Positions 1-64,000 of a stretch of 64,000 nucleotides of DNA are shown one piece after another. How positions within the stretch are numbered: the first letter of the stretch is position 1; the number at the start of each line of letters is the position of its first letter. The stretch covers positions 6,040,001 to 6,104,000 of the forward strand of contig NC_019738.1 of NCBI RefSeq assembly GCF_000317515.1, given 5' to 3'. The translations under genes and the position numbers were made by a program. The DNA is from Allocoleopsis franciscana PCC 7113 (GTDB lineage: Bacteria > Cyanobacteriota > Cyanobacteriia > Cyanobacteriales > Coleofasciculaceae). The notes under the pieces are model-generated. The model did no database searches and had not been told where the DNA came from. It was given only the letters and a program-made list of their open reading frames with translations.

Positions 1-110
1 AACACGAGCGTCTTTCGAGAGAAGCCCAAAATGCGATCGCGCAGCTAACCACAGATGGGCAATTTCTTGACCATGTTCGCGAAATTATCCGCTTTTTCAA
101 GACGGCTTAG
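1..110 (+). CDS. C-terminal fragment of an unidentified protein
   Basis: An open frame enters from the left edge and ends at TAG 108-110. About 35 residues are visible, ending in a hydrophobic helix-like stretch followed by FFKTA. This is too little to assign a family. The next gene starts 135 bp downstream on the same strand. The gap holds no obvious hairpin, so the two could be separate units. Confidence 0.5.
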   Translation, partial: HERLSREAQNAIAQLTTDGQFLDHVREIIRFFKTA

Positions 111-245
111 ATTGTAGTTAGTAGTTATTCTTGAATTTTAGTAACAACTGTTGTTTGTAGCCACGCTTTAGCGCTAACGTGATCTACGAGTTAAAAGGGT
201 GCTGAAAACTTTGATTCGCTAGTTTTCTACTATTCAGGGGAACAG

Positions 246-3200
246 ATGAAAAAGGTTAGCTTAGCACTTGCTGTCTTTGACTGGGTTGCTGCGATCGCTT
301 CTGGCGCTGTGCTTTGCACAGTCGCACATCAGCCACTGTACGCACAAACCATTACTCCAGCTTCTGATGGCACGGGTACGGAAGTTATTCCTAATGGCAA
401 TGGCTTTGACATCGACAAGGGTTCCCGTTCCTCAGATGGTGCCAATCTTTTCCATAGTTTCCAGCAATTTAGGTTAGATGCTGGGCAAGTGGCTAACTTT
501 GTTTCGTCTCCTGAAATTCGCAATATCTTGGGGCGGGTTGTTGGGGGGAATCCTTCGATAATCGATGGTTTAATTCAGGTGACTGGAGGCAATTCTAATT
601 TATTTTTAATGAACCCCGCAGGGATTGTTTTTGGAGCGAATGCCTCGCTGAATGTGCCTGCTGCGTTTACGGCGACAACGGCTACAAGGATTGGTATTGG
701 TGAAAATAATTGGTTCAATACTTTTAGTAGTAATAACTATAATTTGTTAATTGGAACTCCCAGCCAGTTTGCATTTGATATCGCTCAACCTGGAGTAATT
801 ACTAATGCAGGTTCTCTGGTAGTGCAAGAAGGGCAGAGTTTAACTTTAGTGGGCGGTAGTGTAACGAACACGGGTGAAATTATAGCACCCTTGGGCGATA
901 TTACTATTGCTGCTGTGCCAGGTGAAAACTTGGTGAAAATTAGTCAAACTGGACATGTGTTGAGTTTGGAGATTTCACCCGACACCACCGCAGATGGACA
1001 GGTATTGCCGATTCAGCCACAAGATTTACCTGCAATGCTAACAGGGAATAGTGGTCATGTCCTTAACCAAGGGCAAGTATTAACGAATAGCAGTACAAAC
1101 AATGGCGGCGATATTAGTATTGCCGGTCGAGTGGTGGAGAATCGCGGTGAAATTGCTGCCAATGGTAGCCATGGTGGTAGTGTTCGGATCAACACCATAA
1201 ATTTACTCGATAGTGGTGCTATTCGTGCCAATGGAACGACGGGAAATGGTGGGGAAATTGGGGTTAATTACACGGGTACGGTAATTCAGACAGCAACAGC
1301 CCAGACTGAGGCGAAGGGTAATACTCAGGGAGGAGCGATTGTATTTAATGGCACAGTTAATTCAGTTCTAACGACTTCTGGAACCTTGGATGTGACAGGA
1401 GAAGTAGGGGGTTCTGTGCATTTATTTGGGCAAGATTTGCGGTTGTTTGCTACCAAGATAGATGCCACTGGAAACAGTGGCGGTGGAGAGATATTAATTG
1501 GCGGGGACTATCAGGGGCAAACGCAAGGAACAATTAATGCCCAAAATACATTTGTCAATCATGCCAGTATTTTCTCCGCAGATGCTTTAACGAATGGAAA
1601 TGCTGGGATGGTGGTTGTGTGGTCAGACCAAAAGACCAGTTTTTATGGCAATATCACAGCAAGAGGAGGCAGTCTGGCTGGGAATGGCGGCTTGATGGAA
1701 GTTTCTAGTAAGAATGAACTGGTGTTTGGTGGTATGGCGAATGCTAGTGCTGCCAACGGACAGGCAGGACAATTGCTGCTTGACCCTAAAAATATCACGA
1801 TTGATGACAGTGTGAGTAGCAGTTCTTTTCAACTGCTTGACCCGAATCCGTCTGCTGGCAATGGATTTGGTTCGAGAACTGCGGTGTTGAGTAATGGCAA
1901 CATTGTTGTGTCTTCGGTTGGTGATGACTTAATGGCTCAAAATGCGGGTGCGGTTTATTTGTTCAATCCCAACACGGGAGCACTGCTAGGGAGTATCAAT
2001 GGTGCTAATGCTGGTGACTTGTTTGGCTTCCGTGCTATTATCGCCTTGCCTAACGGTAACTATGTCTTTGCTAACCCCGATGCAGATATTGAGGGGATTG
2101 TTGATGCTGGAACCGTAATTTTAGCCAATGGGAACACAGGAACAGAAATTAATCGTATTTCTGGTACTAATACTAACGACCGTTTTGGCATCAGAGTTGA
2201 TAATCTAGTACCAGTCTTTTCGGATAAACTACGTGAGATAGACTCGGTTGTTGCATTACCCGATGGTAATTATGTCTTTGGTAGCTCACTTGCAGACATT
2301 GGTGGGGTTGTTGATGCTGGAACCGTGATTTTAGCCAATGGGAGTACAGGAACAGAAATTAATCGTATTTCTGGTACTAATGCTAATGATCGCTTTGGTA
2401 GTGGTGCTATTACCGCCTTACCCAATAACAACTATGTCTTTGGCAATCCTTTGGCAGACATTGGTGGGGTTGTTAATGCCGGCACCGTGATCTTAGCTAA
2501 TGGCACCACAGGAGTAGAAATTAATCGCATTTCTGGTGCTTTTGCGAATGACCGTTTTGGCGGCAGCACAAACCCTTTTTACTCAGAACTTGGCAGTGCC
2601 ATTACGGCCTTGCCCAATGGTAACTTTGTTTTTGGCAATCCTTTGGCAGACATTGGTGGGGTTGTTAATGCCGGAACCGTGATCTTAGCCAATGGTACTA
2701 CAGGAGCAGAAATTAGCCGTATTTCTGGTATTAATGGTGGCGACAGTTTTGGCAATGGTGCCATTACGGCTTTGCCCAATGGCAACTATGTCTTTGGCAA
2801 TCCCTATGCTAATAACTTCGCTGGAACGGTGATCTTAGCCAATGGCATGGCAGGGGCAGAAATCAGCCGCATTTCAGGTATTAATACTGGCATCCTGACT
2901 GATGGTGATTTTGTTGGCTTCGGTGCCATTATCGCTTTACCTAACGGCAACTATGTCTTTGCCAACCCACTTGCCAACATTAACGGAATTGTTGATGCCG
3001 GAACAGTTATTTTAGCCAACGGCACCACGGGAGCAGAAATCAGCCGTATTTCCGGTACTAATGCTAGCGACCAATTTGGCGGTGGTCAACTTGACGTTAG
3101 CGATTTCTTTCCTACCATTACTGCTTTACCTAACGGCAACTACGTTTTTGGCAGTCCATTTGCCAACATTAACGGGATTGTTGAGGCCGGAACAGTCATT

Positions 3201-4673
3201 TTAGCTAACGGCACCACGGGAGCAGAAATCAGCCGCATTTCGGGTACCAATGCGAATGACTATTTCGGTCCTCCTACTTTTACTACCGCTTTACCCAACG
3301 GCAACTATGTTTTTACCAACCGATTTGCCAACATTAACGGAGTTGTTGATGCAGGAACGGTAATTTTAGCCAATGGCACCACGGGAGCAGAAATGACGCG
3401 CATTTCGGGTACCAATCCTAACGAAAATTTTGGCAGTGGTGGCACCATTGCCTTGAATAATGGTAACTATCTCATCGCTAGTCCATCTGCTGGTTTGGGT
3501 GGACGAGTTGATATTGTCGTCGCTAACCCTAACTCCCTCACCTACAATTATTTTCCCGACCAGAACATCACCATTAATCCCCAACTAATTACCCAAATTA
3601 CCGACACAGGCACAGCCGTTACCTTGCAAGCCAACAATGACATTACTGTCAACAGCGCTATCACTACCAACAATCCCAATGGTAATGGTGGCGACCTCAC
3701 CTTCCAAGCAGGGCGCAGTATTTTCGTCAATGCCAACATCACCACAGATAATGGCGATTTAACCCTAATTGCCAATGACACTGCCGCTAATGGTGTAGTC
3801 AATGCCTATCGTGACCCCGGAACGGCTGTGATTAATATCGCCCCTGAAGTAACCCTCAACTCCGGCACGGGCAATACTACCCTTCAACTCAATACAGGCG
3901 AAGATTTAACCAACAACAGCAGCGGCACGATCACAACAGGCGACATCACCACCACAGGCGGCAAAATCACGATCAATGCCACCAACGGCATTACCACAGG
4001 TAACCTCAACTCCCATTCATCTGAAGCAGATGGCGGCGATATCACCCTCAACACCACTAACGGCAATATTCAAGTTACAACCATAGATGCTCAAGGTGGG
4101 ACATCTGACACGGGGGGGAAGGTGGATATTACAACTCCCAACTTCTTCCAGGCAACAGGCACATTCACCGACCAAAACGGCACAACTGCCAGCATTTCCA
4201 CGGCGGGAGGTGCTGGGGGAGGTACAATGATTATCCGTCATGGAGGAAACGGCATCACACCCTTTATTGTGGGCAATGCCGAGACGAACGGCACAGCGGG
4301 TGCAATGACCACGGGCAATGCAGCACCAGAACAAACCATTTCACCCACCGCCTCGTTTCTCAATACCCACACCCAAGACGGGATTCAAATCATTTCTGTC
4401 CCCGGACAAACTTTACCCCCACCCAATCCCTCAGCAGGGTCAAATCCCATTTCAGATTCCAGCACAAACTCACAATTGTCACTGGGTTATTTCATTGCAG
4501 ATTTACTAGGGGCAGATACGATTGTTAACCAAGACCCAGAATTAGGAGACGAAAAGAATACTTGTATGAGTGTGATGCAAACATCCAGACTCTTACCCTG
4601 CGACGAGTCCAACTTGTCATATTGTGAGCTTTGGAGAATGGTTAACTGTAAGGATTTAGAAGAGAAGTCATAG
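246..4673 (+). CDS. Filamentous-haemagglutinin-type (TPS domain) exoprotein with an FG-GAP-like repeat block
   Basis: This is a large secreted protein of 1475 aa. It has a Sec signal peptide (about 1-34, cleavage near LYA-QT), then a two-partner-secretion domain (about 35-170) with the typical NPAG-IVFGANASL signature. A Gly/Asn-rich beta-helix region follows to about residue 530. Residues about 535-1110 hold ten repeats of 45-70 residues with the pattern ALPNGNYVF...AGTVILANG.TG.EI.RISG...FG, which resemble FG-GAP/beta-propeller blades. A second beta-helix-like region and a short Cys-containing tail follow. The start is supported by AGGGG six bases before the ATG. Proteins of this class are normally exported by an outer-membrane TpsB/Omp85 partner, and none is in the window. 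A role as surface adhesin or matrix protein is inferred from the architecture only. Confidence 0.88.
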   Translation: MKKVSLALAVFDWVAAIASGAVLCTVAHQPLYAQTITPASDGTGTEVIPNGNGFDIDKGSRSSDGANLFHSFQQFRLDAGQVANFVSSPEIRNILGRVVGGNPSIIDGLIQVTGGNSNLFLMNPAGIVFGANASLNVPAAFTATTATRIGIGENNWFNTFSSNNYNLLIGTPSQFAFDIAQPGVITNAGSLVVQEGQSLTLVGGSVTNTGEIIAPLGDITIAAVPGENLVKISQTGHVLSLEISPDTTADGQVLPIQPQDLPAMLTGNSGHVLNQGQVLTNSSTNNGGDISIAGRVVENRGEIAANGSHGGSVRINTINLLDSGAIRANGTTGNGGEIGVNYTGTVIQTATAQTEAKGNTQGGAIVFNGTVNSVLTTSGTLDVTGEVGGSVHLFGQDLRLFATKIDATGNSGGGEILIGGDYQGQTQGTINAQNTFVNHASIFSADALTNGNAGMVVVWSDQKTSFYGNITARGGSLAGNGGLMEVSSKNELVFGGMANASAANGQAGQLLLDPKNITIDDSVSSSSFQLLDPNPSAGNGFGSRTAVLSNGNIVVSSVGDDLMAQNAGAVYLFNPNTGALLGSINGANAGDLFGFRAIIALPNGNYVFANPDADIEGIVDAGTVILANGNTGTEINRISGTNTNDRFGIRVDNLVPVFSDKLREIDSVVALPDGNYVFGSSLADIGGVVDAGTVILANGSTGTEINRISGTNANDRFGSGAITALPNNNYVFGNPLADIGGVVNAGTVILANGTTGVEINRISGAFANDRFGGSTNPFYSELGSAITALPNGNFVFGNPLADIGGVVNAGTVILANGTTGAEISRISGINGGDSFGNGAITALPNGNYVFGNPYANNFAGTVILANGMAGAEISRISGINTGILTDGDFVGFGAIIALPNGNYVFANPLANINGIVDAGTVILANGTTGAEISRISGTNASDQFGGGQLDVSDFFPTITALPNGNYVFGSPFANINGIVEAGTVILANGTTGAEISRISGTNANDYFGPPTFTTALPNGNYVFTNRFANINGVVDAGTVILANGTTGAEMTRISGTNPNENFGSGGTIALNNGNYLIASPSAGLGGRVDIVVANPNSLTYNYFPDQNITINPQLITQITDTGTAVTLQANNDITVNSAITTNNPNGNGGDLTFQAGRSIFVNANITTDNGDLTLIANDTAANGVVNAYRDPGTAVINIAPEVTLNSGTGNTTLQLNTGEDLTNNSSGTITTGDITTTGGKITINATNGITTGNLNSHSSEADGGDITLNTTNGNIQVTTIDAQGGTSDTGGKVDITTPNFFQATGTFTDQNGTTASISTAGGAGGGTMIIRHGGNGITPFIVGNAETNGTAGAMTTGNAAPEQTISPTASFLNTHTQDGIQIISVPGQTLPPPNPSAGSNPISDSSTNSQLSLGYFIADLLGADTIVNQDPELGDEKNTCMSVMQTSRLLPCDESNLSYCELWRMVNCKDLEEKS
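1980..3500 (+). repeat. Tandem coding repeats (FG-GAP-like blades)
   Basis: Within the exoprotein gene, units of roughly 150-200 bp recur. Several contain nearly identical DNA such as GGAACCGTGATCTTAGCCAA. Neighbouring units differ mainly by short insertions, which suggests recent expansion by unequal recombination. Copy number could vary between strains and collapse in short-read assemblies. Confidence 0.8.
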
Positions 4674-4746
4674 ACATCTGGGAAGCGGAGATGGAGTAAG
4701 GGGGATAGTGGAAAAATTCCTCACCTTCACCCCCGAACCCGATCGC

Positions 4747-6102
4747 TCAAAGCAATCCGGCTGACTCATAGAGACGCTTCAGGACTGCCATAATGCGCTC
4801 GCCATATTGCAAATCCGCCGACCAACGTCCACTCAACTGACTGACTAAAGGCGCAATTCCACGAGTCACAAAGCTAAATCGGGGACTGACCGGTTCTTGT
4901 ACCAACGGCTCTAAACTGGCATAAGCTTTCAGTTGTTGCACATGAGCGCGAACACCGAGTCGGGCACTAGGGAAGGTTGCCCCCTCTGTTCCTCCACCCA
5001 CAGCCCCTAAACCGCCAAAGTTATTTTGACTGGGCTTGATGTCGTTGCCAAAGCGGAGGTAGTTGGTTTCTACACACATTTGACTAAAAGCAATGTCATA
5101 GTTGACTCCCTCAATTGTGGCCTCTTCTCGATACAGTTTGGGTAAGTCGGGAAACTGAGTTAAAGCATTCTCATTGTTGGCTTTGAGAAACATCATCAAC
5201 TGCACTTCCGAGGTATTGCCATGCCCCATAATTCGGTCAATTTGACCAGGGCAGATGGTTAAAATTGAGCGCAAAATTACAGTGCGTGATGAATTATCCC
5301 AACTAACAGAAATGTGAAAGTCTCGGAGTTCAATGGCCTTCACATACACCACGTTCCGATATTGAACACGCAGAACCTCCGGATTATTGGCTAAATTAAT
5401 CCCCAGCCGATCCACCAAGTCAATGGGGATATAGGCATTATTGTTGATTAAAATACCCTGTTCAGGGTAGGTTTGATTATTGATCTTGATATTGATGGGG
5501 AGGTAAGTTGGATTTGTGCTACCTCCTGGTTGAGTGCCAGACACCTCACGACTCCAAGCTGCCAATCCATCGGCAATCCCCAGTGCTACGTCACGGCGTC
5601 GATTCTGTAATAAAGACCGATCATCTGGGTTACTGAGAAATCCAACTTCCAGCAAGATGGAGGGGAGAATCGTATCGCGGGAGAAGGCAATCCGTCCGAT
5701 GCCTGTAGCTGTGTCAGGTTTTGCGCCTCGGTTAGGGAGTTGAGGCAGACGTCGCACTAAAGCGAGGAGTAACAACTCTGCATGTTTCTTGCGCTCGGTA
5801 TTATTGGCAATATAAAAAGCCGTCGTTCCTCGGACATCGGGATTGGAAAAGGAATCAGCATGAATTTCCAGCGCCACATCGCCGGGACGACTCCTAGCAT
5901 TAATCCATTGGATAGTTTGGCTGGCACTCAAGTCATCAGGGACAGAGAGAACTTCAAACCCTCGCGATCGCAATTCGGGCACCACCAAGTCACGGAGTAA
6001 AATCATCTCTGTGGCTTCATTGGTGCTGCCCACAATCGACCCATAGTCGCGACCACCTTGTTCCGTACCACCGTGACCGGCAGAAATAAATATGCGTCCC
6101 AT
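4747..6102 (-). CDS. N-acetylmuramoyl-L-alanine amidase with C-terminal glucosaminidase-like domain
   Basis: This is a 451-aa peptidoglycan hydrolase. Residues 1-195 are an Amidase_3 domain: zinc-ligand candidates H10 (SAGHGG), E29 or E32, and H81 (EIHAD), and the late Glu in LLEVGFLSN. This family cleaves the bond between muramic acid and L-Ala. A middle region (about 205-285) resembles the small copper-amine-oxidase-N-like or SH3-like wall-binding modules. Residues about 290-451 look like a glucosaminidase/lysozyme-type domain (FSQMCVETNYLRFG, NFGGLGA, GVRAHVQQLKAYA), so the enzyme may cut both peptide and glycan bonds. No signal peptide is evident at this ATG, so export would need an upstream start or another route. 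It is convergent with the exoprotein gene. Confidence 0.85.
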   Translation of the reverse strand: MGRIFISAGHGGTEQGGRDYGSIVGSTNEATEMILLRDLVVPELRSRGFEVLSVPDDLSASQTIQWINARSRPGDVALEIHADSFSNPDVRGTTAFYIANNTERKKHAELLLLALVRRLPQLPNRGAKPDTATGIGRIAFSRDTILPSILLEVGFLSNPDDRSLLQNRRRDVALGIADGLAAWSREVSGTQPGGSTNPTYLPINIKINNQTYPEQGILINNNAYIPIDLVDRLGINLANNPEVLRVQYRNVVYVKAIELRDFHISVSWDNSSRTVILRSILTICPGQIDRIMGHGNTSEVQLMMFLKANNENALTQFPDLPKLYREEATIEGVNYDIAFSQMCVETNYLRFGNDIKPSQNNFGGLGAVGGGTEGATFPSARLGVRAHVQQLKAYASLEPLVQEPVSPRFSFVTRGIAPLVSQLSGRWSADLQYGERIMAVLKRLYESAGLL

Positions 6103-6362
6103 CTTTTCGCTTTTTCCTCGGCGCTTTGCTTAGCACTCGCTGTCACTCATTTAGGATACGGATTTCGCTGCCTAACCGCTAGCCCTATTCCCGCTCAACC
6201 TCAAGCGCTCTAATTGGTAAACGGCATACAAAATAATTTACATGCATAAGTTGAAGAGTGTGAGATATAGGCTTTCGATGTAGATAATTGCGATCGCTCC
6301 CCTTCGGGTTCATCACCCTTTAGCGCTACCTCTAGCCAATCCCACTACTCTAATTGAGATTG

Positions 6363-9300
6363 ATGCATCTTCAGAAAATTGGTCTATTGCTTGTCCCTGT
6401 GTTTGCCTTCGGTGTTTCAACCTCTGTGCCTGTCAATTTGCCAGCATTATTAACGACACCAAAGGCTGTAGCACAAGCCCCCAATGACCCAAAATTAAAC
6501 CAAAATCCTGCCACTAAACCTTCTGCTTCAGGCAGCTTTATTGATTACTTCGCACAGGAAACTCAACTCAAAGGGCATGAAGGGAGTGTCAACAGCGCGA
6601 GTTTTAGCCCGGATGGCAAGTTGATTGTCACGGCAGGAACTGATGGTACTGCCCGTGTGTGGGATATTTCCGGCAAGCAAGTAGGGGAATTGCGAGGACA
6701 TTCGGCGAGTGTCAGGAGTGCCAGTTTTAGTCCCGATGGACAGCGCATTGTCACGGCATCCTTTGACGGGACTGCCCGCGTGTGGGATTTGTCAGGCAAA
6801 CAGTTAGTGGAACTGACTGGGTATCAGGGTAATGTTTATAGTGCCAGTTTTAGTCCGGATGGAGGGCAGATTGTTACCGCAGGTGCTGATAAAACGGTTC
6901 GCGTGTGGGATGCTTCGGGCAAGCTTTTGGTGGAAATCAAAGGACATTCAGGTAGTGTCTACAGTGCGAGTTTTAGTCCTGATGGCAAGCGAATAGTTAC
7001 GGCATCTGCTGATAAAACCGCCCGTGTCTGGGATTTATCTGGCAAGCCGTTGGCGGAACTTACTGGGCATACTGATACCGTTTGGAGTGCCAGCTTTAGT
7101 CCGGATGGACAGTGGATTGTTACGGCATCGGATGATAAAACTGCCCGTATCTGGGATTTGTCTGGTAAGCCGTTAGCGGAACTGAAAGGGCATAAGGATA
7201 GTGTACTGAATGCTAGTTTTAGCGCGGATGGAAAGCGGATTGTTACCGCATCTGTTGATAAAACTGCCCTGATTTGGGATTCTCAAGGGGAATGGGTAGG
7301 TAAGCTTGAAGGGCATGAAGGCGGTGTTAACAGTGCAAGTTTTAGCGCTAATGAAAAGTGGATTGTCACCGCGTCTAATGATGGCACTGCCCGTGTATGG
7401 GATACAGAAAGTAAGTTATTTACTGAACTGCAAGGGCATAATGAGGACGTCAACAGTGCGAGTTTTAGCCTGGATGGGCAAATGGTTGTAACATCCAGTG
7501 GCACTACCCGTATATGGGACTTATCCGGCAAGCGGATAGTCGAACTCAAAGGGTATGCGGGTCGTGTGTACCTTGGAAGTTTTAGCCCGGATAGACAGCT
7601 AATAGTCGCTGTATCTGATGACAAAACTGCCCGTGTGTGGGACTTATCCGGCAAGTTGCTAGCAGAACTGAAAGGGCATCAGGATGAGGTAACAAGTGTC
7701 AGTTTTAGTCCCGATGGGAAGCGCATTCTCACTACATCCAAGGACAAAACTGGTCGAATTTGGGATACTTCTGGAAAGCTGTTAGTCGAGCTAAAAGGAC
7801 ATCAGGGCGAAGTCACTAGTGCCAGTTTTAGCCCGAATGGAAAGCTAATTGTCACTGCATCCTATGATACAACTGCCCGACTATGGGATTCTTCTGGTCA
7901 ACAGCTAGCTATTCTGGCACACCATAACATAGTCACTAGCGCCAATTTTAGTCTAGATGGAAAGCTAATTGTCACTGCATCAGGTGACAAAACTGCCCGT
8001 GTCTGGAATTTGTCTGGCAAACTGCTAGTAGAACTTCAAGGGCACTCTGATATGGTCAACAGTGCCAATTTTAGTCTAGATGGAAAGCGGATTGTCACTG
8101 CATCAGGTGACAAAACTGCCCGTGTCTGGGATTTGTCTGGTAAGCTGCTAGTCGAGCTAAAAGGGCATGAACTAATGGTCAACAGCGCCAGTTTTAGCCC
8201 CGATGGAAAGCATATTGTCACCACATCCAATGACGCAACAGCCCGCGTGTGGGATATTTCTGGCAAACTACTGGCTGTTTTAGAACATAAAGGCTCTGTC
8301 TTTAGTGCCAGTTTTAGCCCCGATGGACAGCGCATTGTTACCGCATCCATTGACGTATCAGCCCGTGTTTGGGATATTTCTGGCAAATTGCTAGACTCAC
8401 CTCGCTTGTCTGAAACCCCTTCTTCTGATGAAACCCTTAGTCCCCCATCTTCTTCTAATAAGGTTGACTCTAGCCCAGATCAGCCACTGGACATTACTGT
8501 CTTTAGTGCCAGGTTTAGCCCCGACGGACAGCGCATTGTTACCGCATCTAATGACAAAACCGCCCGTGTATGGGATAGTTCTGGCAAACTGCTAGCTGTT
8601 TTAAAACATGATGTCGGTGTCACCAGCGCTAGCTTTAGTCCAGATGGGCAGCGCATTGTCACCATGTCCTTCGATGATGCTCGTCTGTGGGATGCTTCTG
8701 GTAAATTGCTAGCTAAACTTACATGGGAATGGGATCGGCAAGAATTGCGATCGCAAACAGAGAGCGCCAGTTTTAGTCCAGATGGAAAGTTAATTGTCAC
8801 TGCCTCTCTGGAAAACGTCATTTTGTGGGATAGTTCGGGTAAGAGGCTCGTTGAGCTAAAAGGGCATAATGACTGGGTCTACAATGCGAGTTTTAGCCCC
8901 GATGGGAAGCGTATTATCACCGCCTCTTCGGATCGTACAGCTAATATCTGGGATACTTCGGGCAACTTACTGGCAGAACTTAGAGGGCATAAGGGCTATG
9001 TCACTAGTGGCAGTTTTAGTCCGGATGGAAAGCTAATTGTCACCGCATCCTCAGACAACACAGCCCGTGTGTGGGATACTTCCGGGAAGCTGCTAGCCGA
9101 GCTAAAAGGACATCAGGGCAAAGTCAATAGTGCCAGTTTTAGCCCGAACGGAAAGCGTATTGTCACCGCCTCCTCGGATCGTACAGTCCGTATCTGGGAT
9201 ACTTCGGGCAAGCTAATAGCAGAACTCGGAGGGCATTTCGGTGAAGTCAGTAGTGCCAGTTTTAGCCCGGATGGGCAACGTATTGTCGCCAACTCATATT

Positions 9301-11681
9301 TAGCCAGTATATGGGATACTTCGGGCAAGCTGCTAGTCGAACTAAGGGGTCATCGGAGTGCTGCCTTCAGTGCCAGTTTTAGTCCAGACGGACAGCGAAT
9401 TGTTACTGCATCTGATGATGGAACGGCTCGTGTATGGGACACCAATGGCAAATTGCTATCCACTTTAGAGTTAGCTGAACCCCCTTCTTCACCAAAAGCA
9501 GAAGCTGACAGACTGGCGAAGCAGGAATTTCCACCACCAAATTGTGCCCAAGCATTTGAACCCTGGCAAAAAGCACTCAAAATCTATCAAGAAATTGGCG
9601 ATCGCGAAAGTGAGGCTAATATTCTGGAGAAACTAGGAAACGCTTACTATTGTCTGAGTGATTATACTAATGCCATAAATTCTTACTCCCTAGCTTTAAC
9701 CATAGCCCAGAAATTTAACTACCCACAAATCCAAGCTCAAAATCTCTCCAATCTAGGGAATATCTATAACTCCTTAGCCAATTATGACAAAGCCATCGAT
9801 TCTTACAATCAAGCCTTAAAAATACTTCAGCAGCAGAAAGATTCCCAACTCAAAGCAGAGATTTTTCGTCGTCGTGGAGCTAGTAAAAACTATCAAGGCA
9901 AATCTAACGAAGCCATTAATGACTACTTACAAGCCTTAGTCATTGACAAAGCCGTTAAAAATTACTTTGGCGTAGCAATAGACCAACTATATTTAGCCAA
10001 TATTTATCATTCATTGGGTGACTACAACAAAGCAATTCAATATTACAAAGAAGCATTAGCCTTTAGTCGTAGTGAAGCACTTGGAGGTTTGGGAAATGTT
10101 TATCTGTCCCTTGGGGATAGCGATAAGGCAATTGATTTACATCGGCAGAGCTTAATTGTAGCACAGCAAAAAAAAGACCACGAAGGTGAAGCCAATGCTT
10201 TAAACAATCTAGCTAATGCTCTGCGTCAAGCTGGCAATCTCCCAGAAGCCGAACAACACCTACGCAGAGCCATTGAAATTTGGGAAAATCTGCGAACTAA
10301 ATTGGATGATGCCAATAAAGTATCCATCTTTGAAAAGCAAGGTCGGACTTACCGCTTACTACAAGAAGTTTTGATTGCTCAGAATAAACCTAATGAAGCC
10401 CTAGAAATTGCCGAACGAGGAAGGGCGCGTGCTTTTGTGGAATTACTCGCCAAGCGAATATCCCCTAACCAAAACGAGCAACCTAGTATTACTCCACCTA
10501 ATATCGAAAAGATTAAACAAATTGCCAAAGAACAAAACGCGACTCTCGTTGAATATTCGATTATTACCCATACATTCAACGTTCAAGGGAAAGAACAAAC
10601 CAAAGAATCAGAACTCTACATTTGGGTCATCAAACCCACAGGAGAAATAACCTTTCGTCGCAGCGACCTAAAACCCCTGTGGCAGAAAGAGAATACAACG
10701 CTTGTAGATTTAGTTACTAGCAGTCGTGATGCTATAGGTGTCAGAGGTCTTGGTGTTACTCCATGGATCGATGCACCGAAAGTACAAGACCAATTAAAGC
10801 GTTTGCATGAATTATTAGTCAAACCTATTTCTGACTTATTGCCCACACAAGAGAGCGACAAAGTAATTTTCATCCCGCAAAGTTCGTTGTTCCTCGTTCC
10901 TTTCCCAGCTTTGCAAGATGAAAGTGGCAAATACCTAATAGAAAACCACACTATCCTTACCGCACCATCAATTCAGGTTTTAGAACTTACACGCCAGCAA
11001 CGCCAACAAGTAGCAACGCGAGGCAACAATGCGCTAGTCGTGGGTAATCCGACGATGCCCAAGGTTGCGCCTGCAATTGGGGAACCACCGCAACAATTAG
11101 CACCCTTACCCGGTGCAGAAGCAGAAGCAAAAGCGATCGCACCTCTATTAAACACCCAACCACTAATCGGTAATCAAGCGACAGAAACTGCGATTTTACC
11201 ATTACTGCCCAAAGCCCGAATTATCCATCTAGCAACCCATGGAATACTCGATGATATCCAAGGATTAAAAAGTGCTATTGCCCTTGCCCCTTCATCTATG
11301 ACACCCCCCCTTACCAAGGGGGGGACAGGGGGGGTAGAGGAGAGTGATGGATTACTCACTGCAGAAGAACTCCTCAACCTCAAACTCAATGCAGAATTAG
11401 TCGTGTTGAGTGCTTGCGACACGGGACGAGGCAAAATTACAGGGGATGGCGTGATTGGCTTATCGCGTTCCTTTATTAGTGCAGGTGTCCCCAGCGTAAT
11501 CGTCTCATTGTGGTCGGTTCCCGATGCACCAACAGCATTTTTAATGACGGAATTTTACCAAAATCTCCAGAAAAACCCCGATAAAGCCCAAGCCTTGCGA
11601 CAAGCCATGCTGACTACCCTCAAGCAACACCCTGACCCCAGAGATTGGGCGGCTTTTACTCTGATTGGTGAGGCTCAGTAG
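6363..11681 (+). CDS. Giant WD40-TPR-CHAT protein
   Basis: The protein is 1772 aa from the ATG at 6363; an in-frame TTG at 6354 is possible. After a hydrophobic N-terminal segment ending near AVAQA (about 1-37, a likely Sec signal), about 23 WD40 repeats (residues 65-1035) each carry SASFSPDGK...ARVWD.SGK. This is enough for three seven- or eight-bladed propellers. TPR repeats (about 1065-1325) and a C-terminal CHAT caspase-fold domain (about 1370-1772) follow. The CHAT dyad is visible: His1626 in HLATHG and Cys1685 in LSACDTG, so the protease is probably active. The WD40 and TPR parts are usually sensor or scaffold modules in this class. The substrate is unknown. A GC-rich repeat at 11304-11334 is read in frame inside the CHAT domain. 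Location is uncertain: the signal-like N-terminus suggests export, but CHAT proteases often act in the cytoplasm. Confidence 0.9.
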   Translation: MHLQKIGLLLVPVFAFGVSTSVPVNLPALLTTPKAVAQAPNDPKLNQNPATKPSASGSFIDYFAQETQLKGHEGSVNSASFSPDGKLIVTAGTDGTARVWDISGKQVGELRGHSASVRSASFSPDGQRIVTASFDGTARVWDLSGKQLVELTGYQGNVYSASFSPDGGQIVTAGADKTVRVWDASGKLLVEIKGHSGSVYSASFSPDGKRIVTASADKTARVWDLSGKPLAELTGHTDTVWSASFSPDGQWIVTASDDKTARIWDLSGKPLAELKGHKDSVLNASFSADGKRIVTASVDKTALIWDSQGEWVGKLEGHEGGVNSASFSANEKWIVTASNDGTARVWDTESKLFTELQGHNEDVNSASFSLDGQMVVTSSGTTRIWDLSGKRIVELKGYAGRVYLGSFSPDRQLIVAVSDDKTARVWDLSGKLLAELKGHQDEVTSVSFSPDGKRILTTSKDKTGRIWDTSGKLLVELKGHQGEVTSASFSPNGKLIVTASYDTTARLWDSSGQQLAILAHHNIVTSANFSLDGKLIVTASGDKTARVWNLSGKLLVELQGHSDMVNSANFSLDGKRIVTASGDKTARVWDLSGKLLVELKGHELMVNSASFSPDGKHIVTTSNDATARVWDISGKLLAVLEHKGSVFSASFSPDGQRIVTASIDVSARVWDISGKLLDSPRLSETPSSDETLSPPSSSNKVDSSPDQPLDITVFSARFSPDGQRIVTASNDKTARVWDSSGKLLAVLKHDVGVTSASFSPDGQRIVTMSFDDARLWDASGKLLAKLTWEWDRQELRSQTESASFSPDGKLIVTASLENVILWDSSGKRLVELKGHNDWVYNASFSPDGKRIITASSDRTANIWDTSGNLLAELRGHKGYVTSGSFSPDGKLIVTASSDNTARVWDTSGKLLAELKGHQGKVNSASFSPNGKRIVTASSDRTVRIWDTSGKLIAELGGHFGEVSSASFSPDGQRIVANSYLASIWDTSGKLLVELRGHRSAAFSASFSPDGQRIVTASDDGTARVWDTNGKLLSTLELAEPPSSPKAEADRLAKQEFPPPNCAQAFEPWQKALKIYQEIGDRESEANILEKLGNAYYCLSDYTNAINSYSLALTIAQKFNYPQIQAQNLSNLGNIYNSLANYDKAIDSYNQALKILQQQKDSQLKAEIFRRRGASKNYQGKSNEAINDYLQALVIDKAVKNYFGVAIDQLYLANIYHSLGDYNKAIQYYKEALAFSRSEALGGLGNVYLSLGDSDKAIDLHRQSLIVAQQKKDHEGEANALNNLANALRQAGNLPEAEQHLRRAIEIWENLRTKLDDANKVSIFEKQGRTYRLLQEVLIAQNKPNEALEIAERGRARAFVELLAKRISPNQNEQPSITPPNIEKIKQIAKEQNATLVEYSIITHTFNVQGKEQTKESELYIWVIKPTGEITFRRSDLKPLWQKENTTLVDLVTSSRDAIGVRGLGVTPWIDAPKVQDQLKRLHELLVKPISDLLPTQESDKVIFIPQSSLFLVPFPALQDESGKYLIENHTILTAPSIQVLELTRQQRQQVATRGNNALVVGNPTMPKVAPAIGEPPQQLAPLPGAEAEAKAIAPLLNTQPLIGNQATETAILPLLPKARIIHLATHGILDDIQGLKSAIALAPSSMTPPLTKGGTGGVEESDGLLTAEELLNLKLNAELVVLSACDTGRGKITGDGVIGLSRSFISAGVPSVIVSLWSVPDAPTAFLMTEFYQNLQKNPDKAQALRQAMLTTLKQHPDPRDWAAFTLIGEAQ
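11304..11334. repeat. GC-rich palindromic repeat inside the CHAT coding region
   Basis: Seven C and CTT-type stem sequence (11304-11312) pair with AAGGGGGGG (11316-11324). Another run of seven G follows at 11328-11334. It is translated in frame as PPLTKGGTGGV, between two conserved blocks of the CHAT domain. Similar CCCCC-loop-GGGGG repeats are common interspersed sequences in large cyanobacterial genomes. Confidence 0.7.
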
Positions 11682-11749
11682 TGTTGGCTCAACAGTATTC
11701 TATAGAGTTACGCTTAGAGATACTCTGATCGACCTCACTAACCGACAAA

Positions 11750-13687
11750 GTGGAAATCCCCCGCCTGCATCCCGACACCATTGACGACGTTAAACAACGG
11801 GCTGACATTTATGATGTTGTCTCAGATCATGTTGTCTTACGCAAGCGCGGAAAGGACTATGTTGGGTTATGCCCCTTCCATGATGAGAAGACGCCCAGTT
11901 TCAGCGTCAGTCCCAGTAAGCAGATGTACTACTGTTTTGGCTGCAATGCGGGTGGAAATGCGGTTAAGTTCTTGATGGAAGTGGGTAAACGTTCCTTCAG
12001 TGACGTTATCCTCGATTTGGCACGGCGCTATCAGGTACCCGTGAAAACCCTGGAACCCGAACAACGGGAGTCATTACAGCGTCAGTTGTCCCTGCGCGAG
12101 CAACTTTATGAGATTCTGGCGTTAGCCACCGCATTCTATCAACATGCTCTGCGGCAACCACAAGGACAGGCGGCACTAGAGTACTTGAAATCTGAGCGGC
12201 GTCTTTGTGAGGAGACGATTCAGCAGTTTCAGCTAGGGTATGCACCCGGTGGTTGGGAAACCCTCTACAAGTACCTGGTGGAGCAAAAAGGCAAACCTGT
12301 GCACCTGGTGGAACAAGCGGGATTAATTGCACCCCGCAAAGAGGATAGAGGTTATTATGACCGTTTTCGCGATCGCCTAATGATTCCCATCCACGATACT
12401 CAAGGGCGAATCATTGGTTTTGGGGGCAGAACCCTAAAAGATGAGCAACCGAAATATCTTAACTCCCCAGATACCCCACTCTTTGATAAAGGCAAAACCC
12501 TATTTGCTTTAGATAAAGCCCGTGATGCGATTAGCAAGCAAGACAAAGCCGTGGTTGTCGAAGGATATTTTGATGCGATCGCACTTCATGCGGCTGGCAT
12601 TACCAATGTGGTTGCCTCACTGGGTACCGCCCTAAGTGAACAGCAAGTCAAGCTACTCCTACGTTACACCGAATCCAAGCAGATTATCCTCAATTTCGAT
12701 GCGGATAAAGCGGGGACTCAGGCTTCATTGCGGGCGATCGAAGAAATTGCCGATCTGGCTTATAAAGGTCAAGTCCAGCTACGAGTTCTAAACCTGCCGG
12801 GAGGGAAAGACGCTGATGAATTTCTCTCCCATTTCCCCAATGCAGCTGAACAATATCGGAATCTCCTATCAACTGCCCCACTGTGGCTTGATTGGCAGAT
12901 TGACCAACTCCTAAGCGGTAAAAACCTCAATGACGCCTCTCAGTTTCAGCAACTTGCCCAAGAAATGGTGAAGTTACTGAGTCGAATTGATAATGATGAC
13001 ACCCGTGCCTATTATGTCCGTAACTGCGGAGAAATCCTCAGTCAAGGTGATGCTCGACTCGTACCTCTGCGAGTCGAGTATCTATTTGCTCATATTAAGA
13101 GAAAATGGCGGAATCACAACAAGGAAAATAATTCTCTTCCACCATTAAACGATTCTTCGGAGCGCAACCTTTTAGAGCAAGCCGAAGCCTTACTTTTACG
13201 AATTTACTTGCATCGGCCCGAATATCGGCAGACAATCATCGATACCTTAGAAGCTCAAGATTTACTCTTTAGTCTCTCTCCTCACCGATTTTTATGGCAG
13301 CAAATTTTAGAACTGCAATCACTAGTGGTTCCGGTGTCCCCTCAGACATCTGATCCGCTGATCTCGCTGTTGCAAGAACGCAGTATGGAATTCCCTGAAC
13401 AGATGCGTAGAGTCGCCCATCTATTCCATCTCGATGAGAAAAGACAAGAGGACATCGTCCGTACTCCCCTGTTAATTCAAGCTGCGACAGCCTCTTTAGA
13501 AAGGGTGACCTGTGAAAAGCATCGGCGTTACTGTCTGGAACAGTGGCAGAAGCTGAATCCCGCAACTGAACCAGAACGATGGAAATACTACTCTCAAGAA
13601 TTCTATAAGGTAGACCAACGGATTAAGGAACTTGACCAGCTACGTCAGTTCAACATCTCCGACATTATCAAAAACAGCTTCAGTTAA
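11750..13687 (+). CDS. dnaG: DNA primase
   Basis: DnaG synthesises RNA primers at the replication fork. The 645-aa product starts at GTG 11750, giving the usual cyanobacterial N-terminus EIPRLHPDTIDDVKQR. The CHC2 zinc ligands are C41, H44, C62 and C65 (CPFH and CFGC). The RNA polymerase/TOPRIM core follows with VVVEGYFDAIALHAAG (the conserved Glu) and FDADKAGTQA (the metal-binding Asp motif). The C-terminal third is the DnaB-interacting, weakly conserved region. Length and all key residues are normal. It lies 68 bp downstream of the CHAT gene with no clear terminator, so read-through is possible. Confidence 0.97.
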   Translation: MEIPRLHPDTIDDVKQRADIYDVVSDHVVLRKRGKDYVGLCPFHDEKTPSFSVSPSKQMYYCFGCNAGGNAVKFLMEVGKRSFSDVILDLARRYQVPVKTLEPEQRESLQRQLSLREQLYEILALATAFYQHALRQPQGQAALEYLKSERRLCEETIQQFQLGYAPGGWETLYKYLVEQKGKPVHLVEQAGLIAPRKEDRGYYDRFRDRLMIPIHDTQGRIIGFGGRTLKDEQPKYLNSPDTPLFDKGKTLFALDKARDAISKQDKAVVVEGYFDAIALHAAGITNVVASLGTALSEQQVKLLLRYTESKQIILNFDADKAGTQASLRAIEEIADLAYKGQVQLRVLNLPGGKDADEFLSHFPNAAEQYRNLLSTAPLWLDWQIDQLLSGKNLNDASQFQQLAQEMVKLLSRIDNDDTRAYYVRNCGEILSQGDARLVPLRVEYLFAHIKRKWRNHNKENNSLPPLNDSSERNLLEQAEALLLRIYLHRPEYRQTIIDTLEAQDLLFSLSPHRFLWQQILELQSLVVPVSPQTSDPLISLLQERSMEFPEQMRRVAHLFHLDEKRQEDIVRTPLLIQAATASLERVTCEKHRRYCLEQWQKLNPATEPERWKYYSQEFYKVDQRIKELDQLRQFNISDIIKNSFS

Positions 13688-13722
13688 TATCAGGTCTGAA
13701 GTCGAGAACTACACTATCCGGG

Positions 13723-13779
13723 GTTTGTAGTGAGGACTTTAGTCCTTTCGGAGTGGGCGCTGAAGCTCTCACTACAAAC
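13723..13779. repeat. Extragenic palindromic repeat with terminator-like hairpin
   Basis: GTTTGTAGTGAGGACTT at the left end pairs with the CTCTCACTACAAAC end on the right, giving a long imperfect stem around a GC-rich loop. It sits between the convergent dnaG and pentapeptide genes. Its form (GTTTGTAGTGAG...CTCACTACAAAC) matches the palindromic repeats often seen between cyanobacterial genes. It may also act as a bidirectional terminator. Confidence 0.7.
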
Positions 13780-13831
13780 ATACTTTTATTAAGCCTAATC
13801 AGCCGGACATCATAATAAGCCGAAGCCAAGA

Positions 13832-14356
13832 CTAATCGCAAAACAAAGTATCACGAGTGCTGCGTCCAGTTGTGGGGTTAGTCCCACTGGCAACATGACA
13901 CAGTTGTTTTTGCACATCCTGGCGGAACAAAACCTCTGTAAAATCAGCCCCTTCAATCGTTGCCCCATCAAACTTGGTATTAAAGGCAAATGCGCCCTCA
14001 AGCACCGCATTCTTTAAACTCGCCCTGGTTAAACGTGCCGTGTCTAAGGTGGCATTGCGGAGATTGGCACCTTCAAAGTTGGCAGATTCCAGATTAGCGC
14101 TAAAGAAACTTACGCCCTCTAAATTAGAATGACTAAAGTTACTGCTGCGGAGATTGGCTTTAGTAAAGCTCGAATCCGTCAGGTCACGGTCAGAAAAATC
14201 TGCACCAATTAAAATTTCTTTGTTGTAATCTAAGGCTAGAGCAGGCGTCGCGCTCACTCCGAACATCCACGTACCAGCCAGCAAGAAGACCACTAGACTT
14301 AAAACCAGAGCTGGAATAGGCAGACTGTGCCGACGAATCATACAGGTTTGAGCCAC
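13832..14356 (-). CDS. Pentapeptide-repeat protein with signal peptide
   Basis: This is a small exported protein (174 aa from GTG 14356; the ATG at 14341, five codons later, is an equally good start). A hydrophobic signal segment ends near ATPALA. About 16 pentapeptide units (A[D/N]LxxSxF pattern: [15 protein letters not shown]..., [16 protein letters not shown]) follow, predicting a right-handed quadrilateral beta-helix. The tail contains two cysteines (C in QLCHVAS and LFCD) that could form a disulfide. The layout resembles the thylakoid-lumen pentapeptide proteins of cyanobacteria and plants. The function of that family is not established, and lumenal or periplasmic location is inferred. 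It is divergent from the YraN gene, with a very short shared upstream region. Confidence 0.85.
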
Positions 14357-14372
14357 TGAAAAACTTTAAGAG

Positions 14373-15074
14373 TTGGCGAACAATGTCTATGAATCACCAT
14401 ATTTATCTTACCAGCAAGGGGCATCTGTGAGCTTGGAGTCTGACCCCATCTCAACCCCTCCCAACTCAACTCCTAATGTGGGGGAATTAGGAGAACAGCT
14501 CGTGGCACAGTGGTTAAAGACCCAAAATTGGCTAATCTTACATCACCGTTGGCGTTGTCGCTGGGGAGAGATCGATTTAATTGCCCAACAAGTTGATCGA
14601 GTGTGTGAACCCCAGCATTCCTTACCCAACTTGGAAACTCACCAACCCCCCATTTGTGTGCAAACAACATCCGGAAGCATTCACACAGCCTCATCATTGG
14701 CATTTGTCGAGGTCAAAACTCGTTCTTCAGGAAACTGGGATGCGGATGGACGGTTGGCGATTACGCGGCAAAAGCAAGCTAAACTTTGGCAAACAGCCCA
14801 ACTCTTTCTGGCAGAACATCCGGATTTGGCACATCTTCCCTGTCGCTTTGATGTTGCCCTCGTCAGTTACCAGAGGATTTCCCAACGTTCACGTCGCGCT
14901 AGCCAAGGGTCTGTTTCACCGCATTCCACCGATTCCCCTTCCTTACCCGTAGCGATTGACAAAGGAAACAGCAGACAAGTTGCATCCATTCAGCTAGGTC
15001 AACCCCTATGCAGAGCAGGATATCGGTTAATCTTGCAAGACTATATCCCATCAGCTTTCGATGGTCTGGACTAA
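14373..15074 (+). CDS. YraN/UPF0102 family endonuclease-like protein
   Basis: The product is 233 aa from TTG 14373. A GTG at 14427, preceded by AAGGGG at good spacing, is a strong alternative start. The restriction-endonuclease-like core is visible: GELGEQLVAQWL, then RWGEIDLI (acidic metal ligand) and FVEVKTRS (the E-x-K pair). The family belongs to the PD-(D/E)XK superfamily and its biological role is unclear. About 35 extra residues separate the EID and EVK motifs, where most relatives have a short turn, and there is another Ser-rich insert near residue 175. Both look like unstructured loops. Confidence 0.85.
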   Translation: MANNVYESPYLSYQQGASVSLESDPISTPPNSTPNVGELGEQLVAQWLKTQNWLILHHRWRCRWGEIDLIAQQVDRVCEPQHSLPNLETHQPPICVQTTSGSIHTASSLAFVEVKTRSSGNWDADGRLAITRQKQAKLWQTAQLFLAEHPDLAHLPCRFDVALVSYQRISQRSRRASQGSVSPHSTDSPSLPVAIDKGNSRQVASIQLGQPLCRAGYRLILQDYIPSAFDGLD

Positions 15075-15202
15075 ACAGTCATTATCCTAACAAGAACAAC
15101 TTCCGCAGATGACATTCATGAGGCATCAGACAGTTCATCTGCGTCTTATGGAAATGTTCTTAGAGAGCCACTGATTCGGATTCACGAAACTCAACCCTCA
15201 AA

Positions 15203-15592
15203 TTAGGCTAATGTTTCTGGGCAGTATCCTAACCCCATCGTAAATTGCTGACGAAACGCTTCAATATCGCTCCGGTCAGGATTACCATGAGAAACAACAG
15301 CAACTTGATAGCGACGCATCACGTCGATGGGCGATTGTCCTGTCTCCAAGCTCCAAAGAGCCATTTGTAAACGAATCTCAGGGTCGTAGGGAATCCCTAA
15401 TTCGTTCATGAATGACCGGAAATTTCCATGCTGGTGCGGAGTGAGGGGGCCGTTCATCTTAACCTTGATCACCCAGCCGTCAATCTGATGAATCACCGTC
15501 ATAGATTGAATGGGTAGCTGGTGCATCGAGTTCAGATACTCAACCACTCGTAGTGTCAGGCTGGCGTTAGCCAAAAAGTAGAGGTAATCCAT
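15203..15592 (-). CDS. Conserved cyanobacterial-type hypothetical protein
   Basis: I do not recognise a named family. The 129-aa protein is soluble and mixed alpha/beta. It begins MDYLYFLANASLTLRVVEYLN and ends GLGYCPETLA, with one Cys near the C-terminus. No signal peptide or membrane segment is present. It is divergent from queA, with about 180 bp between the two starts. Confidence 0.7.
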   Translation of the reverse strand: MDYLYFLANASLTLRVVEYLNSMHQLPIQSMTVIHQIDGWVIKVKMNGPLTPHQHGNFRSFMNELGIPYDPEIRLQMALWSLETGQSPIDVMRRYQVAVVSHGNPDRSDIEAFRQQFTMGLGYCPETLA

Positions 15593-15774
15593 AATATTTC
15601 TTGGCTTAAAACTTCAAGGAGGTCTATACCTTTAATTGTTGCAAGAGCTACGTAAGACGGGTAGGGGCAATGCCCCCGATATGGGATAGGGGACTTTACC
15701 CAATTTTGTGTCTTGTTAAGGAATCTCCTCTCAGTAAAATAACGGTTGACAGATTTGTTCAAAACACTAAACCT

Positions 15775-17001
15775 ATGGATGATGCTCAGTCTCAACCCTC
15801 TGATGTCTCGAATAAGATGGCGGCTTTTCTCCAGCGCGACACCGTCACTAACACGCGGCTGAGCCAGAGTCACCCGATAGATGGATTGCTTTCTAGTTAT
15901 GACTATATGCTGCCCCAGGAGCGGATTGCCCAAACCCCTCTCCCCGAAAGAGATGGTTCGCGCCTGTTAGTTGTGGATTCGCCCACTCACCACACTCATG
16001 GCATTTTCCGCGATTTACCGAAGTTGTTACGCCCCGGCGATTTGTTGGTGCTAAATAATACACGGGTGATACCGGCTCGACTCTATGGTTATAAATCGAC
16101 CGGAGCACCCGTGGAGGTATTGCTGTTGGAAGAGCGATCGGATAACTGTTGGTTAGCACTCGTTAAACCGGGCAGGCGTCTCAAACCGGGGGCTAAGATT
16201 TTTTTTGAACCGCAGCCACCTGGAACACCCTCCCCCACCACTCCCCCATTGGGTAATGGGGGAACTCCCCCACTCCCCCTTTTGAGTGCGACGGTTCTAG
16301 CCAGAGATGAAGCAACCAGTGGGCGTCTGTTGCAGTTTGATCTTCCCCCTGAGGACTCCTTGGCAGCGCTTTTGGTGCAATATGGTCAGGTGCCACTTCC
16401 CCCCTATATTACGGACACCCAAGCCCTACCGGAACAGTATCAGACCGTTTATGCTCAAGTTCCGGGGGCAATTGCGGCTCCCACGGCTGGATTACACTTT
16501 ACGCCAGAGTTACTCGCACAATGTCGGCAACAGGGTATCCAGCAGGCATCTGTCACCCTACATGTCGGTATCGGCACGTTTCGCCCCGTGGAAGTGGAGG
16601 ATATTACCCATCACGCCATGCATGGAGAGTGGTTAGAAGTCCCCCAGTCCACTGTAGAGATGATTCGGGAGACGAAAGCATCGGGAGGACGGGTGATTGC
16701 TGTCGGAACAACCGTGGTGAGAGCACTAGAAGGAGCGGCAGCGAGTGGGGAATTGCAGCCTTTTGCGGGTAAGACGGAGTTGTTCATCTATCCGGGATAT
16801 CAGTGGCGCGTGGTGGATGGGTTGATTACCAATTTCCACTTGCCCCGCTCTAGTTTGTTGATGTTAGTGAGTGCCTTGATTGGGCGTCAGCGTTTGTTGG
16901 CGTTGTACCAAGAGGCGATCGCTCAGAACTATCGCTTCTATTCCTTTGGGGATGCCATGCTGATTTTGCCAGACGCCAGAGAACCGAAAATGATATGCTA
17001 A
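15775..17001 (+). CDS. queA: S-adenosylmethionine:tRNA ribosyltransferase-isomerase
   Basis: QueA transfers the ribosyl part of SAM to 7-aminomethyl-7-deazaguanine in tRNA, the step that gives epoxyqueuosine. The family starts at [20 protein letters not shown]. Other conserved blocks are [37 protein letters not shown] and [16 protein letters not shown] chose ATG 15775; the frame is open upstream to 15670, but those residues match nothing in the family. Residues about 148-170 ([17 protein letters not shown]...) are an insertion encoded by a palindromic repeat. They fall in a loop just before the conserved LLSATVLAR strand, so activity is probably kept. Confidence 0.93.
16218..16283. repeat. 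Palindromic GC-rich insertion inside queA
   Basis: CCCCCATT at 16243-16250 and AATGGGGG at 16255-16262 form a perfect 8-bp stem with a 4-base loop, flanked by more C-rich sequence. The segment adds about 20 Pro/Gly-rich residues to QueA without a frameshift. The same kind of sequence occurs in the CHAT gene at 11304. Confidence 0.7.
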
Positions 17002-17099
17002 TACCTTTCTTAGCCATGCTGGCTTTGTATCGAAGCGATTAAAATCTGGGTAAACACTGATACTCAAAGCTAGTAGCCACCGGGGACGGTTTTCTACCT

Positions 17100-18554
17100 A
17101 TGTTCAAACACTACAAACAGATCCCGTTACTTGCCGCCACCCTGATCAGTTTCGGGTTGACAAGTGCCAGTCCTGCCTTCGCTCAGCGGATCGAAGGTTT
17201 GTACAGTGAGAATCTTGAGGCCGCTTCTTCCTTTCAAGTGGGATTAACCCTGTATAATCGCAGCGACTTTGAAGGGGCAGAACAGGCGTTGCGGAGAGCG
17301 CTGCAATTTGACCCGTTTATTCCCATGGCGCATTATTTGTTGGGAAATTCTCTGTTCCAGCAAGGGAAAACGGATCTGGCTACGGATCAGTACCGCCGTG
17401 CCCTTGCTCTTGACCCCAATATGGCAGAGGCTTACTATAACCTAGGCTTGACGATGTATCGACAAGGGAACGTGAGCGAAGCCATTAGCCAGTATCAAAA
17501 AGCGCTTTCGCTCAAGCCGAATCTCCCCGAAGCTCGATATAACATGGCTTTGGCGTTAGAGTCTCAAGGTCGGACTCAAGAGGCGCTCGCCGAGTATAAT
17601 CAAGCGATCGCGCTCAACCCCGATAATGTAGGTGCGCCTTATAATATGGGGTTGCTTTATGTCAGGCAAAATCAAATCGAACCCGCCATTGCCGCCTTCC
17701 AACAAGCGGTGAAGCTCAATCCTGACTTAATTGAGGGGCACTATCAATTGGGGATTCTGCAAGCTCGACAAGGTCGGTGGAAGGAAGCTGAAGAGTCGTT
17801 GAGGACAGTTTCCAAGCTAGACCCCAAATTTGTTCAGGCTCAGTACCAATTGGGTATGGTGTTGTCAGAGCGGGGAGATTTTGAGGGAGCTGGCGATCGC
17901 TTTGCCTGGGTAGCCAACCTCGAACCCAATAATGTCGATGTCCATCGACGCCTAGGGGCAGCACGGCTCAAAACCCGTCAGTACGATCAAGCCGTTACCG
18001 CTCTCCAGACTGCCGTGCGCCTAGAACCCAACGACGCCATGTCACGTTACAACTTGGGAGTCGGGCTACAGCAACTCAAGCAATATCCAGAAGCGCTGGT
18101 GCAATACCAACAGGCGATTCTGCTCAACCCCAACATGCCTGATGCCTTTTTTAACTTAGGCGTCACCCTAGAACAGTCTCAACGGCGAGATGAAGCGATG
18201 TCGTTTCTGCTCCAAGCCAAGAGCTTATACTCGTTCCAAGGGAATTTGCCGAAGGTAGACGAAATTGACCAGTATATGCAGAAGCTAGCGGCACAACCAA
18301 CAGTCCCCTCTGTGACTCAGCCGCTCCAAGGCCCAACCATGATTCCCCCAAGACCTATAACGCCACCCCCTACAGCGGCACCTCAACCGCCTAGTTCACC
18401 TCGCCTGATTCCTTTTACACAACCGCCGACAGGGGCACCTCAAAAGCCTAATTCATCTCCCCCAACTCCTTTAACGCCATCCCCTAAAGTGGCACCTCAA
18501 CAGCCTAATTTGCCTCGCCTTGTTCCATTTAATCAGGAGCGGTTAAATCGGTAG
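17100..18554 (+). CDS. Exported TPR-repeat protein
   Basis: The product has 484 aa. A Sec-type signal peptide (1-28, ending PAFAQ) is followed by about ten 34-residue TPR units (residues 45-385) with canonical A.Y.LG....G....A...Y..AL.L.P spacing. The C-terminal 95 residues are a Pro-rich linker with a thrice-repeated APQ(P/K)P.S.P motif. TPR arrays bind partner proteins; here the partner is unknown and the place of action would be periplasm or lumen. The 3' end overlaps the convergent ktrA-like gene by 12 bp. Confidence 0.88.
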   Translation: MFKHYKQIPLLAATLISFGLTSASPAFAQRIEGLYSENLEAASSFQVGLTLYNRSDFEGAEQALRRALQFDPFIPMAHYLLGNSLFQQGKTDLATDQYRRALALDPNMAEAYYNLGLTMYRQGNVSEAISQYQKALSLKPNLPEARYNMALALESQGRTQEALAEYNQAIALNPDNVGAPYNMGLLYVRQNQIEPAIAAFQQAVKLNPDLIEGHYQLGILQARQGRWKEAEESLRTVSKLDPKFVQAQYQLGMVLSERGDFEGAGDRFAWVANLEPNNVDVHRRLGAARLKTRQYDQAVTALQTAVRLEPNDAMSRYNLGVGLQQLKQYPEALVQYQQAILLNPNMPDAFFNLGVTLEQSQRRDEAMSFLLQAKSLYSFQGNLPKVDEIDQYMQKLAAQPTVPSVTQPLQGPTMIPPRPITPPPTAAPQPPSSPRLIPFTQPPTGAPQKPNSSPPTPLTPSPKVAPQQPNLPRLVPFNQERLNR

Positions 18555-19238
18555 GCGGTCAATGTCTTCGTTCGAGCCAATGATCACCATCGCTAAACCT
18601 TTATGTAGGCGCTTGTGAGGGTCGGGGTTAATTTCAAACTGATCGTTCTGTCCAATCGCCAGTAGATTCACGCCATAGCGGTTACGGAGTTCCAGTTCCG
18701 TGACCGTTTTGCCATGGAATTCTTCCGGCACCAACACTTCCACAATACTATTATTAGGATCGAGATCGAAGCGTTCTAGGATGGACGGTTTCGTCAACAA
18801 TCTTGCCAAGGCACAACCCGCCTCATATTCTGGGAAAACCACATGATCGGCTCCCACCCGCTGCAACAGTTTACCGTGAACCTCTGAAGAAGCTTTGGCA
18901 ACCACATAAGGCACACCGGCTTCTTTAACATTCAGCGTAGTAACAATACTTTCTTGCAAAAAGTTACCAATTGCAATAATCACTGTATCAAATTCAAAAA
19001 TCCCCGCTTCTTTCAGCGCCAGTGGTTCGGTGGAGTCCAACTGCACGGCATGGGCTACAATTTGGTCACTCAAGACTTGAGCAACCAGTTTTTCATCAAC
19101 ATCTGTGCCCAGTACTTCATAGCCTAATCGGTGTAGTGAGGCGCAAACAGCCCGACCAAAGCGCCCTAATCCAATCACGGCAAATTGTTTATTGTCTCGG
19201 CGTAGATTGCGAAAGAACCTGAAAGATGACAGATTCAC
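18543..19238 (-). CDS. ktrA: KtrA-type K+ channel regulatory subunit (TrkA family)
   Basis: This is a 231-aa cytoplasmic RCK subunit. Residues 18-135 form an RCK_N Rossmann domain (FAVIGLGRFGRAV, acidic residue at the end of strand 2 in GTDVDEK). Residues about 150-231 are the TrkA_C ligand-binding domain. These subunits form a ring that gates the KtrB pore in response to nucleotide (ATP/ADP or NAD(H) in studied members). It lies downstream of the TrkH/KtrB gene on the same strand with a 123-bp gap, so the two likely form one K+ uptake unit. An operon is inferred from orientation. Confidence 0.9.
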   Translation of the reverse strand: MNLSSFRFFRNLRRDNKQFAVIGLGRFGRAVCASLHRLGYEVLGTDVDEKLVAQVLSDQIVAHAVQLDSTEPLALKEAGIFEFDTVIIAIGNFLQESIVTTLNVKEAGVPYVVAKASSEVHGKLLQRVGADHVVFPEYEAGCALARLLTKPSILERFDLDPNNSIVEVLVPEEFHGKTVTELELRNRYGVNLLAIGQNDQFEINPDPHKRLHKGLAMVIIGSNEDIDRLPI

Positions 19239-19361
19239 ATTATTTTCCTTTATCGTGTCTAGGTGTAGCTCAATGTCGGCCTCCGAATCAACCGACTCAA
19301 GCTTGAAATAAGCTTCTTTTCATTAATCTCAAGACTAGCAAGAGATTGGTTCTTTTCATAA

Positions 19362-20696
19362 TTATCCTACCAATAAATTTTCTTCTGGATACTGTATGCG
19401 GCTAGGACGGGGGTCGCCCAAAAGTGCCGTCATCAACAGTAAAACTCCCACCCGTCCGATGTACATAGTAGCAATTAAAACCAGCTTTGCTCCCGCTGAG
19501 AGACCGGCAGTAATACCTGTGGAAAGACCTACTGTGCAAAACCCTGATACAACCTCAAATAAGATGCGGATAAACTCTACGTTTGGATCGGTGAGGGTAA
19601 TTAACATGGTTGATATTATCACAGTTGTAGCTGAACCGAGTAAGACACCCACCGCTTTTAAAACGAGATTGATGGCTACCTGCCGTTCATAAAGATGGAC
19701 TTCTTCTTTCCCTTGTAAAATCGACCTCGTGCAACTCGTCAAAACTCGTAATGTTGTGGTTTTGATGCCACCCGCCGTTCCACCGGGACTACCTCCAATA
19801 AACATTAATCCAATCGTGAGAAATAAAGCGGCTGTCGTCATCTTACTGTAATCTACAGAATTAAAGCCAGCCGTTCTGGGTACGACAGATTGAAACCACG
19901 CCGCTAGTAATTGGTCTTTAAAATTTAGAGAACCTAAGGTTTGTGGATTATTTAATTCGGTCAAAAAAATAGCAATTGTCCCAACAATTAAAAGTATTAA
20001 GGTTGTACTGGTAACCACTTTAAAATTCAAGGAAAAGTTAATGCGCTTAGGTTCTTTCCGAAAGCGATCGCGTACCCCTAAGTAGGTTTCAATAATCACC
20101 TGATAGCCAATCCCGCCAAAAATAATAAGTGACGTAATAACCAAGTTAACAGTTACCGAGGATTTATAGCCTATTAAATTATCACTAAATAGGCTAAAGC
20201 CAGCATTATTCCAGGCACTAACACTATGAAAAATGGACAACCAAAGTCCATAGTCTAACCCATACTTTGGCGCAAATACAGGTAAAAGCAGAAAAATACC
20301 CGTAATTTCAAAAATAATTATAGTGGCAATGATAGAGCGGATGAGTTGAGCGCTATCTTGGAGACCCGGTCGAGACAGTTCTTCTTGAATTGCCCTTTTA
20401 TGCCTCAATTCAAACCGATAACCCACCAGGAGGATGAGAAAGGTGGTTGTGGTCATGTAGCCCAACCCTCCCATTTGGATCAGTATGAGGATAAATAGCT
20501 GACCCCAGAAAGAAAAATACGTGCCGGTATCAACAACAATATGACCCGTGACACAGACCGCAGAGGTCGTTGTGAACAGCGCAACCAGTGGATCGTTCCA
20601 TGTCCCAGCGCTGGTAGAAATCGGTAGCATCAGTAAAAATGTGCCTACGGTAATCACTGCAAGAAATCCGAGGCAAATGGTGCGCGAAATGGTCAT
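19362..20696 (-). CDS. ktrB: KtrB/TrkH-type potassium transporter
   Basis: This is a 444-aa polytopic membrane protein of the SKT superfamily with four M1-P-M2 repeats. Selectivity-filter-like loops are visible: TTSAVCVTGH (first), SVSAWNNAGFSLF (second), VVPRTAGFNSVDY (third) and SGFCTVGLSTGI (fourth), with the expected glycines. It forms the Na+-coupled K+ path, regulated by the RCK subunit encoded next. In cyanobacteria this system supports osmotic and salt adaptation. Length is normal for KtrB. Confidence 0.93.
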   Translation of the reverse strand: MTISRTICLGFLAVITVGTFLLMLPISTSAGTWNDPLVALFTTTSAVCVTGHIVVDTGTYFSFWGQLFILILIQMGGLGYMTTTTFLILLVGYRFELRHKRAIQEELSRPGLQDSAQLIRSIIATIIIFEITGIFLLLPVFAPKYGLDYGLWLSIFHSVSAWNNAGFSLFSDNLIGYKSSVTVNLVITSLIIFGGIGYQVIIETYLGVRDRFRKEPKRINFSLNFKVVTSTTLILLIVGTIAIFLTELNNPQTLGSLNFKDQLLAAWFQSVVPRTAGFNSVDYSKMTTAALFLTIGLMFIGGSPGGTAGGIKTTTLRVLTSCTRSILQGKEEVHLYERQVAINLVLKAVGVLLGSATTVIISTMLITLTDPNVEFIRILFEVVSGFCTVGLSTGITAGLSAGAKLVLIATMYIGRVGVLLLMTALLGDPRPSRIQYPEENLLVG

Positions 20697-20861
20697 GGAG
20701 AGTTTGACTTAAAAATCCTTTTTGCAGCTTACTCCTAAACCAAGGACTTTAGAATAGCAGGACAAGAGGAAATAAATGAAATGAAATCTGCCCTGTACTT
20801 TTGATGGAGCAGGAGTTTGTCTGCTAGGCTAATTCCGGTCTACTCATCAGCACGACAATTC

Positions 20862-21731
20862 ATGAGTTCTACTCTCAAGAGCCAAATTCAACAATTTTAT
20901 GACGCCTCGTCCGGTTTGTGGGAACAAGTATGGGGCGAACACATGCACCACGGCTACTACGGCCCTACTGGCAAAGAGAAAAAAGAACGGCGTCAGGCAC
21001 AAATTGACCTGATTGAGGAAATGCTCAACTGGGCAGAGGTAAGCAACTTAGGGACAACCCCAAAACCTTGTCCAAAAATTCTCGATGTCGGTTGTGGCAT
21101 CGGCGGCAGTTCCCTTTACCTAGCACAAAAGTTTAATACTCAAGCTACAGGGATTACTTTAAGTCCAGTGCAAGCATCAAGAGCAACCCAACGAGCACAA
21201 GAAGCGGGGTTAGGGACAGAGGTTCAGTTCCAAGTTGCCGATGCCCTAGAGATGCCCTTCGCCGATCACTCGTTTGATTTAGTTTGGTCGATGGAAAGCG
21301 GCGAACACATGCCGGATAAGGAAAAATTTCTCCAAGAGTGTTACCGAGTACTCAAACCAGGCGGAACTTTCCTGATGGCAACGTGGTGTCATCGCCCCAT
21401 AACGCCCGCAACGGGAGAGTTAACGGCGGATGAAAAGCGGCATTTAGAGGAAATATACCGAGTTTACTGCTTGCCGTATGTCATTTCGCTGCCGGAGTAT
21501 GAAGCGATCGCCCAAAGTCTCCCTCTGCAAAACATTCGTACCGCTGATTGGTCGGATGCCGTTGCACCCTTTTGGGATATCGTAATTAATTCAGCATTTG
21601 ACCCTAAAGTGATTGTCGGCTTGTTTCAAAGCGGTTGGAGCACGATACAGGCTGCATTATCCTTAGGATTGATGAGCCGGGGCTACCGAAGTGGATTGAT
21701 TCGGTTTGGGTTACTGTGTGGCAATAAGTAA
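20862..21731 (+). CDS. Gamma-tocopherol methyltransferase-like SAM enzyme
   Basis: This is a class I methyltransferase of 289 aa from ATG 20862; a TTG at 20817 adds 15 residues. The N-terminal block QFYDASSGLWEQVWGEHMHHGYYGP is typical of tocopherol and related prenyl-quinol methyltransferases. It is followed by the SAM motif ILDVGCGIGGSSLYLA, then SPVQASRATQRA, SMESGEHMPDK and FLMATWCHRP. It matches my memory of the Synechocystis Slr0089 family, which methylates gamma- to alpha-tocopherol. The subgroup (tocopherol versus MPBQ or another acceptor) is inferred. Confidence 0.85.
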   Translation: MSSTLKSQIQQFYDASSGLWEQVWGEHMHHGYYGPTGKEKKERRQAQIDLIEEMLNWAEVSNLGTTPKPCPKILDVGCGIGGSSLYLAQKFNTQATGITLSPVQASRATQRAQEAGLGTEVQFQVADALEMPFADHSFDLVWSMESGEHMPDKEKFLQECYRVLKPGGTFLMATWCHRPITPATGELTADEKRHLEEIYRVYCLPYVISLPEYEAIAQSLPLQNIRTADWSDAVAPFWDIVINSAFDPKVIVGLFQSGWSTIQAALSLGLMSRGYRSGLIRFGLLCGNK

Positions 21732-21740
21732 TCCCATAGC

Positions 21741-21832
21741 TATAGCAAAAGGCAGGAGGCAGAAGGCTTTTTACTGGTACGTGGTCGTTTACAGCCGTTC
21801 AATCTGTCCTAAGCTTTATGGCGACAGCTATA
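21741..21832. repeat. MITE-like element, copy 1 (TATAGC termini)
   Basis: The element begins TATAGCAAAAGGC and ends GGCGACAGCTATA, giving inverted TATAGC/GCTATA ends across 92 bp. The reverse complement aligns along its whole length with 62668-62782: shared TATAGCTGTCGCCAT end, TTAGGAC, CACGTAC.AGTAA, AAGCC.TCTGCCTCCT and GCCTTTTGCTATA. It lies just 3' of the methyltransferase gene. It encodes nothing. Confidence 0.7.
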
Positions 21833-21890
21833 GATGAGAAAACTAGAAATTTCTTTCTTTGCTCCCCCACTCTCCCCCTCTCCCTAATTT

Positions 21891-23189
21891 TTAGAGTTTT
21901 TTCGGGGCGATCGCCTGGAATTGTTCTGCCTCTAACAAAAGCGGATTAATATCATACCAGCGTCCTCGGTCGTCTTCGTATTCCAAAACAAACCGCGATC
22001 GCCGTAAAATTTCATCTGCTGCTTCTTCCGTCAAACGATGCTCTTTCGCCACGCGCACAAGCAACTCCCATTCGTGATTATCGACGGCAAAAGCCAAGCT
22101 ATTGCGACTTTCTCGAATCACGGCTTCCACAGAAGTTCGTGATAAAGGTAGTTCTCCTTCTTCCAGACATCGATAAAGCATCTCTTGCAACGTCCCCACA
22201 TTTCCGCCACTAATGCGGCACAGTCGGTCTAGGGTTTCTGGAGAGTCAAAAACGTCTGTAATCCTCTTGAGGCGTTCCTCTGGCTGAAGTTTGGGAAAAG
22301 CTCGAACTAAAACCATCTGCCGTAGGAGTCCCATCCCCTGCTCACAGTCACGACCATCCCGGTGCTGTACGGGAATCATGGGTAGTAGGATGGGGGTCAC
22401 ACCAAAGCGCTGCTGGAGAACAACATATTCCTCCGAGAAAACCAATCCCAGAGGAAATGTATAGACTACATGGCAGCTAAGTTCACGTAGCTGCGCCGCT
22501 TGCTCAATAAAGAGGTTTTCGTATTGGTGGCATCCCCAGACGTTGCGGGGACTGTCTAAGCGGTCTAAGCCATCTATAATCACGACTAAGCCCTTTTTGC
22601 CCTGGCTTTGAAGCTGTTCGATCGCAGGTGCCAACAATTTTTCATTGATGGCTGCCACAAGCGTATAGTTACAGCTTGCCAAAATATGCCGGAGGTACTT
22701 GCGAAGCTTGACACTACTTTTCAGGACAGGGATTAACTTACCCAGTCCTAAGGAGGTTGGGGAAATTTCTGGTAACTCTGAGAGGGCACTGAGTAGATCA
22801 GTAGAGAATGTTTCTGAGATATTGATGTTCAAGGCTTCCAAGCTTTGAATGATGCGCTGGGCGATCACCATCATCAGAATCTCAATATCTAAATCTGCCA
22901 AATCCACATCGTCCTTGGCATCGAAATAAACGACATGAAATAATTCCTGTTCTAGTTCTGTCTTGAGCTGAAGTAACTCTACCGTTTTGCCAGTGCCGAT
23001 GTAACCCGTAAATAACTGGCAAGTTGCCATCACTAAGGGGGCACACCGAATTTTTTCTTTCATCGCTCCCATGACTCTCAGACCCCGTACAGGTGAGTAA
23101 TTGAGTTGATAGGGTTGATGATTATCACTATCACTCAAAATCTGACTAGGGTTACAGGCTTTGTAAAACCGATGGATATCTTGAGTCAT
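21891..23189 (-). CDS. P-loop ATPase of the STAND/ORC-like type, function unknown
   Basis: The product is 432 aa. Walker A is GYIGTGKT (about 62-69) and Walker B is LVVIIDGLDRL (about 205), followed by an arginine-rich sensor region and a helical C-terminal half. The fold looks like the AAA_16/ORC-Cdc6-type ATPases that bind effectors or act as stand-alone switches. No fused effector, nuclease or transmembrane domain is visible. Its role is unknown. It stands alone, between a MITE and a long intergenic stretch. Confidence 0.75.
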   Translation of the reverse strand: MTQDIHRFYKACNPSQILSDSDNHQPYQLNYSPVRGLRVMGAMKEKIRCAPLVMATCQLFTGYIGTGKTVELLQLKTELEQELFHVVYFDAKDDVDLADLDIEILMMVIAQRIIQSLEALNINISETFSTDLLSALSELPEISPTSLGLGKLIPVLKSSVKLRKYLRHILASCNYTLVAAINEKLLAPAIEQLQSQGKKGLVVIIDGLDRLDSPRNVWGCHQYENLFIEQAAQLRELSCHVVYTFPLGLVFSEEYVVLQQRFGVTPILLPMIPVQHRDGRDCEQGMGLLRQMVLVRAFPKLQPEERLKRITDVFDSPETLDRLCRISGGNVGTLQEMLYRCLEEGELPLSRTSVEAVIRESRNSLAFAVDNHEWELLVRVAKEHRLTEEAADEILRRSRFVLEYEDDRGRWYDINPLLLEAEQFQAIAPKKL

Positions 23190-23544
23190 GGTTTAGTTGG
23201 AAGTCCAGGAAGATCAAAGGACGGTTCCCTTATACACGAGTTCTTCGTCCCTTTCCGGTCAACTGGTCTCACTAATTGCCAATCGAGGATTTATGGGAGC
23301 ATCCCAAAAGCGCACATTAAAAAAACGGTGAGGAAAGTTTCTCTCTAAAGGCTCCCCGACTCCCCCGACTTCCCCGTCCTCGCATGATCTCCGGCTCAGC
23401 TTCTTAACGGAATCTCCCTTGGAAAACCATTGGAAATTCCAATTCTAAAATCACCGGATTTCCTTGCTTCCCATCTGGCTCTATTTTATAGTGCAATAAA
23501 TAGAAATACAGCACTATTAATACGTACTAAGCAGGGGTAAAGGC
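23190..23544. other. Intergenic stretch upstream of the Mrp operon
   Basis: No gene longer than 40 codons is convincing here. The notable feature is the inverted repeat ATAGTGC (23488-23494) and GCACTAT (23511-23517) with a 16-base spacer, 28 bp before a 36-codon ORF. It may be an operator or a leader hairpin for the Mrp transcript. Confidence 0.4.
23488..23517. promoter_or_regulatory. Inverted repeat ATAGTGC-N16-GCACTAT upstream of mrp
   Basis: The arms are perfect over 7 bp in AT-rich DNA. The spacing fits either a dimeric-regulator site or a small stem-loop. No specific regulator can be named. Confidence 0.35.
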
Positions 23545-23655
23545 ATGTCAGTTACACCGATCAAGGACTCTTTCAAAAAACAAGGGCAAAAAAGGCATCC
23601 CTCGGAGGTTCAAGAGGTTGCCAAACGTCTGGATAGCCATCTGGAAAAGAGTTGA
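23545..23655 (+). CDS. Possible 36-aa leader or small protein
   Basis: ATG at 23545 is preceded by GCAGGGGTAAAGGC, a plausible ribosome-binding region, and the frame ends at TGA 23653-23655. The peptide (MSVTPIKDSFKKQGQ...HLEKS) is highly charged, with a helix-forming C-terminal half. It lies 115 bp before mrpC on the same strand. I do not recognise it; it could be a chance frame. Confidence 0.3.
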   Translation: MSVTPIKDSFKKQGQKRHPSEVQEVAKRLDSHLEKS

Positions 23656-23769
23656 ACGATTGAAGGGGTTGCTTATCCTCAGCGCCCCGGAGAAATTAAA
23701 CTGCCTATCAGAAAGAGTTGATTTTTGCAAAAATAATTACAACCGACCTTTACCCAACAGGCAAGTCTC

Positions 23770-24105
23770 GTGTTAGAAGCATTCGTCTTTGCAACAATAT
23801 TCTGCGGATTTTTCGGCATCATCCTGAAAAAGAACCTGGTGATGAAAATCATCTCGATGGATGTCATGAGTACGGGGGTTATCGCCTATTACGTGCTGGT
23901 TGCATCACGAGATGGTTTATTCACACCCATTATTTCAGATGCCGCAAATGGGGCTTACGCCGATCCAGTCCCCCAGGCCGTCATATTGACGGGAATTGTG
24001 ATCGGCTTTTCGATTCAGTGCGTAATGCTGGTCGGTGTTATGAAGTTGGCACGAGATAATCCCACCCTGGAAAGCAACGAGATCGAGAAGAGCAACACGC
24101 CATGA
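23770..24105 (+). CDS. mrpC: Mrp Na+/H+ antiporter subunit C
   Basis: This is a 111-aa membrane protein with three helices, related to NuoK/NdhE. GTG at 23770 gives the expected N-terminus (LEAFVFATIFCGFFGIIL). Conserved features are the ILKKNLVMKIISMDVMSTGV block and the DPVPQAVILTGIVIGFS segment characteristic of MnhC/MrpC. The stop overlaps the start of mrpD (ATGA), indicating translational coupling. It is the first recognised gene of the Mrp operon. Confidence 0.92.
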   Translation: MLEAFVFATIFCGFFGIILKKNLVMKIISMDVMSTGVIAYYVLVASRDGLFTPIISDAANGAYADPVPQAVILTGIVIGFSIQCVMLVGVMKLARDNPTLESNEIEKSNTP

Positions 24106-25541
24106 ACACTATTACCATCGCATGGATCGCACTACCGTTTTTTTTGGGGTTCACCATTTACCTGCTCCCCAAGCTTGACAAAACCCTTGCCTTGTGCATG
24201 GCTTTCGTCTCGACTGGATATGCGTTGCAGCTATTTATCACTCAGTCGTCACTGACACTGCAATTATTAGATAATTTCGGCGTCACATTAATAGTCGATC
24301 AGTTAAGTGGCTACTTTATATTGACCAATGCGGTGGTAACGCTGGCGGTTATCCTCTACTGTTGGCAAAGCGATAAAACAGCTTTTTTCTATGCACAAGC
24401 CATCATTTTACATGGCAGCATCAATGCCGCGTTCGCCTGTGCAGACTTTATCAGTTTATACGTGGCGTTAGAGGTCAGTGGGATTGCGGCATTTCTCTTG
24501 ATTGCCTATCCCCGCACCAATCGCTCGATTTGGGTGGCCTTGCGCTATCTGTTTATCAGCAACACAGCCATGCTGTTTTATCTGGTGGGTGCGGTGCTAG
24601 CCTATCAGACCAATCATTCCTTTAGTTTTGCCAGTTTGCGTGGGGCACCGCCGGAAGCACTGGCCCTGATCTTTCTGGGACTCTTGGTTAAGGGGGGAAT
24701 CTTTGTATCGGGATTGTGGTTGCCGTTGACTCACTCCGAATCAGAGACACCAGTATCAGCCTTACTGTCGGGAGTTGTGGTCAAAGCTGGAGTCTATCCG
24801 CTAGTGCGTTGTGCGCTGATGGTGGAGGAGCTCGATCCGCTGATCCGGCTGTTTGGAGTGGGAACGGCGCTGCTGGGCGTATTTTATGCCGTCTTTGAAA
24901 AAGATACCAAGCGGATGCTGGCATTCCATACGGTTTCGCAGTTGGGCTTTGTCCTCGCTGCCCCAACTGTAGGTGGCTTTTATGCACTGACGCACGGACT
25001 GGTCAAATCAGTACTTTTCCTGATTGCAGGTGCTTTACCAAGCCGCAACTTTAAGGAACTGCAACACAGACCAATCAAAACAACGGTCTGGATTGCTCTG
25101 GTTATCGCCAGCTTCTCAATCTCAGGCTTTCCCTTATTGTCCGGCTTTGGGGCGAAGGTGTTGACGGCGAAAAATTTTCTACCCTGGCAAACAATTGCCA
25201 TGAACGTTGCGGCTTTGGGAACAGCAATCTCATTTGCCAAATTCATTTTCTTGCCCCATAAAGCAGACGGCGAAGAGGCAGTAAAACCCGGTTTCTGGCC
25301 TGCGGCGATTGTGCTGCTCGTTGGCTTGTTTGTTGCAAACATTGCCTATTACGAAGCTTATACCCTTAAGAATATCGTGAAACCACTGGCAACTATTGGC
25401 TTGGGCTGGTTGGCGTATCTTTTGATTTTTAAACGATCTGTAATCAAGCTGCCCCGTGTTGTGGAGCAATTTGAGCATCTGATCGGTGGAATGAGTCTAA
25501 TGTTGCTCCTGCTCTTTTGGATGGTAATGCATGATCAATAA
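24102..25541 (+). CDS. mrpD: Mrp Na+/H+ antiporter subunit D
   Basis: This is a 479-aa polytopic protein of the proton-translocating NuoL/M/N family (about 13-14 helices). Diagnostic blocks are DFISLYVALEVSGIAAFLLIAY (the key Glu in the fifth helix), LGLLVKGGIFVSGLWLPLTHSE (the conserved Lys), PVSALLSGVVVKAGVYPLVR and KDTKRMLAFHTVSQLGFVL. It is one of the ion-translocating subunits of the hetero-oligomeric Mrp complex in the plasma membrane. Only one mrpD is present here, whereas some cyanobacterial operons are reported with two. Confidence 0.93.
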   Translation: MNTITIAWIALPFFLGFTIYLLPKLDKTLALCMAFVSTGYALQLFITQSSLTLQLLDNFGVTLIVDQLSGYFILTNAVVTLAVILYCWQSDKTAFFYAQAIILHGSINAAFACADFISLYVALEVSGIAAFLLIAYPRTNRSIWVALRYLFISNTAMLFYLVGAVLAYQTNHSFSFASLRGAPPEALALIFLGLLVKGGIFVSGLWLPLTHSESETPVSALLSGVVVKAGVYPLVRCALMVEELDPLIRLFGVGTALLGVFYAVFEKDTKRMLAFHTVSQLGFVLAAPTVGGFYALTHGLVKSVLFLIAGALPSRNFKELQHRPIKTTVWIALVIASFSISGFPLLSGFGAKVLTAKNFLPWQTIAMNVAALGTAISFAKFIFLPHKADGEEAVKPGFWPAAIVLLVGLFVANIAYYEAYTLKNIVKPLATIGLGWLAYLLIFKRSVIKLPRVVEQFEHLIGGMSLMLLLLFWMVMHDQ

Positions 25542-25595
25542 TTTCCAAAAACTCTGTTCTTACTTAAGTTCATTTCGTCAAAGTTTTGGATAACC

Positions 25596-25985
25596 ATGAT
25601 TGGACATTTGAATCTGATATTGCGACTGGCCATCTGGTTTTTGCTCACCGCCAATCTGAGTGTGGAAAATATCATCATCGGCGTCAGCATCGCATTCCTA
25701 TTACCGGGACGACCCAAAACCCCGGAAGCATTAAAGGATTGGCTACGTGTGCTTTGGGAAACCCTAGTGGCGATTCCCCAAGCGTATATGGAGGCATTTG
25801 AAATCATCTTCCGTCCCCATAATCACGAGGATGTGACGATGGAACAAGTCAAAGCCGGACGGACACCCGGACTCATCTTTCTAGATATATTTCTAATCAC
25901 CTTTACGCCCAAGTCCATTGTTTTGAAATACCACGAAAATGGCTGGTACGAAGTCCACTGGGTACGAAGGAGGAGAAAGGCATGA
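25596..25985 (+). CDS. mrpE: Mrp Na+/H+ antiporter subunit E
   Basis: The product is 129 aa. It has an N-terminal membrane hairpin (LILRLAIWFLLTANLSVENIIIGVSIAFLLPG) and a soluble tail with the MnhE-type pattern AYMEAFEIIFRP and the later TPGLIFLDIFLITFTPKS. MrpE is needed for assembly or full activity of the Mrp complex in studied bacteria. It is 54 bp after mrpD and overlaps mrpF by 4 bp. Confidence 0.9.
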   Translation: MIGHLNLILRLAIWFLLTANLSVENIIIGVSIAFLLPGRPKTPEALKDWLRVLWETLVAIPQAYMEAFEIIFRPHNHEDVTMEQVKAGRTPGLIFLDIFLITFTPKSIVLKYHENGWYEVHWVRRRRKA

Positions 25986-26233
25986 ACTTGGCACTAATTG
26001 CAATGATTCTGGCTCTGCTTATCCCCATGTACGAAGCTTGGCAGGATGAGAATATCTGGCAGAAGATGTTGGCATTTTCAAGTGTCGCCACCAAAACATC
26101 AATCATGATTTTAGTCGTATCCGTCTTACGGGATGATTGGATGCTCGGTGTTACAGGAGTAATCATCCTAAGTGTAGGGAATGCTGGATTAATGTTGTTG
26201 GCACAAGTCCTTAAACGAATGAATCAACTATGA
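25982..26233 (+). CDS. mrpF: Mrp Na+/H+ antiporter subunit F
   Basis: This is an 83-aa, three-helix membrane protein in the canonical position between mrpE and mrpG, with ATGA overlaps at both ends. Sequence conservation is low, as usual for MrpF; size, topology and position carry the assignment. The TKTSIMILVVSVLRDD stretch fits the second helix and loop. Confidence 0.85.
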   Translation: MNLALIAMILALLIPMYEAWQDENIWQKMLAFSSVATKTSIMILVVSVLRDDWMLGVTGVIILSVGNAGLMLLAQVLKRMNQL

Positions 26234-26508
26234 TCAACGCGCTTAGTTATATCTTCATAGGTATAGGAATTTTCTTCTGGTTTTGGGGAACCTTTCCCCT
26301 AGTCGGTCACCGCTCGGTATTATTCAAGCTGCATACTCTTTCGGTTGCAGATACGCTTGGGAGTATGCTCATCATCGTTGGACTGCTCCTGAAAATACCC
26401 AGTGAATGGCCGCTACTTGTCCTGGGCATTATCACCTTAGCAATCTGGAATACAGTACTGGGGTATGTATTGGCATACTCTTCCAGCACGGGAGGGAATG
26501 ATGAGTGA
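26230..26508 (+). CDS. mrpG: Mrp Na+/H+ antiporter subunit G
   Basis: This is a 92-aa membrane protein with the MnhG signature: an FFWFWGTFPL first helix, the KLHTLSVADTLGSMLIIVGLLL second segment and a third helix near the end. MrpG is a small accessory subunit. The 3' end overlaps the start of the next gene, keeping the operon tightly packed. Confidence 0.88.
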   Translation: MINALSYIFIGIGIFFWFWGTFPLVGHRSVLFKLHTLSVADTLGSMLIIVGLLLKIPSEWPLLVLGIITLAIWNTVLGYVLAYSSSTGGNDE

Positions 26509-27172
26509 TAGCTATATCTATGTCATAACTGCCCTGCTACCGTTGTCCGCACTGATGCTGATCCTTCAGACTAATCCCTACCATGCTCTAGTAGTCCAGG
26601 GAATAGTGGGAGCGGTAGCGGCATTGGTATTTGCGGTTTTCGGGGCGGCGGATGTGGCTTTGACCCAAGCCTTGATGGGGACTCTGCTGGCGATTACGCT
26701 TTATGCGATCGCGGTGCGTTCTTCACTGGTGATGCGTCTTGGTGTACTCGAAGAGGGGGCGATTGTGCAAAGCGCACTGCCAAAGGCAATCGAGGCGGAT
26801 GACGAGTCTGTACCAGACGGCAACGCCGTTAGCGTAGCGACTTGGCAAGAGTGTGACCATTTTCAGCAACTGATGGATGACATGCGTTTAATTTTTCACA
26901 AACACTATATGCGTGTTGAGGTCGTCCCGTACACGAATACGCAAGCCTTGCACCGAGCGCTGATGGACAAAGAAGTCCATGCCATCTGTTCCCAACGGTC
27001 ACGCTTAGAAGACGATCACCAAAACTACCCGCTAGATGGAGACGAAGAGCAACCCTATCACACCACAACTAGGGTTCGACGCCTCTATGAGATTATGCAA
27101 GCCGAACTTTCGTCACCAGCGACCAGCCTGACTTATGTCAATGCATCAGACTCAGAGGAGAAACACAAATGA
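26501..27172 (+). CDS. Short MrpA-like (DUF4040) antiporter subunit
   Basis: The protein is 223 aa from ATG 26501, supported by GGAGGG at the right spacing (ATG 26498 is also in frame). The first 90 residues are a DUF4040-type membrane domain (GIVGAVAALVFAVFGAADVALTQALMGTLLA), the segment found in the C-terminal part of full-length MrpA. The remaining ~130 residues are soluble and acidic, without a family I recognise. The 700-800 residue MrpA of Bacillus is absent, so this short form probably replaces it, with MrpB next. Confidence 0.85.
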   Translation: MSDSYIYVITALLPLSALMLILQTNPYHALVVQGIVGAVAALVFAVFGAADVALTQALMGTLLAITLYAIAVRSSLVMRLGVLEEGAIVQSALPKAIEADDESVPDGNAVSVATWQECDHFQQLMDDMRLIFHKHYMRVEVVPYTNTQALHRALMDKEVHAICSQRSRLEDDHQNYPLDGDEEQPYHTTTRVRRLYEIMQAELSSPATSLTYVNASDSEEKHK

Positions 27173-27828
27173 AATGGGTTTACATTGCAGCAGGGATAGC
27201 GCTATTTATCAAATTCCTGATCATGCCCAATCCGGCACCCGATTTATCGCTGTCGATTGTCCAAACGCTTGTACAAGAGAGTGGAGTCCCTAATGCAGTT
27301 ACGGCTGTCATTCTCAGGAATCGGCTGTATGACACGATCTTTGAAGTGGTAGTATTTACGATCGCGGTCATGGGTGCAAAGTTTCTGCTGGCGGATGAAA
27401 AGCCGTTCTGTACAATCTATCAGTTTAAAGATGAACCATCGATTGTTATGGCACGTCTGGGAGCAACCATTGCCGCGATGGTGGGTATCGAACTGGCGAT
27501 TCGGGGGCATCTGAGTCCGGGTGGTGGTTTTGCGGCTGGAGTGGCAGGCGGAACTGCGATCGGCCTTGTGGCGATTACCTCATCAACGGAGTGGATGCAG
27601 GATATCTATAAGCGCTGGAACGCTGCGATATGGGAGAAGGTTTCGGTTCTGATTTTCATTGTTCTGGCGGTTATCACTTTAGCCGGATTTGAATTACCGC
27701 ACGGAGAGTTAGGTGCACTGGTTAGTGGCGGGGTTATCCCACTGCTCAACATCCTAGTAGCCATAAAAGTCGCGTTGGGTTCTTGGGCGGCTATTTTGGT
27801 GTTTATTCATTATCGGGGGTTATTGTGA
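27169..27828 (+). CDS. mrpB: Mrp Na+/H+ antiporter subunit B
   Basis: The protein is 219 aa with the MnhB signature GHLSPGGGFAAGVAGGTA. The N-terminal ~90 residues contain an extra membrane segment and a NRLYDTIFEVVVFTIAVMGAKFLLAD region, which resembles the tail of MrpA (MbhE-like). The two MrpA-derived pieces therefore appear split between this gene and the one before. It overlaps that gene by 4 bp and is the last gene of the operon. No strong terminator follows. Confidence 0.9.
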   Translation: MKWVYIAAGIALFIKFLIMPNPAPDLSLSIVQTLVQESGVPNAVTAVILRNRLYDTIFEVVVFTIAVMGAKFLLADEKPFCTIYQFKDEPSIVMARLGATIAAMVGIELAIRGHLSPGGGFAAGVAGGTAIGLVAITSSTEWMQDIYKRWNAAIWEKVSVLIFIVLAVITLAGFELPHGELGALVSGGVIPLLNILVAIKVALGSWAAILVFIHYRGLL

Positions 27829-27968
27829 GAATGGCAGTAATCAATCGCACATTTAATTTACCAAAGAATCCGCCTGAGCCATAAAGCACTGGCGGAGTAT
27901 GTCCAATCATTGATACAGGCTGGGAAGCCTATTCCACAAAAGCTAGGCTAAACAGCAAGGGTAGCTGC

Positions 27969-28592
27969 CTAAACCGTTTGACGGCTATACAATTGTTGCC
28001 CTGAGGATAGTTGCTCCTGAATCGCTTGACGCTGATCGATAAACGTATATTCTTCTACCACATTGCCACTGGGGCGTTTTCCAATGATGTAGTATCGTAC
28101 AGGCATTTCGGGTGCGTTGATCACAATGCGGTCTGATACGCTGGTTGTAGTCCTGGGCGCATTGGGAATTTTCTCATCAAGCCGAGCAACTACCCAAAGT
28201 TGGTTGTTAACGATATAGACATCTCGAATATCGAGGTCGTAGCCTGTAGAGGGAACCGCAACTTCCGCCGTTAAGGTCTGCTCTTTTCGGTCTGCTCCGG
28301 GGAGATTAACGTCAATATAGGGGACTTCAACCGTTTTTTCTTCCTGTACAACTTCAACCCGAGGGACTGTAACGGTTCGCTCAACTGTCTTGACATTAAC
28401 ATCAGGACCTTTGACATCATACTTGGGCAATTGCCCAGGTTGTACTTCAACGTCAACATCTGGTAATTGTCCCGCTTGTTCTTGCTCGATGCGACAGCCT
28501 GTTGAAAGAGTTAACAGGGCAGCAATCGGGATGAATAGTAATGGTTGAGAGAGGGATTGTTTGGTTAGAGTAAACATAGTTTTTTTAAACAT
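27969..28592 (-). CDS. Putative lipoprotein with repeated DV/PGQLP segment
   Basis: The product is 207 aa. A signal peptide ends in the lipobox LSTGC (Cys about residue 33), so lipidation and anchoring to a membrane are predicted. Residues 40-105 are low-complexity and strand-rich, with two PGQLP units and runs of VDV, VNV and VEV spacing. The C-terminal 90 residues look globular. No family was recognised. It is convergent with the Mrp operon, 140 bp away. Confidence 0.7.
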   Translation of the reverse strand: MFKKTMFTLTKQSLSQPLLFIPIAALLTLSTGCRIEQEQAGQLPDVDVEVQPGQLPKYDVKGPDVNVKTVERTVTVPRVEVVQEEKTVEVPYIDVNLPGADRKEQTLTAEVAVPSTGYDLDIRDVYIVNNQLWVVARLDEKIPNAPRTTTSVSDRIVINAPEMPVRYYIIGKRPSGNVVEEYTFIDQRQAIQEQLSSGQQLYSRQTV

Positions 28593-28843
28593 TCAACATA
28601 GGGGAAGATAAGAATTGTTTTTTGCTATCGCCAATACTTATGTTATGAGGATAAGAACGAACTTCCCCTTCTGAATCTTAGGAATAATAAGTAAGCTCTC
28701 GCCTCTCCCTATGGGTTGAATTGATGGAATGCGACTGCTCCTTCACCAAAATCTCTCTGCCACTCTGGAAGTTCTCTACTAAGCATAAAGGATTATAAAT
28801 TATGCAAAGAATCTATAATTCGCATTTTAAATAACTTAAAAAT

Positions 28844-29017
28844 CTAAGCAATAATCAGAGTTGTCGGCTGAGGGTATTGGCTCAATACCATGACTTCTTG
28901 TTCATAGATAAATTCGCTGTAGTCAGCTAGGTTATCAAGTCCGATCAGATTGAGAATAATCTCAGCGGCTAACCAAACGGTTGTTTTAACGAATAATTTC
29001 TTCCATTGGGTCTTCAT
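28844..29017 (-). CDS. 57-aa conserved-looking small protein
   Basis: ATG at 29017 is preceded by GAGGTAGAAATCA, giving a good Shine-Dalgarno with 8-base spacing, and the frame ends at TAG 28844-28846. The peptide starts MKTQWKKLFVKTTVWLAAEI and continues with LNLIGLDNLADYSEF, a basic N-terminus then an amphipathic or hydrophobic helix. I recall similar short proteins (TVWL.AE..LN..GLD.LADYSEF) in other cyanobacteria, function unknown. This is remembered, not searched. Confidence 0.6.
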   Translation of the reverse strand: MKTQWKKLFVKTTVWLAAEIILNLIGLDNLADYSEFIYEQEVMVLSQYPQPTTLIIA

Positions 29018-29336
29018 TGATTTCTACCTCTTGAATAAACACTGGAGGCTCAGTGCTGTGGTTAGACTCTCTTACTTAAGAATCAGTTAATTCTTTGCCT
29101 TTTACGCAAACTTGGGAGCCTATCCGGGAAATTCCAAGAGTTTCGCTAAACCATACAGGTAAGAAGCAAGCTGAACAAAAGCAGCCTCCTTCAGTGGCTT
29201 AGGAGGAGTCATCTAAACGGATGCTGAAATATTAAACAGCACTACCTATGTCTCTACAAAGGCTGTTCATCGTTTTTCACAATTAAGTTAAAAATAGAGA
29301 TGTACTGCCGTTTTTGGCGAAAGCAATCACGAGAAA
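29018..29336. other. Intergenic stretch before the DCC-family gene
   Basis: No coding frame is convincing. A hairpin CCTCCT (29185-29190) / AGGAGG (29201-29206) has a 10-base loop and includes a perfect Shine-Dalgarno-like AGGAGG, but no start codon follows at useful distance. Confidence 0.4.
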
Positions 29337-29753
29337 ATGAGATACCACGTTATTTACGATGGCAACTGTAATCTTTGCGTCACCCTGGTACAGGTACTAG
29401 AAAACCTGGATAAAGGACAGCTATTCGATTACATTTCAATGCAGGAGGAACAAGCGCTGAAGAATTTTGGGGTAACGCCTCAAGACTGCGAGATGGGGAT
29501 GATTTTAATTGATGCTGCCTCACCAGAACGTCGCTGGCAAGGCAGTGATGCGGCAGAGGAAATTGGGAATTTGTTACCCGCCGGCAATGTGTTTGTTTCG
29601 GCTTACCGAGCTCTGCCTGGGATGAAATGGATGGGCGATCGCGTTTACGAGCAAGTTCGCGATAATCGTTACAGTTGGTTTGGCAAGCGTTCTAGTACGT
29701 ATAAATCCGCCTATCCAGTCGGGTGTAATGCTGCGTCTGATTGCCAGAGTTAG
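29337..29753 (+). CDS. DCC-family (DUF393) thiol-disulfide oxidoreductase-like protein
   Basis: The product is 138 aa. The family motif is at the N-terminus: YDGNCNLC, with Cys residues spaced CxxC and the preceding Asp, resembling a thioredoxin-fold redox site. The remainder is compact, without membrane segments. Substrates of DCC proteins are not established. It is convergent with the nitroreductase gene, 21 bp apart. Confidence 0.85.
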   Translation: MRYHVIYDGNCNLCVTLVQVLENLDKGQLFDYISMQEEQALKNFGVTPQDCEMGMILIDAASPERRWQGSDAAEEIGNLLPAGNVFVSAYRALPGMKWMGDRVYEQVRDNRYSWFGKRSSTYKSAYPVGCNAASDCQS

Positions 29754-29774
29754 AAGCGACGGAATCAGTCTACT

Positions 29775-30443
29775 TTAGAGCGTCAAGGGTTGTTCGTAAC
29801 TTTCACCGAAGAAAACCTGATCAATCTCAAAACGTCCACCATAAGGCTTAAACGGTTCAGCTACATAGCCTAATGCTAAGAGACAGCAAACATCGACCTC
29901 CGCTGGAATTTGAAACGCTTCTTTCACCTGATCACTGACAAACCCTTCCATAGGGCAACTATCTACACCATAACTCTTCGCCACAATCATTAAATGAGCG
30001 ACGGCTAACATTGTATGGCGGTTTGTCCAAGCTTCCACATGTTGAAAACAGGGATGATTTTCAAACAAAGCTGGGATTTTCTGGCGCATGACATCTGCAT
30101 AAGCTTCATTCACCGCCCCAGCTTCAGCACCCAACTTAATCACAGATTCTATGTAGTCAGGTTCAGCGACACGCCTGTCCCCACAACAAATTAAAACCAC
30201 AGGTGCTTCACTCACTTGTCGCTGATTGAAGGCACAAGCTTTGAGTCTTTCCTTATTTTCTGTCTCCCTTACCACCACAAAGCGCCAAGGCTGGAGGTTA
30301 TAACCAGACGGTGCTCGGACTCCCAGCCGCAGAATTTCTACTAAAGCAGCGTCCGGAATGGGATCGCTGCGGAATGATCGTGCGGCGCGACGCTGCTCAA
30401 TGCTATCCTTCAAACCCATGCTTGGATGCATGTTAATGGTCAT
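29775..30443 (-). CDS. Nitroreductase-family oxidoreductase
   Basis: This is a 222-aa FMN-dependent NAD(P)H oxidoreductase. Visible family features are the RRAARSFRSDPIP start block, RAPSGYNLQPWRFVVV (FMN binding), AVAHLMIVAKSYGVDSCPMEGF and the late LLALGYVAEPFKP. The substrate (nitro compounds, quinones, flavins) cannot be predicted from sequence. It lies 92 bp before the end of the GntR-type gene on the same strand. Co-regulation is possible. Confidence 0.9.
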   Translation of the reverse strand: MTINMHPSMGLKDSIEQRRAARSFRSDPIPDAALVEILRLGVRAPSGYNLQPWRFVVVRETENKERLKACAFNQRQVSEAPVVLICCGDRRVAEPDYIESVIKLGAEAGAVNEAYADVMRQKIPALFENHPCFQHVEAWTNRHTMLAVAHLMIVAKSYGVDSCPMEGFVSDQVKEAFQIPAEVDVCCLLALGYVAEPFKPYGGRFEIDQVFFGESYEQPLTL

Positions 30444-30535
30444 TTTTTCTCCTCATTCCACAGTTCAGTTCGTCTCTCAAGAAACTTGTTGCCCAGCGCA
30501 AAAAGCCACTCGCAAAACCTTAAATTTTGTGTCCC

Positions 30536-31522
30536 TTAACCCAAACCCAATTCGCGTTTGAGCAAGTTAATCGACTTGCTACCAATATAATTGTCACTGC
30601 AAATCAATTCTGGGGGACGGATAATGTCTTCTCTAGCCGCTAAGATGGCAGCTTTGACAGTTTGATAGCTAGCTTGGTCGCTCAGAATCGTTTGGGCACT
30701 ACGCACTAAGGCATTCAGTTTGTAGGTTTCGTTAAACTGTGCTGTCATCAGGAGCAAATCTTCCCCACGTAGACTGTGGATGATCACTTCTACAACCCGT
30801 AGGATGCCGTCACTGATACTCACTACGCCCAAGCAGCTATCCCTGGGGAGGCTTTGAATCAGCTTGATTTCCTTCCCATAATCGTAGATATCTACGGGAA
30901 TAACACGAACCGATTTAGGAGCTGCGATCTCTTCGGCTTGTCGGATAAAATACCGACTGGTGACAACGGTACCAGAGTTGGTTTGATCCAACGCTTGGGC
31001 GAGTTCCTCCATCGGCACCAACTGCACAGGAATTCCCAGGGATTTTTCTAATTCCTGTACCATCAACTCCCCAGCCCCCAAGTCTCGTGACTCAACGGTG
31101 ACCAATACCCGAGCACTACAGCGCAGTCGCCAATCGATTTCGGTCAAAAACAGTTCTCTGGCTTCACTCAGAGAGCAACCCTGCGCCAGCAGTTCATCCA
31201 AACTCTGCTGCACAATTTTGGAGGCTTTAGGATACTGATTGAGGATGGGAGACTGTCGCTGGGCACCCCCTTCATGACCTTGTGCCTTGACATAAATCCC
31301 TGAACCGGCTTGAGATTCTACCAGTCCCGTGTCTTCTAATTGCCGATACACCTTACTAATGGTGTTACGATGCAGACCGGTAATCATGGCTAATTGCCTG
31401 GTACTGGGCAAGCGATGGCCTGGGGGATATTGCCGAGAGGCGATCGCAAATTGTATTTGATCAAATAGCTGCTTTGAGGCAGGAATCTCACTATCTGGCT
31501 GAATATGATATTGAACCATCAC
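30536..31522 (-). CDS. GntR-family transcriptional regulator
   Basis: The protein is 328 aa. An N-terminal winged helix (residues 12-80: QLFDQIQFAIASRQYPPGHRLPSTRQLA...HRNTISKVYRQLEDTGLV) is joined to a ~240-residue effector-binding or dimerisation domain of no family I can name. It is not the aminotransferase (MocR) type, and the domain is longer than in YtrA types. Possible targets are itself and the nitroreductase downstream. A 650-bp AT-rich region lies upstream. Confidence 0.85.
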   Translation of the reverse strand: MMVQYHIQPDSEIPASKQLFDQIQFAIASRQYPPGHRLPSTRQLAMITGLHRNTISKVYRQLEDTGLVESQAGSGIYVKAQGHEGGAQRQSPILNQYPKASKIVQQSLDELLAQGCSLSEARELFLTEIDWRLRCSARVLVTVESRDLGAGELMVQELEKSLGIPVQLVPMEELAQALDQTNSGTVVTSRYFIRQAEEIAAPKSVRVIPVDIYDYGKEIKLIQSLPRDSCLGVVSISDGILRVVEVIIHSLRGEDLLLMTAQFNETYKLNALVRSAQTILSDQASYQTVKAAILAAREDIIRPPELICSDNYIGSKSINLLKRELGLG

Positions 31523-32172
31523 AATGTCTCCAAAGCCCTTGGTTAACCGAGGTAAGTTTTGCCCCCGGCACCCTTAACACTAAAATTTCGTCCAGGTCTA
31601 GACTCTATCCAATCTATCCTTACTTAGCCCTGGATTCCTAGAAAAGTTACTACTTCGGTACAATAAACGGTTGATTGCGGTGTGGGTCTCATAGACAGAA
31701 GTTAAAAATAAGTGTGTGACTATATTAATAGTAGTCTTTTGGAGCTTGATGCCGCATTCCATCCATGGGAAATTCATCTGACCTAGACGATTCTCTTGAT
31801 TTTTATCAAATGACTAGATTTATTTAAAAGGTTTAAAGTTAAAATTGTCAATTTTATTCCAATTCAAACCAACATAAAAACCTCTATTTTTCAATTTTTA
31901 AATAATCTATTTTTATTGCTTAATTTTTAATTGGGAACATTGAATTAGTAGGCAGTTTAATGATTGAATCTTTTTTAAAGAATCATATATGTAATAAAAA
32001 CATCTAAAAATTTAGCTAAAAAAATAAAGTTCTATTGTGATTTTGTTCAATGATTGGGTAACTTAGAGTTAAAATTAAACAGAAGTTTTTGCATCGGTTA
32101 GAAAGCCGATAAGCCTTCGAGATTAGCCGCTCTGGATTCCATAGCGCTCCTTTCCACCCGTTAAACTGAATC
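31523..32172. other. AT-rich intergenic region, no gene seen
   Basis: About 650 bp separate the divergent GntR and dienelactone hydrolase genes. The middle (31790-32050) is strongly AT-rich with many A and T runs. No ORF, tRNA or strong hairpin was found. The composition suits a promoter region or a decayed sequence. Confidence 0.5.
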
Positions 32173-32931
32173 ATGGCGAATAGAGAAATAAAGACAAAGT
32201 CCGTTAAGATTGCGAATGGTTCTCTACAAATTGAAGCTTACCTGGCAATGCCAGCCGACACGGGGAGTTTCCCAGGCGTTGTGGTGCTGCAAGAAATTTT
32301 TGGAGTCAACGATCATATCCGAGATGTCACTCGACGGATAGCCCAAGAAGGCTATGTCGCGATCGCACCGGCCCTCTATCAACGCCAAGCACCCGGTTTT
32401 GAAACGGGTTACACAGACAAAGACATTCAAATTGGCAGAAAATATAAGGATCGAACCACAGCAGAAGAACTCAAAAGTGATATTCAAGCAACCATCAATT
32501 ACCTAATCGGCCAGACGCCAGCCAAACCCAACTCTATTGGCTGTATCGGCTTTTGTTTTGGAGGGCATGTTGCCTATCTAGCGGCTACTCTGCCAGACAT
32601 TCACGCCACCGCGTCGTTCTATGGCGCTGGGATTACCACGATGACTCCGGGTGGTGGTGCGCCAACCATCACTCAGACTAAAGATATCGGAGGAGGCACC
32701 ATCTACCTCTTCTTTGGCATGAACGATGCCAGCATCCCATCGCAACAAATTGATCAGATCGAACAAACACTGAACAAGCACCAAGTGATGCATCGTATCT
32801 TTCGTTACCCAGAAGCCGATCATGGCTTCTTCTGTGACCAACGTGCTAGCTACAATGAGGCAGCAGCCGCTGATGCTTGGGTACAAGTGAAGCAGCTTTT
32901 TAGGCAGGAACTAACTTTAGCCTCCACTTGA
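32173..32931 (+). CDS. Dienelactone hydrolase family protein
   Basis: This is a 252-aa alpha/beta-hydrolase. Nucleophile elbow: GCIGFCFGGH, with Cys in place of Ser as in dienelactone hydrolases. An acid in the FGMNDASIP block and His in EADHGFFCDQR complete the triad. The family opens dienelactone rings; in cyanobacteria the true substrate is usually unknown, and carboxymethylenebutenolidase activity is only inferred. No signal peptide, so it is cytoplasmic. Confidence 0.9.
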   Translation: MANREIKTKSVKIANGSLQIEAYLAMPADTGSFPGVVVLQEIFGVNDHIRDVTRRIAQEGYVAIAPALYQRQAPGFETGYTDKDIQIGRKYKDRTTAEELKSDIQATINYLIGQTPAKPNSIGCIGFCFGGHVAYLAATLPDIHATASFYGAGITTMTPGGGAPTITQTKDIGGGTIYLFFGMNDASIPSQQIDQIEQTLNKHQVMHRIFRYPEADHGFFCDQRASYNEAAAADAWVQVKQLFRQELTLAST

Positions 32932-32996
32932 AGCTGCACCCCTTACCAACTCACTCTCGACCGTAATTCACTATCTTTTTTAAGCGATTAATTGAC

Positions 32997-33905
32997 ATGA
33001 AATCAGAACCAGCACGTTCTAAAGCTAGCAAAGTCTCTTTCTCCATGGACGATTTTGCCAAAGCATTGGAACAACACGACTACGGGTTTAAAAAGGGACA
33101 GGTAGTGCGTGGCAAGGTGTACAACTACGAAACGGATGGTGCGTATGTTGACATCGGTGGCAAGTCTTTGGCTTATGTTCCCATCAATGAGGTTTCTGTG
33201 AAATCCTCAGGGGATTGGTCGGACGTGCTGCCTTTACACGAAGAACTCGATTTTCTCATTATTGGAGAACAAGATGCCGATGGTCAGGTGACGCTGTCGC
33301 GGCGTCAGCTAGAAGTGAAGCGGCTGTGGGATGAGTTGGCAGAGGTACAGGAAGAAGGAAAATCCTTCCAAGTCCGCGTTACTGGGGTGAATAAGGGTGG
33401 CGTCACGGTCGATATGCGCGGGTTGCGGGGGTTTATTCCGCGATCGCATTTGAGTGAACGAGAAGACTTAGATTCATTGATTGGTCAAACCCTCACCGCC
33501 ACCATCTTAGAAGCCGATCGCGAACGCAACAAGTTAGTCGTTTCCCAGCGCCAAGCCACTCGTTCCGCTGGTTTTAGTCAGCTAGAATTAGGGCAATTAG
33601 TGGAAGGCAAAATTACTTCCATTAAGCCTTTCGGTTTGTTCGTTGATTTTGAAGGCATCACAGGTTTACTGCACATTAAGCAAGTGAGCCAAACCTTTAT
33701 TGAATCGCTGCCAGCCGTATTCCAAATCGGTCAGATCATTAAAGCCATGATTATTGACCTCGATGAAGGGAAAGGCCGTGTTTCTTTGTCTACCAGGGTG
33801 TTAGAAAATTACGCTGGAGAAATGTTGGAGAAAATGGCTGATGTGATGGATAGTGCCGAAGCGCGTGCAGAACGGGCTAAGCCAAAAATCATGCAGCAGC
33901 AGTAA
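32997..33905 (+). CDS. rps1B: 30S ribosomal protein S1 homologue (S1-domain RNA-binding protein)
   Basis: The protein is 302 aa with three S1/OB domains: residues about 32-105 (GQVVRGKVYNYETDGAYVDIGGKSLAYVP), 118-185 (GVNKGGVTVDMRGLRGFIPRSHL) and 197-270 (GQLVEGKITSIKPFGLFVDFEGITGLLHI). Cyanobacteria carry two short S1 paralogues; this length and tail fit the Rps1b type. Rps1 proteins bind mRNA leaders on the 30S subunit. It lies 65 bp downstream of the dienelactone hydrolase gene. Confidence 0.9.
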   Translation: MKSEPARSKASKVSFSMDDFAKALEQHDYGFKKGQVVRGKVYNYETDGAYVDIGGKSLAYVPINEVSVKSSGDWSDVLPLHEELDFLIIGEQDADGQVTLSRRQLEVKRLWDELAEVQEEGKSFQVRVTGVNKGGVTVDMRGLRGFIPRSHLSEREDLDSLIGQTLTATILEADRERNKLVVSQRQATRSAGFSQLELGQLVEGKITSIKPFGLFVDFEGITGLLHIKQVSQTFIESLPAVFQIGQIIKAMIIDLDEGKGRVSLSTRVLENYAGEMLEKMADVMDSAEARAERAKPKIMQQQ

Positions 33906-33979
33906 GATTTGCGCCATGGCTGCCGCCTACACTGTTAGAGAACGAGATATTACGCCGGAAAAAGGAGTAAAAATACTCA

Positions 33980-34687
33980 ATGACTCAATCAGACGGATCG
34001 AGCCGCACTCTCGTCGTGGACATTGGCGGCAGTGGCGTCAAGGTGATGGTATTAGATGAAGCCGGTAATCCCCTGACAGAACGCAGCCGTGTGGAAACGC
34101 CCCAGCCCCCCAAACCCGATGCTGTAATTGATGCGATCGCTCAGTTAGCGGCAGGACAAGGTGAATTTGATCGCGTATCAGTGGGATTTCCAGGTGTTGT
34201 AAGTTGCGGTATCACCAGAACAGCGGTGAACTTAGACCCCGATTGGATGGGGTTCGATCTTGCCACAGCCCTTTCTGAACGTTTGGGAAAACCCGTGCGG
34301 GTGGCGAATGATGCCGATGTGCAAGGAATGGCGGCTATTGTCGGGAAAGGGGTGGAAATGGTGATCACCCTGGGTACGGGATTTGGTTCTGCCCTATTTG
34401 TAGATGGGAAACTGGTGCCCAATTTGGAAATGGGACATCATCCGTTCCGCAAAGGGGAAACCTATGAGCAGCAGTTGGGACGTGCAGCGTTGGATGCAGT
34501 GGGTCAGAAAAAATGGAATACTCGCTTAGAAAAGGCGATCGCCTGTCTGGATCATCTGTTTAATTACGATTATCTCTACATCGGCGGCGGTGAAGCGAAG
34601 AAAATCACCATCGAGCTACCTGCCAATGTGAAAATTGTGCCCAATGTCAATGGTTTGCTGGGTGGGATTGTGTTGTGGCAGGATTAG
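33980..34687 (+). CDS. ROK-family glucokinase, polyphosphate-glucokinase type
   Basis: This is a 235-aa sugar kinase. The phosphate-1 motif LVVDIGGSGVKVMVLDEAG opens the domain. VRVANDADVQGMA carries the catalytic Asp, and ITLGTGFGSALFVDGKL is the second phosphate-binding loop. It is shorter than classical ROK kinases and fits the polyphosphate- or ATP-dependent glucokinase (PpgK-like) subgroup. Preference for polyphosphate is inferred. GGAG before the ATG supports this start. Confidence 0.88.
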   Translation: MTQSDGSSRTLVVDIGGSGVKVMVLDEAGNPLTERSRVETPQPPKPDAVIDAIAQLAAGQGEFDRVSVGFPGVVSCGITRTAVNLDPDWMGFDLATALSERLGKPVRVANDADVQGMAAIVGKGVEMVITLGTGFGSALFVDGKLVPNLEMGHHPFRKGETYEQQLGRAALDAVGQKKWNTRLEKAIACLDHLFNYDYLYIGGGEAKKITIELPANVKIVPNVNGLLGGIVLWQD

Positions 34688-34788
34688 AAACGTTGCAGGG
34701 CTGTTGGGGAGCTAGGGAGAAAATGACTGGATTTGGAAGGGGAACGATCAAGGCGGATTGGGTAAAAGACAGAATTGAGTGAAGAATG

Positions 34789-36348
34789 TCAAGCCGATGC
34801 TTCAATTTGCCTGACAGCCGTGAGCGCTGAGTAACTCACCCCAGCCGTCCCTTCGCCAGGGTGGGTCGAATCCCCCACTAACCACAGATGATCAACGGGT
34901 GTGCGTGTGGCAAAACCAAAGGGGCCAAACGTGGGTATGCGTTGCCCAATCCCGCCCACGATCCCTTGGTCGCGACCGGTGTAGAAGGCAAACGTGCGGG
35001 GCGTTGCCACTTCTTGGTGGATGATGGTTTCGGGTTTTAAGTAAAAATACTGGGCAAGCTGGGCGATCGCATCTTCTGTATACTTTTGCTTAAGCTGGTC
35101 ATACTCTTGTTTTGTCCCCTGCCACCACATCGCTGCCTCGGTAAAGGAAGAGGCAATAATCGTGGCTTTGCCCTCTGGTGCGCGACCATCTCCAGGATGA
35201 CTCACGGAAACGAATAGAGAGTTATTCTCCCCAATCGGGCCAGAGTAGTCGTAGAGAAACTGGAGATGGGGCGGACAACCGAGGGGAATTGCACTTTGGT
35301 CAACACCCAAATAAATCACAAAAGCACCCGATGCTGGAGGTAACTTATCCACTCGCTGTTTGTACCCCTGAGGTGCTTGCTCTCCCAGTAACTTCACCAA
35401 ATTTTGGGCAGTGACGTTGGCAACCACTTCATCCGCCGATTCTGTCCATACTTCCCCTGTTTTTTGATTGCGAATCCTCACACTAGTCGCTTTACCACCG
35501 GACGCTTCAATGTATTCAACCGTGTGGCGCATCAGCAGTTTACCCCCCCATTTTTCCAGCGCTTCGACTAAGCGATCGCTCAATACCTGCATACTGCCCT
35601 TAAGATGAAATAGCCCCTGCGGTTCGCTGGAAACCCCCAACGCTGTCGCCGCATAAAGTAGGGCGGTTTCATCCGCATTAACTTGGGAATAAAGCTTCAG
35701 TTGCAAATCGAGAAACGTCCTCAGACGCTGGTTTTCATAGAGTCCATATCCCCGCAGTGCATCCCCGACTGTCATGAAAGTAAAGGGCAAGGTAATCAAG
35801 GTATCCGGACGCACGGCGGACGATAACTGCCACAAGTCCCACAAATTCCGGGGGGGCAATACGGGGTCACGGGATTGAAACTTCCAGCTTGCCTCGAATA
35901 ATGTGGTCATCAATTGCCAGAAGGGTTCGCTGCCGGGAAACTGTCGCTGTCGTTCACCCTTCCATTTTTCGGGGTCGCGCCAGACGTTAATGGGTTCGGT
36001 TTCACCGGGGAGAAACACCGCACAAGCGGGGTCGCAAGGCGTGGCGGCGGGTAGGTCAATTTCTAACTCATCAAAAATGCGCTGATGAATGCCACCCGGT
36101 TCTAAACCCGCCACCTGAGTCGCACCCACATCAAACGTAAATCCCCGACGTTTGAAGGTAGAAGCACACCCTCCCGGTACAAAGGCTTGGTCGAGGACTA
36201 ACACTTGATAACCCCGACGAGCTAGTAAGGCTCCAGCCGTTAAACCCCCGATTCCAGCACCGACGACAACAACACGGCGGGACTTGCTATTGTCTGCCTG
36301 ACTCCTTGGCATAGCAAAATTTTTATTTTTCTTAATATTACTTATCAT
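34789..36348 (-). CDS. crtD: Carotenoid 3',4'-desaturase, CrtD type
   Basis: This is a 519-aa FAD-dependent amine-oxidase-fold carotenoid desaturase. The dinucleotide motif is RVVVVGAGIGGLTAGALLARRGY, followed by PGGCASTFKRRGFTFDVGATQVAGLEPGGIH and a C-terminal LVGDSTHPGEGTAGVSYSAL motif. These match my memory of cyanobacterial CrtD (C-3',4' desaturase of myxol glycoside synthesis). CrtO or CrtISO-like relatives are the alternative. ATG 36312 (MPRSQADN) is another possible start. It is divergent from the M16 peptidase gene. Confidence 0.82.
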   Translation of the reverse strand: MISNIKKNKNFAMPRSQADNSKSRRVVVVGAGIGGLTAGALLARRGYQVLVLDQAFVPGGCASTFKRRGFTFDVGATQVAGLEPGGIHQRIFDELEIDLPAATPCDPACAVFLPGETEPINVWRDPEKWKGERQRQFPGSEPFWQLMTTLFEASWKFQSRDPVLPPRNLWDLWQLSSAVRPDTLITLPFTFMTVGDALRGYGLYENQRLRTFLDLQLKLYSQVNADETALLYAATALGVSSEPQGLFHLKGSMQVLSDRLVEALEKWGGKLLMRHTVEYIEASGGKATSVRIRNQKTGEVWTESADEVVANVTAQNLVKLLGEQAPQGYKQRVDKLPPASGAFVIYLGVDQSAIPLGCPPHLQFLYDYSGPIGENNSLFVSVSHPGDGRAPEGKATIIASSFTEAAMWWQGTKQEYDQLKQKYTEDAIAQLAQYFYLKPETIIHQEVATPRTFAFYTGRDQGIVGGIGQRIPTFGPFGFATRTPVDHLWLVGDSTHPGEGTAGVSYSALTAVRQIEASA

Positions 36349-36468
36349 AACTTGATTTTAAAATGCGCTTTTGAAGAAGGCAGAAGAAGGAAGGCAGAGT
36401 GCTAGGGCGAAAGCGCTGACAGAGCCGACCGTTAAGATAGAGAGGAATGGCAAAAACGCAAAGTACCG

Positions 36469-37773
36469 ATGACCTCAACGCTGCTCAAAACTCCCCCGCT
36501 CAACGCTCCAACCATCAAGCAACTGCCCAATGGTCTAACCATCGTGGCAGAGCGGATGCCTGTTGAAGCCGTTAACCTGAATGTTTGGATTAATGTGGGT
36601 TCGGCTGTGGAACCCGATAACATCAACGGCATGGCTCATTTTTTAGAGCACATGATTTTTAAGGGAACGCCACGCCTGAAAAGTGGTGAATTTGAGCGGC
36701 TGATTGAAGAGCGGGGTGCGGTGACCAATGCCGCCACCAGCCAAGATTACACTCACTATTACATCACCACAGCCCCGAAAGATTTTGCCCAACTGGCTCC
36801 CTTGCAACTGGATGTAGTCCTGAACCCCAGCATTCCCGATGAGGCTTTTGAGCGGGAGCGGATGGTGGTTTTAGAAGAAATTCGCCGCTCAGACGATAAT
36901 CCAGGGCGTCGCATGTTTCGACGGGCGATTGAGACAACGTTTGAACAACTGCCTTATCGGCGACAGGTATTAGGGCCAGCCTCGGTGATTGAGCAGTTGC
37001 AGCCTCAGCAGATGCGTGACTTTCACGCTCAATGGTATCAACCCAAGTCGATGACGGCGGTCGCTGTGGGTAATTTGCCGGTTGATGAGTTGATCGAGAT
37101 TGTTGCAGAGGGTTTCGATCAGACACAGAACAACTCAAGCAACGGCTCTTTACCGGAACCGTTTTTACAGCATCCCAATGCTTTCCAGCCTGAACCTGCG
37201 TTTCAAGAGATTGTCCGCCGAGAGTATACCGATGACAGCTTACAGCAAGCTCGTCTCGTGATGATTTGGCGAGTGCCGGGAATGTTGCAATTGGAGCAAA
37301 CTTATGCATTGGATGTCTTGGCGGCAATCTTAGGGCAAGGACGCATGTCACGACTGGTGAGGGATTTGCGTGAAGAGCGGCAATTGGTGACTCATATTGG
37401 GGTGAGTAATATGACGCAGCGGCTTCAAGGTGTGTTCTATATTTCCGCACACTTACCCGAAGAAAATATAGCGGAAGTGGAAGCTGCGATCGCGCAACAT
37501 ATCCACCGCTTTCAAACAGAATTAGTTGCAGAAGCGGATATTGCTCGTATTCGTCGGCAAGTGGCGAATCGGTTTATTTTTGGCAATGAAAAACCGAGCG
37601 ATCGCACCAGTTTATATGGCTACTATCAGTGCCAAATTGGAGATTTAGAACCTGCGCTGAACTACCCGACTCGCATTCAATCGGTCCATTCTTTGGATAT
37701 CCAATCGGCGGCACAAAAGTATCTCTGTGCTGATGCTTACGGTATCGTGAGTGTAAAACCGACCAAGATTTGA
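36469..37773 (+). CDS. M16-family zinc metallopeptidase (processing-peptidase-like)
   Basis: This is a 434-aa single-unit M16 peptidase. The inverted zinc motif HFLEH is in MAHFLEHMIFKGTPRLKSGEFE. The remote third ligand lies in ERMVVLEEIRRSDDNPGRRMFR. A later QARLVMIWRVPG and Arg/Tyr pair in the C-terminal half (ERTSLYGYYQ) match mitochondrial-processing-peptidase relatives. The protein is likely cytoplasmic, since no signal peptide is seen. Its cyanobacterial substrate is unknown. The gene is complete. Confidence 0.92.
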   Translation: MTSTLLKTPPLNAPTIKQLPNGLTIVAERMPVEAVNLNVWINVGSAVEPDNINGMAHFLEHMIFKGTPRLKSGEFERLIEERGAVTNAATSQDYTHYYITTAPKDFAQLAPLQLDVVLNPSIPDEAFERERMVVLEEIRRSDDNPGRRMFRRAIETTFEQLPYRRQVLGPASVIEQLQPQQMRDFHAQWYQPKSMTAVAVGNLPVDELIEIVAEGFDQTQNNSSNGSLPEPFLQHPNAFQPEPAFQEIVRREYTDDSLQQARLVMIWRVPGMLQLEQTYALDVLAAILGQGRMSRLVRDLREERQLVTHIGVSNMTQRLQGVFYISAHLPEENIAEVEAAIAQHIHRFQTELVAEADIARIRRQVANRFIFGNEKPSDRTSLYGYYQCQIGDLEPALNYPTRIQSVHSLDIQSAAQKYLCADAYGIVSVKPTKI

Positions 37774-37893
37774 GATGATCGGAGTTGGTCAGGGCGAGTT
37801 GAAGTTGGCAATGATTCAACTTCAAAATGAGTAAATCAGCTTAATTTACTGCGAGAATCTCAAGTCCAAAATTCCAAATCCCAAATTCGAGTA

Positions 37894-38841
37894 ATGTGGA
37901 CAGAAATTGCGGCGCATATCAGCCAAATCACTGGCAAGACATTTGACATTAAGAACCGTCGGTCTGTCAGTGGTGGCTGTATTAATCAGGGTTATGCTGT
38001 CAGCAGCGATACGGATACTTATTTTGTGAAGCTCAACCGGGCGTCTCAGGTGGAGATGTTTGAGGCAGAGGCGCTGGGTTTAAAGCAAATGCTAGAAACT
38101 CAAACCATTCGGGTGCCAAAACCGATTGGCGTTGGTACAGTCGGTGATTCGGCTTACATTGTGATGGAATGGCTGGAATTTGGAGGGAGTGGTAAGACCC
38201 AAGATTGGGAAGAGATGGGGCGAAAACTAGCCCAAATGCACCAGGCGAAACCTCCTCAACCTAACGCAGAGTTGAACGTTGGCAAGTTGTTAGCCAAGCG
38301 GGGCGAAAGCCCAGTTGAAAGTTCAAAAAATCAACCTTCAACCTTCTTTGGTTGGGACTTGAATAACACCATTGGTTCAACACCCCAAATTAATACTTGG
38401 ACATCCGACTGGGCGGCTTTTTTTACTGAACATCGCTTAGGCTATCAGTTCACGCTGGCGCAGCGTCGGGGGGGGCAATTTTCTCAGCAAGAGCGTTTAT
38501 TAGCATTGGTTCCACGTTTGCTGAAGCATCAGCCTCAACCGTCTTTGGTACATGGTGATTTGTGGGGCGGAAATGCGGCTATTACGAAGTTGGGAGAACC
38601 GGTGATTTTAGATCCAGCGACGTATGTGGGCGATCGCGAAGTGGATATTGCCATGACGGAATTGTTCGGTGGTTTTCCGGCTGCCTTTTATCGCGGTTAT
38701 AACCAAGTTTGGCCTTTGGATGACGGTTACACTCAGCGAAAAACCCTCTATAATCTTTACCATATCCTCAATCACTTCAATCTTTTTGGTGGTGGTTATA
38801 GTTCTCAGGCTAACCGGATGATTGAACAAATTCTCGGTTAA
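37894..38841 (+). CDS. Fructosamine-kinase-like protein
   Basis: The protein is 315 aa with an aminoglycoside-phosphotransferase/protein-kinase-like fold. Blocks include SVSGGCINQGYAV (glycine loop), YIVMEWL, the catalytic VHGDLWGGNAA (Asp of HxD) and VILDPATYVGDREVDIAMTELFGGFP. The family phosphorylates ketoamine (fructosamine and ribulosamine) adducts so that they detach from proteins. There is a 9-13 residue insert (ESPVESSKNQPST) before FGWDLNN, where relatives are shorter. Cytoplasmic. Confidence 0.9.
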   Translation: MWTEIAAHISQITGKTFDIKNRRSVSGGCINQGYAVSSDTDTYFVKLNRASQVEMFEAEALGLKQMLETQTIRVPKPIGVGTVGDSAYIVMEWLEFGGSGKTQDWEEMGRKLAQMHQAKPPQPNAELNVGKLLAKRGESPVESSKNQPSTFFGWDLNNTIGSTPQINTWTSDWAAFFTEHRLGYQFTLAQRRGGQFSQQERLLALVPRLLKHQPQPSLVHGDLWGGNAAITKLGEPVILDPATYVGDREVDIAMTELFGGFPAAFYRGYNQVWPLDDGYTQRKTLYNLYHILNHFNLFGGGYSSQANRMIEQILG

Positions 38842-38867
38842 GTAGGCTAAGAGGGCTAATATTATAT

Positions 38868-38891
38868 AACCCAGATCGTAGGGTCTGGGTT
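38868..38891 (+). terminator. Hairpin after the fructosamine-kinase-like gene
   Basis: AACCCAGA (38868-38875) pairs perfectly with TCTGGGTT (38884-38891) around an 8-base loop, 27 bp after the stop codon. The following TTGATGTTTAT is T-rich but not a clean U-run. Confidence 0.6.
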
Positions 38892-38903
38892 TGATGTTTA
38901 TAG

Positions 38904-38950
38904 GCTGGTCAGCAGTCTGCAAAGGACTTTTAAGAAAGGGACTGACCAGC
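38904..38950. repeat. Second inverted repeat GCTGGTCAG/CTGACCAGC
   Basis: Perfect 9-bp arms (38904-38912 and 38942-38950) flank a 29-base loop. TTTTAAAAA follows. It could be a second terminator or a small palindromic repeat. Confidence 0.55.
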
Positions 38951-39086
38951 GGTTTTAAAAACAGCTTTAAATGGCGCTACGAACAAGGTACTTATCCTCG
39001 TCGATTCCTAAGATAACTAACTCAGGTGAAATTTTCGGGTAGGATAGCTGAACTTAACAAATTGCAACAAATAAAGTAAAAGGTAG

Positions 39087-39131
39087 ACCGGAGCTCATAC
39101 GAGGGCAGAAGGCAGAAGGCAGAAGGCAGAA
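39087..39131. repeat. Dispersed 18-mer followed by GGCAGAA heptamer repeats
   Basis: ACCGGAGCTCATACGAGG (39087-39104) recurs exactly, inverted, at 62752-62769. Four tandem GGCAGAA units follow (39104-39131), with a partial fifth. Similar GGCAG-type units occur near 21751, 36380 and 59893. Confidence 0.65.
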
Positions 39132-39349
39132 GGCAGCAGTAAAGCTGAGCGAAAACGACTTCGGATGCAACGCATCTCGAACAAAGCCAGTGAGGGCAAG
39201 GATTTTTGTCTGGGTGTGACTTCCCGAAGACGCGATCGCGCCAAAAAATTTTCAGCCGCTTGTTCCTCGATTGAATTTTTTGGGAACTCTACTTTTGAGG
39301 CTGCATTGAGCCGTCACCCAAAAAATCTTACGCAAGGAAGTAAGCCTAA

Positions 39350-41536
39350 ATGCCTGTGAATGAAATTGATCAGGGTCGCAAGTTTATTACAACGATGCCC
39401 ATAGGGGGCAGTGGAGAAGCAGGGGAACAAAAGGTGTGGGATACTGCCAAAAATGCTTTTTCAGACCGCAACTGTATTGGCTATTGGCGTTATCCAATTT
39501 TCTCGAAAGTGGGAGAAATTCGGAAAGAGCCAGATATTCTCCTAGTGGATCGAGAACACAGTTTAATTGTGATTGAAGTCAAATCAGTCACCATTGACCA
39601 AATTGTTGCAATTGACGGTCATCTGTGGGAGTTGCAAAATTTTGATAGCCGTGAAGTTAACCCTTATCAACAAGCTGAATGTCAGCTAAGAGCGTTGGTT
39701 GCGTATTGCGATCGCGAACCAGCGATCTGGCGCAAAGTCATGGGACGAGCGATGGTTGCATTGCCTCTCATTACCCAAGAACAATGGCAGCAAAGAGGTT
39801 TTGACCAACTCCCTAGTTGTCCTCCCATCATCTTTCAAGATCAACTGAGCAAGGCTGGATTTTTAGAGCGAATTGAACAAGCTGCACCGATTGTTCCCGG
39901 AGAAGACTTGGATGATGAACAGTGGAAGTTGCTCAAAGCCGTCATTAGTGGGGCACCCGTTTTGCGTCGTTCTCCTCGCACCCTTGTCTCTACGAATGGC
40001 AAAATGCGTGGAAGCGTTGTGGCAGCTTATTCTCAACATCTGTTTGATTTAGATTTGCAGCAAGAACATATTGGCAAAGAAATTCCTCCGGGTTTTCAAC
40101 GGTTGCGAGGTGTAGCGGGTTCGGGAAAAACCATACTGTTATGTCAAAAAGCGGCTCATATGCATTTAAAGCATCCAGAGTGGGATATTGCTTTAGTGTT
40201 TTTCAGTCGCACACTTTACGACACGATCATTGGGTTATTGGATCGATGGTTGCGTCGTTTTAGTAATGGTGAAATTGGCTACGACCAGAAAGAAAATCAC
40301 AAGCTGCGAGTGCTTCATGCTTGGGGAGCAAAAGAGCAACCGGGTTTTTATGGAACCATTTGCCAGTCCCATGGCATTCGGGCGAAAACAGCAGGAGAAA
40401 CCAGGGAAAGGCAGCCAAATCGAGGCTTGGCAGACCTATGTAAGCGACTGTCCGAAGAGATGGAAATTGAACCGATGTTTGATGCCATTCTCATTGATGA
40501 AGGGCAAGATTTAGTTTCTGAAGATGACTTAAAGTATCAGGATAAACAAGCGATTTATTGGCTGGCTTATCAAGCTTTACGACCGATCGACTCAGAACAA
40601 CCCGAACAACGTCGTTTAATTTGGGCTTATGATGAAGCGCAAAGCTTGGATACTCTAAAGATTCCAACTACCAAGGAATTGTTTGGTGAGAATTTGAGTG
40701 GATTATTAACTCAGGGAACTCAATACAACGGTGGTATTAAAAAATCTGAAGTGATGCGTCGCTGCTACCGTACCCCTGGCCCAATTCTCACAGCCGCTCA
40801 TGCGATTGGGATGGGTTTGCTGCGTCCAGAGGGAATGCTGGCAGGAATTACAGACAAGAAGGAGTGGGACAGAATCGGCTATGAAGTCGTGAAAGGTAAA
40901 TTTATTTCGGGTCAACAAATTACTCTACATCGTCCTCCGGAAAACTCTCCCAATCCGGTTTCAGAACTTTGGGGCGAACCCATCATAGAGTTTGAAACCT
41001 ATGGTTCTCGTCAGGAAGAATTGACGGCTTTAGCTCAGAAGATTGAGTATAACTTATATCATGACGACCTCAAGCCTAGTCGGGAGATTTTAGTGATTGT
41101 TTTAGGCTCTCTTTCTGAAGCCAGGGAATTAGAAGATAAGGTGGCTAGTTGCTTGATGGAACAAGGCATTGATATCTATATTCCAACGGCTTTAGAAGTG
41201 AATGAACTCAATCCCCAATGGCCTCATCATGACCCTGATCGTTTTTGGATGGAGGGTGGGGTAACGGTGTCTCGTGTCCCCCGTGCGAAGGGGAATGAAG
41301 CGGATATGGTTTATGTCGTCGGCTTCGATCATGTGGCTCGAAATGAGTCGGATGTGAGCCTTCGGAATCAGTTATTTGTGGCATTAACCAGGACACGCGG
41401 TTGGGTGAGTCTCAGTGGCGTTGGCAACTACCCCATGTATCAGGAAATGCGGATGGCGATCGCTAGTGGAGATACATTCAGCTTTACCTATAAGCGTCCC
41501 TTAAAACGGGATATTGGGGAAGGAGATGAGGGGTAA
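39350..41536 (+). CDS. NERD nuclease-domain SF1 (UvrD-like) helicase
   Basis: This is a 728-aa protein. Residues about 20-150 are a NERD domain (PD-(D/E)XK-like: EPDILLVDREHSLIVIEVK, with Asp and ExK). They are followed by a superfamily 1 helicase core. Motifs: Walker A GVAGSGKT (about 255), Walker B ILIDEGQD (about 380), the WAYDEAQSL Q-finger region, and VALTRTRGW (motif VI) near the C-terminus. A combination of nuclease-like and helicase modules points to DNA repair or nucleic-acid defence. No partner gene is adjacent, and the role is not known. The terminal ~40 residues are poorly conserved. Confidence 0.85.
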   Translation: MPVNEIDQGRKFITTMPIGGSGEAGEQKVWDTAKNAFSDRNCIGYWRYPIFSKVGEIRKEPDILLVDREHSLIVIEVKSVTIDQIVAIDGHLWELQNFDSREVNPYQQAECQLRALVAYCDREPAIWRKVMGRAMVALPLITQEQWQQRGFDQLPSCPPIIFQDQLSKAGFLERIEQAAPIVPGEDLDDEQWKLLKAVISGAPVLRRSPRTLVSTNGKMRGSVVAAYSQHLFDLDLQQEHIGKEIPPGFQRLRGVAGSGKTILLCQKAAHMHLKHPEWDIALVFFSRTLYDTIIGLLDRWLRRFSNGEIGYDQKENHKLRVLHAWGAKEQPGFYGTICQSHGIRAKTAGETRERQPNRGLADLCKRLSEEMEIEPMFDAILIDEGQDLVSEDDLKYQDKQAIYWLAYQALRPIDSEQPEQRRLIWAYDEAQSLDTLKIPTTKELFGENLSGLLTQGTQYNGGIKKSEVMRRCYRTPGPILTAAHAIGMGLLRPEGMLAGITDKKEWDRIGYEVVKGKFISGQQITLHRPPENSPNPVSELWGEPIIEFETYGSRQEELTALAQKIEYNLYHDDLKPSREILVIVLGSLSEARELEDKVASCLMEQGIDIYIPTALEVNELNPQWPHHDPDRFWMEGGVTVSRVPRAKGNEADMVYVVGFDHVARNESDVSLRNQLFVALTRTRGWVSLSGVGNYPMYQEMRMAIASGDTFSFTYKRPLKRDIGEGDEG

Positions 41537-41583
41537 TATTTAAATTTAATTAAACCAGATCCAGCTCAGATTTATGAAGAGTG

Positions 41584-41606
41584 AGCGGCATTGTATCGAT
41601 GCCGCT
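41584..41606. terminator. Hairpin between convergent helicase and membrane-protein genes
   Basis: AGCGGCAT (41584-41591) pairs perfectly with ATGCCGCT (41599-41606) around a 7-base loop. There is no clean U-run on either side, so it may be a weak bidirectional terminator. Confidence 0.5.
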
Positions 41607-41635
41607 TGCCCTTAATTATGACCCAACTCCAACAA

Positions 41636-42316
41636 TTAGCTTGCTGTAGATTGTTGAGGGCTAGAAACGGCCTCTTGTCCGGATTCTAAGAGAGGTGGAC
41701 GCAAACAAAGATACAACAGTGGACCGATTAAAGGGACCAGCGCCACGACCCAAAATAGTGAGGAATTTTTCATGCCACGCCGTGCCATATCATCTCCAAG
41801 TAGCGCTGGAAACAATAAGCACAACAGGCAAAAATCCAGACTCATCACATGAATAAAGCGGCTGCTTTGCCACTGTTGGATAAAATCAGCCCAATCGCCC
41901 TTGAGTAATCCAAAACTTAACAGAACCAGCGTACCGAGTGTGAGGGCAACACCCAACCAACGGGAATCAAGTATCTTTAAAACGATATCCTTAGAACCGG
42001 TAAATTTTTGATTGGCTTCACGTAGAGCTAGATAAGGCAATAAAGCAAACGCTCCCACTCCAAAAGAGCCAACTGAGAAAGGCCATGCGGGAATTTTTTG
42101 CTCCCTGCCATCGCTAAATATCAAGCCGCTATAAATCATCGGCCAGATGCCCATGATGTTGAATAAAGCAATCACCAAAGGATTGATTCCATCCCAGTTG
42201 CCAGTAGAAAGGTTTTTAATCAATTCAAAGGTATCGGGTTGGTTGGGAGGAGCGAAGAAAAAAGCATAAACAGCAACGCTGACCCAAAGTAACCCAAATC
42301 CAAGTTTTCTATTCAT
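41636..42316 (-). CDS. Membrane protein, DUF2834-like, function unknown
   Basis: The product is 226 aa with six or so hydrophobic segments (starting MNRKLGFGLLWVSVAVYAFF, later GINPLVIALFNIMGIWPMIYSGLI and WVVALVPLIGPLLYLCL). The N-terminal APPNQPDTFELIKNLSTG and FNIMGIWP regions recall a family shared by cyanobacteria and plastids, of unknown function. A short soluble Ser/Gln-rich tail ends the protein. It lies 84 bp downstream of hrcA. Confidence 0.8.
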   Translation of the reverse strand: MNRKLGFGLLWVSVAVYAFFFAPPNQPDTFELIKNLSTGNWDGINPLVIALFNIMGIWPMIYSGLIFSDGREQKIPAWPFSVGSFGVGAFALLPYLALREANQKFTGSKDIVLKILDSRWLGVALTLGTLVLLSFGLLKGDWADFIQQWQSSRFIHVMSLDFCLLCLLFPALLGDDMARRGMKNSSLFWVVALVPLIGPLLYLCLRPPLLESGQEAVSSPQQSTAS

Positions 42317-42400
42317 GATTAATTGTTGTGGTAGACCCGTTTGAGCCGCTGAATTAAAGCCAAAATAATCAATATAGTTTGACTTTTGTTTTAACTTAAC

Positions 42401-43489
42401 TCAAGCGGGTTCGCTCAAAGCGCCCGTCAAATAATTAGCCGCCGTTTCGACTAAAGCGATCGCATTTTCATACAGCATCCGGGTAGGCCCCAAAATTCCC
42501 ACACTCCCCACTGGGACTTCACCCTGCTGATACGTTGCACTGACCAAGGTACAGGTACGCATCGGTTCTAAGGGATTTTCTGAACCAATTCGTACTTTCA
42601 CCCGACGATCCAATCCTAGAGTCTCTGGTACCTCAAAAATCACAGGCCAAAGTAAATCCTGCTCTTCTTCCAAGAGATGCACTAAGTTCTTGACTTGTTG
42701 CAACTCCGAAAACTCTGGCTGACGCAATACCTCTGAGATGCCGCGAATCATGATTTGTGTCGGAACAGGTGCTGTTGTGCGGCGGATTAAATCCGTCAGC
42801 AACCGCTTCAAGCAATCAGCATACTGAGCAAATTCTCGGTCTACTTCACTCCAATCTAAGCTTGCCAGCTCACTGAGCGATCGCTCCCGTAGCTTACTAT
42901 TCAAAAAATTTGATATAATCTGTAACTCCCGATCCATCATCGACTCGTCCTGAGTCATCTCATCCCCTAACGGGGGAAGTTCCATCAACACCGACTGTGT
43001 CTCATAGGAATCAGTGACGACAATCAACATCACTCGCCGTGGTTCTATCTGTACCAACTGTAAATGCCGTAAGCGGGTGGTGCGAGTCTGAGGCAGCGTA
43101 ATTAAGGCAATGTAGCCACTAACGGTGGCGAGGATTTGTGTTGCCTCTCGCAAAATCGCCTCAAAGCTTGCCTCTTCAAAGTTCAAATGATCTGCGAGTA
43201 AATGCTCAACCCGACGCCCCAAGCTGTCCGAAGGAGTTATCAGTTGGTCAACATAAATTCGGTAGCCAGAATCCGAGGGAACTCGTCCCGCTGAGGTATG
43301 AGGTTGATACAATAACCCCGCTTTTTCTAAAACGCCCATACAAGAACGAATCGTTGCAGGGCTAACACTGAGGTCATACTCCGTCGCCAACGCTTTGGAA
43401 CCCACGGGTTCTGCTGTCGCAATGTAATGACGGATAGTAGCCCACAGGATTTGTTGTTGTCGGTTAGTCAGACTGGCTTGCTGAAACAT
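42401..43489 (-). CDS. hrcA: Heat-inducible transcription repressor HrcA
   Basis: HrcA represses groESL/dnaK-type operons by binding CIRCE elements. It refolds or loses activity on heat shock. The 362-aa product has the N-terminal winged-helix ([66 protein letters not shown] is the usual cyanobacterial start region) and a C-terminal GAF-like domain with [20 protein letters not shown] and [22 protein letters not shown] found no CIRCE inverted repeat in the 290 bp upstream, so its own gene is not visibly autoregulated. Confidence 0.95.
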
Positions 43490-43779
43490 TTGAACAAAAG
43501 CTGATCTTAATCAGATTTTAAAGAGAGGCAAATGATTCTATTAATGGGATTGAAGGGCTAAGGTGAATTACACGCCTTGCCGGCTTCTATCCGGACAAAG
43601 GCTAATTTGGAGCAAGCTGACTAAGAGTGAAAGCACTGAGAGAAAATCTCTCAATTACAGAAGTCACCCTCGCAGTTGCTAGCCCTACGAACTATGGAGA
43701 TGCTACTATTGGCGGCTCATTGGCGTTAGTTTTAAGATAGCAGAAGAAACTAGGCTCAGGGGTTTGCCATGAACGGCAG

Positions 43780-44139
43780 CTAATAGCGAGGGATGCTGCG
43801 ATCAACGATCAGCGAGTAGGCATCAATCCCTCCGGCGATGTTTTTCACCTGGGTAAACCCTTGGTGAATCAACCATTGACACATCTGAGCCGAGCGACTG
43901 CCATGATGACACAGGACTAGCGTCTCAGCATCTAAGTCAAAGCGAGTGTGGATTTGGCTTGACCATTCGGCAAATGCACTCAAGGGAAGATTCTCGAACC
44001 CTTCTAAATGAGCGATTTCGACCTCCTCTTCCTCTCGGACATCGATCAACTGAATCTTCCGAGAAGATTCGCATAGCCTCTGACGTAGCTGCTCAACGCT
44101 TATTTCGGAAAGGGGTTGAATAAAAGATTGATGTGCCAT
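43780..44139 (-). CDS. Rhodanese-like domain protein
   Basis: The product is 119 aa, a single rhodanese domain. Acidic block LIDVREEEEVEIAHLEGFENLPLS, active-site Cys in LVLCHHGSRSAQMCQWL, and the GGIDAYSLIVD end. The loop CHHGSRS fits a six-residue active-site loop, a thiosulfate or polysulfide sulfurtransferase type. Cytoplasmic. Its pathway partner is unknown. There is a 437-bp gap upstream. Confidence 0.92.
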   Translation of the reverse strand: MAHQSFIQPLSEISVEQLRQRLCESSRKIQLIDVREEEEVEIAHLEGFENLPLSAFAEWSSQIHTRFDLDAETLVLCHHGSRSAQMCQWLIHQGFTQVKNIAGGIDAYSLIVDRSIPRY

Positions 44140-44576
44140 CCGGTTTAGTTTAGATGATGATGAATTGATAACTCGACCTTTCCCGGACTGCCAGTAAAAA
44201 TCGGCATTAGGGTCAGGATAAGCATATCTTACAAATATTTATAATATTTGATAAAGGTAAACCGATAAAATCCTGCACCTCCCCTATCCTCACGCTTAGC
44301 TTCGACCCGACTCCACTGACACCCCGACACCCAGTCAACTGATGAGTTATTTCTGCCTGGGTGAACTAGCCCTCAACAAAGAATTCTAAAGCATGGCTAG
44401 AGGGCACTCATTCACGCGCAAAACTTCTGAACGTTACAAATATCCAACTATTCGTTGATAATTCTTTGCAATTTATCATTAATAATTTGGCTTTCTTACC
44501 GATTTCTACCCGATTTCTTGCCTAAAAAATTGACAAACGAGCAGTAGTCTCGTAGGTATTGATTCTATGCAATCCT
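44140..44576. other. Intergenic stretch, no gene seen
   Basis: About 440 bp hold an AT palindrome CAAATATT-TAT-AATATTTG (44232-44250), and CACCCAG (44328-44334) with CTGGGTG (44357-44363). The first could be an operator. Neither can be tied to a named regulator. Confidence 0.4.
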
Positions 44577-44774
44577 ATGAATACTTGTCCCTGCTGCTCA
44601 GATCGCTTACTCCGTCATATTTGCCACAACCACATCTATTGGTACTGCTCTCGCTGTAGACAGGCCATGCCAGTTTTGGAGGAAAAAAGCATAGCTCTTC
44701 ATCAAGAGTTTCATCAAATCGTAGAAAATAGAAAAACTATCTTTCCTCAAAGAATGTTAACCATCACCAAGTAA
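44577..44774 (+). CDS. Small zinc-ribbon-like protein
   Basis: The product is 65 aa from ATG 44577 (a TTG frame opens 18 bp upstream). It begins MNTCPCCSDRLLRHICHNHIYWYCSRC, with CxxC pairs at both ends, typical of a treble-clef or zinc-ribbon fold. I recall similar small proteins in many cyanobacteria (CPCCS..LLRHI...YW.C..C), function unknown. It precedes a DUF1816 gene by about 120 bp. Confidence 0.72.
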   Translation: MNTCPCCSDRLLRHICHNHIYWYCSRCRQAMPVLEEKSIALHQEFHQIVENRKTIFPQRMLTITK

Positions 44775-44891
44775 AGACTGCTTTTTTATCATCGATTTAG
44801 TGATTCATAATTTTCCATCTTGAGGCTTTAGCGGGTTTGTTTATTTGTCACAATTTGTAAATCTCTCCATTAAGAATCAGGGATAGCTTCT

Positions 44892-45122
44892 ATGCCTTTA
44901 AGACACTCCAGTATAAAGAACGGGATTGAATTGGGCTGGTGGGTAGAAATTAGGACAGCCTTGCCCAACTGTACTTATTACTTTGGTCCGTTTAGCAGTA
45001 GGCAGGAAGCAGACTATGCTCAAGTTGGCTACTTTGAGGATTTAAAACAGGAAGGTGCCCACGGCATTACTATCCAAATTAAGCAGTGTCAGCCGAGAGA
45101 ATTAACCAGTTACATAGAATAG
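44892..45122 (+). CDS. DUF1816 domain protein
   Basis: This is a 76-aa protein matching DUF1816: GWWVEIRTALPNCTYYFGPFSSRQEADYAQVGYFEDLKQEGAHGI, then a QIKQCQPRELT end. Members are cyanobacterial and their function is not established; CpcD-type linker segments are distantly similar. No signal peptide. A terminator-like hairpin follows. Confidence 0.88.
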   Translation: MPLRHSSIKNGIELGWWVEIRTALPNCTYYFGPFSSRQEADYAQVGYFEDLKQEGAHGITIQIKQCQPRELTSYIE

Positions 45123-45149
45123 AGATAACTGACACCATAGAAAAAACGA

Positions 45150-45175
45150 AAAAACCGCAAAAGGTTTTTGTTTTT
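45150..45175 (+). terminator. Rho-independent-type terminator after the DUF1816 gene
   Basis: AAAAACC (45150-45156), loop GCAAAA, GGTTTTT (45163-45169), then GTTTTT. The stem is short and AT-rich, but the U-run and position fit a terminator. Confidence 0.7.
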
Positions 45176-45506
45176 CTAAACATCCGAATTTCAGACCGCC
45201 AACTTCATAACAAAATTTAATTTCACGGATCTAAAACAGAGCAAGACTCATTGAAAGAGGAGATTTCTGGAATTCTTCACATGTCTAAATAGAAGGGTAA
45301 TGAGCTGCACTAATCAACCGCACGAGACTACATCCCACTTCGTTCATGTGATCGCCACCGTGCCAGGGAACAGCCTCTCAACCCGGAAGGGATGACCACC
45401 CCGCTAGCGCTGAAATAGACAATGAACATTCGAGAGCGACATATAATAGGCGTGGAATTGGGATTATTCCTCCCTCAATCGCCATCGGACGCGGTCAGAT
45501 TTCATC
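45176..45506. other. Intergenic stretch before the DUF3352 gene
   Basis: About 330 bp hold no supported gene or RNA. The CG-richer part 45330-45420 has no obvious tRNA or hairpin. It may contain the promoter for the next gene. Confidence 0.4.
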
Positions 45507-47249
45507 ATGAAGCTACGCTCATTTTTTTATGCCCTGGTAGCAGGAGCCACTGGGTTACTGTTGATTGCAGTAGCTGGCTTTTTCTGGTTAACCTCTCAAA
45601 GCCCTTTAAATTTATTGCAACAAGGAGTAGTAGCCAATCCTACGGCTGCTATTTTTGTCCCGAAACAGGCACCCGCAATGGTATCACTCCTGGTAAACCC
45701 AGGACGCTTGGAGGCATTTCGGCAACTGGTAGCACGTCCGATCGCACGACGGCGATCGCGTGCTGAACTGAACAAAATCGAAAACAGCCTCCTGCTCAAC
45801 ACTGACATAAACTATCAGCGAGATATTCAACCCTGGCTGGGCGATGAAATCAGCCTCGCGGTTACCTCTTTAGACTTTGACCGCAACCCAGCCAATGCAA
45901 CCCAACCAGGGTATTTGCTCGTTGTCAAGACCAAAGACGGAGAACGGGCGCGGGAGTTCTTGCAACTGTTCTATTCCAAACAGGCGGCGACAAGCGTTGA
46001 CGATATCGTCTTTGAAAAGTACAAGGGCGTTAACCTGATTTATCGGCGTCCCCTCAGCCAACTTCAGGTATCTAGCAACGGTTCCCATCAAAACCCGCTT
46101 CCCGAAGCCTTAACCAGTGCGGTAGTGGGCGATCGCTTCGTGTTATTTGCCAATCACCCCAAGGTATTGCGCGATGCACTCAACAACGTCCAAGCCGCCA
46201 ACCTCAGCTTAGAGGATGACCCAGAGTATCAGCAAATGCTGGAAACTCTCACTGAACCACGAATTGGCCTCAGTTTTGTTAATATACCCTCCCTAGCCGC
46301 GTGGATTTCCAAGCAGCCCGCCCCCGTGCGAGACTCGTTCAAGGGGTCCCAAACCCTTGCTCTCGGCCTCTCTTTGAACCGTCTAGGGTTAGTCGCACAA
46401 ACCGCTTTACTGGGGTCAGACGCGAGTGATAGCAGTCGAGAACCGACCCTATCTGAGCCGGTTGCAGCATTGCAGTACATTCCCACTCAAAGTGCTTTGG
46501 CGATCGCAGGAACTGATTTGAACCAACTCTGGACTCAAGTCTCATCCGGCGGGGGAAGGAATGACGCTCTCAAACCTTTGTTGGAACAAGCTATCGCTAG
46601 CTTAGAGTCACGCTGGGGTATTCAACTGCCAGAGGAGATCTTTAGTTGGGTGCAAGGTGAATATGCCCTCTCGATGATGCCTCGTCCAGATCGAGATAAT
46701 CCTGATTGGATTTTTGTGGCGCAAAAAGGTTCAGATGCCGCAGAGTCATCCATTGAGCATCTAGACGCTGTGGCTAAGCAGCGAGGATTGAGTGTAGGTT
46801 CTTTACCCCTCGGAGACACAAGCATCACGGCATGGACGAAGCTGATTACCTCGGCTACTCCTGTTGGGGGGAAAGATAACCGTTTGATGAAATTAGAGGC
46901 ACAAGTTGGGGGGGTTCATACAACTGTAGGGGATTATGAGATTTTCACGACTTCAATTGAGGCTATGAATCAAGCGCTCAAAGGCGTGGACAATTCTTTA
47001 GTGAAGAGTGATCGATTCAATAATGCGATCGCGCCCTTACCTCAGCCCAATGATGGCTACTTATATCTTGACTGGAGAGAAACTGGAACACTGATTGAGC
47101 GTCAGCTACCGATTGTGAGACTGGTGGAACTTGTGGCAAAACCATTCTTTGAGCATTTGCGATCGCTCAGTGTTAGCAGTTATGGTAGCGACAAGGGTGT
47201 GCAACGGAGCAAGCTCTTCTTCCGCTTGGATAACACCGATGCGGTTTAA
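45507..47249 (+). CDS. DUF3352 family exported protein
   Basis: The product is 580 aa. An N-terminal membrane anchor or signal segment (LRSFFYALVAGATGLLLIAVAGFFWL) is followed by a long soluble region. Family features include the early ATAAIFVPKQAPAMVSLLVNPGRLEAF block, the ALQYIPTQSALAIAG block and the LPLGDTSITAWTKL block. DUF3352 is typical of cyanobacteria. The function is not established; periplasmic or cell-envelope location is inferred. It is alone and 384 bp from the gene before. Confidence 0.85.
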   Translation: MKLRSFFYALVAGATGLLLIAVAGFFWLTSQSPLNLLQQGVVANPTAAIFVPKQAPAMVSLLVNPGRLEAFRQLVARPIARRRSRAELNKIENSLLLNTDINYQRDIQPWLGDEISLAVTSLDFDRNPANATQPGYLLVVKTKDGERAREFLQLFYSKQAATSVDDIVFEKYKGVNLIYRRPLSQLQVSSNGSHQNPLPEALTSAVVGDRFVLFANHPKVLRDALNNVQAANLSLEDDPEYQQMLETLTEPRIGLSFVNIPSLAAWISKQPAPVRDSFKGSQTLALGLSLNRLGLVAQTALLGSDASDSSREPTLSEPVAALQYIPTQSALAIAGTDLNQLWTQVSSGGGRNDALKPLLEQAIASLESRWGIQLPEEIFSWVQGEYALSMMPRPDRDNPDWIFVAQKGSDAAESSIEHLDAVAKQRGLSVGSLPLGDTSITAWTKLITSATPVGGKDNRLMKLEAQVGGVHTTVGDYEIFTTSIEAMNQALKGVDNSLVKSDRFNNAIAPLPQPNDGYLYLDWRETGTLIERQLPIVRLVELVAKPFFEHLRSLSVSSYGSDKGVQRSKLFFRLDNTDAV

Positions 47250-47365
47250 TTCGGACTCTTCCAGGACAATAGCCGTCAACTGAAGGCTGAAGTATGAAGT
47301 AAACCCTTGGAGAGTTGACAACAAGCTGGGATTGACGGCTCAGTGACCCTAGTGCAATATCTCAG

Positions 47366-48040
47366 ATGGAACCCACAAAACGACCTAGAGTAAAAATTTG
47401 CTGCATTAGCAGTGTAGAAGAAGCCAATCTCGCGATTCGTTACGGGGCATCAGCCTTGGGATTGGTTTCCGAGATGCCCAGTGGGCCTGGAATACTTGCC
47501 GAAGGGATGATTGCCCAAGTCGCTGCGATTGTGCCGCCTGCGGTATCTTCGTTTTTGCTAACCAGCAAGGTCGATACGTTAGGAATCATTGCACAGCAAC
47601 GACGCTTGGGCGTGAATACGGTACAGATTTGCGATCGCTTGTTATCCGGGACTTGCGATGATTTACGTCAGGCATTACCCGGAATTGCGATCGTTCAGGT
47701 GATTCATATTAACGATAAAGAATCCATAGAAGAGGCGGTTGCTGTCGCTCCTCATGTTCATGGATTATTGCTGGATTCTGGCAATCCATCCCAGGACATA
47801 AAAAAACAGGGTAGAACGGGGCGCAATCACAGTTGGGAAATTAGCCGACAGATTCGCGAGTTAGTAGATGTGCCTGTTTTTCTCGCAGGAGGACTAACGG
47901 CGGATAACGTCGCTGATGCCATTCAACAAGTACAACCCTTTGGTGTGGATGTTTGTAGTGGTGTTCGCACGGATGGAAAATTGGATGAGATGAAGCTAGC
48001 TAAATTCTTCAGTCAAGTTGAAGCGAGTTTTCTGAGCTAG
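47366..48040 (+). CDS. TrpF-like (phosphoribosylanthranilate isomerase family) protein
   Basis: The protein is 224 aa with a TIM-barrel of the PRAI family. The N-terminal VKICCISSVEEANLAIRYGASALG has Cys at the catalytic position (usual KICG replaced by KICC). HGLLLDSGNP carries the catalytic Asp. FLAGGLTADNV and GVDVCSGVRTDGKLDEMKL match the phosphate-binding and C-terminal blocks. Both catalytic residues are present, but it differs enough from typical TrpF that a side role or different substrate is possible. No other trp gene is nearby. Confidence 0.82.
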   Translation: MEPTKRPRVKICCISSVEEANLAIRYGASALGLVSEMPSGPGILAEGMIAQVAAIVPPAVSSFLLTSKVDTLGIIAQQRRLGVNTVQICDRLLSGTCDDLRQALPGIAIVQVIHINDKESIEEAVAVAPHVHGLLLDSGNPSQDIKKQGRTGRNHSWEISRQIRELVDVPVFLAGGLTADNVADAIQQVQPFGVDVCSGVRTDGKLDEMKLAKFFSQVEASFLS

Positions 48041-48415
48041 CGAATCGATGAATGGTTTATTATCCCGAAGCTTATCCCAGTATTTTGTCCATATTTGAGA
48101 TAAAAAAGGGTAATGCTCGTCGTTGTACTGTTCTTTGTGCTTTTTGTAATCGAATTCAATGGCTAGCCAAACCGCTTGCAACTCTTGCCAAGTTGAGCAT
48201 TTCTGCATCTGGCAGGCTACAGCATTGCGCCACTGTTGCAACTGGCGGTAACTCATGAATTGTCCCCCTTTGTCTCGGCGGTGGACAAATAGTATATATG
48301 CCCAGCATTCCACGCGCACAATCAGGTGTTTGGGAATTTTTAGGAGTTGTGCGATCGCTCCTATCGTAATCCGGAATTTCTGAGCAGGTTGGAGGCGGCG
48401 AAACAAAGTAGTCAT
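47996..48415 (-). CDS. Unknown protein, family shared with the 52.1-52.7 kb gene
   Basis: The product is 139 aa. It overlaps the 3' end of the TrpF-like gene by 45 bp (convergent), and its ATG overlaps the stop of the upstream gene by 4 bp, indicating coupling. The core LLKIPKHLIVRVECWAYILFVHRR...QFMSYRQLQQW matches FLKIPLQQIEHIECWKHQIWVKL...KFISYRSLPLW in the protein encoded at 52098-52718. I do not recognise a named family. The surroundings (regulators and a toxin-antitoxin pair) suggest an accessory gene. Confidence 0.65.
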   Translation of the reverse strand: MTTLFRRLQPAQKFRITIGAIAQLLKIPKHLIVRVECWAYILFVHRRDKGGQFMSYRQLQQWRNAVACQMQKCSTWQELQAVWLAIEFDYKKHKEQYNDEHYPFLSQIWTKYWDKLRDNKPFIDSLAQKTRFNLTEEFS

Positions 48416-48720
48416 GATTCTTGCCCTTGCTCAGTGTAGGCTTTTCCTCGATCATAGAGGCAGACAAAGGCGCGTCCATTGCGAGGTTCTTTGTGCCAAC
48501 CCGCCCATACTTCCAACAAACTGGTAGAACCCGGTACAGAAACTATAGCCTGATCAACTCCAGTCAGGACATACATCGAGCGGTATTCATCATCCTTGAC
48601 ACGAATGGCTTTGAGGATTGACGCAATAGCTTGGCTATCTGTGACCAGTTGCCACCCTTCTCCTCGAAAGGTTGCCTGGTCTAACTTTTTCATCTTGCCA
48701 GCCTGTGATTTTGGTATCAT
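48412..48720 (-). CDS. Unknown small protein, translationally coupled partner
   Basis: The product is 102 aa from ATG 48720, preceded by GGAAGG at good spacing; a TTG at 48741 is also in frame. It is a soluble mixed alpha/beta protein (GEGWQLVTDSQAIASILKAI; YVLTGVDQAIVSVPGSTSLLEVWAGWH). I do not recognise it. The stop overlaps the start of the unknown protein downstream (4-bp overlap), so the two are probably made together. Confidence 0.62.
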   Translation of the reverse strand: MIPKSQAGKMKKLDQATFRGEGWQLVTDSQAIASILKAIRVKDDEYRSMYVLTGVDQAIVSVPGSTSLLEVWAGWHKEPRNGRAFVCLYDRGKAYTEQGQES

Positions 48721-48852
48721 AAAACTATCCTTCCCACGCAAGTGGGATGTTTGAGGAAAAGCGATCGCTCTAATGTTTTCCGGGCACCAGGGCGATCGCT
48801 TGTCGTGATAAAATCATTAAAAGCTACGTTAGTAGCTATTGTCAAGTGTAGG

Positions 48853-49065
48853 ATGGGGCTAATTAGGTTGCGAGTGCGGGAACTAGCTTCGGAGAAGGGT
48901 TGGACGATGAAAGAAGTCTCCGAGAGATCGGGAATTCCTTACAGCACAGTCAAGAATTACGCTCAAGCTCCTAGTCTGACAACTGTGGACTATACGGCTT
49001 TGCAGAAACTAGCCCGTGTTTTTGATGTCATGATTGATGACGTGGTTGAAGTTTTAGAAGAGTAG
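48853..49065 (+). CDS. XRE-type helix-turn-helix regulator, tandem copy 1
   Basis: The product is 70 aa from ATG 48853. It starts MGLIRLRVRELASEKGWTMK, then EVSERSGIPYSTVKNYAQ (helix-turn-helix), then a C-terminal VDYTALQKLARVFDVMIDDVVEVLEE. It resembles single-domain XRE/Cro repressors. The next gene is a close paralogue (about 63% identical by my count), so this is a tandem duplication. Start: a stretch upstream is open but lacks similarity. Confidence 0.85.
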   Translation: MGLIRLRVRELASEKGWTMKEVSERSGIPYSTVKNYAQAPSLTTVDYTALQKLARVFDVMIDDVVEVLEE

Positions 49066-49069
49066 GCGA

Positions 49070-49282
49070 TTGGGGCTAATTAGGTTGCGAGTTCGAGAAC
49101 TTGCGGCTGAGAAGGGTTGGACATTGAGAGAGGTCGCTGACCGCTCAGGAGTAAACTACAAGACGGTTGTCAGCTATGCTCGACGGGAAGCAATGGCAAT
49201 GACAGACTTCACCGCTATCCAGAAACTAGCTCGTGCATTTAATATTGCGATTGAAGACGTAGTTGAAGTTTTGGAAGATTAG
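49070..49282 (+). CDS. XRE-type helix-turn-helix regulator, tandem copy 2
   Basis: The product is 70 aa from TTG 49070, identical in position to the ATG of copy 1 (the first residues match). It contains EVADRSGVNYKTVVSYAR as the recognition region. The C-terminal half is the most conserved. It lies 4 bp after copy 1, and 39 bp before the toxin-antitoxin genes. Autoregulation or control of the neighbouring pair is plausible but not shown. Confidence 0.82.
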   Translation: MGLIRLRVRELAAEKGWTLREVADRSGVNYKTVVSYARREAMAMTDFTAIQKLARAFNIAIEDVVEVLED

Positions 49283-49321
49283 GTTGATCGCTCCTTTAGA
49301 TTCATTTGGATAGGCAGCGTG

Positions 49322-49639
49322 ATGGTTGTAAAAAATATCGAAATCCCAATAGATAAAATTGCAGACTTCTGCCAACGCTGGAAAATCACAGAGTTTGCTT
49401 TTTTTGGTTCGGTGCTACGAGATGATTTCCGTCCAGATAGCGATATTGATGTCCTCGTGGCGTTTTCACCCGATGCTCGATGGACACTGTTCAATCATGT
49501 AGATATGCAAGATGAGCTAGAGGTGATTTTTGAGCGTAAGGTAGATTTGGTTAGCAAACGAGGAATTGAGCGCAGCCGTAATTATATTCGCCGGAAAGCC
49601 ATTCTTAGCTCGGCGGAAGTTATTTATGCTGCATCGTGA
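49322..49639 (+). CDS. mntA: MntA-type nucleotidyltransferase antitoxin
   Basis: This is a 105-aa minimal nucleotidyltransferase. The signature GSX10DXD is exact: G29-S30 and D41-I42-D43. MntA proteins AMPylate a tyrosine on the paired HepT toxin and so neutralise it. The gene overlaps the hepT-like gene by 14 bp, as in known MNT/HEPN pairs. Cytoplasmic. The start is ATG 49322 (GTG 49319 is also in frame). Confidence 0.9.
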
Positions 49640-49973
49640 TTTAAGTTCTCTTGCAGATATTTTGGTAGCAGCACGACTGGTGCAAATGTTTGTAGTAGGT
49701 GCTGATAGAGATACATTTGAGACGGATTTGATGCGTCAGTCTGCTGTCATGCGACAACTGGAAATTATAGGGGAAGCAACTAAGCGACTCTCGGAAGCAT
49801 TTAGAGGCAGTCATCCAGAAATACCGTGGCGACAAATGGCTGGAATGCGAGATATTTTGATTCATGACTATGATGATGTGGATTTGGATGAGGTATGGAA
49901 TGTAACAACAATTTCTATTCCTGAACTCATCCGACAAATTGAGCCTCTCGTTCCACCAGAGGAGCAGGTGTGA
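49626..49973 (+). CDS. hepT: HepT-type HEPN toxin
   Basis: The product is 115 aa from ATG 49626 (the open frame extends further upstream inside mntA). It carries the HEPN RNase motif RX4HXY: R75-DILI-H80-D-Y82. HepT is an RNase toxin that cleaves RNA (tRNA or mRNA in studied members). Overlap with mntA gives coupled expression. The motif is intact, so the toxin is likely functional. Confidence 0.9.
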
Positions 49974-50069
49974 CTGAAAGCGCGATCGCTAACCTTTCAT
50001 TGACTTAACCTTTAAAATTAAAGTACATGCTAATAGTCAATATACCTTTAGGCATAAATAGCCAAGTAC

Positions 50070-51602
50070 ATGTCCATCAATCGTCGTGCTTTTTTAGGGT
50101 GGGCGGGTGTCGGTGCAGCAGCAAGTTCTCTAGGAATGGCATTTGCCAACCGTCTTACGCAGCCACCTCGCATCGCCAGCGCCGACTCACCCATTTCAGA
50201 CCTTGAGGAACAAACCTTTAGAGGTTCTCTCAACAGCTACAAATTCCCCAAGGATTTCTTCTGGGGCGTTGCCACCTCTGCCTTTCAGATTGAGGGGGCT
50301 GTCAACGAAGGCGGTCGCAAACCCAGTGTATGGGATACCTTCAGTGCTATCCCCGGACGGATTAAAGATGGTAGTTCGCCTGCTGTAGCCTGCGACCACT
50401 ATCATCGGTACAAAGACGACATCAAGTTAATGGCACAACTGGGCGTCAAGGATTATCGCTTCAGCATCGCTTGGCCTCGCATTATTCCCGATGGTCGAGG
50501 AAAAGTGAATGAAGAGGGCGTCGATTTCTACAAACGTCTGCTTGATGAGTTAAACAAATACGGCATTACACCCCACGCCACGTTATTCCATTGGGACTCG
50601 CCGCAAGCACTGGAGGACAAGTACGGTTCTTGGCGCAGTCGGGAGATGGCATCCGACTTTGCGGACTATGCTACCGCCATCGTCACTCGATTGGGCGATC
50701 GCATCACCCACTGGATGACCTTGAACGAAATCTCCCAATTCACTCATCTCGCTTACGGTGTAGACAGCCAACCCAACAACGCCCCTGGCACCCGCGTTAG
50801 CTCCAAAAAAGAAGTATGGCAAACCTCTCACCACGCCTTACTAGCTCATGGACTCGGCTGTCAAGCCATCCGCGCAGCCTCGCCTAAACCCTGTGCGATC
50901 GCGCTAGTCCTCGACATTGGCTCAACTGTTCCCCTCACCGAATCAGCCGCCGATATTGCAGCCGCGCAAAAAGCATTTCATACTTATTGGTTCAATGGGG
51001 GCATCATTTTTCCTGCCCTCACAGGTGCCTACAGTCCCATCATGCTAAAAGAATTGGGCGCGGATGCACCCGATATTCAGGACGGCGACCTCAAGACGAT
51101 TCACCAACCCCTCGATGACTTTGGGATTAATCTGTATACGGGGAAATATGCCCGTGCCGCTAACAATCCACAAGGCTACGAACTCCTCGACTTCCCTAAA
51201 AGCTATCCCAAGATGCAGGCAACCTGGATTAAGTTCATTCCTGAGAGCCTGTATTGGGCGATTCGTCATGTGAGCGACACATTAGGGCGTCAGGATTTGC
51301 CCTTGTTCGTGAGTGAAAATGGCTGTATTACCCAAGACGAATTAAACGAAAGTGGCGAGGTGATTGATAGTGATCGCATCTTATATCTGCGGCAGTACTT
51401 GAGGGCAGCTCATCGAGCCATCCAAGAAAAGTATCCTCTTAAGGGTTACTTCCTCTGGAGTTTAATGGATAACTTTGAGTGGAGTCGGGGTTACAGTGAT
51501 CGCTTTGGTATTGTCTACACCGATTACAAGACGCAAAAACGTATTCCCAAAGCCAGCTTTAATTGGTATGCCGAGTGCATTCGTCAGAACCGGGTGGTCT
51601 AA
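50070..51602 (+). CDS. Tat-exported GH1 beta-glucosidase-like protein
   Basis: The protein is 510 aa. A twin-arginine signal (INRRAFLGWAGVGAAASSLG) is followed by a glycoside-hydrolase family 1 (beta/alpha)8 barrel: KDFFWGVATSAFQIEGA, YRFSIAWPRI, the acid/base region HWMTLNEISQ (E220) and the nucleophile block LFVSENGC (E416), then GYFLWSLMDNFEWSRGYSDRFGI. The usual TxNEP is NEI here, so Pro is lost. GH1 enzymes hydrolyse beta-glucosides or beta-galactosides. Export via Tat suggests a folded periplasmic or extracellular enzyme; the substrate is unknown. Confidence 0.9.
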   Translation: MSINRRAFLGWAGVGAAASSLGMAFANRLTQPPRIASADSPISDLEEQTFRGSLNSYKFPKDFFWGVATSAFQIEGAVNEGGRKPSVWDTFSAIPGRIKDGSSPAVACDHYHRYKDDIKLMAQLGVKDYRFSIAWPRIIPDGRGKVNEEGVDFYKRLLDELNKYGITPHATLFHWDSPQALEDKYGSWRSREMASDFADYATAIVTRLGDRITHWMTLNEISQFTHLAYGVDSQPNNAPGTRVSSKKEVWQTSHHALLAHGLGCQAIRAASPKPCAIALVLDIGSTVPLTESAADIAAAQKAFHTYWFNGGIIFPALTGAYSPIMLKELGADAPDIQDGDLKTIHQPLDDFGINLYTGKYARAANNPQGYELLDFPKSYPKMQATWIKFIPESLYWAIRHVSDTLGRQDLPLFVSENGCITQDELNESGEVIDSDRILYLRQYLRAAHRAIQEKYPLKGYFLWSLMDNFEWSRGYSDRFGIVYTDYKTQKRIPKASFNWYAECIRQNRVV

Positions 51603-51809
51603 AATCCAACATTTTCTAGTCGGTCTTTCGTACCATTTACAGCAGCTTAACCACTGTTCTTTGGAGCCGGGGGTACTTACTCGTTGTCTTCGAGCGCAAA
51701 TAGCGATCGCAACAAAAGACGGAATCTAAGTCTCAGGATAGGGTAATCGCCTCAATCACTAAGTCTAAGCTGAGGTGTGTTTAGATACGTGATATAGAGG
51801 TAAAAACTC

Positions 51810-52001
51810 ATGGGTAGTGGACATGCTAGCCATAAAGGCAATTCGGTAAAAACAAATACAAACGCCAACAATCGCATTGATACGGCGGCTGACTTGTCAG
51901 TACAGCCAGAGGATTTACTGGCTGAAGGGACTGCTGTCCTCAGAGCTGAAGAAGCGCCTGAGAATCAGCAGGCTACCCAACGCCCACAGAATAAGGAATA
52001 A
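51810..52001 (+). CDS. Small hydrophilic protein, unknown
   Basis: The product is 63 aa, starting MGSGHASHKGNSVKTNTNANN and ending QATQRPQNKE. GAGGT before the ATG supports the start. Composition is rich in Asn, Ala, Glu and Gln, consistent with a disordered protein. No family recognised. Confidence 0.55.
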   Translation: MGSGHASHKGNSVKTNTNANNRIDTAADLSVQPEDLLAEGTAVLRAEEAPENQQATQRPQNKE

Positions 52002-52097
52002 TCATCCTTAAAAATGTTCAGGGGTGGGCTTTGCTCACCCTAGATCCTTTTCTTGAGACGCCGAAAGCTTACCCATAGTTCTACTTCAGCTAAAAAA

Positions 52098-52718
52098 TTA
52101 GGCGCTCTCTTCGGCAGTGTGCTTCGCAACCATCGTTTCTGATAGTTCCTTCCAGCGATCGCTCCACAGGCGTTGCATGGCTTCCGTCACGTCAAGTAAA
52201 TCGGTAAATTCCTGGCTTTGTCGCTGAAGTTCTGGGGCTAAATGCTTGAGTCCGGCACAATCGTGACAACAGCGCAATATTCGTTCCCAGGCCGAATACC
52301 ACTCCCTCCCCGCCTGCTGATGGGCGCGAAAGGGTTGCAGGCGTTCGTCCTCTTCCCGAAGGAGTTGGGCTTGTTTTGCCCAAGCGTCGCGCCAAGGTTG
52401 CACAGCTTGAGACATTTCATTTTCGTCGTACCAGTCTCGTTCAGTACGCAAGATTTCACCTAAACGATCCAAATCGGGGCGGTTAGTGCAGCGAAAGATG
52501 GTCGTCAATCCTTGGTCGATCCACAGGGGTAAGCTGCGATAACTAATGAATTTGGCACGGGATTCCACTAATTTGACCCAGATTTGGTGTTTCCAGCACT
52601 CGATATGCTCAATTTGCTGGAGGGGAATTTTCAGGAAGGTGGCAACTTGCTGCCGGATTTGGTCGAGAGGGATTTGCCGAGGGTCAATGACCCCAGCCGT
52701 AATCAGGTTTTGGGACAT
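52098..52718 (-). CDS. Unknown protein sharing a domain with the 48.0-48.4 kb gene
   Basis: The product is 206 aa from ATG 52718 (TTG 52763 is in frame and would add 15 residues). The N-terminal third contains FLKIPLQQIEHIECWKHQIWVKL...KFISYRSLPLW, aligning with the protein at 47996-48415. The rest is helical, charged and Trp/Gln-rich. I do not recognise a named family. The gene is alone, with no HTH or toxin beside it. Confidence 0.72.
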   Translation of the reverse strand: MSQNLITAGVIDPRQIPLDQIRQQVATFLKIPLQQIEHIECWKHQIWVKLVESRAKFISYRSLPLWIDQGLTTIFRCTNRPDLDRLGEILRTERDWYDENEMSQAVQPWRDAWAKQAQLLREEDERLQPFRAHQQAGREWYSAWERILRCCHDCAGLKHLAPELQRQSQEFTDLLDVTEAMQRLWSDRWKELSETMVAKHTAEESA

Positions 52719-52969
52719 GGAAGGTAAAGCACTCCTGTTTTGGGTAGATGTGTAGTAGCCCAAAATCTAAGACGCCCCATTTTAGTTGCCATAAAAAGTC
52801 GGGGTGCGTCGAGGAATGTTACCATTTCATCTAGCTTCCAGACTGGTTGTTGCAGTTTGGGGGTTAGCCGCTCTTAGCTGGTGCCAACAGCTTTGAGTGG
52901 CGCAAAGATTTTTAGGGTTTCAGTGTGAATAGGATTACCTTAGCAGATTGAGTGTTTTTTGCTCAAGGG

Positions 52970-53386
52970 TCAATCATCCGTCACCTTGCCCCGCATTGTC
53001 TTAAGTTGCGATCGCTTCGTTTTGCTATCCAGACGTTTCCTCTGAGAACTCCGAGTCGGCTTACTTGGTTTACGCGGTTTAGGGAGTGCGATCGCATTTT
53101 TAATCAAGTCTTGCAGTCGTTGCAACGCCTCTTCCCGATTCTGCTCCTGGCTGCGGTGCTCTTGAGCCTTGATGACGATGACCCCATCTTTGGTCAGGCG
53201 CTGGTCGGAAAGCTTTAACAGGCGCTCTTTGTAGCGTTCGGGCAGCGATGAAGCCACGATGTCAAAGCGCAGGTGAATGGCAGTTGCCACCTTATTCACG
53301 TTTTGCCCCCCTGCACCTTGAGAGCGTACTGCACTCATCTCAATCTCATACTCTGGAATGCTCACTGTATTAGAAATTTGTAGCAT
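52970..53386 (-). CDS. arfB: Peptidyl-tRNA hydrolase ArfB (alternative ribosome rescue)
   Basis: The product is 138 aa. It has the release-factor-type GGQ motif ([21 protein letters not shown]), followed by the basic C-terminal tail ([24 protein letters not shown]), which in ArfB enters the mRNA channel of stalled ribosomes. Function: hydrolysis of peptidyl-tRNA on non-stop ribosomes. Size and key residues normal. Cytoplasmic. Confidence 0.95.
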
Positions 53387-53496
53387 AATTTAACAATTAC
53401 CCAGAGATGAGTTGTATCAGTATTTAAGTACATTTTGCTCTGATTCAGCTCTATCTATTATCTCCTGGCAGACCAAGTTGTAACGGAAACAAGCCG

Positions 53497-55242
53497 ATGG
53501 ATCGATTGAACTTCAATGTAGTCCAGCAGTTCTGGACGATCGCCAAGTCCTATTGGTCAGGGGATGAGAAATGGCAAGCCAGAGGATTACTGCTGGGAGT
53601 CGTGCTGTTTCTGCTAGCGTATACGGGGTTGAGTGTCGTACTCAACAACAAGCGAGGGGTGTTGATTTCAGCCCTTTCAGTCAAGGATGAAGCCCGTTTC
53701 TGGGAAACTGTGATCATTTTCATCGCTGTACTGGTGATCTATGCACCTCTATTAGCAGGCTATACCTATCTGCGCGATCGCCTTAGTTTGCAATGGCGGA
53801 AATGGCTCACCCATCGATTCGTAGATAACTACTTTCACAACCGAGCCTATTACAATCTGCATATCTCAGACACCGACATTGATAACCCAGATCAGCGGAT
53901 TGCGGAGGATGTTCGCAGTTTTACTCAGGAATCTCTTACCTTTTTACTGGTGTTAGTGGAGTCGGTGCTGTCGGTGATTGCTTTCAGCAGTGTGCTCTGG
54001 GGCATTTCTAAACCCCTAGTATTTTTCCTGGTGTTGTATGCCCTGATTGGAACTCTGGTTACAAGTTTCGTGTTTGGTAAGCCGCTTGTCCGACTCAACT
54101 TTGAACAACTGAAGAAGGAAGCGAATCTCCGCTTTAGCTTGGTACGAGTTCGGGAGAATGCGGAAGCGATCGCTTTTTACCGAGGGGAGGAACAGGAGTC
54201 AAATCAGGTCAAGCACCGATTTTTGGATGTGTTTGAGAATGTCAAACGGCTGCTGGTTTGGGAATTGAACTTAAATGTTCTGACGAATGCTTATGAGTTC
54301 ATCCCCTTCGTCCTGCCTGCCTTGGTTGTCGCACCCGCGATTTTTGCAGGAGTTATGGAGGTAGGTAAAGTTTCTGAAGCACAGGGCGCTTTTGTCCGAG
54401 TCTTTTTCTCGCTCAATGTTGTGGTTGCCCGCTTCCAGCAATTAACCACGTTTGGCGCTGGAATTAATCGTCTCTATACCTTTGCTCAGTTTTTAGAACA
54501 GACAGAGGCAACCCAGGCATCTGATGAGCAACAGCCAAGGATTGTGACAATTGAGGCAGATCGGCTGGCAGTCGAACACCTAAGTCTGCAAACTCCCAAC
54601 TATCAACGGACGTTGGTGGAAGATTTGTCGGTTGAGTTAGCTGCTGGACAGGGGCTTTTGGTGATGGGGCCGAGTGGCTGTGGAAAGAGTTCACTGCTAA
54701 GAGCGATCGCAGGATTGTGGAATTCTGGCACGGGTGCGATCGTTCGTCCTGAATCCGACCAGATTCTATTTTTGCCGCAGCGTCCATATATGGTGCTTGG
54801 TACTTTGCGCGATCAACTGCTTTATCCCAACACCCACCTTGAGGTTGAGGATGAACAATTGAAGCAAGTTCTGGAGCAGGTGAATTTAGCGGGTTTAGAT
54901 GAACGGTTTGGGGGTTTGGATGCCGAACAGGATTGGGCAGATGTCCTCTCGTTGGGGGAACAACAACGGTTGACTTTCGCTCGGTTGCTGCTGAATCAAC
55001 CCAACTACGTCATTTTAGATGAAGCGACGAGTGCGTTAGATTTGGGGAACGAGGAGCGGTTATATCAACATTTGCGGGAGAAAGGGACTACTTTTTTGAG
55101 TGTGGGGCATCGCTCTACGTTAGCCAATTACCATCAGTCTTTGCTGGAATTATCACAGGATAAGACATGGCAGATTAAACAACCTCTGGCTCTTGTCGAA
55201 GAACAACCGGAATACCCGCAAGGGACTCAAGTCCCTTGCTAA
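53497..55242 (+). CDS. SbmA/BacA-type ABC transporter (fused permease and ATPase)
   Basis: This is a 581-aa half-transporter. N-terminal residues 1-330 are a six-helix membrane domain of the ABC_membrane_2/SbmA-BacA-YddA type (WRKWLTHRFVDNYFHNRAYY...DNPDQRIAEDVRSF). The ATPase domain (about 350-560) has Walker A GPSGCGKSS, signature LSLGEQQR (VLSLGEQQRLTFARLLL) and Walker B YVILDEATSALD. Members import peptides or export lipid-like compounds; here substrate and direction are unknown. Dimerisation is expected. Confidence 0.9.
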   Translation: MDRLNFNVVQQFWTIAKSYWSGDEKWQARGLLLGVVLFLLAYTGLSVVLNNKRGVLISALSVKDEARFWETVIIFIAVLVIYAPLLAGYTYLRDRLSLQWRKWLTHRFVDNYFHNRAYYNLHISDTDIDNPDQRIAEDVRSFTQESLTFLLVLVESVLSVIAFSSVLWGISKPLVFFLVLYALIGTLVTSFVFGKPLVRLNFEQLKKEANLRFSLVRVRENAEAIAFYRGEEQESNQVKHRFLDVFENVKRLLVWELNLNVLTNAYEFIPFVLPALVVAPAIFAGVMEVGKVSEAQGAFVRVFFSLNVVVARFQQLTTFGAGINRLYTFAQFLEQTEATQASDEQQPRIVTIEADRLAVEHLSLQTPNYQRTLVEDLSVELAAGQGLLVMGPSGCGKSSLLRAIAGLWNSGTGAIVRPESDQILFLPQRPYMVLGTLRDQLLYPNTHLEVEDEQLKQVLEQVNLAGLDERFGGLDAEQDWADVLSLGEQQRLTFARLLLNQPNYVILDEATSALDLGNEERLYQHLREKGTTFLSVGHRSTLANYHQSLLELSQDKTWQIKQPLALVEEQPEYPQGTQVPC

Positions 55243-55268
55243 TAGCTCAAGTCCACGCTTTGTGGACT
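55218..55268. repeat. Two adjacent hairpins at the end of the ABC transporter gene
   Basis: GCAAGGGACT-CA-AGTCCCTTGC (55218-55239) overlaps the last codons. AGTCCAC-GCTTT-GTGGACT (55250-55268) follows the stop and precedes TAAAACTC. The first is coding, so the pair may be a cyanobacterial palindromic repeat that also terminates transcription. Confidence 0.6.
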
Positions 55269-55338
55269 AAAACTCTTATTCAGTCGTATGCCAGACGAAT
55301 GCGAGCTATGGAGAACTGGGAACGGTGGGGGCAGCCGT

Positions 55339-55818
55339 TTAGTACGGGGTGCCGTCTTTGTGAGCAAATTTCCACAAGCCATTCTCCAGCAGGGCTTTGA
55401 GGTCATCATCGGGATAGCTTCCTTCATCTCCCGGTGTTCTGTCCCCGATTTCGAGGTACAGGACATCCTCCTCTGTTTCGTTGATCAGATGGTGTCCGTT
55501 GCCAGTGCCAGCCTTGAAGCCCGCACACATGCCCGGAGAGAGTTGTGTACGACCTTCATCCGTGTGTAGGGTTGGATGCCCCTGCAAGATGTAGATGAAC
55601 TCATCTTGTTTGGTGTGGGCGTGACGCAGGGCGGAAACCCCGTTGGGAGACAATCGTGTGAGGTTGACGCCAAAGTTCGTGAGGCCAAACAGGTCACCAA
55701 GTGGGCGCTTTTCTCTGCCCACCATGCGCGACGCGAATGGTTCAGGATAGTTCGAGGGCTTGGTTCTTGGCGGTGCGTCCGAGGCATTGATGGCGATCGA
55801 TATTGCTTTTTCTGACAT
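55339..55818 (-). CDS. Cupin-domain protein
   Basis: The product is 159 aa with a single cupin fold: metal-binding motif 1 is ALRHAHTKQDEFIYILQGHPTLHTDEG (two His, one Glu) and motif 2 is the later GNGHHLINETEEDVLYLEIGDR. Cupins of this size include dioxygenases and storage- or sugar-binding proteins. Function unknown. Convergent with the ABC transporter gene. Confidence 0.85.
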   Translation of the reverse strand: MSEKAISIAINASDAPPRTKPSNYPEPFASRMVGREKRPLGDLFGLTNFGVNLTRLSPNGVSALRHAHTKQDEFIYILQGHPTLHTDEGRTQLSPGMCAGFKAGTGNGHHLINETEEDVLYLEIGDRTPGDEGSYPDDDLKALLENGLWKFAHKDGTPY

Positions 55819-55900
55819 GAATTAGCCTGATATATGGACTTGGGGTGCGACTGCCAAGACAAGGATAATTCTCTGCAATTCTTGAATCAGGGACAGGGAC

Positions 55901-56566
55901 TTACCACGGCAGCACTTCTCCATTAGCGTGCCAAAAAGTCCCTGTATTCTCCAGCGTCAACTCATCAATCCGCTTCAACAACCCCTGCACCGACTCCTCC
56001 GGCGTAATACCACCCGATGTAAAATTCGTCATGCGGGTTTGAACTAACCCAGGATGCAGAATTGCCACGGCAATCTCACGGGGTTTGAGATCGAGGGATA
56101 GCGACTTCCCTGCCATCGACAACGCCACTTTAGACATCCGGTAGCCATAAGAACTGCCAGAGGTATTATCTGCAATTGAACCCATCCGACTCGTCATCAG
56201 CGCAATCTTGGAACCCGCTTTCAGGTTGGGAAGCAGTGCATGAGTTACCCGCAAGGCACCGAGAGTATTAACCTCAAACTGTTCTCGAATACTGTCAAAA
56301 TTCAAGTCTTCCAGCGTGACGCGCTTTACTATTCCAGCATTATTAATTAGGACATCGATCGCACTATCACCCAAGCGATCGCATAAATCTGCAACCGAAG
56401 CATCCGAGGTAATATCAATCCCCTCCTCAACCCGCACTCCTAACTGCTTCAATTCCTCAGAAGCAGTGCGACAAACTGCAATTACCGTATCTCCCCGTTC
56501 TTTGAGTTGACGGCAGTATTCGTAACCAATCCCGCGATTTGTCCCTGTAATCAGATAAGTTGCCAT
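55901..56566 (-). CDS. SDR-family oxidoreductase
   Basis: The product is 221 aa, a short-chain dehydrogenase/reductase. Cofactor motif TGTNRGIGYEY, NNAG block LINNAGIV, then the active-site SSYGYRMSKVALS (Tyr/Lys of YxxxK). Substrate unknown. A 62-bp exact tandem duplication covers the start codon, giving a 20-codon upstream reading frame that ends in TGATG at this gene's ATG. Cytoplasmic. Confidence 0.9.
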   Translation of the reverse strand: MATYLITGTNRGIGYEYCRQLKERGDTVIAVCRTASEELKQLGVRVEEGIDITSDASVADLCDRLGDSAIDVLINNAGIVKRVTLEDLNFDSIREQFEVNTLGALRVTHALLPNLKAGSKIALMTSRMGSIADNTSGSSYGYRMSKVALSMAGKSLSLDLKPREIAVAILHPGLVQTRMTNFTSGGITPEESVQGLLKRIDELTLENTGTFWHANGEVLPW

Positions 56567-56642
56567 CAGATTGCCTCAGTTTCGTAACCAATCCCGCGAT
56601 TTGTCCCTGTAATCAGATAAGTTGCCATCAGATTGCCTCAGT
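56519..56642. repeat. Exact tandem duplication of 62 bp over the SDR start
   Basis: 56519-56580 and 56581-56642 are identical. The minus-strand ATG at 56566 is therefore repeated at 56628. From that copy a frame of MATYLITGTNRGIGYETEAI runs to TGA, which overlaps the true ATG by one base. Confidence 0.9.
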
Positions 56643-56734
56643 TCCGTATTCGATTTCTTTGGGTACTTTATCAATTTTTCCTGATGCAGCCATAACGATG
56701 ACGGATAAAGGAAAAGTAGATGCACCCTGATACT

Positions 56735-56758
56735 ACCCCCAGCGTTCGCGTTGGGGGT
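56735..56758 (+). terminator. Strong hairpin with TTCG loop
   Basis: ACCCCCAGCG (56735-56744), loop TTCG, CGTTGGGGGT (56749-56758), then TTTCTTATT. This looks like a rho-independent terminator read on the + strand. The nearby THUMP gene ends at 56786 on the minus strand and the SDR starts at 56566 on the minus strand, so no + gene precedes it. It may still serve the minus-strand transcript. Confidence 0.7.
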
Positions 56759-56785
56759 TTCTTATTGAAGCTGCAAAAAGCTGAA

Positions 56786-57910
56786 TTAATACATTTCGTA
56801 TTTCAACAAAGTGCAGGGTATGGAACCGTTATAAACAGGAATACGACGAGCCGCTTTCAATCCTACCCGCTTTGCCAATTCCTTATTTCCCGTTAAAACA
56901 AACGCTGTCCAACCTTTAAAACGTTGCTTGAAAACATCACCCAATAACTTATAAAAATCACCGAGTTCTGCCGCATCTCCCAGGCGTTCTCCATAGGGCG
57001 GATTGCAAATAATCACACCACTATCGGCTGGCGCTTCTATGTCTTTGAGGTCAGTTTGAGTAAACTTCACCTGGTCTGAAATACGACATTGTCGTGCATT
57101 AATTCGAGCTTGATCGAGAATATCAGGGTCTTTATCGCTCCCTATAATTGGTGCTTTGAGTTGAGGAATTTGACTTTCTTCCGCCTCATCCAGCAACCGC
57201 GTCCAAAGTTGTTCGTCAAAATCATGCCATTTCTCAAAAGCAAACTCAGGACGAAACAATCCGGGGGCAATATTTAAAGCTTTTAAACTGGCTTCTAACG
57301 GTAACGTTCCAGAACCACACAATGGGTCTAAAAATGGCAAATTTGGCTCCCATTCAGCCATATCTAAAAGTGCGGCGGCTAAGGTTTCTTTCAGAGGTGC
57401 AAGTCCCATTGCCGGACGATACCCCCGGCGATGTAAACTAGCACCGGAACTATCTAAACTTAAAATACAACGGTCTTGATAGATATGGACGTTAATCAGT
57501 AAATCAGGATTTTCGGTATCAACGCTAGACCGTTGACCAAATTGGTGACGTTGTTGGTCGATAATTGCATTTTTAACTTGTAAAGCCGTGAAGTGGGTGT
57601 GATTCAGTTGGCGATTGCCTCCTGTGGCATTCACAGCTAAAGTGTTGTGAGGCTGGATGTATTGCTGCCAATTGATTTTTTGCACCTCTGTGTAAAGGCG
57701 AGCGGCATTGGAACAGGGGAATTCTCGCAGGGTAACGAGTACCCGAAAAACAGTTCTCGCCCAGAGGTTTACTTGGTAGAGTAAGGTGCGATCTCCGCTA
57801 AAATGTACCCCAGTAAAATCAGGACGAACCTCTTTTGCACCCAAGCGTTCCAATTCTTGGGCAGTAATTGACTCTAAGCCACGAGCAACTGTAGCAAAAT
57901 ATTGGCTCAT
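56786..57910 (-). CDS. THUMP-domain RNA methyltransferase (RlmL/RlmK N-terminal type)
   Basis: The product is 374 aa. An N-terminal THUMP domain (about residues 40-150) is followed by a Rossmann methyltransferase of the UPF0020 type. Motifs: DPLCGSGTLPLEASL (SAM binding), IGSDKDPDILDQARINA, and IICNPPYGERLG (catalytic NPPY). The family methylates guanosine in 23S rRNA (RlmL) or related RNAs. Cytoplasmic. Full length for the single-domain group; the RlmK half of the E. coli fusion is absent. Confidence 0.93.
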   Translation of the reverse strand: MSQYFATVARGLESITAQELERLGAKEVRPDFTGVHFSGDRTLLYQVNLWARTVFRVLVTLREFPCSNAARLYTEVQKINWQQYIQPHNTLAVNATGGNRQLNHTHFTALQVKNAIIDQQRHQFGQRSSVDTENPDLLINVHIYQDRCILSLDSSGASLHRRGYRPAMGLAPLKETLAAALLDMAEWEPNLPFLDPLCGSGTLPLEASLKALNIAPGLFRPEFAFEKWHDFDEQLWTRLLDEAEESQIPQLKAPIIGSDKDPDILDQARINARQCRISDQVKFTQTDLKDIEAPADSGVIICNPPYGERLGDAAELGDFYKLLGDVFKQRFKGWTAFVLTGNKELAKRVGLKAARRIPVYNGSIPCTLLKYEMY

Positions 57911-58037
57911 TCGCCTCCCTTGTTGTGATTAGGCTACCCTTCAAATCCTATGAATATTCTCAGTTATTTTTAATAATTCGCCCTTATTCAGTTTTACAAT
58001 AAATGGGCGTAGTTTTTAATTTTAACGGAAATCAGTC

Positions 58038-59213
58038 ATGTCCGATTCTCTAAAACTTCCTAAAAAAATTATGCTTCTCGGCTCAGGCGAACTGGGCAAA
58101 GAATTTGTAATTGCGGCTCAACGGCTGGGTAATTATATCATTGCTGTTGACCGCTATGAGAATGCGCCAGCTATGCAAGTGGCGGATTGCTCAGAAGTCA
58201 TCTCTATGCTAAGTGCAGATGATTTAGAACGAGTTGTTACTAAACATCAGCCTGATTTCATTATCCCAGAAATTGAGGCGATCAGAACTGAAAAACTATT
58301 AGAATTTGAGCAGCGAGGAATTACTGTAATTCCTACAGCAATGGCAACCAATTATACGATGAATCGTGACCGAATTCGAGAATTAGCTCATCAACAGTTA
58401 GGCATCCGAACCGCTAACTATGCTTATGCGACTAGCTTAGATGAGTTTATTCAGGTTTCTCAAACAATTGGTTTTCCGAATGTGGTAAAACCTGTGATGT
58501 CTTCCTCTGGAAAAGGGCAGTCAGTGGTTAACTCTTGTGAGGAAGTAGAACAGGCTTGGAATTACGCGATCGCAGGCTCTAGGGGAGATACCCAAAAGAT
58601 TATTGTTGAAGAGTTTATTAACTTCGAGCTAGAAATTACCTTATTAACCATTAAGCAGTGGAATGCACCAACAATTTTTTGCCCAGCGATTGGACATCGT
58701 CAAGAACGAGGGGATTATCAAGAATCATGGCAACCAACGGCAATTTCTGAACAACAGGTAAAAGAAGCAGAGGCGATCGCCCAAAAAGTGACTGATGCTT
58801 TAGGCGGTGCTGGAATTTTTGGTGTGGAATTTTTTGTTACTAAAGATGAAGTGATTTTTTCCGAACTTTCCCCTCGACCTCATGATACGGGAATGGTAAC
58901 TTTAATTTCGCAAAATCTGAATGAATTTGAACTTCATTTGAGAGCAATTTTAGGATTGCCAATCCCTAAAATAGAACAACTGGGCGCTTCGGCAAGTGCT
59001 GTTATTTTAGCTCAAGATAATTCCGATTCAATCTTTTTTGCCGGGGTTGCAGAAGCCTTATCTGAACCCGATGTGGATTTGAGATTATTTGGCAAACCCG
59101 ATTCACGTCCTTTCCGGAGGATGGGTGTCGCTTTGGCGAAAGGAAACAATGTTCAGGAAGCGAGAGAGAAAGCGAACAGAGCCGTTAGCCAAATTAAAAT
59201 TTTGAGTGAATAG
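58038..59213 (+). CDS. purT: Formate-dependent phosphoribosylglycinamide formyltransferase
   Basis: PurT adds formate to GAR using ATP, an alternative to PurN in purine synthesis. It is a 391-aa ATP-grasp enzyme. N-terminal [22 protein letters not shown], then the ATP-grasp core [30 protein letters not shown] and [30 protein letters not shown]. All typical of PurT rather than PurK (which has a shorter N-terminal block). Divergent from the methyltransferase gene. Confidence 0.96.
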
Positions 59214-59496
59214 CGATTAGCTTGTTTGGTACGATCGCTCTATTCCGATTAGTGTTGTATACGGCTTGCCACTTGTAAAGGTTATAACTGAGACAAAGCA
59301 TGTCACAGCCTACGCTCAGGAACGCCGCTTCCTTTAGCATAACGTTCCACCCCTTGCCAGCTTAGGTGTAGGAGGTAACGGATAAATTTGACATTTATGT
59401 TTAAAATACTACTAATGAAACAAGTTGTTGCAGGAAAGTCATTAATTCCTGATTTTTAACGACTTTTAAAGACAACAAGTCAACAGGAAGACTCAA

Positions 59497-59679
59497 ATGG
59501 AAGATTCTCTGATTGATTATAGTGGCGAACAGTTAGCCTTCATTCTTTCTCTTGCGCTATTTCTGGGTTTAGTGTTAACGGTTGGATTCGTAACGCGCAA
59601 CTTAGAAAATGCGATCATTTTTACTATCTTAGCCAGTACTCCATTATTGTTGTGGTCTGTTATGTCGCACCTTCCTTAG
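59497..59679 (+). CDS. Small membrane protein
   Basis: The product is 60 aa with two predicted helices (LAFILSLALFLGLVLTVGFV; AIIFTILASTPLLLWSVM) separated by a short polar loop. AGGAAG nine bases before the ATG supports translation. No family recognised. It may be conserved in cyanobacteria, but I cannot check this here. Confidence 0.6.
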   Translation: MEDSLIDYSGEQLAFILSLALFLGLVLTVGFVTRNLENAIIFTILASTPLLLWSVMSHLP

Positions 59680-59995
59680 TTTTAGGATTTAAGTCAAAAT
59701 AAATATTAGCTGGCATCAAATTGTTGAGCCTTTAAGAGAGCGAGTTAGGTTTCAGCATTTTGCTGACGTGATAGGCATCCTGTCCGTCCAAGGTATCCAA
59801 TGCTTTATGCTGATTAGTTTAGGCTTTTTAAAAGCGTCTGCGGCAGAGTGAGTCTGGTGTATAGCGGTTCTCAAATAAGTGGAGTACACTCAACTTCTGC
59901 CCTCTGCCTTCTGCCTTAAAGCCAACTACGTTGTACCTCACCAAATAGAGAAACGCTATAGTCCCAGATTTTCAGTTTGCGGATGATGAGGTACC
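59680..59995. other. Intergenic stretch containing a hairpin-ended repeat
   Basis: About 316 bp without a gene. The right half is the repeat 59860-59960 described separately; the left part has no signal that I can see. Confidence 0.5.
59860..59960. repeat. MITE-like element with TATAGCG ends
   Basis: TATAGCGGTTCTC (59860-59872) pairs, with one mismatch, with GAGAAACGCTATA (59948-59960). The inside contains a reverse-strand GGCAGAA-type run (59893-59918). Length 101 bp. Noncoding. Confidence 0.7.
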
Positions 59996-60925
59996 TTGAG
60001 TTTATTGGTGTCTATTCCTAAATTGATGTCTACTGGTTTTCTCCCCTCCGAAATTGCTCAGTTAACCGAATCTACTTCTATTGCTCTTGCTCAAAGTATT
60101 GAGCAAATTACGATTACAACCCCTCTGAGTGAACAGCCCATTTTAACAACTTATGTGCGTCAGGGGAGCGGCGGCACTCCCATTGTGTTGTTACATGGCT
60201 TTGATAGTTCGTTGTTTGAGTTTCGGCGTCTATTACCTTTGTTGGCGGCTGAGAATGAGACATGGATTGTTGACTTGTTGGGCTTTGGTTTTACGGAACG
60301 CTTGGCAGGTATTCCCTTTAGTCCGGCGGCTATTAAAACCCATCTCTACTACTTTTGGAAAACACTGATTAGTCAGCCCATGATTTTGGTGGGTGCTTCG
60401 ATGGGAGGAGCTGCTGCTATTGATTTTACGCTCTCTTATCCGCAATTGGTTAAGCAGTTAGTTTTAATTGATAGTGCTGGATATAAAGCTCCTCCAAATA
60501 TTGGCAAGTTGATGTTTCCACCCTTTAGTTCTTTGGCAACAAAATTTTTAAGTAGCCCAAAAGTTCGGCAACAAATTAGTACCAAGGCTTACTTCAATAA
60601 AAGCTTGGCTTCATTAGACGCCCAATTGTGTGCCGCATTACATCTCAAATCACAAGGTTGGCAAGACGCTTTGATTGCTTTTACGAAGAGTGGGGGTTAT
60701 AGCTCTTTCGGAGAGAAACTTTCACAAATTAAACAGCCAACCCTAATTTTATGGGGAGACTCCGATCGCATTTTAGGGACAGCTGATGCGTATAAGTTTC
60801 AAGATGCGATCGCCCATTCTAAACTGATTTGGCTGGAAAATTGCGGACATGTTCCTCACCTTGAACAGCCCCAGATGACAGCACAGCATATCCTAGAATT
60901 TCGGGATGAGCCGAGCAACATCTGA
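59996..60925 (+). CDS. Alpha/beta hydrolase
   Basis: The product is 309 aa. The start is TTG 59996 with GAGGT just upstream; ATG 60026 is an alternative. HG box in IVLLHGFDSS, nucleophile elbow VGASMGGAAA, acid in LILWGDSDRILG and base in NCGHVPHLEQP complete a Ser-Asp-His triad. Substrate not predictable. Cytoplasmic; no signal peptide. Confidence 0.9.
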   Translation: MSLLVSIPKLMSTGFLPSEIAQLTESTSIALAQSIEQITITTPLSEQPILTTYVRQGSGGTPIVLLHGFDSSLFEFRRLLPLLAAENETWIVDLLGFGFTERLAGIPFSPAAIKTHLYYFWKTLISQPMILVGASMGGAAAIDFTLSYPQLVKQLVLIDSAGYKAPPNIGKLMFPPFSSLATKFLSSPKVRQQISTKAYFNKSLASLDAQLCAALHLKSQGWQDALIAFTKSGGYSSFGEKLSQIKQPTLILWGDSDRILGTADAYKFQDAIAHSKLIWLENCGHVPHLEQPQMTAQHILEFRDEPSNI

Positions 60926-61021
60926 AATGCTCAACTTGACATGAAGTTTTTCCCTTAACCAAAGCTTACTTGCTGTTTAACTCTTGGTTGTTAGCCTAAC
61001 TAGCGCACTTCTAGTTACAAC

Positions 61022-62640
61022 GGAAGTTCCCCCGTACAGATGAACTACAAAAGGAGAAAAAGCTTGAGTGACGGGAACTAGAGCCATTTACTCCCAGAAA
61101 GCCGTACCCATGTTTTTAAGAATTTTTTAAGATTTTGGCGGGGAGATTTCTGGGACAATAGTAGCCATGTATATTGAACGAGTCCCTAACAGAAATTCAC
61201 CCCCCGCTGTCCTCCTACGAGAGTCCTATCGTGAAGGGGGTAAAATCCGTAAAAGAACTTTAGCTAACCTGTCAAAATTACCGGATACTGTCATTGATAA
61301 CTTGAGAATAGTGCTCAAAGGCGGCGCAGCTATTGAAAATCTCTCCGAATCATTCTCTGTAGAAAGAAGTCTACCTCATGGTCATGTAGCTGCGGTTTTA
61401 GGAACAATCAAAAAACTGTCTTTGCACCATCTAATCTCACCCTCAAATTCGAGAAAACGAGCTCTAGTTTTGGCGATGATCGTGGCGCGTCTCCTTGACC
61501 CTCGTTCCAAGTTAGCCACAGCGAGAGGATTGCACAGCGAAACGTGCAATTCATCGTTAAGTGAACTGTTGGGCTTAGAAAAAGCCGATGAGGATGAATT
61601 GTATGAAGCAATGGATTGGCTGGTATCCAAACAAGAATTAATCGAAAATGAGTTAGCCCTAAGACATCTATCCGAAGGAGCTTCGGAAACTTCTTGAACA
61701 AGAAGCTGTTCAACTCTCATTATTTGATGAAACTGACTTAGTAGAATTTTCTTGTTCTGATTACCCCAGTGAGCGGCTAATTGCTTGTCGCAACCCGATG
61801 CTTGCTCAAGAAAAGTCTTTGACTAGAATTGCTTTATTACAGGCGACACAGCAGGAACTCAATAAGATTGTTATCGCCACTTCACGAGATAAACGCGCCC
61901 TCAAAGGAGCCGACCAGATTGGACTGAGAGTGGGGCGAGTTCTCAATGCTACATGTGTGGGGAAATACTTTAATATTGCCATCACTGAGACAAGTTTTTC
62001 TTACTCATTGAATGAAGCGGCTATCGCCAATGATTCGGCTTTGGATGGAGTCTATATTATTCGGACTTCAGTCAAACCGGAGACTTTAGATGCGGCTCAA
62101 ACGGTGAGAACCTATAAAAGCCTTTCTACTGTCGAACAAGCTTTCCGCAGTTATAAAACTATCGATTTGAAAGTACGTCCAATTTATCACCGTTTAGAAC
62201 AGCGCGTCAAAGCTCACGTCTTCTTGTGTATGCTGGCTTATTATGTGGAGTGGCACATGAGGAAAGCTTTAGCTCCACTGCTGTTTGACGATGAAAAAGT
62301 CACAGTTGAACCGGAGGGAAAAAGTTCAATTGTTGCTCCATCTAAGCGTTCAAAGAAAGCCCGCGCTAAGGCAGCGACTAAAAAGACACCTGAAAAGCTT
62401 CCTGTCCATAGTTTTCGGACTTTAATGACTGATTTAGCAACGATTGTCAAAAATAAATTCCAGTCTAGTGGTCTGGAGACTTCTCTAATGTTTGAGAAAA
62501 TTACTCAACCGACTCCACTCCAACAAAAAGCGTTAGATTTGTTAGAAGTTTCCTTAATTTGTACCCAGTAACAGCCGAGGAGTTGAGTCTCTCCCTCTCT
62601 CACAGCATAGGTTGTAGTTTTTTGTCAAAGGGGAACTTCC
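61022..62640 (+). mobile_element. Degenerate IS1634-like insertion sequence
   Basis: The ends are inverted: GGAAGTTCCCC at 61022-61032 and GGGGAACTTCC at 62630-62640. Beyond the perfect 11 bp, a partial match continues inward (AACTACAA). Both ends are flanked by the direct repeat GTTACAAC (61014-61021 and 62641-62648), which is likely the target duplication or includes it. The transposase inside is broken, so this copy cannot move on its own. Confidence 0.75.
61167..62571 (+). pseudogene. IS1634-family transposase, internally deleted and frameshifted
   Basis: Piece 1 (61167-61697): MYIERVPNRNSPPAVLLRESYREGGKIRKR... to SEGASETS, the usual IS1634 N-terminus. Piece 2 is read in another frame from about 61690 (LRKLLEQEAVQLSLFDETDLVEF...ERLIACRNPMLAQE) and runs to 62571; an ATG-started frame begins at 61798. 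Together they have about 465 codons, short of a usual 550-600, because the middle (with the first catalytic Asp region) is missing at the junction near 61685. The last piece retains the YKSLSTVEQAFRSYKT block with the final Glu. Confidence 0.8.
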
Positions 62641-62667
62641 GTTACAACAACCAAGCTCATGAATTTT

Positions 62668-62782
62668 TATAGCTGTCGCCATCAAGGTTAGGACTTTCGT
62701 GAACGACTCAAACAAGCACGTACTAGTAATAAACATAAAAGCCCTCTGCCTCCTCGTATGAGCTCCGGTGCCTTTTGCTATA
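62668..62782. repeat. MITE-like element, copy 2 (TATAGC termini)
   Basis: Starts TATAGCTGTCGCCAT and ends GCCTTTTGCTATA; 115 bp. It is the inverted partner of 21741-21832. It contains the 18-mer found inverted at 39087-39104. It is 27 bp from the IS element's right end, between the IS and phoX. Confidence 0.7.
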
Positions 62783-62925
62783 TTGACAGTTAAACTTAAG
62801 ATTACCCCTTCTTAATTTTGTGAGACTAGGATTTTAAAATTGTTTGAAACTCATCTTTTTTTATTTTTTCCTGCCATGATGTTTCAAGATTGTAATTCTT
62901 GCGAGCTTAAACAAGAGAGAATTCG

Positions 62926-64000
62926 ATGTCCAATTTGACTCGGAGACAGCTCCTTATTTTTTTTGGAGCTAGTGCTGGTGCTGCTGTATTATCTCCTGCG
63001 TTCAAAGATAAAATTTTCGGTAGCCATCTTAATGTTGCCGAAGCGGTTCAGCCTCTGAAAATTACCCCCGTCCGTTTACCCCATCCTCTACCCATTTACC
63101 AACAGCAGGCAAGTTACCTGCCAACAGCAATTGAGCAGGGAACGGTATTAAATCCATCCAGCGATACTCGATTAGGTCAATACAATGTCTTAGATGACGT
63201 TGTCGTGCCTCCGGAATATGAACGTTATGTAATTGTGCGCTGGGGCGATCGCGTTTTCCCGAATCAAGAAGAATACTTTGGCTACAACTGCGACTATACC
63301 GGCTTTGTTCCTGTTAATGGAAACAACTCCAATGATGGCTATCTTTGGGTCAATCATGAATATATTTCCTACCCCTTTTCTGCACTCGCCCGATGGCAGC
63401 CCGATGATGTTGCTGGATTTCCTGAAAGCTACCCCTTGGTGATTGGGCAAACCTTACCGAATGACAAAACAAATATCCAAGTTTTAGGCGAATTTTATTA
63501 TAATCAGGGCGGCTCCATTGTTCGCATCTCCCGCTCAGGCCAAGGTGGAAAGTTTGCCGTTGTCAGCGATTCCAAGAATCGACGGATACATGGACTCTCC
63601 GGTTTAGGGATTAACAGCCAACGTTCTGATCAATATAAGAACATCATCTCTTGGGGTTCCAAAAGCTATCAGAAAGGAGACCAAAACTATCTAATCGGTA
63701 CCGGCCCCGCCGCAACTCAAGTCTTTACCAAATCTGCCGATGGATTGGGCAATAAAATTATTGGCACGGCTTACAACTGTTCGGGTGGGACAACGCCTTG
63801 GGGAAGAATTTTGTCTGCTGAAGAGAACTTCCAAGGCAGTGTAACGGAAGCTGTAAAGCCTGATGGCACTCAGACCGAGTATACCACCGGGACTTCAGGA
63901 GAAAAGTTTGGCTTAGTCGGGGAAAAATACGGTTGGATGGTAGAAATTGACCCCGCAGATCCCAATTACCGCCCTCACAAACACACCGCCTTGGGTCGTT
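62926..64000 (+). CDS. PhoX-type (DUF839) phosphatase, 5' part
   Basis: The start is ATG 62926 and the frame is open at the right edge, so the C-terminus is missing. A twin-arginine signal (LTRRQLLIFFGASAG) predicts Tat export. The visible 358 residues have DUF839/PhoX features: DDVVVPPEYERYVIVRWGDRVFP, YNCDYTGFVP, LWVNHEYIS, GGSIVRI, NCSGGTTPWGRILSAEENF. PhoX is a Ca2+-dependent (with Fe in studied members) alkaline phosphatase for phosphate acquisition. The regulatory pho box was not recognised upstream. Confidence 0.88.
   Translation, partial: MSNLTRRQLLIFFGASAGAAVLSPAFKDKIFGSHLNVAEAVQPLKITPVRLPHPLPIYQQQASYLPTAIEQGTVLNPSSDTRLGQYNVLDDVVVPPEYERYVIVRWGDRVFPNQEEYFGYNCDYTGFVPVNGNNSNDGYLWVNHEYISYPFSALARWQPDDVAGFPESYPLVIGQTLPNDKTNIQVLGEFYYNQGGSIVRISRSGQGGKFAVVSDSKNRRIHGLSGLGINSQRSDQYKNIISWGSKSYQKGDQNYLIGTGPAATQVFTKSADGLGNKIIGTAYNCSGGTTPWGRILSAEENFQGSVTEAVKPDGTQTEYTTGTSGEKFGLVGEKYGWMVEIDPADPNYRPHKHTALGR

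Follow-up and report, generated by a model that had tools for sequence, protein, structure and literature searches.

A 62-bp tandem duplication copies the start of a cyanobacterial SDR gene and creates an upstream reading frame overlapping it at TGATG

INTRODUCTION

Termination followed by reinitiation at the sequence TGATG is a well-documented mechanism of bacterial translation (PMC6728339). Tandem duplications that alter how the start of a gene is read are known from Staphylococcus aureus, in which the duplications that activate sigH have a 1.2-kb unit with an 8-bp flanking repeat, give rise to a chimeric protein and were found by selection (PMC3486894). Here we describe a locus that combines elements of these systems, located in a 64-kb window (the whole stretch of DNA analyzed) of a cyanobacterial genome. 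The reading that we favor, with a probability of about 0.7, is that the locus carries a recent, lineage-private and otherwise ordinary 62-bp tandem duplication which copied the start region of an SDR gene and whose net effect is neutral or small.

RESULTS

Positions 56519-56580 and 56581-56642 of the window are identical 62-nt direct repeats, placed head-to-tail with a start-to-start spacing of 62. A preliminary description of this DNA had reported a 62-bp tandem duplication here, and both its coordinates and its description proved right. An exact repeat of a 62-mer is far above the chance expectation, and identical copies that adjoin in direct orientation are what is expected of a recent short tandem duplication. 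Read on the minus strand, the unit is ACTGAGGCAATCTG-ATG-GCAACTTATCTG...GGTTACGAA, which comprises an SD-like GAGG, a 7-nt spacer, an ATG and the first 16 codons of the SDR gene. The gene-proximal copy (56519..56580) keeps the original reading context and holds 14 nt of the SDR 5' UTR, including the SD, followed by a total of 16 codons beginning with the ATG; the upstream copy (56581..56642) is 100% identical to it. Each start is thus preceded at 7 nt by its own GAGG, at 56574..56577 for the real SDR start, where it is identical in the sister genome, and at 56636..56639 for the leader ATG at 56628.

Among exact two-copy tandem repeats with units of 25 to 600 bp, the duplication was the only one in the window. 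Elsewhere in the genome, an 800-kb sample, about 80 kb of which was masked, contained one more such repeat (120-bp unit) in its approximately 720 kb of unmasked sequence. Exact short tandem duplications are uncommon in this genome, though neither singular nor unique to this site. A mobile-element origin of the duplicated segment was considered and rejected, with no other copy in the genome and no phage match; one plasmid match was obtained, and it covers part of the SDR coding sequence. Repetitive sequence of other kinds also occurs in the window: the perfect heptamer GGCAGAA is tandemly repeated 4.7 times at 39104-39136, outside ORFs of at least 60 aa, and at 6565-9353 there is a long array of 123-bp units, a type of array that codes for WD40-type repeats in proteins.

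The gene whose start was copied encodes an intact SDR family oxidoreductase of 221 aa (55901..56566, minus strand; PF00106), for which the closest NCBIfam model is NF049951, with a score under its cut-off. Nearly all of its named close homologues are cyanobacterial. Compared to the sister genome, dN was 0.043 and dS 0.353 (dN/dS of about 0.12), and the coding sequences indicate that the gene is under purifying selection. In minus-strand gene order, an RlmL-like THUMP methyltransferase gene (56786-57910) comes first, followed by the SDR gene and then by a cupin protein gene (55339-55818). No sigma-70-like promoters were found in 56500-56850.

The duplication gives rise to a leader ORF on the minus strand (56566..56628), which encodes the 20 residues MATYLITGTNRGIGYETEAI followed by a stop. 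Minus-strand translation of 56628..56566 gives MATYLITGTNRGIGYE-TEAI, in which residues 1-16 equal the SDR N-terminus, and the A of the leader TGA doubles as the first base of the SDR ATG (56566), giving TGATG. The 20-residue upstream ORF, its 16 shared residues and its TGATG end had been described beforehand, and the translation bore out each of them. When unit lengths of 61, 62 and 63 nt were compared, TGATG resulted only with 62 nt (2 mod 3). The sister also has a TG directly before the SDR ATG, as do 3 of 81 other homologues whose ATG was located. Because this TG-ATG context pre-existed and is common to the sister, a unit of suitable length was all that TGATG required. The overlap, neat as it looks, is the mechanical outcome of a 62-nt unit and had a 1-in-3 chance of arising.

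The anatomy of the leader fits a translational-coupling device, in which ribosomes would load upstream, stop at the TGA and reinitiate at the overlapping ATG, with the result that SDR translation would be boosted or buffered in the manner of bicistronic designs. The leader has an SD, 20 codons and a stop that overlaps the downstream start; bacteria are known to couple genes through ATGA and TGATG overlaps (PMC6728339), and engineered bicistronic designs with short leaders increase expression (PMC5995908). Against this, the 62-nt duplication yields the architecture automatically, and fewer than 10% of cyanobacterial gene pairs overlap (PMC6728339). The downstream start, moreover, has its own GAGG and a predicted opening cost of 5.5-5.8 kcal/mol, versus 6.1-6.3 in the sister, and so it appears neither weak nor more occluded than the sister's. 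The leader is not conserved either, being absent from the sister and the homologues. We consider a coupling device unlikely.

The same start sites could instead act in the opposite direction, with the duplication lowering SDR output and the allele being mildly deleterious and transient. The first start reached by ribosomes has the same SD and context as the second and would compete for them, making the leader a decoy. However, because the leader stop sits on the next start, ribosomes would arrive at that start instead of passing over it. The SDR reading frame is undamaged, and opening the leader start is predicted to cost no less than opening the real one (5.8-8.2 versus 5.5-5.8 kcal/mol). A loss of output by this route therefore also seems improbable. 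With regard to RNA structure, a structured riboregulator in the leader was rejected, since only NsiR1 scored above its Rfam cut-off and the leader folded like shuffled sequence (z = -0.38). Pairing of NsiR1 to the duplicated start region was likewise rejected, its predicted energy being weaker than that of nearly all shuffles.

Positive support was consequently lacking for the proposal that the leader is possibly functional and that its translation may drive reinitiation at the SDR gene: the SDR start retains an SD of its own in a context predicted to be accessible, the leader lacks structure, and the allele is private, which is also why there is no comparative record of selection. Reinitiation at TGATG may occur here, though it is not needed, and regulation by the leader is possible but unsupported.

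A further minus-strand ORF, encoding MAASGKIDKVPKEIEYGTEAI followed by a stop (56628..56693), also ends in TGATG, at the leader ATG; it has no SD and stops five codons earlier in the sister. This ORF is probably not translated, because it lacks an SD and overlies the promoter of an NsiR1 copy on the opposite strand. The upstream ORF MAASGKIDKVPKEIE resembles an SGKI peptide found at a different NsiR1 locus, which suggested a conserved leader peptide. This reading was rejected, as the DNA common to the two consists of the TCC[G/T]GA promoter element, together with the flank, of the opposite-strand NsiR1 sRNA. It is conceivable that the duplication was adaptive, a one-step, self-copied and translationally coupled leader that retuned SDR output and was kept by selection, perhaps as a relay of two TGATG sites (56628 and 56566), but we regard this as very improbable.

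The age and origin of the duplication were assessed by comparison with relatives. In the sister, the one same-genus genome compared (SDR protein 92% identical), the start region is single-copy with near-identical flanks. The junction word GGTTACGAAACTGAGGCAATCTGATGG was absent, at up to 2 mismatches, from 19 other genomes of the family, and no second N-terminal motif occurred within 250 nt in any of the 83 homologous loci where the motif was found, a set in which a few genomes are represented twice. Because the sister is single-copy, the junction is absent from the 19 genomes and the 83 loci hold no second motif, these comparisons indicate that the duplication is a derived state confined to this genome. 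Genes around it have drifted from the sister by roughly 5-10%. The two copies are identical and the duplication is absent from the sister and every homologue checked, which together with this drift supports the earlier claim that it is recent.

Within 56511-56710, the sequence differs from the sister at 3 of 138 non-duplicated sites, and all three differences (56645, 56647 and 56648) sit at a distance of 3-6 bp from the duplication's outer edge. Under random placement, the chance that all three would lie within 6 bp is about 5e-5. This clustering suggests the scar of one complex event, e.g., a template switch, although with a single outgroup the substitutions may instead have arisen in the sister. 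The sequence shows about 1 bp of homology at the inner junction. Within 56511-56710, the intergenic region and the first 18 SDR codons nearly match the sister, compared to 89% identity over the remainder of the SDR gene; such a pattern would point either to a shared promoter region under constraint or to a boundary of recombination.

An isolate with only one copy, in which the second was introduced during assembly or finishing, would look alike as regards exact identity and absence from every relative. The genome is near-finished, however (7.97 Mb in 9 contigs, with a main contig of 7.47 Mb and a completeness of 100%), and the substitution cluster at the edge of the duplication suggests a real mutational event. 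Assemblers collapse short exact tandem repeats more often than they create them, which also counts against an artifact. We therefore consider an artifact doubtful.

Upstream of the SDR start, the nearest feature to the duplication is an NsiR1-family small RNA that carries an intrinsic terminator of its own (56714..56765, plus strand; RF02399, 45.4 bits versus a cut-off of 39). It lies between the SDR and methyltransferase genes, points away from the duplication, is unaltered by it and is syntenic in the sister genome. If the SDR gene is co-transcribed with the methyltransferase gene, this NsiR1 could be antisense to the SDR 5' leader. The genome has 22 NsiR1 matches, and the 15 copies with an exact 16-nt core fall into two non-overlapping promoter classes. 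In the first (8 copies), a GGGGT-N2-CACCCC palindrome precedes the core by 40-41 nt; in the second (7 copies, including the one in the window), TCC[G/T]GA precedes it by 34-37 nt. The palindrome resembles a HetR site. A hetR gene is present in the genome. In Nostoc, NsiR1 is HetR dependent and antisense to the hetF 5' UTR (PMC9045159), and an NsiR1-like RNA is known from the non-heterocystous Limnospira (PMC8400943). Compared to the duplication, the NsiR1 copy close by and the two classes of NsiR1 promoter are probably the better lead.

DISCUSSION

What is observed directly is that the start region is duplicated, that relatives lack the duplication, that the SDR gene is intact and that the SD and ATG are present twice. 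Under the favored reading of an ordinary duplication, the 62-bp unit would have been copied by replication slippage or template switching, with the approximately 1 bp of junction homology. The copied unit would bring its SD and ATG with it and so provide an mRNA with two equivalent start sites. Initiation at the first would yield a 20-codon by-product ending at the second, and the second, having kept its own SD, would still produce the complete enzyme through direct initiation, perhaps supplemented by reinitiation. The net effect would most likely be neutral or a slight change in expression. The locus is a natural example of how a short tandem duplication can produce an overlapping upstream ORF with the gene unharmed: the copied SD and ATG leave the downstream start usable, and the position of the stop is set by the unit length modulo 3. 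It would assume greater importance only if expression data showed control of the SDR gene by the leader.

Like the sigH-activating duplications of S. aureus (PMC3486894), the duplication described here is in tandem, has little junction homology and alters the reading of a gene start. Unlike them, it leaves the SDR protein unchanged, and no selection for it is known. With gene pairs coupled through TGATG or ATGA (PMC6728339), it shares a stop-start overlap of -1 nt and an SD in the upstream ORF; unlike in those pairs, the putative leader here duplicates the start of the very gene that follows it and is confined to one genome. Finally, the locus resembles the engineered bicistronic design (PMC5995908) in having a short first cistron before the target gene and an SD for each, whereas here the arrangement arose by chance and both cistrons have one identical initiation context.
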